From IMG/VR virus record IMGVR_UViG_3300034175_000029, positions 1 through 29,044 of that record: a stretch of 29,044 bases of DNA. One strand, written 5' to 3'. The notes beneath the pieces were generated by a model, which saw only the letters and a list, made by a program, of their open reading frames with translations, made no database searches and was not told where the DNA came from. The stretch is from a virus. Made by a program: the position numbers and the translations under genes. How positions within the stretch are numbered: position 1 is the first letter of the stretch; each line of letters opens with the position of its first letter. Shown in pieces: positions 1-29,044 of the stretch.

Positions 1-24
1 CGTCGGTAGCCCAACAGGACGTCC

Positions 25-47
25 AGCCCGCTTCGGCGGGCTTTTTT
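25..47 (+). terminator. Rho-independent terminator upstream of the early promoter
   Basis: A stem GCCCGC (26-31) / GCGGGC (36-41) closes on a UUCG tetraloop and is extended by A25-T42. Six T follow at 42-47. This is a textbook intrinsic terminator for + strand RNA entering from the left. In lambdoid phages the repressor operon runs in the same direction as the pL operon and ends just upstream of OL/pL, so this may be the end of a repressor transcript. That reading is inference, because no repressor lies inside the window. Confidence 0.9.
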
Positions 48-85
48 GTGCCCGCAGCCAGCCGGCGGTTTCCGCCCCAAGAAAA

Positions 86-126
86 AATCACGAAATGTGT
101 TGACAGACTAATCACAATATGTGATT
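86..126. promoter_or_regulatory. Pair of operator-like palindromes
   Basis: AATCACA (110-116), ATA, TGTGATT (120-126) is a perfect 7-bp inverted repeat with a 3-bp centre. A second, imperfect copy lies 24 bp upstream: AATCACG (86-92), AAA, TGTGTTG (96-102). Both 17-bp sites overlap or flank the promoter at 100-128, the arrangement of OL1/OL2 in lambdoid phages. The likely ligand is a CI/Cro-type repressor encoded outside the window. Confidence 0.7.
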
Positions 127-128
127 GT
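100..128 (+). promoter_or_regulatory. Early (pL-like) promoter
   Basis: The -35 box TTGACA (100-105) is a perfect match. A 17-bp spacer leads to GATTGT (123-128), a poor -10 box preceded by TG at 120-121, which makes it an extended -10. The start of transcription would be near 135, leaving a leader of about 45 bases before the first gene at 180. The operators at 86-126 cover it, so it should be silent in the lysogen. Confidence 0.6.
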
Positions 129-179
129 ACCTCCACACCCCAGCACACCGCACGCCGCGGCAGGGGGATGGAGCCAGAC

Positions 180-425
180 ATGCAAAGCACCCCGAACACT
201 CTAGATGCCCCGGCCCCTGCCGGCCTCGATCTAGCGCTAATTCGCTTCAACGCCCTGATCGGCGCCACCGGCATCACTTCGGAAGCCCGCGCGATTCGGA
301 ACGATGACAGCCTGACGGACGAACAAGCGCTGCACGTGATTTTGGCCATGCGCTGGCCGAACCTGCCGGAGCGCGATGCGCACATTGCATGTGCTCGCCG
401 CTATGACGTGGTGCTGCCAGCATGA
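180..425 (+). CDS. Hypothetical early phage protein, 81 aa
   Basis: First gene of the early operon. I chose ATG 180 because GGAG (170-173) sits six bases upstream; an in-frame ATG at 168 has a weaker context. The product is a small, acidic-to-neutral soluble protein with no membrane segment or recognised motif. Its middle part reads like a helical bundle (RFNALIGATGITSEARAIR, then a segment ending in ERDAHIACARRYDVVLPA). The stop codon overlaps the next start (ATGA at 422-425), so translation is probably coupled. Its first codons share 14 bases (AGCACCCCGAACAC) with the start of the next gene. Function unknown; its place right after the promoter is typical of genes acting on the host early in infection. 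Confidence 0.7.
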   Translation: MQSTPNTLDAPAPAGLDLALIRFNALIGATGITSEARAIRNDDSLTDEQALHVILAMRWPNLPERDAHIACARRYDVVLPA

Positions 426-754
426 GCACCCCGAACACCTACGACGATTTTGGCGACGCCACTAGCTTTATCGCGTACTGCGCCGACTTGCTCGATGAGT
501 CCGGATTCCCGGTTGCCGCAGAACGGATGCGAAAGGTGGGAGACGAGCACCGCCGCCTGGCCGCCCTGGCCAACACCCCCAGCCCTCACGTCCGGACGCT
601 GCGCGAGGACGCAGCGATTGCGGCGATGAAGGGGATTCTCGAGTATCGAGGCTATAGCCTCGGCGACGACCGCGTGGCACAACTGTCAAACATGGCAGTG
701 GCCCACGCCGACGCGCTAACCGCCGCCCTCGCCAGCGTGCGGGGTGAGCCATGA
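422..754 (+). CDS. Hypothetical early phage protein, 110 aa
   Basis: Starts at the ATGA overlap with the previous gene and ends in an ATGA overlap with the next. The N-terminus (MSTPNTYDD) resembles that of its neighbour (MQSTPNT). The rest is predicted mostly helical and charged, with segments such as AAERMRKVGDEHRRLAALAN and a C-terminal alanine-rich helix near residues 90-108. I see no membrane segment, cysteine cluster or known catalytic motif. I do not recognise a family. Real-gene support comes from the tight coupling on both sides and a codon pattern unlike that of the opposite-strand frames. Confidence 0.7.
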   Translation: MSTPNTYDDFGDATSFIAYCADLLDESGFPVAAERMRKVGDEHRRLAALANTPSPHVRTLREDAAIAAMKGILEYRGYSLGDDRVAQLSNMAVAHADALTAALASVRGEP

Positions 755-1014
755 GCAAGAGCACCAAGGTACTGCCCGAAGGCTGCGTCGTCGAGTGGAC
801 CAGCCAGGCTGGCGGCAACACCAAGACCAAGCGCGGGCCGATCGTTGGCGTGATACCTGCCGGCGAGGCTCCTGACCGCGAACTGTTCGCGCAGTTGCAT
901 CGCGGGTCAGGCTGCGGCATGCCCCGAGATCACGTCAGCTACGTGGTCAAGATTGGCAGCAAGCTTTACTGGCCACGCGTCAGCGCCCTCAGGGCTGTGT
1001 GGGGTTCCTCATGA
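751..1014 (+). CDS. Hypothetical early phage protein, 87 aa
   Basis: Small soluble protein joined by ATGA overlaps at both ends. It opens with MSKSTKVLPEGCVVEW and carries a lysine-rich stretch NTKTKRG near residues 27-33 followed by hydrophobic strands (PIVGVIP, SYVVKIG, KLYWPRV). This suggests a small beta-rich fold, but no catalytic motif is visible. Three cysteines or fewer make a zinc site unlikely. Function unknown. The following gene starts inside its stop codon, so the two proteins are probably made in similar amounts. Confidence 0.7.
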   Translation: MSKSTKVLPEGCVVEWTSQAGGNTKTKRGPIVGVIPAGEAPDRELFAQLHRGSGCGMPRDHVSYVVKIGSKLYWPRVSALRAVWGSS

Positions 1015-1283
1015 GCAGGACGGTTCAGCAGCGAATGAAGGAAACCTTGGAGGGCGCAGAGATTCCTTTCAAGAAAGTGGAGTGCTACGGCTCTCAGATA
1101 GTCATCACCGCCTGGTCTCAGGAAGCCGCGAACAAGTGGGCCACCCTGCTTGGCACTTTTTCCGAGGTGCGCGGCCAGACCCGCGGCCTGGATGAGAAAT
1201 TCGACGCGAAGCCGGGTACGCCACCGAGCCAGAAGTACACGCAGGTGTTCCGCGTATTTGCCGCGCTGGACGGTGGCAAGTGA
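1011..1283 (+). CDS. Hypothetical early phage protein, 90 aa
   Basis: I chose ATG 1011 over an upstream in-frame GTG (999) because it forms an ATGA overlap with the previous stop and has GGGG six bases upstream (1001-1004). The product begins MSRTVQQRMKETLEGAEIPF and looks like an alpha/beta protein: a helix, two strands (KKVECYG, QIVITAW), a helix (SQEAANKWATLLGTF), then a C-terminal strand (YTQVFRVFAAL). The pattern resembles a small ferredoxin-like fold, which is only an impression. No catalytic motif is seen. It ends with GGTGGCAAGTGA, a 12-base string also found at the end of the next gene. Confidence 0.7.
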   Translation: MSRTVQQRMKETLEGAEIPFKKVECYGSQIVITAWSQEAANKWATLLGTFSEVRGQTRGLDEKFDAKPGTPPSQKYTQVFRVFAALDGGK

Positions 1284-1555
1284 GCGGGGCGGTGGATGTG
1301 CGGGACGTGATCCGGCGTTTCGACTGCGCTCACCACACAACGCTTGCGGCGTATCCAGCAAGCGCGGAGTGCGATGCGGCCCTTATGGCTTTCAATGAGC
1401 TGATCGAGGCGGCTCACCGCGCAGAAGTTTCTTTCAACACCGTGCGCGGCTGCTATGAGCGCAACCCGGGAAACTTCGCGCATGCGATCCGAGAACTGGA
1501 GGCAGACGTGATTCCACTCCGCGCCGCCCTCGCCAACTGCGGAGGTGGCAAGTGA
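1280..1555 (+). CDS. Hypothetical early phage protein, 91 aa
   Basis: Starts with GTG inside the stop of the previous gene (GTGA, 1280-1283) and ends in another GTGA overlap (1552-1555). The protein is predicted largely helical, with segments such as CDAALMAFNELIEAAHRAEV and FAHAIRELEADVIPLRAAL. Two histidines and two cysteines near residues 16-31 are too irregular to call a metal site. No known domain recognised. The use of two successive GTG starts at GGTGGCAAGTGA strings suggests that this part of the operon grew by duplication or modular exchange around junctions. Confidence 0.65.
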   Translation: MSGAVDVRDVIRRFDCAHHTTLAAYPASAECDAALMAFNELIEAAHRAEVSFNTVRGCYERNPGNFAHAIRELEADVIPLRAALANCGGGK

Positions 1556-1953
1556 ACAACGCCCGCATGCCCGGCCCCGGGGACCTTTCGGGCGACAGCC
1601 GCAATCCGAACTCGCCGGATTACGTCGATCCGCTGTACGGCGAGGAGCAAGCTGAGGACGACGTAGCGTTTGAGCTGATCAAGAGCGGCGAAGTCAGCAA
1701 GCTGGTGGCCGACATGCGCGCCCTGCTGCCGGTCCTGCGCTGCATCAAGGACGGTCGCGAGATTTCGCAGTCGTGCCGTTCCGCCGCGCTGGTCGCGCTG
1801 GATAAAGCGGTCGTGCTGCAGCGCATGGTTGATGAGCATCTGGCGCGCCGGGACAAGCAGGACATGCTCGACAAGCAGCCGGCGCACCTCAATCCGACCG
1901 ACGAATTCTACAACTCTCTCGAATCGATCTTTGGTATTCGGAGGACGGCATGA
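1552..1953 (+). CDS. Hypothetical early phage protein, 133 aa
   Basis: GTG start at 1552 with a strong GGAGG (1542-1546) ahead, overlapping the previous stop. The N-terminal 35 residues are proline/glycine-rich and probably disordered (PGPGDLSGDSRNPNSPDYVD). The remainder is helical and charged: FELIKSGEVSKLVADMRALL, a central VLRCIKDGREISQSCRSAAL and an R/K/D-rich segment near 100-115. No membrane segment or catalytic motif is visible. Function unknown. It ends in an ATGA overlap with the next gene. Confidence 0.65.
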   Translation: MNNARMPGPGDLSGDSRNPNSPDYVDPLYGEEQAEDDVAFELIKSGEVSKLVADMRALLPVLRCIKDGREISQSCRSAALVALDKAVVLQRMVDEHLARRDKQDMLDKQPAHLNPTDEFYNSLESIFGIRRTA

Positions 1954-2330
1954 GCGGGCATTTGGGTAAGGCGTTGCCTGAGCTGCCGAACCCTATGTGG
2001 CGCGCAACTGACGCCCAGGGCGACCCGCGCGGACTCTACACGGCTGAACAGGTGCGGACCTATGCAGCGGAAGCCGTCCGGCTTGCAATCCAGCGCGAGC
2101 GCTCGGCTGCTGGTCAGCTTCCTGACGGCGCTGTGGCGTGGCTGGACATGGGAAAAGGCGAGGTCGAGCTGGTCTTCACGAAGGGCGGATCGTCGAATAG
2201 GGCCTACAAGCGCAGCGTCCAGTTTTTATTCGACAAGGTTCCGCCCGGATACCACCCGCTTTACCTGCACCCATATGTCCAGTCCCACAGCGATCCGGTA
2301 GTGGGGACGCGGGAGGGCCCCAAGCCATGA
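1950..2330 (+). CDS. Hypothetical phage protein with LYTAEQ motif, 126 aa
   Basis: Coupled by ATGA overlaps on both sides. Residues 9-47 contain KALPELPNPMW followed by GLYTAEQVRTYAAEAV. The same two-part pattern (LPELP, then LYTAEQMREYA) occurs in the protein at 7431-7952, so the two share a module common in phage accessory proteins of unknown role. The C-terminal half appears beta-rich (GAVAWLDMGKGEVELVFTKG, then YHPLYLHPYVQS) and resembles short tails in phage accessory proteins that end in a 'YPLYLHP'-like string. No catalytic residues can be assigned. Confidence 0.7.
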   Translation: MSGHLGKALPELPNPMWRATDAQGDPRGLYTAEQVRTYAAEAVRLAIQRERSAAGQLPDGAVAWLDMGKGEVELVFTKGGSSNRAYKRSVQFLFDKVPPGYHPLYLHPYVQSHSDPVVGTREGPKP

Positions 2331-2431
2331 TCCGCCGCCTACTCGCTCGCCTCCGCGCAGCGATCCGAGCCGAACACAAATTCCTGTTCGGGATTTATAT
2401 GCCGAAAGGCGGCAAGGGAGATTTGCCATGA
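2327..2431 (+). CDS. Mini-gene, 34-aa basic peptide
   Basis: Too short for ordinary gene calling, but its ATG lies in an ATGA overlap with the previous stop (2327-2330) and its own stop overlaps the next ATG (2428-2431), so it exactly fills the space between two genes. The peptide is strongly basic at the N-terminus (MIRRLLARLRAAIRAEHKF), which would form an amphipathic helix, and ends in KGGKGDLP. Amphipathic basic peptides can bind nucleic acid or membranes; I cannot say which applies. It is supported by gene packing rather than by similarity. Confidence 0.55.
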   Translation: MIRRLLARLRAAIRAEHKFLFGIYMPKGGKGDLP

Positions 2432-2661
2432 GCCGCCCAGACTGGACCGCAACGATGTGCCAGGCCCCACGCCACAAGGGCCGGAGCGTGCTGCATCTGG
2501 CGCTCGCCGCGCTGGAGCTGGTAGTGCTCCGCATGAGCGAGCTGCCGCAGCGCTTCGAGGCGTTCCTGATTCGCAACGTGGTCGGCGTGCTGTGCGGCTG
2601 CCTGATGCTGCTGGTGTGGGGGCTGCTGGCGTGGACGCTGATCGTGGGGAGGTGGCCGTGA
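2428..2661 (+). CDS. Small single-pass membrane protein, 77 aa
   Basis: Starts at an ATGA overlap. The first 50 residues are soluble and partly basic (APRHKGRSVLHLALAALELV). A hydrophobic segment at about residues 51-73 (VGVLCGCLMLLVWGLLAWTL) is a clear transmembrane helix, with RWP at the C-terminus. The layout suggests an inner-membrane protein with its bulk in the cytoplasm. Phage early membrane proteins often block superinfection or disturb host envelope functions, but nothing here proves such a role. The stop overlaps the GTG of the next gene (GTGA 2658-2661). Confidence 0.65.
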   Translation: MSRPDWTATMCQAPRHKGRSVLHLALAALELVVLRMSELPQRFEAFLIRNVVGVLCGCLMLLVWGLLAWTLIVGRWP

Positions 2662-2876
2662 CCCTCGCACACCTGAGCATTCAGCGCGTCGGCCACCGCA
2701 AGGTGCCGCACGTATGGACGCCGCAGGAACGCATGGCTGCCTGGGCCGCCACCCGCACGTTCCAGTTCGCTAACAACATCCTGGCCGTGCGCAGGGACGC
2801 GCCAACCCAACCCGACCCACCCGATTACAGCTACTTCAACACCCGCAGCTATTCCGAACTCTCACAAGGCTACTAG
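2658..2876 (+). CDS. Hypothetical early phage protein, 72 aa
   Basis: I place the start at GTG 2658, which overlaps the previous stop and has GGGGAGG (2646-2652) upstream; any longer reading would run through the preceding gene in another frame. The product begins MTLAHLSIQRVGHRKVPHVW, has a short helix (QERMAAWAATRTFQFANNIL) and a proline-rich then tyrosine-rich end (PTQPDPPDYSYFNTRSYSEL). No domain recognised. It is the last small gene before the recombination module, separated from it by 11 bases that contain the AGGAG of the next gene. Confidence 0.6.
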   Translation: MTLAHLSIQRVGHRKVPHVWTPQERMAAWAATRTFQFANNILAVRRDAPTQPDPPDYSYFNTRSYSELSQGY

Positions 2877-2887
2877 GAGACGACCTC

Positions 2888-3781
2888 ATGGCCCTTAAAA
2901 TCACCCGCGCATCCGATCCGATTACCGTTGAACGCCTGAATCTGTGCATCTATGGACAGCCTGGAGCGGGCAAGACCTCGCTGGCATTCACGGCGAGTCG
3001 CCCCCTTCTGCTGGACTTCGACTCGGGCGCATACCGTGCGGCGAACCGTCGGGACACAGTGCAGATTAAAGGCTGGCAGGACATCGCCAATATTAGCGCA
3101 TCCGACCTCGCAGAATTCGACACGATCATCGTCGATACGGCCGGCCGTGCCTTGGACTCCTTGTCATCCGACATCATCCGCAGGGATCCGAAGTCTGGGC
3201 GTGGCGGTGCGCTGACTCTTCAAGGCTACGGCAAGCTGAAAGCCGAGTTTGTGGCCTTCCTGAAGCTGGTGAATGGCTTTGGCAAGGATGTAGTGTTGAT
3301 TGCCCACATGGATGAGCAGCGCAACGGAGATGACATCGTGGAGCGCCTGGACGTACAGGGCGGGAGCAAGGGCGAGATTTACAAGGCCGCCGATGCGATG
3401 GGCCGGATTTTCGTTAAGGGCAACACGCGCCTTATCGACTTCAGCCCGCGCGAGGGGTCGTTCGGCAAGAACCCCGGACAGCTGGACATTCTGGAGATCC
3501 CGCACCCGGACCGCTCCGACAACTTCCTAGCCACGGTAATCCAGTCGATCAAGGACAAGCTCAACACGCTGACCGGCGAGCAGGCGGCTGCGCAGGCGAA
3601 GCTCGCGGAGTGGAAGGATGCCATTGCGCTGCTGGAGACGGCAGACGACTTCAACGGCAGGCTGGAGGCCATCAAGGCCCAGTCGGAAGCCGTGCGCGCC
3701 CTGTTCAAGGAGTCGGCCAAGGCCAAGGGCCTGACGTGGGACAAGGCCCAATTCGTGGCCCCGGCTGCGGCGGCTGCGTGA
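2888..3781 (+). CDS. RecA-core ATPase, Sak4-like recombinase (AAA_24)
   Basis: This 297-aa P-loop ATPase has a Walker A GQPGAGKTS at residues 23-31, a Walker B DTIIVDTAG at 78-86, and a following strand VLIAHMDEQ (136-144) that fits the RecA-type core. It matches phage 'nucleotide-binding' proteins of the AAA_24 type, which include Sak4. Sak4 of phage HK620 is a remote RecA homologue with single-strand annealing activity stimulated by its own SSB. Here the gene is followed by a PD-(D/E)XK nuclease and an SSB, the expected partners, so I infer recombination-dependent replication or repair of the phage genome. The C-terminal 90 residues are helical. AGGAG lies eight bases before ATG 2888. The stop overlaps the next start by one base (TGATG). 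Confidence 0.85.
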   Translation: MALKITRASDPITVERLNLCIYGQPGAGKTSLAFTASRPLLLDFDSGAYRAANRRDTVQIKGWQDIANISASDLAEFDTIIVDTAGRALDSLSSDIIRRDPKSGRGGALTLQGYGKLKAEFVAFLKLVNGFGKDVVLIAHMDEQRNGDDIVERLDVQGGSKGEIYKAADAMGRIFVKGNTRLIDFSPREGSFGKNPGQLDILEIPHPDRSDNFLATVIQSIKDKLNTLTGEQAAAQAKLAEWKDAIALLETADDFNGRLEAIKAQSEAVRALFKESAKAKGLTWDKAQFVAPAAAAA

Positions 3782-4377
3782 TGCTTACGCGGGTTTCCAA
3801 TATTGAAACTTTCCGGCGCTGGAGGCTGGATGACGAAATGGATGCGACTGATCTGGTCGCACGCCTGACCGACTTCCAGCCCACCGAGGCAATGCTGGTC
3901 GGTACAGCTTTCCACAAGGCGCTGGAGGACGCGAAGCCGGGCGAGTATGACCAGCTGCAGGCGCATGGCTATACGTTTCTGCTGCCGGATGCGGAACTGT
4001 CTCTGCCCGACATCCGCGAGCTGAGGGCCTTCGGCGACTATGGCCCGCTGCGCGTCACCGGGCAAGTGGACGCATTGCACGGTAAGCGCGTGGAGGATCA
4101 CAAGACCACAGCCACGTTTCGCCCGGATGGCTATCTGGATGGGTGCCAGTGGCGGTTTTACTTGGACCTGTTCGGCGCTGACGTGTTCCGCTGGAACGTG
4201 TTCGAGATAGTCCCGGTCCTTCACCGGGAGAAAATCTACCGCGTCAAAGGGCCGCAGATCCTTGAGCAGTGCCGCTATCCCGGCATGCACGACGATTGCA
4301 TGGATCTGGCCGCCGACTTCTACAGCTTTGCTGCGCAGCATCTTCCCAGCCACACCATCAACCTACAGGCGGCATAA
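3781..4377 (+). CDS. PD-(D/E)XK exonuclease (RecB/Cas4-like)
   Basis: A 198-aa nuclease with the expected motif order: GTAFHKALE with His45, then GQVDAL with Asp97, then VEDHKTT with Asp106-x-Lys108, then a Q-x3-Y motif (Gln123, Tyr127). These correspond to the metal and catalytic residues of RecB/Cas4-type nucleases. The iron-sulphur cysteines of Cas4 are absent, so it is more like a phage exonuclease. It sits between the Sak4-like ATPase (one-base overlap) and ssb. The likely role is resection of DNA ends to feed annealing, as Exo does for Beta in lambda. No other frame here has comparable motifs. Polarity and substrate cannot be read from the sequence. Confidence 0.85.
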
Positions 4378-4379
4378 AT

Positions 4380-4859
4380 ATGGCACGTGGCATCAACAAG
4401 GTCATCCTGGTGGGCAACCTGGGCAACGACCCCGACACCAAGTACACGCAGGGCGGCATGGCGATCACCCGGATCAGCCTGGCCACCACCAGCGTACGCA
4501 AGGACAAGGAGGGCAACCAGCAGGAGCGCACCGAATGGCATCGCGTGGTGTTCTTCGGAAAGCTGGGCGAGATCGCCGGCGAATACCTGCGCAAGGGCAG
4601 CTCGGTCTATGTCGAGGGCAGTCTGCGCTACGACAAGTACACCGGGCAGGACGGCGTGGAGAAGTATTCCACCGACATCATCGCCGACGAGATGCAGATG
4701 CTGGGCGGCCGTGGCGAAGGCGGCGGCAGCGGTGGCGACCGCCCGCAGCGCAGCGCGCCGCGCCCGGACTCCGCCCCGCGCCGTCAGCAGCCGGCCGCGC
4801 AGCAGGCGCCGATGGACGACTTCGCCGATGACTTCGAGTCGGATTCGATTCCTTTTTGA
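4380..4859 (+). CDS. ssb: Single-stranded DNA-binding protein
   Basis: A 159-aa bacterial-type SSB. Residues 1-110 form the OB fold, starting [18 protein letters not shown] and containing the conserved [20 protein letters not shown] strand-helix. A glycine/arginine/proline/glutamine-rich linker follows (about 112-142). The end [10 protein letters not shown] is the acidic tip that recruits partner proteins. It protects single strands made by the neighbouring nuclease and should stimulate the Sak4-like annealing protein. The start at 4380 lies two bases after the previous stop, with AGGCGG upstream. The linker DNA (about 4720-4830) is unusually GC-rich and host-like, which could reflect capture of a chromosomal ssb. 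Confidence 0.96.
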
Positions 4860-4866
4860 GGTATCC

Positions 4867-5349
4867 ATGAACAAGGTTTGCCGCACCTGCGAAATTGAAC
4901 AGAGAGCGATGGACTACTACCGCCAGCCCAGCGGTACTTTCATGCTGGATTGCAAGGCTTGCTGGCGGGCGAAGGTGCGGGCAAACCGATTGGCGAACAT
5001 CGAACACTACAGGGAGTTCGACAGGCAGCGGGCGAATCTGCCGCACAGGGTGGACGCCCGCGAAGCCTACAGCCAGACAGAGCGCGGCCGACAAGCATCA
5101 AGTGCGGCGAAGCGCAGATTTGTTGAGCGCAATCCGCTTAAGAAAGCGGCATCCACTGCGGTCAATAACGCAGTTCGCGATGGCCGCTTGAGCAAGCAGC
5201 CTTGCGAGGTGTGCGGCAAAGCGCAGGCTCAGGCGCATCACGACGACTACAGCAAGCCGCTAGACGTTCGGTGGCTATGCACCACACACCATGCGGAATG
5301 GCACAAGCACAACACGCCACTTTGCCCAAAACAGGAACGAGCAGCATGA
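4867..5349 (+). CDS. HNH/zinc-finger endonuclease-like protein
   Basis: A 160-aa protein with two zinc-binding parts. The N-terminal ribbon has Cys5-x2-Cys8 and Cys29-x2-Cys32. The C-terminal HNH-like unit has Cys113-x2-Cys116, His124-His125, Cys138, His141-His142 and His146, within the string AHHDDYSKPLDVRWLC that is common in phage HNH proteins. A basic middle region (residues 75-95) could contact DNA. It may be a homing-type nuclease or a DNA-processing accessory enzyme of the recombination module; its free-standing form and position favour the first. GAGG (4858-4861) precedes ATG 4867 and the stop overlaps the next start (ATGA). Confidence 0.8.
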   Translation: MNKVCRTCEIEQRAMDYYRQPSGTFMLDCKACWRAKVRANRLANIEHYREFDRQRANLPHRVDAREAYSQTERGRQASSAAKRRFVERNPLKKAASTAVNNAVRDGRLSKQPCEVCGKAQAQAHHDDYSKPLDVRWLCTTHHAEWHKHNTPLCPKQERAA

Positions 5350-5708
5350 ATATTCAGCAGTTGCGGGAGTTGATTCAAGACATTCAGGATCTAGAGCTGC
5401 TTTGGAATGCTGGCAGCGAGGTGGACGATCAGGTCTCCAAGCTTGCAGCCCATGCTCAGATCCTAAGCACCCTCCTTGCCAAGCACAGCGCCGAGGATGC
5501 GGCGGTGGCTGGGGATGATACTGCGCGGCTTGATTCGCTGGAGCGGCTGATTGATCAGGCCCCAGACAAAATGCTGCTTCTGCATCACGGCAATGGCGTA
5601 GGGAAAAACATCACTGGGCTCGGCCTCGGAAACACTGGCCGGTCACTCCGGCAAGCTATTGATGGCAGCACCGCCCACCTCGCCACTCCAAAGGACAACA
5701 CGCCATGA
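5346..5708 (+). CDS. Hypothetical phage protein, 120 aa
   Basis: Starts in an ATGA overlap with the HNH gene; a longer in-frame reading would run back through the HNH zinc region and is rejected. The N-terminal half is strongly helical and acidic (MNIQQLRELIQDIQDLELLW, then VDDQVSKLAAHAQILSTLLA), possibly a short coiled coil. The C-terminal part begins DSLERLIDQAPDKMLLLHHG and ends with a glycine-rich stretch and a threonine/alanine tail. The segment from ARLDSLERLI onward is of a kind often seen at the ends of phage accessory proteins. No catalytic motif recognised. The stop overlaps the next start. Confidence 0.7.
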   Translation: MNIQQLRELIQDIQDLELLWNAGSEVDDQVSKLAAHAQILSTLLAKHSAEDAAVAGDDTARLDSLERLIDQAPDKMLLLHHGNGVGKNITGLGLGNTGRSLRQAIDGSTAHLATPKDNTP

Positions 5709-6415
5709 CATCTAATGTAAGCGAGGCGCTGCGGGCGCTAATCGCTGCGGCTAGCAAAGGCTGCTGGACATCGGAATCTCTCGGCCAAGACAAACACTAT
5801 GTCAGCATCCATAAGTTTTCGTCGCTGGCGGACCTGCAAGAATACGACCGCGCCTTAAGTGCCGCCCTCGGCACCCAGCCCGAGGCGCCCACGGGCGAGT
5901 GGGTGCTGGTGCCGAGGGAGCCGACAGATGAGATGATGACAGCGATGCACGAAACTATCCGGATTCTCTGCCGGCCGGCAGAGAAAACTGCAGATATCCA
6001 AAACGATAGTGAAGTTTATCGATCCATGCTGGCAGCAGCGCCCAACGCTCCGGCCAGCGAGGACGATGAGTGCGGAGATTGCGCCTATAACCCCGGGCTG
6101 TGCGACACGCATGATGCCGCTCCGGCCACCGCCGGGGAGGGTGAGGCGGTGGCGTGGCGTCAGCAGCTACCCGGCGGCGCCTGGAGCGCGTGGGCTCCGA
6201 CCGGTGGCTATGCGTGGCACATGGAGCAAGCGCGCGAGGAAGGGGCGCGCGTCGAGTTCGCCTACGCCGCCCCGCCATCGGCGGCGGCGGGGGTGGATGA
6301 GGCGATGGTAGAGAGGGCATATCAAGCGTTCATACGCGGCCCATTCGCCGATTGTGGAGACGGCAGAGAACGCTGGCGCGCCGCCCTGACCGCAGCCCTA
6401 CAGGAGCCCGAGTGA
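5705..6415 (+). CDS. Hypothetical modular phage protein, 236 aa
   Basis: A patchwork of short modules that recur in phage accessory proteins: a helical start (ALRALIAAASKGCW), then GEWVLVPREPTDEMMTAMHE near residues 64-83 with a downstream YRSMLAAAP, an acidic Cys-containing stretch (DDECGDCAYNPGLCDTHDA, about 120-138), an AVAWRQQLPGGAWSAW unit, and a C-terminal helix (AMVERAYQAFIRG then RERWRAALTAALQE). The Cys/His part could bind zinc. Such mosaics are common in GC-rich phage early regions but have no known function. It is coupled by ATGA upstream and TGATG downstream. Confidence 0.7.
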   Translation: MTSNVSEALRALIAAASKGCWTSESLGQDKHYVSIHKFSSLADLQEYDRALSAALGTQPEAPTGEWVLVPREPTDEMMTAMHETIRILCRPAEKTADIQNDSEVYRSMLAAAPNAPASEDDECGDCAYNPGLCDTHDAAPATAGEGEAVAWRQQLPGGAWSAWAPTGGYAWHMEQAREEGARVEFAYAAPPSAAAGVDEAMVERAYQAFIRGPFADCGDGRERWRAALTAALQEPE

Positions 6416-6738
6416 TGGATGCCAAGGAAGTTTTAGCGGTGATGGATAGGGAGATTGCCGAGCTGGGATTATGGGGATCCATGCAAGGCCCTGACTCTGA
6501 GTCTTATAAAGCATGCGAACGCCTGCATAAAGCCCGCACCGCAGTAGCCGAAGCCTACGAACGCCTGTCCGCGCTGGAGCGCGAGTGCGAGGGGTTGCGG
6601 GCGGATGCGGCGGAGGGGTTGCTACGCGAGGCACGGGAGATGGCTAATAACTGGCCCGGCATTGCGTACAGCGATGATCTTACGGCGCGAATCGACGCCG
6701 CCCTCGCCCAGCAGCCCACCACCCTGGAGAAAGAATGA
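6415..6738 (+). CDS. Hypothetical coiled-coil-like phage protein, 107 aa
   Basis: I start at ATG 6415, in a TGATG overlap with the previous stop. The protein is helical and charged: MDAKEVLAVMDREIAELGLW, a KACERLHKARTAVAEAYERL heptad-like segment and ALERECEGLRADAAEGLLRE that would continue a coiled coil to about residue 85. The C-terminus (SDDLTARIDAALAQQP) matches a short helix that often ends phage accessory proteins. No membrane segment and no catalytic motif. Function unknown. It ends in an ATGATG that offers two starts for the next gene. Confidence 0.65.
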   Translation: MDAKEVLAVMDREIAELGLWGSMQGPDSESYKACERLHKARTAVAEAYERLSALERECEGLRADAAEGLLREAREMANNWPGIAYSDDLTARIDAALAQQPTTLEKE

Positions 6739-7040
6739 TGAGCAAGCACGCCAGCGTAATTGCGAGCCGTTGCAGCGAGTTAGCCCACGGCCTCAGCTAC
6801 AACGAATCCACTACAGAGTACACCATGAAGCGCATGTTGCGCGAAGCCAGCTTTCTAATCGACAGCCAGGTAGTCCGCGTGCACAAGAAAAAGGACGGGC
6901 TCCTAATGGTCAATGCTCGCGGGTGCGCAAGGTTTATGACGTGGCGCGAGCGCGCGGCTTACTGGCTGCTTGGAGGGCGTACAGAAATGCGCCCTAACAA
7001 CCAGCCGCAGCCCACCACCCCGGAGGCTGGCGATGAATGA
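6735..7040 (+). CDS. Hypothetical phage protein, 101 aa
   Basis: Two adjacent ATG codons (6735 and 6738) are possible; I use 6735 because it overlaps the previous stop, with GGAG at 6725-6728. The product is basic in its middle (VVRVHKKKDGLLMVNARGCA), includes an aromatic helix (FMTWRERAAYWLLGG) and ends in a proline-rich tail (NNQPQPTTPEAGDE). The helix-strand-strand order with a KKKDG turn could bind nucleic acid, but this is only an impression. No family recognised. The next mini-gene starts eight bases before its end. Confidence 0.65.
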   Translation: MMSKHASVIASRCSELAHGLSYNESTTEYTMKRMLREASFLIDSQVVRVHKKKDGLLMVNARGCARFMTWRERAAYWLLGGRTEMRPNNQPQPTTPEAGDE

Positions 7041-7146
7041 GCCGGCGCTGCTTCTCCCGTTCAATGCCGACTATCTCGATCCAGACAAAACGGACGCCGC
7101 CATCGACGCCCTGCGGCTGACTAGTACGGGGGAAGGAAATGGCTAA
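7033..7146 (+). CDS. Mini-gene, 37-aa acidic peptide
   Basis: ATG 7033 is preceded by GGAGG (7022-7026) at good spacing and overlaps the previous gene by eight bases. The peptide starts MNEPALLLPFNADYLDPDKT and continues with DAAIDALRL; it is acidic and moderately hydrophobic. The competing ATG at 7037 would give an unlikely arginine/serine/threonine-rich string, so I prefer 7033. The stop overlaps the next ATG (7139). It is supported by the ribosome binding site and gene packing, not by similarity. Confidence 0.5.
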   Translation: MNEPALLLPFNADYLDPDKTDAAIDALRLTSTGEGNG

Positions 7147-7300
7147 GCCACTCCAATTCGTATGGTGGGGCTGGGCTGATACGGCGGGCCGCTGGTTTCA
7201 CTTCCACCGCTACGAAGGAAACATTGCCCGCGTGTATCGCTGGTCATGCTCAATTGGCCCGCTGGAGATTCGCAGATGGCTGCGCAGGAGAAAGTCATGA
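7139..7300 (+). CDS. Small tryptophan-rich basic protein, 53 aa
   Basis: A strong GGGGGAAGG (7128-7136) precedes ATG 7139, and the stop overlaps the next ATG (7297-7300). The 53 residues contain six tryptophans (LQFVWWGWADTAGRWF, then RVYRWSCS, then RRWLRRRKS) and a basic end. The mix of aromatic and arginine residues suggests binding to membrane or nucleic acid. I do not recognise the family. Such tiny, packed early genes are prime candidates for host-takeover or anti-defence peptides; that is inference from position only. Confidence 0.6.
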   Translation: MAKPLQFVWWGWADTAGRWFHFHRYEGNIARVYRWSCSIGPLEIRRWLRRRKS

Positions 7301-7434
7301 CCGACACACCGACCAAACTGAAGCTCCGACACAAGAAGATGGCACGCAGCGCAGCGCGGATTATATGGCACGGCTCGGGCAGCACGGCTCACGCCGCTTG
7401 GCGCTGGCACAAGCAGTTTAGGAGCATCCGATGA
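7297..7434 (+). CDS. Small very basic protein, 45 aa
   Basis: Starts at the ATGA overlap with AGGAG upstream (7287-7291). The peptide has MTDTPTKLKLRHKKMARSAA, then ARIIWHGSGSTAHAAWRWHK, and ends FRSIR. It carries a high net positive charge and three tryptophans in its second half. Its first six residues (MTDTPT) are repeated at the start of the next gene, and the DNA around the two starts is nearly identical for about 20 bases, pointing to a local duplication of a translation start. Probable nucleic-acid binder; function unknown. Confidence 0.55.
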   Translation: MTDTPTKLKLRHKKMARSAARIIWHGSGSTAHAAWRWHKQFRSIR

Positions 7435-7952
7435 CCGACACGCCGACCGACGCGATCAAGCCGGTGGCTTTGCCGGAGCTGCCGAAGTCAGAGCGGCCCG
7501 CGATGGATGAATGGGTTGACGGGCTGACTACATACCCGGCGCAGGAATATGACCTGTATACAGCCGAGCAGATGCGCGAGTACGCAATCAAAGCCCGCGC
7601 CGACCTGGAGGTGTATTACGAGCACCTGCTGCGGGCCGCCAATGCGGATCGGGAGAGGCTGGAAGGCGAAGCTGCACAGGCTCGCGTAACTTCGCAGTTC
7701 TGGAAAGATAACCACCTCGCCGGCAATCAGCGAATTGAGGAATTGGAAGCCGCCCTGGCAGCCGCCAATGCGCGGGCGGATGCGGATGCGAGACGGCTGG
7801 ATTGGGTTGGCATGCACGGCCAAGGCGTTCGACGCGCCTGCAGTGGACACAAGAACCTGATCGTTTGGGGTCAAAGTTACCCATGCGATATGGGCGGACC
7901 AGTCCATAACATCCGCGCCATCATTGATGATCGCATGAGGAAGCAGCCATGA
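7431..7952 (+). CDS. Hypothetical coiled-coil phage protein with LYTAEQ motif, 173 aa
   Basis: Joined by ATGA overlaps on both sides. The N-terminus has VALPELPKSERPAM, then DLYTAEQMREYAIKARADLE at about residues 41-60, a pattern shared with the protein at 1950-2330. A long helical segment follows (residues 56-122, with ERLEGEAAQARVTSQFW and RIEELEAALAAANARADADA), likely a coiled coil. The C-terminus (ARRLDWVGMHGQGVRRACSG and later AIIDDRMRKQP) looks like a small globular tail seen in many phage accessory proteins. No enzymatic motif. Function unknown. Confidence 0.7.
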   Translation: MTDTPTDAIKPVALPELPKSERPAMDEWVDGLTTYPAQEYDLYTAEQMREYAIKARADLEVYYEHLLRAANADRERLEGEAAQARVTSQFWKDNHLAGNQRIEELEAALAAANARADADARRLDWVGMHGQGVRRACSGHKNLIVWGQSYPCDMGGPVHNIRAIIDDRMRKQP

Positions 7953-8242
7953 CAGGCAAGTCACCGCGGGACTGCGATGCTCCTAAGTGGGCCAGATTCA
8001 AGGCTCGCGACGAAAGCGGAGAATGGTACTGGTACGAGTGCCGCCCAAACTACTATAAGAAAACCGGCCAGTGGTCGGCAGCGAGGGGACAATGCGAAAG
8101 AGTCGAAAACTGGCAAAGCGGCGCGACCGCCGAAAGTGCAAACAAAGTAAATGGCACCGAGGCAATAAGCGAAATCCAAGGAAGGTCGGGCACGGCCCCA
8201 ACTGAGAGCGCCGCAGCCGCAGCCAAGGCCACGGGCACATGA
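7949..8242 (+). CDS. Hypothetical phage protein, 97 aa
   Basis: ATGA overlaps at both ends. The N-terminal 55 residues are aromatic and charged (APKWARFKARDESGEWYWYE, then PNYYKKTGQWSAARGQCERV) and could form a small beta sheet. The remainder is low complexity, rich in Ala, Thr, Ser and Glu (SAAAAAKATGT at the end), probably disordered. Two cysteines are widely spaced. No domain recognised. The disordered tail corresponds to a stretch whose base composition differs little from its neighbours, so there is no sign of a frameshift. Confidence 0.6.
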   Translation: MTGKSPRDCDAPKWARFKARDESGEWYWYECRPNYYKKTGQWSAARGQCERVENWQSGATAESANKVNGTEAISEIQGRSGTAPTESAAAAAKATGT

Positions 8243-8361
8243 GCGGCGCCCCTTGCTTGGGTTGCGGAACCTGCCTTGTGCCAGCCTGGCGTGCGCTATG
8301 CGCTGAGTGCTGGGAGGACCTGTTTGGCGGCGAGCTGCCGCAGCGGAGGGGAAGCGCATGA
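8239..8361 (+). CDS. Mini-gene, 40-aa cysteine-rich zinc-ribbon-like peptide
   Basis: Too short for routine calling, but it fills the gap exactly: ATGA overlap upstream (8239-8242) and downstream (8358-8361). The peptide holds Cys6, Cys9 and Cys12 (PCLGCGTC), then Cys21 and Cys24 (ALCAEC), followed by WEDLFGGELPQRRGSA. Two CxxC pairs are the hallmark of a zinc ribbon, so a small metal-binding adaptor is likely. It lies directly before the excisionase-like gene. Its partner is unknown. Confidence 0.6.
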   Translation: MSGAPCLGCGTCLVPAWRALCAECWEDLFGGELPQRRGSA

Positions 8362-8597
8362 GCAGCGCTGAGACGCATGAAGTGATGACAGCATTGGCCG
8401 CGATGATCGAAGGTGACCGCGCCCTGCCGCTGGAGTCTGCCTGCCTTGTGATCGGGGAGACGCCTGGCACATTCCGGCAGCTTGCTTGCAAGCCCGGATT
8501 CCCTAGGGCCGGCAAGAACGCGAAGCGGCTGACGTGGAGCCGCCGGGAGCTGCTGGACTGGTGGTATCGGGAACGGGACCGGAAGAACGCGACTTAG
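8358..8597 (+). CDS. Excisionase-like DNA-binding protein (AlpA/HTH_17 type)
   Basis: A 79-aa protein starting at an ATGA overlap. Residues 24-70 (ALPLESACLVIGETPGTFRQ, then PGFPRAGKNAKRLTWSRREL, then LDWW) follow the winged-helix pattern of MerR/AlpA-like recombination directionality factors: a helix-turn-helix, a 'FP' turn, a short wing, then 'W.R.EL.DW'. Excisionases bend DNA at the att site and drive the integrase toward excision. Its place directly upstream of the integrase gene, in the same operon, supports the role. An alternative is a small transcriptional regulator of the same fold. Confidence 0.7.
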   Translation: MSSAETHEVMTALAAMIEGDRALPLESACLVIGETPGTFRQLACKPGFPRAGKNAKRLTWSRRELLDWWYRERDRKNAT

Positions 8598-8841
8598 AGC
8601 CGGACAAGCAAGAACGCTACTCCTGATTTACGCCCACCACACCTGAGAGTGAGCAATGGCGGGGTTCGGTGGTGCCGGCACCCGGCAAAGACGTCATTCC
8701 TATGGGTGCCGCTGGGTGACACTGGATGGCCTTCAAACGTAGGCCCCGCAACGGTTTCAGGCTGGCTGTTGATTGCCGGATAAACATGGATGGCGCCGGG
8801 TTCCGTTATGCTGTCCCGCCCGAATTACGCCAAACGTAAGC
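8598..8841. other. Non-coding gap before the integrase: possible attP/arm-site region
   Basis: This 244-base gap is the only large one in the early operon. I see no ORF with a ribosome binding site. It contains a perfect 12-bp palindrome GGTGCCGGCACC (8671-8682), a second GGTGCCG at 8705-8711, GGGTG repeated at 8704 and 8714 (10-bp period), and GCGGGG (8659-8664) facing CCCCGC (8744-8749). Such clustered repeats could be Xis or Int arm-type sites of attP. A weak -10-like TATGCT (8807-8812) precedes int. The attachment core cannot be identified without the host sequence. Confidence 0.35.
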
Positions 8842-9801
8842 ATGGCATCTATCCGGAAACGCGGGACCAAATGGCGGGCCGAGGTCATGGTCCGGGGCGT
8901 CCGGGAGAGTGACACCTTTCGCACCCGACAGGAAGCCGCCGCCTGGGCCATCCAGCGCGAGGCCGAACTATCCGGTGCTAGGCTGCCGGACAAGTCGCTG
9001 GCGGACGCTATGGGCCGCTACGGGCGCGAGATCAGCCCGACACACAAGGGCTGCCGGTGGGAGCTGCTCCGGCTGGGCAGATTCGCCAGCTCCCCCATCT
9101 CTCAGAAGCCGGTTGCCGGCATCACCGGTCCGGACATAGCCGGCTGGCGCGATGCCCGCCTGCAGGAAGTGTCAGCGGCTACTGTGGCACGCGAGATGAC
9201 CCTGCTGCGGTCGGTGCTGGAGGCGTGCCGGGTGGATTGGGGGTGGATCAGGGCAAACCCAATGGCGGACGTTCGCCGGCCCCGGACGCCAACCAGCCGC
9301 AAGCGGCGGATCACGCAGGATGAGATCGATCAGGTGACGCTGGCCTGCGGACTGGACGAACTGCGAGCCGACACGGCCCTGAACCGCACTGGGCTGGCGT
9401 TCCTGTTCGCGCTGGAGACCGCCATGCGAGCCGGGGAGATACTTGGGATGATGTGGCTAGACGTGGCCGAGAAGTCGGTGCGGCTACCACGCACCAAGAA
9501 TGGCGACGTGCGCCACGTGCCGCTGTCCCCCAGGGCGCGGGAGATTCTGGCCCTGCTGCCCCGCCGGGATGGGCCGGTGTTCGACCTTCACGCCGGCACG
9601 CGAGACGCGCTATGGCGTCGGGCCGTGGCCACGACGAAGATCCCCGACCTACATTTCCACGACAGCCGCGCGGAGGCGATTTGGCGGCTGTCCAAGAAGC
9701 TGGACGTGATGGAGCTGGCGCGGGTAATCGGGCACCGGAACATCACAAGCTTGCTGCTTTACTACAACGTGTCAGCTGATGAACTGGCGGACCGTCTCTG
9801 A
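8842..9801 (+). CDS. int: Tyrosine-family site-specific integrase
   Basis: A 319-aa tyrosine recombinase. I start at ATG 8842 (MASIRKRGTKWRAEV), the usual N-terminus of this integrase group; an upstream TTG in frame lacks a ribosome binding site. An arm-binding N-terminal part (1-45) and a core-binding SAM-like part (about 55-140) precede the catalytic domain, where I see Arg196 (ETAMRAGEIL), Lys219 (PRTKNGD), His273-x2-Arg276 (HDSR), His298 (GHRN) and the nucleophile Tyr307 (LLLYYN). All catalytic residues are present, so it should be active. It integrates and, with the excisionase-like protein, excises the phage genome. Its stop lies 10 bases from the stop of the convergent tail gene, with no terminator between. 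Confidence 0.96.
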   Translation: MASIRKRGTKWRAEVMVRGVRESDTFRTRQEAAAWAIQREAELSGARLPDKSLADAMGRYGREISPTHKGCRWELLRLGRFASSPISQKPVAGITGPDIAGWRDARLQEVSAATVAREMTLLRSVLEACRVDWGWIRANPMADVRRPRTPTSRKRRITQDEIDQVTLACGLDELRADTALNRTGLAFLFALETAMRAGEILGMMWLDVAEKSVRLPRTKNGDVRHVPLSPRAREILALLPRRDGPVFDLHAGTRDALWRRAVATTKIPDLHFHDSRAEAIWRLSKKLDVMELARVIGHRNITSLLLYYNVSADELADRL

Positions 9802-9811
9802 CGCACCGGGC

Positions 9812-11221
9812 CTACGCGGATAAGCGATGGGCGATGATCTGCGCGCCGCTTATCGAAAAAACGCCGGTCGTCGGTAGTGCGCTGACTTTCACGAAAAGGG
9901 TTAAAACGTCATCGCTGTTCGTGGTGGTGTAGACGACTTCAGGGAGCTGCATCATCCCCACGGTTTCTGATACCGCAGTGGCTTCTGGCCTCAAGCCCCA
10001 GGCTATGTTCGCGCTTGGAATGTCTGCGGCTGTGTTGTTGGTTCGCCGCACTGTGGCGAAGAAGTCACGCCCTGGCGCTGCGTGGGTAACGGCGTCTTGG
10101 TGCAGGCGCACGTACCCGCGTATCAGGTAGGTTCCTGGCGAGTCGATTGTAATGCTGGGGCTGGTGGTGCCCATGACTACCGCTGCGTAGGTATCCGTGA
10201 CCGGATAGCTCGATCCGCTACCGTAAGCCGTTATTACCTTGGAGATCGTGCTTATCGGCGTGAGCAGTGCCAGCGCATCGAACACCGCATCTCCGCTAGG
10301 CGCGTGCGTGGTGTCGCCGTTGGCAATGGCCGCGGCAACAACCGCATTCTGCGCGCGCGCGTCGGTGAAGTAGAGGTTGCTCCCCTCGGCCAGGTCGGAC
10401 GTGGTGGCGGTGCTGGTCCCGGTCTTACGGCCCTTGGCGTCGAACGCGGTACGCTGCAGTGTGCCCCCGCCCGCATCGGCCACGTCAGCAAGCGACAGCG
10501 TGGGCGGGCCCGCGGCGGCGTTGCCGTTGGCCACAACGATCTGGCCCGCGGTCCCGGTGATCGTCGCATTGGTCGTGCCGCTGATGCGGCCATAGGCGTC
10601 GCGGGTGATCCCGCGCAAGGTGCCGGCGCCAGAGTCGGGCAACTCGGCGAGCGACAGCACCGGGCGACCTGAGGGCGGACCCGAGTTCAGCCATTCGGTG
10701 CCGCTCCACACGTACAGGTCATTCAGCTCATTGTCGTCGGCGTCCAAGGCGATCAGGTAGGCGTCGTCAACGCTCCCGGATACAGGCAAATTTGTGACGT
10801 AATTCAGCGTGCCGAGGAAGTTGAAGGGGCTGTAGTCCACCGCTTTCTTCAGCCCGACCCCGGTGGCGATGAAGTCGATGACCGACCCCCACCCGCGGCT
10901 TCCATCCGCATCGGTCCCGTACACCCAGAACGCGGGCGGGGCCGGCTGGTCGTTCTGCAGCTGGATCTGCATCACGCCCTGCTGCAGCGAGCCGATTGCC
11001 TGCAGTGAATTGATCGCCAGCAGCTGGGTCGATGCGGGCAGCGCCGGGTCCTTCGGGAGCGCCGCAATGGCGTCCAAGGCGCGCTGAATCAGCGCTGCCT
11101 GCTCATCGGTGAGCCCTTGCAGCCGCGAGAGGGACTGGAACCAGGTGTAATAGGGCGTGGTCGCACGACCGCTCGTGTCGTGGATCGGGCTGTCTTGGCG
11201 CGGCAGGAAGGTCTGAGACAT
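9812..11221 (-). CDS. Tail fibre-like protein, 469 aa
   Basis: Last gene of the late strand. The N-terminal 90 residues include a helical segment (SLSRLQGLTDEQAALIQRAL) of the kind that attaches fibres to the virion. Two similar units of about 33 residues follow at 188-220 (VLSLAELPDSGAGTLRGITR...) and 241-273 (TLSLADVADAGGGTLQRTAF...), then SDLAEGSNLYFTDARA (275-290), a string widespread in phage tail fibres. The C-terminal 130 residues are beta-rich and end in SISGAQIIAHRLSA, probably the receptor-facing domain. It begins four bases after the preceding tail gene's stop, so the two likely act in one adsorption apparatus. Host receptor unknown. Confidence 0.8.
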   Translation of the reverse strand: MSQTFLPRQDSPIHDTSGRATTPYYTWFQSLSRLQGLTDEQAALIQRALDAIAALPKDPALPASTQLLAINSLQAIGSLQQGVMQIQLQNDQPAPPAFWVYGTDADGSRGWGSVIDFIATGVGLKKAVDYSPFNFLGTLNYVTNLPVSGSVDDAYLIALDADDNELNDLYVWSGTEWLNSGPPSGRPVLSLAELPDSGAGTLRGITRDAYGRISGTTNATITGTAGQIVVANGNAAAGPPTLSLADVADAGGGTLQRTAFDAKGRKTGTSTATTSDLAEGSNLYFTDARAQNAVVAAAIANGDTTHAPSGDAVFDALALLTPISTISKVITAYGSGSSYPVTDTYAAVVMGTTSPSITIDSPGTYLIRGYVRLHQDAVTHAAPGRDFFATVRRTNNTAADIPSANIAWGLRPEATAVSETVGMMQLPEVVYTTTNSDDVLTLFVKVSALPTTGVFSISGAQIIAHRLSA

Positions 11222-11225
11222 GGCT

Positions 11226-12059
11226 TTAGGTCACCACCCGCGTGCCGACCGCCAACCACATGAAGTTCACGGGTGAGGTGATGTTGAGGCGGCTCTCGGC
11301 GTCGTCGTCGTTCATCTGGAACTGGACAGTAAAGCCGGTCGGGCTTTGCGCAGTGACGCACGGGATGGCGAAGAAGCCAACGATGTTCACTGCGCCTCCG
11401 GTCGGCGTGACCACGATCGAGGTCACCGATGCAAACGCAGTCGGGAACGTGATCTCGGCTGCAGTCAGGTGCAGCAGGCCCTTGGCGTCGGGCGTCGAGC
11501 TGGGCGGCGCGGAGCCGGTGCCGGTCTGCAGAAAGAACTTTGTGGTGCTGGCGCTGGTGCCGGCCCGGAAGCTGTTGGCCGCCACGACAATCTCGGGCTC
11601 GGGCGGCGTAGGCGCCACCGGGACCGGCTGCAGACTGTAGCCGGCGCCGTCGGCGATAACCATCTTGCCGTTCTGGCCGGTCGGGTCCGGCAGCTGTCGG
11701 ATGGGTGCCCACAGCAGCAGGGAGCCATTGTTGGTCAGGAAATAGCCGTCCACCAACGTCGGGATCGACGCCGCTCCGCCGCCGGCCACTTCCACGTTGT
11801 CGGCCTCATCGACCAGCGTGCCGTCCTTGGCATAGAGCCGCACGCGGTAGCTGCCGCTGCCCCAGGTATCCACCACAGGGCGCCCGTCGGTGCCGATGGC
11901 GATCACCGGTCCGTTGTCAATGCTCAGGGCCTTGTTGCCGAAGACCGACTTGGGCGTGGTGGTGCCGGAGTTGTAGAAGCGTAGGCTGCCCCCGGCGGCC
12001 AGCTGACCGGTGAGGCCAAAAAACACGGGGAATTGGTTCAATATCCTAAAGGCAGACAT
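11226..12059 (-). CDS. Tail spike/fibre protein with head-binding-type N-terminus, 277 aa
   Basis: GGAG eight bases upstream supports ATG at 12059. The first 95 residues (FPVFFGLTGQLAAGGSLRFY, then GRPVVDTWGSGSYRVRLYAK, then DEADNVEV) have the layout of the podovirus tailspike head-binding domain: beta strands, a 'GRPV' turn and a closing D-x3-NV. A proline-rich hinge (PVAPTPPEPEIV) lies near residue 150. The C-terminal 110 residues are beta-rich and end in VNFMWLAVGTRVVT, like small fibre-tip domains. No polysaccharide-degrading beta-helix is visible, so this may be an adaptor carrying the larger fibre at 9812-11221. It is separated from the ejection genes by a terminator and an antisense gene. 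Confidence 0.75.
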   Translation of the reverse strand: MSAFRILNQFPVFFGLTGQLAAGGSLRFYNSGTTTPKSVFGNKALSIDNGPVIAIGTDGRPVVDTWGSGSYRVRLYAKDGTLVDEADNVEVAGGGAASIPTLVDGYFLTNNGSLLLWAPIRQLPDPTGQNGKMVIADGAGYSLQPVPVAPTPPEPEIVVAANSFRAGTSASTTKFFLQTGTGSAPPSSTPDAKGLLHLTAAEITFPTAFASVTSIVVTPTGGAVNIVGFFAIPCVTAQSPTGFTVQFQMNDDDAESRLNITSPVNFMWLAVGTRVVT

Positions 12060-12078
12060 GTGTTGGGCTCCGGATGCG

Positions 12079-12101
12079 AAAAAGCCCGCATGGAGCGGGC
12101 T
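12079..12101 (-). terminator. Rho-independent terminator, - strand, before the tail genes
   Basis: Read on the - strand, AGCCCGC (12101-12095) and GCGGGCT (12089-12083) form a 7-bp stem around a 5-base loop, followed by a run of five T (12083-12079). It lies after the last ejection gene (stop at 12279) and before the spike gene (start at 12059). It would separate tail expression from the rest unless RNA polymerase is modified for antitermination or a local promoter exists. Confidence 0.8.
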
Positions 12102-12108
12102 GGGGGTG

Positions 12109-12117
12109 TGGTAGATT
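12109..12117 (+). promoter_or_regulatory. Weak candidate promoter for the antisense membrane gene
   Basis: TGG at 12109-12111 followed by TAGATT (12112-12117) is an extended -10 with four of six consensus bases. At 17 bp upstream the -35 position reads CATGGA, which is poor. Transcription would start near 12124, about 20 bases before the ATG at 12144. Offered only because this gene is isolated and must have its own promoter if it is real. Confidence 0.3.
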
Positions 12118-12143
12118 TCGGGGACCTACGCGAGAGGCGTGCT

Positions 12144-12416
12144 ATGCAAGCCTGGCTAATTGCTTTGCTGATTCAGGGCGTTTCCTTCGTCGCCTTGGTC
12201 TGGCTGTACTACGTGATCGTTTACAAGGGATCGCAATTGCTAGGGCGATTCATTCCTGAGGGCAAGTTGAAGAACGCGTTATTCCGTGAACGCGGGAGTA
12301 CTTCCGCCAGCAGTTCCACTAATGCCCGGGATCAAGCGAGCGGCAGCGCGGACAACCTCAGTGCGTTGCCCGGCCGGGACAGTCGCAAGAATCTCGGCGG
12401 CCCGGGCGGGGTCTAG
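12144..12416 (+). CDS. Small membrane protein, antisense to the late genes (moron-like)
   Basis: A 90-aa gene on the opposite strand to all its neighbours, with GAGAGG (12132-12137) six bases before the ATG. Residues 3-27 (WLIALLIQGVSFVALVWLYY then VIVYKG) form one clear transmembrane helix; the next 25 residues (SQLLGRFIPEGKLKNALFRE) look like a compact amphipathic segment, and the rest is a polar, probably disordered tail. The tail overlaps the 3' end of the ejection gene at 12279 by 138 bases. In P22 the same place, between gene 16 and the tailspike gene, holds immI and the superinfection-exclusion gene sieA. By position I infer a lysogenic conversion or exclusion protein. The sequence itself does not prove this. 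Confidence 0.6.
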   Translation: MQAWLIALLIQGVSFVALVWLYYVIVYKGSQLLGRFIPEGKLKNALFRERGSTSASSSTNARDQASGSADNLSALPGRDSRKNLGGPGGV

Positions 12417-14342
12417 CATTGCTTCCTCCACGATGCGGGCGACCTTGGCCCCGTAGGCTTTGCGCATCTGGTTCAAGGCTAGTATCGCTACACCACTGAC
12501 TGGCTCAATGATTGCCGCCCCCACCGGCCCCGCCGCGTCCTGGAGTCGGTTCCCGCCGATGGCGTTCTGCATAGTGTTGGATCCAATGGCCTTGCCCCGG
12601 CTCTCGGTTTGGGCGTAACGCTCAAGGTCTCGGCGCACGTCATCCACCACCTGCCGCTGTTGCGAAGTCAGCAGCGTGTCGGCTCGTGCACGACGGAACT
12701 CGGTAGCCGACGCGGCCACGCGATCCAGGTCATCCGCCGCGCCTGCGAACTTGGCCGGCGACAGCTGTGGGACCTCGCCGATGGCTCGCATGTTCGGACC
12801 CTTGTCTAGCAGTGCCTCGCCGACGTTGACTTGGCCGATCTGCCGGCTGGCGCCCTTGTACTCGCGCAGGAACTTTCCCCAATCAGGGAAGGCCTGCCCC
12901 ATTTGGCGATCAAGCAGCATCTGGACGGTCATCAACTCCTTGCGCGCGAGCTTCGCGCCCGCCTTGCCGTCAACCATACCGGTCATCAGCTGCCCGAGGT
13001 ACTGGCGAAAATAGTGGGCGTCCTGCACCGTCTTGATGTTGGCGATCTCGCCTTGCAACTCGGAGAGCGCGCCTCGGACAGCAGGGGCTGCCTGATTCTT
13101 GACCAGCAGGCGGGCAACGCCATTCTGCAGCGGCGCCAGGTCTTGGATGCTTATGCTCCCAATTGGCCGCAGCGTCTGCCGTGCGGCCAAGTCGCGGGCG
13201 CTCTTGAGCGAGTCGGCGGCTGCCGCATTTGCCCCGCCAAACTCGCCCTCAATTGCCCGCACCCGAGCGGCGTTGTTGGCCTCACGGCGCAGCGTCAGCG
13301 GGTTGGCGAACTCGGGAGTATTGGCGAGGGTTCGCTGCAGCCCAGCCAAGCCCACGTCGCCTGTCGCCTCGGCCAGAGTGGGCAGCGAGCCAGGCACGAT
13401 TGTCTGCGCGTTGCGTGCGCCCTGCAGCAGCGCGTTCGGGTTGTCGGCGAAGGCATTCAGCACTTTGGCCGCTGCGCGGTTCTGTGAGTTCTGAGTAACA
13501 GCCGGCGCCAAGTTCGCCGCCCCTCTGGCTGCCGCGCCAAGCGCCTTGGGAACTGCTGCGCCAGCCGCGCCCGCGCCCAAGCCCAGCAACGCGTTGCTGC
13601 CCCGCTCCCCTTCGAACGCAACCGGCTGCAAAGCGCCTACGAGGCCGCCCTGCAAAGCATTGCCGCCTATGGTGCGTGGTAGCAGCATGCCGGCGGCGGC
13701 CGTGCCTCGCGCGGCTATGCCGGGGCCGACCAGCTGCCCCAGCGTGCCGATAACGTTGCCGGCCATACCCGCCGCGCTGTCTGTGATCGGCGCCTCGTCT
13801 ACACGGCGCTGCGCAGTCGCTTGCTGCAGTTGGACGGATTTTTGACGCAGTGGCTCGGCAACGTTGCGACCTACAAAATCGCGAGCGCCCTCTAACCCCA
13901 ACGCATTGAGTCCTATAGTGGCGTTCATCGCCGACATGGACGCCGAATCCACCGCAGCCTGCCCTATGCCGCGCACAGTGTCCGAACCCGACTTGAAAAG
14001 ACCAGCCAAATACTTGCTGTAAGCGCCCTGGCCCTCCAGCGGGTCCTCGGCGGCCAGCTTGTCGCGCTCGGCCTGCCACTGCTCCTCAGTCAAGGGCGGA
14101 GCGGGCGCGTCGGCGGTCGAATCCATGCGGCCACTCACGCCGCTGAAGTCGGGCCGCTCGGCCTGCACCGGCGCCATGTCCTGAATCGGCATGGGCGGTG
14201 CGGACGGCTGCTGCGGGGCCGTCTGCGCACCCTGCCGCATGGACTGGATGCGTCGGGCTATCGCCTTGGCAGCGGCAGTGTCGCCCGCAGCGTCGGCTTT
14301 CCGAAGCGCGCCGATCAGCTGCTGCTCGGAATAATCAGCCAT
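12279..14342 (-). CDS. Ejection protein, P22 gp16-like position, 687 aa
   Basis: A large alanine/glycine-rich virion protein. Residues 1-35 form a charged helix (SEQQLIGALRKADAAGDTAA), followed by a proline-rich linker. Residues 190-280 are glycine/alanine-rich and hydrophobic (AAGMAGNVIGTLGQLVGPGI, LLGLGAGAAGAAVPKALGAA), suited to insertion into membranes, and the C-terminal half is helical. In P22, gp16 is ejected with the DNA and helps it cross the inner membrane. The gene is the last of three ejection-type genes and starts in a TGATG overlap. Length is close to P22 gp16 (609 aa). The assignment rests on position and composition rather than clear sequence similarity. Its last 138 bases overlap the antisense membrane gene. 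Confidence 0.7.
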   Translation of the reverse strand: MADYSEQQLIGALRKADAAGDTAAAKAIARRIQSMRQGAQTAPQQPSAPPMPIQDMAPVQAERPDFSGVSGRMDSTADAPAPPLTEEQWQAERDKLAAEDPLEGQGAYSKYLAGLFKSGSDTVRGIGQAAVDSASMSAMNATIGLNALGLEGARDFVGRNVAEPLRQKSVQLQQATAQRRVDEAPITDSAAGMAGNVIGTLGQLVGPGIAARGTAAAGMLLPRTIGGNALQGGLVGALQPVAFEGERGSNALLGLGAGAAGAAVPKALGAAARGAANLAPAVTQNSQNRAAAKVLNAFADNPNALLQGARNAQTIVPGSLPTLAEATGDVGLAGLQRTLANTPEFANPLTLRREANNAARVRAIEGEFGGANAAAADSLKSARDLAARQTLRPIGSISIQDLAPLQNGVARLLVKNQAAPAVRGALSELQGEIANIKTVQDAHYFRQYLGQLMTGMVDGKAGAKLARKELMTVQMLLDRQMGQAFPDWGKFLREYKGASRQIGQVNVGEALLDKGPNMRAIGEVPQLSPAKFAGAADDLDRVAASATEFRRARADTLLTSQQRQVVDDVRRDLERYAQTESRGKAIGSNTMQNAIGGNRLQDAAGPVGAAIIEPVSGVAILALNQMRKAYGAKVARIVEEAMLDPARAAEILATVPAGQRTEVVRAAARLIPGISGTAGGSTPAFTE

Positions 14343-16048
14343 CAGAGGTACTTCCCGATAAGCGCTTCGTCATCATCGGATGCGCTGGCTGGAGCCTGGG
14401 TCCTGCTTTGAGCGCCACCACCACCCTGCGCGCCACCACCCTCTGGCGCAGCCCTGCCTGCCGCGATTCGGGCAGCCTGAAGCACGTTTTCAAGGCGCGT
14501 CTTCTTGGCGCTGATCGTGCCCTCAGTGTCGCCGATCTGCGGGACATATGCCTTCCGATAACCTTCGATCTGCTCGCGGGTGTAAGCAGCGCCAGTGCCA
14601 AGGGTTAGAGCTGCGTCCAGAATGTCCAGCTGTGCGGCTTCCACCTGCTGGCGACCGCTTGAGCTGACGGCGTTTCGCGCCACATCGCCCACGAGCGGGA
14701 GAGAACCAGCAATACTAGCTACAACGGATGGGGAGGCCGCGCTAGGGTCGGCCTTCACGGCAGCCTCCAACTGACTGAGCGAACCATCCATTCGCTTTAG
14801 CAGCGTCGCCGCCTTGCGCTCGCCCTCAGTCGGCGCCTTGCCTGCGCCGGGGTTGGAGATACTGCGCTGCTCTTGGCGTGCGGCACGAGCGGCGGCTTCC
14901 TCGGCACGGCGGTTGGCGTCTTGTGCCAGCCGAAGCCTCTCCTGCTCGATCTCGCTTGGCTGCTTAGACGGGGCCATGACTCGCCCGCTTGCCGACGCCT
15001 GCGGATTGTTGAACCTATCGGCTACTCCTGGCCCTGCGTTGTACGCGGCCAATGCCAAGTCTGGCCGACCTGGGTAACGCTTGAGCATGGCCGTCAGGTA
15101 GTCGCGGCCGAACCGCACATTCTCCTCGGGGCTATCATCGCGCAATGGCGGAACACCAAAGCCAGGGTCTTTGCCCGTAGCCGGCATAACCTGGGTCAAG
15201 CCGCGCGCGCCCTTGGGCGACACGGCGTTGGGGTTGCCGCCGCTTTCTTGTTTGATGAGGTGCGGCAGCAATTGCTCAGCCAGCTGTTCCGGCGACGCGC
15301 TCAGGTCAAGCTGTCCTGCATTCCCGAGGATGTTGCGGACGTAATCGTTAGTCTCCTTGATGCCGAACCCGCCTTGTCCGCCCATCACCCCCTGAGCAGC
15401 GGGAGCCTCGCCACCGTAGTTAAGCGGCGCGGCCTCCCCGGTCTGCGGGGTGAATACCGCCATGCCGTCTGCTGTGTTGAGCGTCTTGGGCTGCCACCCG
15501 GCTTGCCTGCGGGCAATGTCCATCTTGTATAGCTCGGGGTTGCTTTGCAGCAACTGAAGCTCGCGGATGGCAGCGGGCGTGTTGTCAGCGGCATCACCGC
15601 CCGCCCCTGCCACCCTCACGCCGAATCCGGCCCAGCCGTCATCGAACGAATCGTCCCAATTCTCCGGGAGCTGCTTGCCGACCTCTCTCTCCACAAATGG
15701 ACGCGCTTCTCGCCAAGTCGCGTTCAACCGCTGCATATCGCGCGGGTCTCCGCTCGCTCGCGCCTTGGCCCTGATCGGCTCAATGTAGTCGTACATGTTC
15801 TTCAGCTTCTGAAGGCGCGCATCGCCGAACTTCTGGTACTCCGCGGCCTTGGTCGAATTAATGGCCGCCGCTTGATCCAGCGCTTCGGCATCGCCTGCGA
15901 TGACCTGCGGCGCGAGGCCGCGCAGCAGTGCGTTGTCGGCGCGCGTCTCTTTGATCTCGCGCTGCTGCTGGCCGGATTGGATGCCGTCCTGCAGCGCGGC
16001 AAACATATTTGGCTGCCGAAGCGCCGCGTTCATGTCGTAGATGCTCAT
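14342..16048 (-). CDS. Ejection protein with lytic transglycosylase domain, 568 aa
   Basis: The ATG at 16048 overlaps the preceding stop (ATGA); a longer reading would run through the previous gene in another frame. Residues 260-345 form an SLT-type transglycosylase domain: IKQESGGNPNAVSPKGARGL with the catalytic Glu268, GLTQVMPATG (283-292) and LALAAYNAGPGVADRF (331-346). This enzyme cuts peptidoglycan so that DNA can cross the wall. The flanks are helical: an N-terminal region (1-135) with a DALL-like repeat pattern and a C-terminal region rich in E/R/A. It occupies the place of P22 gp20, which lacks such a domain as far as I know, so the phage has moved the muralytic activity into an ejection protein. 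Confidence 0.85.
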   Translation of the reverse strand: MSIYDMNAALRQPNMFAALQDGIQSGQQQREIKETRADNALLRGLAPQVIAGDAEALDQAAAINSTKAAEYQKFGDARLQKLKNMYDYIEPIRAKARASGDPRDMQRLNATWREARPFVEREVGKQLPENWDDSFDDGWAGFGVRVAGAGGDAADNTPAAIRELQLLQSNPELYKMDIARRQAGWQPKTLNTADGMAVFTPQTGEAAPLNYGGEAPAAQGVMGGQGGFGIKETNDYVRNILGNAGQLDLSASPEQLAEQLLPHLIKQESGGNPNAVSPKGARGLTQVMPATGKDPGFGVPPLRDDSPEENVRFGRDYLTAMLKRYPGRPDLALAAYNAGPGVADRFNNPQASASGRVMAPSKQPSEIEQERLRLAQDANRRAEEAAARAARQEQRSISNPGAGKAPTEGERKAATLLKRMDGSLSQLEAAVKADPSAASPSVVASIAGSLPLVGDVARNAVSSSGRQQVEAAQLDILDAALTLGTGAAYTREQIEGYRKAYVPQIGDTEGTISAKKTRLENVLQAARIAAGRAAPEGGGAQGGGGAQSRTQAPASASDDDEALIGKYL

Positions 16049-16647
16049 CGGCCGCGGCTCCCCCAGTAATTGCCAAATGCCCCGACTGCGCCCTGCAGCG
16101 CCCCGTTCCATGCGTTGCCTTGCGCGGCATAGCTGGATGCGCGCGCCTGGCCGGTGTTGGCGTAGTTGTTGCCGATGTTCTGCGCCACATTGGCGCCGAG
16201 CTGGCCCAGGCCTTGCGCCACCTGCCCGCCGGTGTTGGACATGCCGGCCAGCTTGGACCAGTAGTTGCCGGCGTATTGCGTCGCCAGGCCCTGCCCGAGC
16301 GCGATGCGGTCTGCGTCGGCGCCACCGGAACCGAACGAGCCGTTCGCCGCCGCGCCGCGATTGAGGCCCTTGAAGCCCTGATCGACCGCGAAGGCGTAGT
16401 CGGGGCTGTTCTGGAACCCGGACCAATCCCCGGCTAGGAAGGCGTTCTGCTGGGTCAGCGCATTGGTGCCTGCATCCATCCACGGCTTCTGATCCGATCG
16501 GGTCAGGTCGAACTGTCGGCGCTGCTCGGCCGTGCTCTGCGCGTTGCCGCGCTCTTGCGCGTCGGCCCCCTTTTTGGCGGCGCGATTCTGCATCACCCCG
16601 CCAATAACGGCCGAGCCCAGGCCTACACCCAGTGCAATGAAGGTCAT
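16045..16647 (-). CDS. Ejection (DNA transfer) protein, P22 gp7-like position, 200 aa
   Basis: Starts and ends in ATGA overlaps. Residues 2-20 (TFIALGVGLGSAVIGGVMQN) are a glycine-rich hydrophobic helix, and the rest is rich in Gln, Asn, Gly and Ala (GNAQSTAEQRRQFDLTRSDQ, QGLGQLGANVAQNIGNNYAN), ending in FGNYWGSRGR. This composition is usual for small podovirus ejection proteins such as P22 gp7. It probably sits inside the capsid and is injected with the DNA to help build a channel. The order small-medium-large of three successive genes matches the P22 7-20-16 set. Confidence 0.7.
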   Translation of the reverse strand: MTFIALGVGLGSAVIGGVMQNRAAKKGADAQERGNAQSTAEQRRQFDLTRSDQKPWMDAGTNALTQQNAFLAGDWSGFQNSPDYAFAVDQGFKGLNRGAAANGSFGSGGADADRIALGQGLATQYAGNYWSKLAGMSNTGGQVAQGLGQLGANVAQNIGNNYANTGQARASSYAAQGNAWNGALQGAVGAFGNYWGSRGR

Positions 16648-17087
16648 GACATTTTCTCCAGCAATTCGGTTTCAGGGTCGATGATGTCGCGCTCGATCAT
16701 TTCGGGGTCCGTGTGCTCGGTGGCGTGAAAGGTGACCCACTCGACATCGGCGAGGGCGTGGATGACACGTTTCGTGCCCGCCTTCGTCGTCAGCAATGCC
16801 GGTGCGGTGATTCGCGTCTTGGCCCCGCCGGGCTCCCATACGTCCACCACGCCGCGCATTAGCACGCCAAAGTGGTTGGTCCGGTGAAGTTTGCCGATGA
16901 CCAGATCGCCGGCCCGCATGTGCATTAGCCGGCGGTAGAGGCCGTCAGCGAACGCATGCTCCACCGGGATGTCGATCAGCGGCAGATCGGAGGCCAGGAC
17001 CGCTATCTGCAGCGCCTGGATAGCCTCAAGCGAGGCCACCGCTGCCGGCAGCGTCTGGATCTCGCCAATAGTCACCACGCAGTTCAC
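16644..17087 (-). CDS. Cupin-like virion-region protein, 147 aa
   Basis: The start is uncertain. GTG 17087 gives MNCVVTIGEIQTLPAAVASL, which looks natural; an in-frame ATG at 17132 would add 15 residues rich in arginine. The core (residues 50-125) is beta-rich: HMRAGDLVIGKLHRTNHFGV, VDVWEPGGAKTRITAPALLT, then TKRVIHALADVEWVTFHATE. The pattern of a G-D turn, two histidines and a final 'W-x-TFH' strand fits a cupin-type jelly roll. Cupins can be enzymes or structural plugs. It lies between gp10-like and the ejection genes, where P22 encodes the tail needle gp26, so it may be a tail-closing part. That is inference. It could also be an assembly factor. Confidence 0.65.
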   Translation of the reverse strand: MNCVVTIGEIQTLPAAVASLEAIQALQIAVLASDLPLIDIPVEHAFADGLYRRLMHMRAGDLVIGKLHRTNHFGVLMRGVVDVWEPGGAKTRITAPALLTTKAGTKRVIHALADVEWVTFHATEHTDPEMIERDIIDPETELLEKMS

Positions 17088-17091
17088 TTGA

Positions 17092-17145
17092 TCACCGCCA
17101 CGGCGCCGAGGAAGTCGCGCCGCCATTGGCATACACCAGATTCAT
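17092..17145 (-). CDS. Possible 17-codon leader ORF before the cupin-like gene
   Basis: ATG 17145 sits in an ATGA overlap with the stop of the gp10-like gene and encodes MNLVYANGGATSSAPWR before a stop at 17092. The cupin-like gene's GTG lies five bases further, so ribosomes could end here and restart. GGAGG (17157-17161) at good spacing supports initiation. It is in a different frame from the cupin-like gene. It may be a real micro-peptide, a translational coupler, or the remains of a longer gene. Confidence 0.35.
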   Translation of the reverse strand: MNLVYANGGATSSAPWR

Positions 17146-18545
17146 TGCTGTACCTCCGCCATCCAGGATGCGGCCAGCAAGTCGCGCTTGCCGGGGCTGC
17201 TGACTTCGATCTCCCACGTGCGGGTCTGGGTGCGGCCCATGCGGCGCTCCTCAACACGTGTGCCGTACTGCCCGCGCGCGCCCAGCGAGGCGATGCGGGC
17301 ATTGCTCCAGTTGTGGCCGCCGTCATCGGAGTACCGGATGCTGGTGAAGTGGTCGGACTGCCCGGTAGGCGCGCGGCCCACGTCGAACACCAGCTTCAGC
17401 CCGGCCACGTGGATGTGGTTGCCCTCAGCGTGAACCACGGGCGAACGCAGGCGCGACACCAGCGGGTTGCCGTCTTCGGTCATCGTTGCGCTGTCCAGCC
17501 GGTACAGCCTGCCGTTGGCGAAGTCGCCGCCGATCCACCGGCCGCGCGAATTGGTCAGGGTATTGAGCCGCCAGCGATTGAGCCCGTAGCTGCCCCGCCG
17601 GTGCCACTTGTCTGTCCAGGCGTCATAGCCGAATGTCTCGCCGTCGGGGAAGGTGAAGTACACGACTTTGTGTTTGCCCTCCTCCCACACTGTGCAGAAC
17701 GCGGCCGCCAGGTTGCGCGCGCTCATGGCCTGGGCGATCGGGCCGGTGCTGATGATCTGCGGCGAGGAGCCTGCCAGCCGGTAGGCCAGGCCATCGTTGC
17801 CCAGCCAGTAGACCGTATTGTCCATCCGGGCCGCGGCGAACGTGCCCGCGCAGCCCACATCGGTCTCGGTGCCGTTGCTGTTCTGAAACGTGCCGGTGGT
17901 GGCGCCGGTGTTGCGGAAGAACTGACCGGTGCGCCCACCCAGCACGAACACCTCGCGGTTGCTGACGATCGAGGTCACCAGCTGGTCGGGCTGCGCCTCG
18001 GCGTCGTATCGGTCCAGCGTGTTCCACTCGCGCGCCTGGCGCAGCTCGCTGTGCGCCCAAAAGCGGCCCTGCGGCTCCACGCCGCCGATATACCCATCGA
18101 TGAACTGCGCGTTCTTGAGTCCGGGGAAGCCGGGGTCGGTGATCTGCCCGTAGACACCGGTGCGCGTGTCGTAGACATAGCCGCTCTGCCCGTTGGCGAT
18201 CAGCACCTCGTAGCCATTGCTGACCTGGTTGTGTGCCATCGAGACGCGACCGGTGCCCGGAACCAAACCCAGCTGAGTCGCGGTCCCATTCGGTGCGACG
18301 GAGAACAGCTTGTCTCCGGACACCGCCAGCAGCAGGCCCTCCACGTCATGCGTGCCGCGTACTGGCGCATTGGTGCCCAGGTTGGCGTACTCCACCAGCC
18401 CAGGCGGGCTGGCCAGCTTCCATTGCGAACGCGTGCCGGGGCGCTCGGCGGGGACAGGCAGCCAGTTCAGCACGTCCTGCGATGACCACGGCAGCGCGTC
18501 GTCTGCGTAGGCTTCGCCGATGATGGGGAGCGGCTGCCAGCTCAT
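17142..18545 (-). CDS. Tail accessory / packaged-DNA stabilisation protein, P22 gp10-like
   Basis: ATG 18545 overlaps the stop of the gp4-like gene (ATGA). The 467-aa product matches P22 gp10 (472 aa) in length, position and architecture: a start MSWQPLPIIGEAYADDALPW, blade-like beta repeats (for instance TQLGLVPGTGRVSMAHNQVS, FVLGGRTGQFFRNTGATTGT, TVYWLGNDGLAYRLAGSS, KHKVVYFTFPDGETFGYDAW) and a C-terminal beta domain ending WMAEVQQ. In P22 six copies of gp10 bind below gp4 and close the portal after packaging, and they form the seat for tail proteins. The run of 'G..YRL' and 'YD.WTDKW' units fits a beta-propeller-like fold. Confidence 0.9.
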   Translation of the reverse strand: MSWQPLPIIGEAYADDALPWSSQDVLNWLPVPAERPGTRSQWKLASPPGLVEYANLGTNAPVRGTHDVEGLLLAVSGDKLFSVAPNGTATQLGLVPGTGRVSMAHNQVSNGYEVLIANGQSGYVYDTRTGVYGQITDPGFPGLKNAQFIDGYIGGVEPQGRFWAHSELRQAREWNTLDRYDAEAQPDQLVTSIVSNREVFVLGGRTGQFFRNTGATTGTFQNSNGTETDVGCAGTFAAARMDNTVYWLGNDGLAYRLAGSSPQIISTGPIAQAMSARNLAAAFCTVWEEGKHKVVYFTFPDGETFGYDAWTDKWHRRGSYGLNRWRLNTLTNSRGRWIGGDFANGRLYRLDSATMTEDGNPLVSRLRSPVVHAEGNHIHVAGLKLVFDVGRAPTGQSDHFTSIRYSDDGGHNWSNARIASLGARGQYGTRVEERRMGRTQTRTWEIEVSSPGKRDLLAASWMAEVQQ

Positions 18546-18934
18546 CGATAGCTGTCCGTGCGCACGTCGTAGCAATTCCCTTCCCGGTCCCACGTGAGCG
18601 GCATTTCCACCATGCGGTCGCGCCTGAGCGCCGATAGGCCTTGCTCGGCCAGCAGGAACACATCAGGGCCGGGATTGGCGCGGTAGCGCGCCCGCAGCCG
18701 CACGGCGAGGTTGTAGCCGATGGCTTCCTCGGCCTCGGGCGGCGCTGGCAGCGGATCGGTGCCCGCTTCGACAGGCGACCAGCCCAGTTCCATGCCGTTG
18801 GCGCTCCAGCGCGCCATCATAGTGTTGAGCGCGCGGATCGAATCGCGCATGTCCAGTGCGTTGATAGGCTGGTCGGCGTCGATCACGCCAAGGTGACCCA
18901 GCGCATCGCGAACAACATCCTCAACTTGCGACAT
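18542..18934 (-). CDS. Tail accessory / head-completion protein, P22 gp4-like
   Basis: I start at ATG 18934, with GGAG six bases ahead; a TTG four codons upstream is in frame but overlaps that site. The 130-aa product is mostly helical: SQVEDVVRDALGHLGVIDAD, then ALDMRDSIRALNTMMARWSA, then AEEAIGYNLAVRLRARYRAN. This is the pattern of P22 gp4-type head-tail adaptors (gp4 is 166 aa, so this is a shorter form). Twelve copies bind the portal ring and start tail assembly. It directly precedes the gp10-like gene, as in P22. The extra C-terminal part of P22 gp4, which has been linked to muramidase activity, seems shortened here. Confidence 0.85.
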   Translation of the reverse strand: MSQVEDVVRDALGHLGVIDADQPINALDMRDSIRALNTMMARWSANGMELGWSPVEAGTDPLPAPPEAEEAIGYNLAVRLRARYRANPGPDVFLLAEQGLSALRRDRMVEMPLTWDREGNCYDVRTDSYR

Positions 18935-18951
18935 GCGTGACTCCAAATAGA

Positions 18952-19004
18952 GAGGGTCGACGATTGCGTCGACCCTCGAGGTGAATCACTCGCTTTTGGC
19001 GAGT
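18952..19004 (-). terminator. Two tandem hairpins between head and tail modules
   Basis: A perfect 10-bp inverted repeat GAGGGTCGAC (18952-18961) / GTCGACCCTC (18968-18977) encloses six bases. Right beside it ACTCGC (18988-18993) / GCGAGT (18999-19004) forms a second stem touching the stop codon of the upstream gene. On the - strand the 10-bp stem is followed by TCTATTT rather than a full T run, so this is either a weak terminator or an RNA-processing and stability element. Confidence 0.5.
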
Positions 19005-19246
19005 TACTTCTTGGCAGGCTTGGCGGCCTGCTTGGCGTTGGCTTCGTTCTTGGCCTGGATGAGCGCGGCTGCAGCGTCCTGCTGCTCCAAGTCATCCTCG
19101 TGGTTCCATTCGGTCCCATTGGACTTCGGGAACTCCGGCTGTTTCCAGCCATTGGCCTGGGCGGCCTCCACGTCCTCGGCTGCGAACAGCTTCGGACCGC
19201 CTTCGCCCTCCTTGTGGAGGTAGAGCGCGTGCTTCTTGTGGGTCAT
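19004..19246 (-). CDS. Hypothetical late protein, 80 aa
   Basis: AAGG eight bases before the ATG. The protein has two parts: residues 1-45 (ALYLHKEGEGGPKLFAAEDV, then AQANGWKQPEFP) and a charged, alanine/lysine-rich tail (AAAALIQAKNEANAKQAAKP) that is helical. Its location between the coat and gp4-like genes suggests a minor head component or a factor for head-to-tail joining. I do not recognise a family. It ends inside the first of two hairpins. Confidence 0.65.
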   Translation of the reverse strand: MTHKKHALYLHKEGEGGPKLFAAEDVEAAQANGWKQPEFPKSNGTEWNHEDDLEQQDAAAALIQAKNEANAKQAAKPAKK

Positions 19247-19257
19247 GTTGAAAGCCT

Positions 19258-19452
19258 TCAGGTCAATCTGGTCAGGCCGAGTGCCGCAAGCGCGGCCGCG
19301 ATCTGAGCAGTCGTGGCGCCGGTGGCGACCACCGGGCGGGTGATCGGTGCGGTGCCGTAGAAGCCGACCTTGGAATCGGCATTACGGCCCACGAGCGTGC
19401 CGTCGGACGTTTCTTGCGCGGCGGCGGCTTGGGTGTCAGTAGCAAGTGGCAT
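19258..19452 (-). CDS. Small head-associated protein, 64 aa
   Basis: A short protein with DSKVGFYGTAPITRPVVATG (about residues 27-46) followed by ATTAQIAAALAALGLTRLT. The 'K-x-GF-YG-x-x-P-x-x-(K/R)P' signature and a C-terminal helix 'AALAALGL' occur in many small phage proteins encoded beside coat genes, often labelled head fibre or decoration proteins. The gene lies 30 bases after the coat gene, with GGAG upstream, and probably contributes to the virion surface. The exact role is not proven. Confidence 0.7.
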   Translation of the reverse strand: MPLATDTQAAAAQETSDGTLVGRNADSKVGFYGTAPITRPVVATGATTAQIAAALAALGLTRLT

Positions 19453-19482
19453 GGTGATGGTCTCCGAATTAAAGAAATGGGA

Positions 19483-20670
19483 TTAAAGGAATGCGCCCAG
19501 GCTGTTCGCCACGACCACGCCGAACTCTGGGCGCAGGACCGCCGAGCCCCACAGCACGTCAATACGATTCAGGAACTGATCATTGATCGTGTCGTAGTCG
19601 CGGATCATGCGAAGGCTGAGGCCGTCGAACACCATCCGAGAGGCGTCTTTGTTGTCCGGCAGCGGGAGGTCAACGGTAGCGAAGGTGAGGAAATCCTTGG
19701 CGAACGCCAGGTTCACACCGTTCAGAAAGGAGTCGCCCAGGATGTTGACAGCGGAGTTATCCGCCGGCAATGCCGTGACGTTCTGCTCCGGCCCGGTCAA
19801 GGTCAAGGCAGGGCTGATCTGGAGGTTGCCCGCGCCGCCGGCGTAGTTCGCAGTGACCACGAACGTGGCCAGTTCACCGGTGGACACTTTGGTTGCGCCG
19901 TTGACCTTGAACACGTTGACGAAGCTGATGTGCTGGCCCGCCAAGATCGTGCCGGTGCCGCCGTCGATGGCAATGCTGGTGCCATTGACGCCCACGCCGT
20001 TGATCAAGTACCCCGAGGTCGCCGTACCGATCGCCTGGGTGGGCAGATTGGTCGTCTCGAACCAGTCGAAGCCTGCCGCGCGAGCCATCAGGCCATCTTC
20101 ATACTGCGCTGCCAAGCGATCCTGTGCGTTGAAGAAGCCCTTCAGCTGATCTACGACTTGCACCGTACCGCTGGTGTTGGTCATCATGAATCGCTTGGTG
20201 GGGGCCAGATTGTCGGTGAGCTGCTTGTTGGCCAGTAAGGCATACTTTAAGCTCAGATAGCCCTCGACGCTGGGCACGAAGCCGGACGCGAACGGCAGGG
20301 CGCGCTGCAGCACTGCCATCTCAATGCCCGACGCCATGTCGGCAATGCGCTGCTCCAGATAGCGCTCGCGGAAGTCGTCGATCTTCAGCGCCATGTCGGA
20401 GCTGTTCCAGACGAGATCCACGCCGGTCTGGTCGCTGATGGTGAGCGGCGTAGTCCGATCGTTCATGTCGCCCGCGTCCATGATACGACCCTGACGGACC
20501 TTGCCGCGGGTCGGCACGCGGATGTTGACGGTATCGCCCTTCTTTGCGCCGTTGATGGCGAAGTCGTCCTTGTACTCCATGTTGATCTTCTTCAGGAAGG
20601 TCAACTTCTGGCGTAGCACCGTGAGGATTTCACGGGTGATTTGGGTAGTGGTGAGAAAGGTGTTTGCCAC
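19483..20670 (-). CDS. Major capsid (coat) protein, P22 gp5-like
   Basis: The GTG start at 20670 is preceded by GAGG. The 395-aa product begins MANTFLTTTQITREILTVLR and has the P22 coat pattern: an N-terminal helix, then KKGDTVNIRVPTRGKVRQGR, TTPLTISDQTGVDLVWNSSD and MALKIDDFRERYLEQRIADM. An insertion-type region (about residues 220-300) contains glycine-rich strands (GYLINGVGVNGTSIAIDGGT). P22 gp5 has 430 residues, so this is a slightly shorter form of the HK97-fold coat. It sits directly after scaffold, as in P22. The C-terminal LRPEFGVVVANSLGAFL is consistent with the family. It forms the icosahedral shell. Confidence 0.94.
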   Translation of the reverse strand: MANTFLTTTQITREILTVLRQKLTFLKKINMEYKDDFAINGAKKGDTVNIRVPTRGKVRQGRIMDAGDMNDRTTPLTISDQTGVDLVWNSSDMALKIDDFRERYLEQRIADMASGIEMAVLQRALPFASGFVPSVEGYLSLKYALLANKQLTDNLAPTKRFMMTNTSGTVQVVDQLKGFFNAQDRLAAQYEDGLMARAAGFDWFETTNLPTQAIGTATSGYLINGVGVNGTSIAIDGGTGTILAGQHISFVNVFKVNGATKVSTGELATFVVTANYAGGAGNLQISPALTLTGPEQNVTALPADNSAVNILGDSFLNGVNLAFAKDFLTFATVDLPLPDNKDASRMVFDGLSLRMIRDYDTINDQFLNRIDVLWGSAVLRPEFGVVVANSLGAFL

Positions 20671-20688
20671 TTGAGTGTCCTCGAAGGA

Positions 20689-21606
20689 TTAGGGGGCGAG
20701 GCCCTTGGCCAGTCGTTCCTTCCGGCGTTCCGCGGCGTACTCGCGCATGGACAGGTCGTCCAGCGACTTCTTGACGGCGGGAGAGCCAGAGAGGGTCGTG
20801 ACGGGCGCAGGAGCGTTGGTCACGGTTTTGGGTTCGGGCTGACGGGGCGCTTCGGTCGCCGGGGGTGCGCTCAGCTTTGCCTCGATGCGACCAATGGCTC
20901 GGCCGATCTGGTGAGGCGTCATCTGTGCGATGGCGGCAGCTTCGGTCGGGTTCTGGCCCAGGTAGTAGGCGATGGCCGGCGGGTCGTCGGTGTCGAGGAT
21001 GACCTCGGCGACTTGCTGGGTGATCGGCAGTGCGGGGTTTCGTGCCACCGTGTCGTAGTCGGGGAACTTGGCCCGGAAAGCCTGTTCCTTTTCTGCGAGC
21101 TTGCGGCTGCGCTCCTGCTCTGCTTCCTGCCTCTTTTCCTGGGTGCGCTGGTACTGGTACCACTCGCGCTGGAACTTAGCCTGGTCGAAATCGCACGACT
21201 CCAGCGTGGGTTCCTCGTCTCCCGGTTTTGCTGCCTGCGCGGGCGGGGCTGACTCCTTGGGCTGCTGCAGGCGCAATGCCTGCTCTGCCTGTTGGCGCCA
21301 GTGATCCCGCTCGCGTTGGGCATCTTCTGCGGCACGACGGGCGTCGTGCTTTTCCTTCGTCAACTCGTCGATGCGCTGGTGCACGCCGGGCTTCTTGTTT
21401 CTGCCCTGCGCGCCCGTTGCATCTTGGTCCTGGGCCGCCGTATCCCCGGCATCGTTCTGCGTCTCGGCCTCCTGGTGTTCCTCGACCTTCTCTGCAGCCT
21501 TCTGGGCTACCTGATCGATCTTGGTTTCCTGCTTGGCTTCACGCGCGGCAATACCCGCATCGCGGTGGGAGTTGTCCACCGGCTGCGGCTTCTCTACGTC
21601 ACTCAT
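20689..21606 (-). CDS. Scaffolding protein, P22 gp8-like
   Basis: A 305-aa, highly charged, mostly helical protein: an acidic disordered start, a long coiled-coil-like region (ELTKEKHDARRAAEDAQRER and EQERSRKLAEKEQAFRAKFP), then a segment NPTEAAAIAQMTPHQIGRAI, and a basic C-terminal helix-turn-helix (LSMREYAAERRKERLAKGLA). In P22 gp8 (303 aa) the basic C-terminal helix-turn-helix binds the coat protein. Length, position between portal and coat, and the C-terminus all agree. It directs procapsid assembly and leaves before DNA is packed. AAGGCG precedes ATG 21606. Confidence 0.92.
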   Translation of the reverse strand: MSDVEKPQPVDNSHRDAGIAAREAKQETKIDQVAQKAAEKVEEHQEAETQNDAGDTAAQDQDATGAQGRNKKPGVHQRIDELTKEKHDARRAAEDAQRERDHWRQQAEQALRLQQPKESAPPAQAAKPGDEEPTLESCDFDQAKFQREWYQYQRTQEKRQEAEQERSRKLAEKEQAFRAKFPDYDTVARNPALPITQQVAEVILDTDDPPAIAYYLGQNPTEAAAIAQMTPHQIGRAIGRIEAKLSAPPATEAPRQPEPKTVTNAPAPVTTLSGSPAVKKSLDDLSMREYAAERRKERLAKGLAP

Positions 21607-21630
21607 GGTTGGCGCCTTTGGCGATATGCC

Positions 21631-23721
21631 CTATGTGGGCATGCCCGGAAAGCCGTCCGGTGCGGTGCCTTGCGGCGGTTGGCCCATTGCGTCGGGCATA
21701 AAAAAACCGCCTTGCGGCGGCGGTTGGTTCATTGGCGGGCCGGGCGGCCCGATTGCGGGAGGTGCGCCCATTCCGGGCGGGGGCATCTGCTGCGGCATCG
21801 CCGGCGGCCCTGCCAAGCCAAGCGATGCGGCCAGCCCAATGTTCTCCAGTTGCGTCTGCTCGGCCTCGGCGCCGTACTTGGCGGCCATCGCGGCGTCTTT
21901 CTCGGCGCCGGCCACGTCTTTGGGGTTGGGTGGAGGCGGACCCGGCGGCTGTTCGTCCTCCGCTGGTTCCAGCAGGCCCTGATCCACGAGGATCTTTCGC
22001 GCCGCTTTGCGCACGTCCTCCAAGCCCGGCGCGTCGAGGCTCTTGATGAAGCCGTATTTGGCGACCATGCCGATAGGCGACGGGTCATTGGCCAGCTGCA
22101 TCATGGCCTCGGCCGCTTCCATGCGCTGGGTGGTGTAGCTCGGGCCGACCGTGGCGCTGATGTCGTAGCGGCCCTGGTCCATGCTGTTTAGCGTGACGAT
22201 TTCGTTGGTCTGTTCGTCGCGAATGCGCTTGTTGATCCGCACGACCTTTTCGGCCCCGTCCTCGCCGATGATCCGCACCTGGCGCTCGGTGTCGTACACC
22301 GCGGTGATCAGGTCATTCATCACCTCGAAGTCGTATTTCAGCGAGTAGGCAAGGTTGTCGATGTAATCGAAGTTGGCAATGTCACCCTCGCGCTGCCGCG
22401 CAATGATGGCCTTGCCACTGGTCTCGTTCGATCGCGCGCCCAAGCTGGCATCGTAAATACCGGTGGCGGCCTTGATGTCGTCGCCGGAGATAGAGGCGGC
22501 ATTAGCCAGCGCCGCAGGGAACGCTGGCGGCGCCTCGCGACTGGGCTTGCCGTTGTTGGGCTTGTTCGGGTCGCCGTTGTAGAAAAGGACGGGCGGCTTC
22601 TTGGTCCGCATGCTGCTGTACTGAGATTCCAAGCCCTCCACGCTCGCGATGTCAGCCATGAATGGGCTGTACGGCTGATCCGCCAGCACCTCAATGAACG
22701 TGCTGCGCTCGTAGTTGTACATGCGCTGGGGATCCTTGGCGAAGCGCACCGCGCCGAAGAATCGCTCCTTGTCCTTCAGTTGCAGCAGCTCACCCCACAC
22801 CGGTATCAGCGGGATGAAGCGGCCGGCCCACTCGTTTGGGCCCTCCAGTATCTCAGCGCCCGACACGATGCTATGCCAGACCTTCTCGCGGTCGTGCCAG
22901 CGGCGTCGCTGCTCGGTAACGCCACTGGCCCGCAGCTCGTCCTTCACGCTGGCGATTTCATCGGCCTTGTACACCGAGCCGTCGGACATCAGCACGATCT
23001 CGACGCTCTCGGTGGTCTTGTACCAGTATTCCGAGACGGTCACTTCGTGCTCGTCCCACCACAGGTTGTTGGCGTCATTGATCCCGTCCACCGACACCAG
23101 TTTGGCGTCAGGCCAACGCGCGCGGAACGCAGTACGGGCCCAGCGGCTGTCCACAAAAGCATAGCGCGCGTCGCGGCGATCCTTTTTGCGGGCGGCCGGG
23201 TCGAATTTGACCGCATAGGGATTGGCAATCTCCTCGCGCTGGATGACCTGATCGAACCCGCCGTCGTCCTGGTAGCTGGTCGTCAGGCGCCACACGCCAT
23301 AGCCGCCGCCGACCGCGAACTGAAACGCAGTGTCCACGGCGCGCTGCGCGTCCAGCTTGCTGTCGATATTGCGGATCAAGCCCTGCCTAACCTCGGCCAG
23401 CTCCGCGTCACCGTCCTCCTCGGCTCGTACCTTCGCCTGCGGCCGGTTCTGGCGCTGATCGTTGGTGATCTGCTTCATCGCCTGGCGGAGCTTGTTGACG
23501 GTGTACATGGGACGACCCTCGCGGGTCTTGGTCATCCAGTCGTCCCACTGCTTGTCGGGCATGAAGGCGAACTCCATGTCCGCCTCGGCCAGCTCGTACT
23601 CGGCGCGCCAGTAGTCCGAGCACTCGGCGTGCCGCGCCATCATCTCCTTGTGCAGATCATCCTTGGACACGCCCGCCCGCTTTTGGGCGTACTCGGGGCT
23701 GTCGGGCTTGATCTCGGGCAT
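21631..23721 (-). CDS. Portal protein, P22 gp1-like
   Basis: A 696-aa portal matching P22 gp1 (725 aa) in length and motifs: YWRAEYELAEADMEFAFMPD, TVNKLRQAMKQITNDQRQNR, FAVGGGYGVWRLTTSY and a long C-terminal barrel region. The last 60 residues are rich in proline and glycine (GLAGPPAMPQQMPPPGMGAP). It forms the twelve-subunit ring through which DNA enters and leaves, and it docks terminase and the gp4-like adaptor. It starts in a TGATG overlap with terL. Codons 666-674 contain a complete rho-independent terminator in RNA form. Confidence 0.95.
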   Translation of the reverse strand: MPEIKPDSPEYAQKRAGVSKDDLHKEMMARHAECSDYWRAEYELAEADMEFAFMPDKQWDDWMTKTREGRPMYTVNKLRQAMKQITNDQRQNRPQAKVRAEEDGDAELAEVRQGLIRNIDSKLDAQRAVDTAFQFAVGGGYGVWRLTTSYQDDGGFDQVIQREEIANPYAVKFDPAARKKDRRDARYAFVDSRWARTAFRARWPDAKLVSVDGINDANNLWWDEHEVTVSEYWYKTTESVEIVLMSDGSVYKADEIASVKDELRASGVTEQRRRWHDREKVWHSIVSGAEILEGPNEWAGRFIPLIPVWGELLQLKDKERFFGAVRFAKDPQRMYNYERSTFIEVLADQPYSPFMADIASVEGLESQYSSMRTKKPPVLFYNGDPNKPNNGKPSREAPPAFPAALANAASISGDDIKAATGIYDASLGARSNETSGKAIIARQREGDIANFDYIDNLAYSLKYDFEVMNDLITAVYDTERQVRIIGEDGAEKVVRINKRIRDEQTNEIVTLNSMDQGRYDISATVGPSYTTQRMEAAEAMMQLANDPSPIGMVAKYGFIKSLDAPGLEDVRKAARKILVDQGLLEPAEDEQPPGPPPPNPKDVAGAEKDAAMAAKYGAEAEQTQLENIGLAASLGLAGPPAMPQQMPPPGMGAPPAIGPPGPPMNQPPPQGGFFMPDAMGQPPQGTAPDGFPGMPT
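21700..21725 (-). terminator. Intragenic terminator near the 3' end of the portal gene
   Basis: On the - strand AACCGCC (21725-21719) and GGCGGTT (21711-21705) form a 7-bp stem (alternatively a 5-bp CCGCC/GGCGG stem with a GCAA tetraloop), immediately followed by a run of T to 21700. It lies inside the portal reading frame, where the T run encodes Phe-Phe. By structure it should stop unmodified RNA polymerase before the scaffold and coat genes. Confidence 0.65.
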
Positions 23722-25118
23722 CAGTGGAACTCGGAAGTGAAGGTGAGGGATTTGCGCTTGGCTTTGCCCGCCACCTTGGCGTGACGCAGCATCATCATTC
23801 CATAGCGTATGGCGCTGATGAGGTCGTCCATTTCCTTGATCAGCCGGCCGTTCTCGCGGTGGTACAGCCGGATTTCCTCGAACACCTCGACCAAGTGCGT
23901 GGCAACCTTCAGGCGGCCGGTCTGCATGCGCTCAAGCATCTCGGACACGCCAGCCTCGACCCCATTGCCGCCATCAGGGAACATGGCGCGTTCGGGCAGC
24001 ATGTTCAGGCCCTGCGCCTTGTACTGCGCCGCCAGCTGCTCGCCTGAGCCCTTGTCGTGCTGCAGGCCGTCATGCGGCCATGCCACTGGAATCTCGGCGC
24101 CCCATGCGCGGATCGCCGCGGCATGCACCACGACGCCCTCCTGCCGCTTGCGGTAAGCCGCGGTCACATATACGCAGTCAGCGTCCCGATCCCAAGCCAG
24201 CCGAGCCGCCGCGGTGGGATGATCCCACCCGAAGTCGATGCCGATGATCTCCGGCCAGTGCGGCGGGATAGTGTCGGCGATCCACTCGATGTCGGAATCT
24301 GACACTGGGAACGCACGACCACTTCCCAGCGTCGGGATACCTTTGGCGCGGGCCTCCATCTCGTGCGGTGGGTAGCTGGCGATGATCTTGGCGCGGTCCT
24401 CCTCGCTGTAGTGCAGGGCGTCGTCGATCGTCATCGTGACCACGGCGCGATCCTCGCTCGGCTCCATCAAAAAGCGACGCACGACGGTGGACATGCCCAG
24501 CAGCGGGGTGAGCGTCAGCTTGACGTGGCCGCCGGTCGCGTTGGTTCGTGTCAGCGCCTCGAAATAGACATCCTCGGGCGGCTCCTCATCCAGCCATATC
24601 TCATGCACCGTTTCAGCCTGCCACCGCTCGCGGCCCTGGTCATAGGTCTTGAGGTTCACACGGTTGAGCCAGCCGCCGACGTGGCGAACCGTCACCGAAT
24701 CCAGCAGGTCAGGCGTTCCCATAGCCCGTTTCGGCGTCCCCACGATGTCAGCTTGAGGGATGGATCCTGTCCCCCACTCGCCTGGACGGCCGCACAGCAC
24801 GCGCTGGGCGCCGTCACGCAGCAGCTGGCCCGACTTGCTGCCCACGATGCACACGATCGGCTGGTTCCAGCGGTTGCCTACCCACCAGTCGGGATACCGC
24901 CCGGTCAGGTGCATCGCCATTTCGTAGGCTTCGCCGTAGGTTTTGCCTACCTGATTCGCGGCGATCAGCGCAGACTCGCGCGTGGTCAGCGCATGGAACT
25001 CCAGCTGCTTCGGATACGGCTTGTAGTCGGCCAGCCGGTTGGTGCGCTTGCGCCGCTCGCGCTCCTCCAGCAGCGCCAGCAACTCGCGCTTCTCGGGGGG
25101 CGCCATTGCCAAAGTCAT
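23721..25118 (-). CDS. terL: Terminase large subunit
   Basis: A 465-aa packaging motor. The ATPase half has Walker A ANQVGKT at residues 54-60, Walker B IWLDEE at 174-179 and the coupling region LTRTNATGGHVKLTLTPLLG. The nuclease half has the RNase H-like metal residues Asp295 (IGIDFGWDHP), Asp350 (WPHDG) and Asp431-Asp432 (MDDLISAIRYG). The signature HLTGRYPDWW after Walker A is common to podovirus large terminases that cut by headful. It starts at an ATGA overlap. Unlike in P22, it is separated from terS by two genes. All catalytic residues are present. Confidence 0.95.
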   Translation of the reverse strand: MTLAMAPPEKRELLALLEERERRKRTNRLADYKPYPKQLEFHALTTRESALIAANQVGKTYGEAYEMAMHLTGRYPDWWVGNRWNQPIVCIVGSKSGQLLRDGAQRVLCGRPGEWGTGSIPQADIVGTPKRAMGTPDLLDSVTVRHVGGWLNRVNLKTYDQGRERWQAETVHEIWLDEEPPEDVYFEALTRTNATGGHVKLTLTPLLGMSTVVRRFLMEPSEDRAVVTMTIDDALHYSEEDRAKIIASYPPHEMEARAKGIPTLGSGRAFPVSDSDIEWIADTIPPHWPEIIGIDFGWDHPTAAARLAWDRDADCVYVTAAYRKRQEGVVVHAAAIRAWGAEIPVAWPHDGLQHDKGSGEQLAAQYKAQGLNMLPERAMFPDGGNGVEAGVSEMLERMQTGRLKVATHLVEVFEEIRLYHRENGRLIKEMDDLISAIRYGMMMLRHAKVAGKAKRKSLTFTSEFH

Positions 25119-25909
25119 ACCGTGACAGTCAGCTCATACGGCCCGGTCGGACTCGGCGTGACCTCACCCTGAAACCACGGCGAGTCCTGCACAGAAACGA
25201 CGAACAGTTGGTTGTAGACCTCCCCGTTATCGAGCGTGACCTGGCACTTCACCGCAGCCTCATGACCAAAGCCGGCAGTAATCACCACCGAGGATTCGCG
25301 CGTGGCAACCTTGGCGCTTTCCATGAAAACGGTCTGGCCCTGCTGAACGCGCCAAGTCGCCGACACGATGCTGCGGGCTGCCGGGATCGCGCCATTGAAG
25401 TTCGCCACCAGGCATCGCTTCTCGCCACGAACCACGCGGGAGCGGTGAACGCGATCGCGCTGGTAAGCAGAGACGTAGGCACGGGTGACACGCCCAATTT
25501 CATCGCATCCCGGCGATGCGGGCGGTGGCGCCGCGGGAGTTATCGAAAGTGCGAGTTGGTAGTACCCCACCGGGATGTCCCCGCTGGCTGAATTAGTCAG
25601 GATCAGCGCAGTCGCGCCACCCGCCGCAAGGCTGAATGTGGTGGTTCCGCCCAAGGCCAGGCTTACGGAGCCCAGCACAGTCGCGCCGCTCATAATGTTC
25701 AAGAAGCCGGCAACAGGACTCCCAAAAGATGAGTTCGTGAAAGTCGCGACACCGGCAAAAATATCGCCAGAGGCTGGCGCCGAGTTCGGCGTCAATCTGA
25801 AAGATGCCAAGGAGCCGACGAGCGTGTACGTCGTTCCGTTCCAATACGACGGCGGACTCACGCCATTGAAATCGGCCAAGCCCGCAGGGTTCAGCAGCAG
25901 GTTAGCCAC
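25115..25909 (-). CDS. Beta-rich two-domain protein between terS and terL, 264 aa
   Basis: No catalytic motif is visible. Residues 1-125 are beta strands with many Thr, Ser, Gly and Ala (TTYTLVGSLASFRLTPNSAP, VLGSVSLALGGTTTFSLAAG), then a proline linker (PAAPPPASPG). The C-terminal domain (about 135-264) has RDRVHRSRVVRGEKRCLVAN, ATWRVQQGQTVFMESAK and ECQ-like strands ending GPYELTVTV, which suggests an immunoglobulin-like or jelly-roll fold. It may be a capsid decoration protein or fibre, since late genes of this kind often are. It overlaps the GT9-like gene by eight bases and terL by four, so all are co-expressed. The family is not recognised with confidence. Confidence 0.65.
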   Translation of the reverse strand: MANLLLNPAGLADFNGVSPPSYWNGTTYTLVGSLASFRLTPNSAPASGDIFAGVATFTNSSFGSPVAGFLNIMSGATVLGSVSLALGGTTTFSLAAGGATALILTNSASGDIPVGYYQLALSITPAAPPPASPGCDEIGRVTRAYVSAYQRDRVHRSRVVRGEKRCLVANFNGAIPAARSIVSATWRVQQGQTVFMESAKVATRESSVVITAGFGHEAAVKCQVTLDNGEVYNQLFVVSVQDSPWFQGEVTPSPTGPYELTVTV

Positions 25910-26492
25910 GCAGCGCCTCCATAACGTGATTCACCGAAATATCGCCCATTGAGTCGCGCACGATGCAGTGGTCGCGATTCCAGAATGGCGCGTAGGTGTT
26001 GAAGTGAGTCTCGCCCATGCCGTGCAGCACGATCACCTTCGGCACGGCAAGCGCGTCGGCCATGTGCGCCGTGCCGGTGTCCGGGCAGATGACGGTATGC
26101 GCACGATTGAGCAGCGCCATCCACGCCTCCCGCCCGAGTGAAGCGCCCACCCGAACGGCATGGGGCAGCTCCAGCTCCATCTGAAGTGCCTCCCACTTGT
26201 CCCATTGCTTTTCCGGAGCAGCCACGTCAGGCGCGATCACCGTCAGCGTGCGATCGACTTCTGGAAGCAACCGATGCCGCACCGGCTCGCGGTCGGCAAG
26301 CTCAAGCCAGGCCCCGGTCACATGCTGGTCAGGGCGGTGCTGGGCGTGCAGCCCGTTACCCGAATCAAGCCAGTCCACTGGCAAGCCAGGCACACGATGC
26401 TGCGGGCGCGCCACAACGCTGTCGCCTGCGCGCATGGCCGGCATCGCCATCAGCACGTCGCCAAGGTGCAGCGTCGCCAGGTTGAATATCAC
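25902..26492 (-). CDS. GT9-like (heptosyltransferase-family) glycosyltransferase, short form
   Basis: The start is GTG 26492, overlapping the terS stop (GTGA). The 196-aa product has the two hallmarks of glycosyltransferase family 9 (the LPS heptosyltransferases WaaC/WaaF): an N-terminal HLGDVLMAMPAMRAG at residues 9-23 and a C-terminal VICPDTGTAHMADALAVPKV at 134-152 with Asp138-Thr-Gly and His143, followed by IVLHGMG. In full-length enzymes (about 320-350 aa) this region binds the nucleotide sugar. Here the middle is shortened by over 100 residues, so it may be a minimal enzyme or a sugar-binding derivative. It lies between terS and the beta-rich protein. A role in modifying the virion or the host surface is inference. 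Confidence 0.75.
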   Translation of the reverse strand: MIFNLATLHLGDVLMAMPAMRAGDSVVARPQHRVPGLPVDWLDSGNGLHAQHRPDQHVTGAWLELADREPVRHRLLPEVDRTLTVIAPDVAAPEKQWDKWEALQMELELPHAVRVGASLGREAWMALLNRAHTVICPDTGTAHMADALAVPKVIVLHGMGETHFNTYAPFWNRDHCIVRDSMGDISVNHVMEALRG

Positions 26493-26959
26493 GGCCCAGC
26501 AATCCCCAGCTGCTCCAGCTTCGCCGCCAGCTTGGTCTCCAGCTCCTCGTCCGTCAGGCCGCGCAATGGCGCTTCCGGGTCGCCGGCTAGGACTTGGCGC
26601 TCGCCGTACTTCTTGGGCTTGAGCTTGGAGGCAACCCACTTCCGGGCATCGACACGCAGACGGTTCCGTGCGACGGCCGTGGCGTCGAACACCACCCGCA
26701 CGTCCTCATCGTCCACTTTCACAGTCGTCGCCTCTTCATCGGAAATGGCCACGATCTCGTCGGCGTAGGTGTCGGCCTGCTCCTCGCGTGCGCGGGCGTA
26801 TTGCTCCGAGAAGCTGGCATCTAGTGACAGCCACCGGAACACAGTCGAAAGCGCTGGCATCTCCTCATCACGGCAGATGGCCCGCAGGGATTCCCCATTG
26901 GCGATGCGCTCACAGATGAGGTCGCCCACTGCTTCGGTGTAGCTGCTTGGGCGTCCCAT
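26489..26959 (-). CDS. terS: Terminase small subunit
   Basis: A 156-aa protein with an N-terminal helix-turn-helix (YTEAVGDLICERIANGESLR, then AICRDEEMPALSTVFRWL, residues 7-44), a helical linker (FSEQYARAREEQADTYADEI) and a segment RNRLRVDARKWVASKLKPKK typical of this terminase group. The C-terminal helix (DEELETKLAAKLEQL) could be the contact to the large subunit. It recognises the pac site and starts headful packaging. It begins with a TGATG overlap after Rz1, and lysis genes immediately before terS match the P22 order. Confidence 0.88.
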   Translation of the reverse strand: MGRPSSYTEAVGDLICERIANGESLRAICRDEEMPALSTVFRWLSLDASFSEQYARAREEQADTYADEIVAISDEEATTVKVDDEDVRVVFDATAVARNRLRVDARKWVASKLKPKKYGERQVLAGDPEAPLRGLTDEELETKLAAKLEQLGIAGP

Positions 26960-27258
26960 CAGTCCGCTCTACTGTCCAGCACGGGCGTGCCCTGGATCTG
27001 CTCGATCGTCTCCAGCTGGCCGTAGCAGATCTCCAGCGCTTTCTTGCGATCCCGAGCCACCTGCGGCGCCTGGCGCAATGGGCCTTCAGCGATCAGTGCG
27101 CGCTTCGTGTACTTCGGATCGATCGGCACGTAGACCTTGGTCGGCACGCTGATCACGCGCTCGATAGTCTCAGGCCCAGGCTTGCGCACGTTGCCGGGGC
27201 AGGCCGTCAAGCACAGCAGCAGTGCCGCCAGGATCAGTAGTCGCGCAGGGTGGGACAT
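26959..27258 (-). CDS. Rz1: Outer-membrane spanin subunit (o-spanin)
   Basis: A 99-aa lipoprotein. The signal peptide MSHPARLLILAALLLCLTAC ends in a lipobox LTAC with Cys20 as the acylated residue. The mature part is polar, with VPTKVYVPIDPKYTKR and a helix DRKKALEICYGQLETIEQI. It overlaps the 3' end of Rz by 25 bases in another frame, a usual layout. With Rz it spans the periplasm and fuses inner and outer membranes at the last step of lysis. At 99 aa it is longer than lambda Rz1 (60 aa). Confidence 0.85.
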   Translation of the reverse strand: MSHPARLLILAALLLCLTACPGNVRKPGPETIERVISVPTKVYVPIDPKYTKRALIAEGPLRQAPQVARDRKKALEICYGQLETIEQIQGTPVLDSRAD

Positions 27259-27728
27259 GCCGCCTCCATTGCCTCGAGGGCCGCGCTGCAGGTCGCAGGC
27301 TTCCGGTTGAATTCGCGCCGGAACGCCTCGGCCGACACTTCCGCCGCGAGTGCCTTGCGCTCGTTCTCGGCGGCCAGCGCCACGTTCTGCAGCTGCAGCT
27401 CGCGGAGCTTCGCAGCCTCCGCGTTGAGGGTCCGCTCAATGTCACCCAGGGCCTGATTCTTCTGGGCGATGGTCAGGTCGCGGGCGCCGATGGTCTCGGT
27501 GAGGTCGCCCTTCGCCTCATCGCATGCCGCAGTGACCAGCACAATCTGCTGCTCGGCCTCATAGGCACGCATCGCTGCAATGGCGGTGATGAAGGCCAGC
27601 ACGGCGCACGCGAACTTGATCTTGTTGCCGGGCTTCCTGAGCCAGACGAAGAAGTCACGCAGCGCGCCAACAACGAACGTCACCGCAGCGACGATGGCGC
27701 CCCACACGATTTGCAGTATCTCCCTCAT
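27234..27728 (-). CDS. Rz: Inner-membrane spanin subunit (i-spanin)
   Basis: A 164-aa protein with two hydrophobic segments near the N-terminus: residues 4-30 (ILQIVWGAIVAAVTFVVGAL) and 38-54 (KFACAVLAFITAIAAM), joined by the basic RKPGNKIK. Residues 58-140 form a long periplasmic coiled coil (DLTETIGARDLTIAQKNQAL, EAAKLRELQLQNVALAAENE), ending in PATCSAALEAMEAACPTLRD. Most i-spanins have one N-terminal segment, so the extra one is unusual. It starts with an ATGA overlap after the holin-like gene and overlaps Rz1 at its end. Confidence 0.82.
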   Translation of the reverse strand: MREILQIVWGAIVAAVTFVVGALRDFFVWLRKPGNKIKFACAVLAFITAIAAMRAYEAEQQIVLVTAACDEAKGDLTETIGARDLTIAQKNQALGDIERTLNAEAAKLRELQLQNVALAAENERKALAAEVSAEAFRREFNRKPATCSAALEAMEAACPTLRDY

Positions 27729-28183
27729 TGGGCTTTGCCTCCGATGGCGCCGGTCACGCGTTCGACCAGGCGCACGTAGTTCGGGAGCAGCTTGCGGACC
27801 AGCACGCCGGAGATCCCCGCCAGCGGCAGCTGCGGCGCGCCAGCCATGGATTCAAACCAGAGCGGGGCCAGCGTGATCAGCCAGGCGGCGACGAAGGCAT
27901 AGGCGAGCAGCACGCCGCCCAGCGCCAGGACCCGGATGGTCATCTGCCGCACCCGTGCGAACCGCCCGACCAGGTTCGTGTCGGGCGTGATGCGGTCGGT
28001 GTCTTTCTCCGGCAGCAGCAGCACGCCGATCAGCGTGCCGACGATGGCGACCAGCAGCACCGACTCCGGGACGCCGAGGACCAGGCGCTCGGTGCGCTCG
28101 ATGGCTTCCACGGCGGCCGGGACTGCGGCGGAGGCGGTGATCACCCCGATACCCAGCTTGGTGATGCTCACGGGATCGCTCAT
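27725..28183 (-). CDS. Holin-like membrane protein, 152 aa
   Basis: Start ATG 28183 overlaps the endolysin stop (ATGA); longer readings would overlap the endolysin in another frame. Hydrophobic segments lie at residues 41-57 (SVLLVAIVGTLIGVLLL) and 83-108 (IRVLALGGVLLAYAFVAAWL), with weaker ones at 9-28 and 118-133. A charged loop (EKDTDRITPDTN) separates the first two. The position between endolysin and spanins and the membrane topology support a holin, which opens the inner membrane at a set time. I do not assign a class. No dual-start motif is evident. Confidence 0.7.
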   Translation of the reverse strand: MSDPVSITKLGIGVITASAAVPAAVEAIERTERLVLGVPESVLLVAIVGTLIGVLLLPEKDTDRITPDTNLVGRFARVRQMTIRVLALGGVLLAYAFVAAWLITLAPLWFESMAGAPQLPLAGISGVLVRKLLPNYVRLVERVTGAIGGKAQ

Positions 28184-28611
28184 CTGGCGTCGAGCCCCCG
28201 TGCTGTGCACCAGGCCTGGACCTCGAAGCTCGGACATGCCTTGGCGACCTTCGGGTAATCCCGGTGGCCGCGGATCGTGGCCTTGGGCCACTTCGCGCGC
28301 AGTCCCCGAAGCAGCAGCTCCAGCGCGTCGGCCTGCTCGGCGTTGAGCGTGTTGGCCGCTGCGGTGTTCTGGGCGTTCATGCCGCCGATGTAGCAGACGC
28401 CGATGGTGCGGGCGTTGTGGCCTGAGACGTGGGCGCCGGCGCTGGCCAGGTCCCGGCCCGGCTCGATGCTTCCGTCCAGCGGGATCACGAAGTGGTAGCC
28501 GATGCCGTCCCAGCCCTTCTCCCTGTGCCAGCGATCAATGTCGGCAGCACGGAACGGCTTGCCGGCTGGCGTGGCGCTGCAGTGGACAACAATGCCGTCA
28601 ATCTGCCGCAT
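28180..28611 (-). CDS. Endolysin: N-acetylmuramoyl-L-alanine amidase (Amidase_2)
   Basis: I start at ATG 28611 with AGAGG five bases upstream; longer readings are arginine/proline-rich and cross the leader. The 143-aa product is an Amidase_2/PGRP-type zinc amidase like T7 lysozyme: zinc ligands His10 (IVVHCSATP), His116 (GHRDYPK) and Cys126 (KACPSF), with Tyr39 (GIGYHFVI) and Lys124 as the expected catalytic residues. It cuts the amide bond between MurNAc and the peptide stem. No signal peptide is present, so it needs the holin to reach the wall. It is the first gene of the late operon. Confidence 0.95.
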   Translation of the reverse strand: MRQIDGIVVHCSATPAGKPFRAADIDRWHREKGWDGIGYHFVIPLDGSIEPGRDLASAGAHVSGHNARTIGVCYIGGMNAQNTAAANTLNAEQADALELLLRGLRAKWPKATIRGHRDYPKVAKACPSFEVQAWCTARGLDAR

Positions 28612-28638
28612 GGGTGCCTCTGTGGGTTGGCAATGGGT

Positions 28639-28696
28639 GCCCGTCCCCCGCGGCCAGCTGCGCGCGAGAGTTGGTCTGGGATCAGGGGAGACGGGC
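28639..28696 (-). other. Long hairpin in the leader before the endolysin gene
   Basis: GCCCGTC (28639-28645) pairs with GACGGGC (28690-28696), extended by CCCC (28646-28649) against GGGG (28685-28688) past one unpaired A. The stem lies between the leader terminator and the endolysin ribosome binding site (28616-28620). It may protect or shape the 5' end of late mRNA. Its function is not known. Confidence 0.45.
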
Positions 28697-28703
28697 AGAA
28701 ACG

Positions 28704-28728
28704 AAAAACCCCGCCGGTTAGGGCGGGG
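28704..28728 (-). terminator. Leader terminator ahead of the lysis genes (tR'-like)
   Basis: On the - strand CCCCGCC (28728-28722) and GGCGGGG (28715-28709) form a 7-bp GC stem with a 6-base loop, followed by five T (28708-28704). It lies about 90 bases before the endolysin start. In lambdoid phages a terminator at this place blocks late transcription until the Q-type antiterminator acts. That role is inferred from position. Confidence 0.85.
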
Positions 28729-28771
28729 TCGGGTTCCAGCTAACGCCCTACGTCGGCATCGCTGGAGCAAA

Positions 28772-28932
28772 TGCAGCGGTTACGGATAAGCAGGGTTCGC
28801 ATCCTGCTCGCTGCACTCTTGCATGGACGGGCCGGGGGGCTTATCTCCGGCTCAGGGGTTCGGGTGTGCGTCCCGCTTATCCCCTCCGAGGCACATTCGG
28901 CTACGCTTAAAGCCTGCGCATTCCGTCCATGC
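28772..28932 (-). ncRNA. Highly structured leader RNA upstream of the late operon
   Basis: No convincing ORF lies here, but nested inverted repeats do. A perfect 10-bp pair GCATGGACGG (28821-28830) / CCGTCCATGC (28923-28932) closes a 112-base multibranch unit. Inside are AGGGG/CCCCT with a further CGGG/CCCG stem, GCCGG/CCGGC, and one of two alternative 4-bp stems. A second unit pairs TGCAGCG (28772-28778) with CGCTGCA (28809-28815) around GCAGG/CCTGC (28790-28794, 28803-28807). It lies between the terminators at 28948-28982 and 28704-28728. It may be a late leader or a 6S-like pR' RNA. The strand is inferred from late transcription. Confidence 0.45.
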
Positions 28933-28947
28933 CTTGATCTTACCACG

Positions 28948-28982
28948 AAAAAGGCCGCGAACTTTGTGGGTTGCGGCCTTTT
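28948..28982. terminator. Bidirectional terminator at the right end
   Basis: AAAAGGCCGC (28949-28958) and GCGGCCTTTT (28973-28982) form a 10-bp stem with a 14-base loop; runs of A and T at the two ends give a T tract on either strand. It can stop RNA coming from the right on the - strand, such as a regulator transcript, and any + strand RNA. It isolates the leader region from what lies beyond the window. Confidence 0.85.
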
Positions 28983-29044
28983 GCCGAAGGCAATTCTTGA
29001 CAGTGCGCCTATTGGGCCACACGGTTACGTCACGTGTCAACTGG
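28983..29044. promoter_or_regulatory. Inverted TTGACA pair, possible regulatory region
   Basis: TTGACA at 28997-29002 faces TGTCAA at 29035-29040, and ACACG (29019-29023) faces CGTGT between them. Either TTGACA could be a -35 box, but neither has a recognisable -10 box at normal spacing. The pair may be an operator or part of a late promoter with a non-standard -10. The window ends here, so the reading stays open. Confidence 0.25.

Follow-up and report, generated by a model that had tools for sequence, protein, structure and literature searches.

Lambdoid phages carry Q and pR′-tR′ in the slot that follows genes of the NinB-RusA type, and lambda qut is a DNA element. Conversion of RNA polymerase to a termination-resistant form by RNA alone is best known from HK022-type phages: HK022 put suppresses termination and needs the zinc-binding domain of the RNA polymerase β′ subunit. 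The put RNA has two stem-loops in ~70 nt, and putR lies ~270 nt into the PR transcript (PMC9378689). Antitermination by put requires no dedicated phage protein and extends over at least 10 kb (PMC9378689). Here, we describe a conserved 87-nt RNA at 28820–28734 on the − strand of a 29,044-nt stretch of viral DNA (IMG/VR record IMGVR_UViG_3300034175_000029, positions 1–29,044; “the window”). We are close to certain that this RNA is real and functional; what it does is predicted.

A preliminary description of the locus saw two folded units between 28932 and 28772. The structure is real, but the edges were misplaced. The evolutionarily conserved unit consists of two abutting hairpins (50 and 34 nt) that start after a 10-bp stem, pass 28772, where the second hairpin unit had been thought to stop, and end 4 nt before a terminator. 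The proposed unit thus halved the conserved element and joined one half to a non-conserved 5′ domain. A blastn search of 28625–29044 against phages returned an 85-nt match at 81% in Xanthomonas phage FoX4; this phage also has a diverged copy 230 nt upstream of the matched one. Pattern scans of IMG/VR found three more copies (L088, L089, and L111), a genome scan found one in Lysobacter sp. CFH 32150 (L136), and a covariance-model search of 395 Xanthomonadaceae species found another two chromosomal copies (L148 and L149). All nine copies, i.e., the window, the FoX4 tandem pair (FoX4a and FoX4b), three further viral contigs, and the chromosomes of three Xanthomonadaceae, are exactly 87 nt long and align without gaps (alignments A2/A5), with pairwise identities of 59–93%.

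Searches of viral contigs with exact 19-mer, loop-based, and relaxed patterns yielded only L088, L089, and L111, and 71 new loci from one of these scans were assigned to chance by model R3. A single match of 18 in the scan of genome contigs was true (that in Lysobacter). Samples of Xanthomonadaceae, Xanthomonadales, and Gammaproteobacteria contained no chromosomal copies beyond the three, with weaker matches (L150–L152; 28–34 bits) excluded as unconvincing, and the plasmids searched contained none. Among relatives of the window’s amidase, blastn over all 80 loci gave no match to the RNA core, and model R2 detected no 87-nt RNA in the few loci searched with it.

Hairpin I (28818–28769) is built from stems P1 (28818–28809 with 28778–28769) and P2 (28808–28803 with 28794–28789), the invariant loop AUGCGARC (28802–28795), and a variable 10-nt bulge on the 3′ side (28788–28779). 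Hairpin II (28768–28735) is built from P3 (28766–28761 with 28740–28735), P4 (28759–28755 with 28747–28743), and the loop GACGYAG (28754–28748). For the first six copies, RNAalifold gave P1 (columns 3–12/43–52), P2 (13–18/27–32), P3, and P4 (62–66/74–78), with double changes in 11 of 26 pairs; an initial structure for hairpin II (model R1) was replaced when RNAalifold gave a better P4. Across the nine copies, both loops are near invariant, and UGCG in the first (28801–28798 in the window) can pair with CGYA in the second (CGUA, 28752–28749) in every copy. Because the only change at this candidate contact is a single G-C/G-U exchange, a kissing interaction between the loops is plausible at most.

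A covariation search among related leaders, suggested in the preliminary description, clearly favors the fold. The structure scored for the nine copies comprised P1, P2, P4, the pair 60:81, and the proposed loop-loop contact. Within it, 97.4% of cells are paired, and compensatory double changes occur at 10 of the 26 proposed pairs. The covariation score is 0.394, compared with 0.174 for shuffled partners (none of 500 shuffles reaches the observed score) and a maximum of 0.135 when partners are slid, and the RNAalifold consensus energy lies 8.9 standard deviations below that of column-shuffled alignments preserving conservation classes (z = −8.9). P3 cannot be written as a single column set because its register shifts: reading the nine sequences shows C60-G81 to be invariant and pairing to be kept, with a bulge of 0 nt (window, L136, L148, and L149), 1 nt (L088), or 2 nt (FoX4a, FoX4b, L089, and L111). 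A change of register with pairing retained is itself evidence for structure. The strand is also indicated: one U-G pair is invariant and there are several G-U/G-C changes, which fit an RNA on the − strand. Indeed, owing to the G-U pairs, the consensus folds far worse on the opposite strand (−20.0 kcal/mol, versus −32.6 kcal/mol on the − strand). That the region holds no protein-coding gene, as first proposed, is borne out by the absence of any frame open in all nine copies and by compensatory changes that track the stems; coding was rejected on these grounds, and the “AGCEPC” peptides that seem to be encoded are a side effect of RNA conservation. We also rejected a tRNA or tmRNA on the opposite strand, for which GCAGGGTTCGCATCCTGC resembles a T-arm hairpin: ARAGORN and the Rfam tRNA models were negative, and the strand preference is wrong.

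The leader as a whole is strongly folded, as had been stated: the − strand has a predicted folding energy of −71.9 kcal/mol (z = −4.4) over 28932–28772 and of −112.4 kcal/mol (z = −6.3 relative to dinucleotide shuffles) over 28932–28704, and the opposite strand of the region folds more weakly (z = −2.9). The 10-bp stem is exact (28932–28923 with 28830–28821, arms 92 bases apart), and none of 300 dinucleotide shuffles contained a perfect complement of at least 10 nt at that spacing. It closes a multibranch 5′ domain (28932–28821; z = −3.6) that lies outside the conserved core. In FoX4, comparable closed multibranch domains directly precede each copy (z = −7.4 and −2.8); their layout is similar before both, and their sequences are unrelated to that of the window. 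Directly before the first FoX4 copy, an unannotated stretch (L082, 2565–2764; z = −10.8) contains a long hairpin and a closed multibranch domain. Folding of the stretches before L088, L089, L148, and L149 revealed no unusual structure.

Terminator-like hairpins flank the leader on both sides, in agreement with the preliminary description. The downstream one is an intrinsic terminator directly after the RNA (28730–28707; 9-bp stem and U tract). As a separate observation, the 30 nt at 28700–28729 are identical at all 30 bases to part of a hypothetical gene of Mycobacterium phage Serendipity, and many related mycobacteriophages agree at 29 of the 30. The upstream hairpin (28982–28949; AAAAGGCCGC...GCGGCCUUUUU) was read by eye and folds as a hairpin, having been missed by the pattern scan because of its long loop; it is a candidate insulator of the leader. 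Between it and the 5′ domain lies a candidate extended −10 element, TGGTAAGAT (28945–28937), which has no −35 and would start transcription near 28930. A promoter scan of the window found nothing at the leader, and promoter scans of the window and related loci were uninformative.

Downstream of the RNA, the − strand of the window encodes an amidase endolysin (28611–28180; phrog_822, E = 3e-55), two proteins of unknown function, a spanin, the small and large terminase subunits, a P22-like portal, a scaffold, and the major head protein. The locus is thus, as proposed, the head of a late operon. Together with an integrase (8773–9801, +) and recombination genes on the + strand (Sak4-like and exonuclease-like), this late-gene set makes the window a probable piece of the genome of a temperate P22-like podovirus. 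A second strong terminator-like hairpin (21725–21705, −), with seven T in AACCGCCGCCGCAAGGCGGTTTTTTT, falls within the portal coding sequence, at its 3′ end (encoding ...NQPPPQGGFFMP...), upstream of the scaffold and capsid genes. Expression of the capsid genes from the leader would require read-through of this site, which is inside the operon.

The original proposal of a structured late-leader RNA is well supported. A late-leader placement recurs in two other phages: at L088 and G002/L162, the 87-nt RNA directly precedes lysozyme, terminase, and portal genes, and in G002 it is preceded by replication, NinB, Ref, and RusA genes. The two FoX4 copies are flanked by the first rightward gene after cro on one side and an exonuclease gene on the other, in an almost unbroken rightward operon that extends from 4 to 44 kb (~40 kb), with a terminator at 7261–7287. 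RefSeq places the start of the exonuclease (KNU97_gp08) upstream of copy b; a start at the ATG at L082 position 3107, just after the RNA, is more likely (L082 2882–3107 corresponds to 5037–5262 of the FoX4 record). The annotated genes gp06 and gp07, which overlap the structured stretch and copy a, are probably spurious. Of the phage contexts, only G003/L163 is at odds with an operon leader. There, a small ORF precedes the RNA, which is followed by structured sequence with a terminator-like hairpin and then by a helicase gene in convergent orientation. The small ORF looks like a ribbon-helix-helix protein by eye and has no match in Pfam or PHROGs. The 300-nt stretch downstream of the RNA (L163, 6075–6374, −) is itself unusually structured (z = −4.2) and ends in a terminator-like hairpin formed by GGCCCCGG/CCGGGGCC.

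Overall, four of the five phages have the RNA at the head of a long operon, which in three of them is the late operon, and eight of the nine copies are co-oriented with the downstream gene. An all-versus-all comparison of proteins from the five phages, which covered only part of G002 and G003, found no family common to all; other protein links are pairwise and generic (lysozyme, terminase, and methylase). Q proteins of families PF03589 and PF06530 are absent from the window, G001, G002, G003, and FoX4, in records that may be incomplete. The chromosomal copies (L136 2343–2429, L148 1501–1587, and L149 1501–1587) are each single in their genome and intergenic. They are 89–93% identical to one another and have different surroundings, which suggests mobility or phage descent. 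In genomes G005 and G084, one and the same conserved gene block is found within ~10 kb of the copy.

The lack of a shared protein partner, co-orientation, placement at operon heads, the FoX4 tandem, and the presence of downstream terminators in the window (28730–28707 and 21725–21705) and FoX4 (7261–7287) together form the pattern of an antitermination RNA like put. From this analysis, we tentatively favor, with rather less than even confidence, the reading that the 87-nt RNA is a put-like cis-acting antitermination RNA that is separate from put by sequence. In this model, the RNA would act in cis within the nascent transcript, folding as it leaves RNA polymerase and binding the elongation complex unaided by any dedicated phage protein; the RNA-bound complex would then resist terminators further downstream. 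In the window, the terminators overcome would be those at 28730–28707 and within the portal gene, and we propose that read-through of both would allow the late genes to be expressed in full. The 5′ domain may be an accessory, e.g., aiding folding or protecting the 5′ end. Since no protein is common to the five phages and no PF03589 or PF06530 Q was found, host machinery would have to suffice. A broader version, in which an undescribed family of RNA-only cis antitermination elements, independent of put, replaces N/Q in unrelated Xanthomonadaceae phages and has been adopted by a few hosts, is more doubtful. Several observations count against antitermination. G003/L163 has no obvious operon to read into; scans of L088 and L162 found no strong terminator right after the RNA and no recognizable promoter before it; and three copies sit beside ordinary Xanthomonadaceae chromosomal genes.

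The main rival explanation, which we consider somewhat unlikely, is that the RNA is a small noncoding RNA, terminated or processed from a longer transcript, that acts in trans by base pairing, by sequestering a host protein, or by binding an RNA target through its two invariant exposed loops. The near invariance of these loops favors such a model, and the window RNA stops 4 nt short of a strong terminator. At L163, there is a terminator-like hairpin within ~250 nt and no co-directional gene, and the chromosomal copies occupy unrelated intergenic places. However, no terminator-like site directly follows the RNA in five of nine copies (both FoX4 copies, L088, L089, and L148, the last judged by eye), and co-orientation with the downstream gene in eight of nine copies also counts against this reading. 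A distance of ~20–120 nt from the RNA to the next start codon in most copies would suit a different cis-acting 5′-leader element, one that controls translation of the next gene or mRNA stability (lysozyme/amidase, exonuclease, or secreted proteins) or responds to a ligand. This is unlikely, as the downstream genes have nothing in common (endolysin, exonuclease, hydrolase, and lipoprotein), we found no alternative pairing with ribosome-binding sites, and in FoX4 one gene follows both tandem copies.

Two further explanations fare less well. The occurrence of one copy per genome in unrelated phages and with unrelated chromosomal flanks has a mobile- or site-like character that could reflect a DNA-level element, i.e., a single-stranded DNA hairpin serving as a recombination, priming, or packaging site. 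The asymmetry between strands, with an invariant U-G pair, G-U/G-C changes, and a complement that folds much worse, argues against this, as does co-orientation with transcription of neighboring genes, and we regard a DNA-level role as improbable. Both this role and other leader functions are less likely than the put-like and small-RNA readings. Lastly, the preliminary description raised the possibility of an attenuator in which GGAUAAGC (28882–28875) pairs with GCUUAUCC (28791–28784) to give two mutually exclusive structures ahead of the terminator. The 8-nt complement is present, but the switch finds no support: the predicted pairing probability is ~1e-11, forcing the pairing costs 17 kcal/mol, and a best complement at least 8 nt long turns up in 17 of 300 shuffles. 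The GCUUAUCC arm lies partly in the 10-nt bulge that varies freely among copies, so the pairing is not conserved. Moreover, the minimum-energy fold contains both the conserved RNA structure and the downstream terminator, which makes a classical attenuator unlikely, and we consider the switch as proposed to be scarcely credible.

Whichever reading is correct, a compact, strongly covarying RNA passes between phages that have no common protein, sits where lambda needs Q, and, in the cultured phage FoX4, occurs as tandem copies at the start of a 40-kb operon. If the antitermination reading is true, RNA-only antitermination arose more than once, and the element would be a portable laboratory part. 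If it is false, what remains is a hitherto undescribed conserved RNA of phages, whose fold can be tested and whose loops may kiss.

Searches of Rfam 15 with the window element and four relatives’ loci found no family at threshold, with the best sub-threshold matches at chance level, in keeping with the earlier failure to match the element to a named family. Literature searches found no mention of the RNA, and the text of the FoX4 genome paper is silent on it. The RNA shares with C4 antisense RNA, GOLLD, and ROOL (Rfam 15) the general character of a structured noncoding phage RNA. The resemblance to the lambda late leader (Q/pR′/tR′ and 6S RNA) is one of arrangement, with a leader and terminator followed by lysis, terminase, and portal genes, and with the RNA following the NinB-RusA region in G002. 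By contrast with lambda, no PF03589 or PF06530 Q was detected here, and 6S RNA does not have this conserved fold. The put-like reading, raised in the preliminary description, holds for architecture and position and not for ancestry: there is no sequence or covariance relation to HK022 putL/putR, with the best hit of model R2 in the HK022 put region, filters off, at noise level (6.1 bits, E = 0.84). Judged by sequence, the 87-nt RNA is not put by descent. It is longer than put (87 versus ~70 nt), has different loops, belongs to phages of a different host group (Xanthomonadaceae), and, in three of the five phages, is found at the late rather than the early operon. Nevertheless, both are phage elements of two adjacent irregular hairpins near the heads of long operons, with no dedicated phage protein evident in the sequences compared here, and FoX4, like HK022 with putL and putR, carries two copies. 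The FoX4 copies, which lie behind the first rightward gene, also match the place of putR early in the PR transcript; the remaining copies are at late operons or intergenic. We therefore regard the 87-nt RNA as a new family of a known kind, the structured phage regulatory RNAs, with a hypothesized function like that of put.
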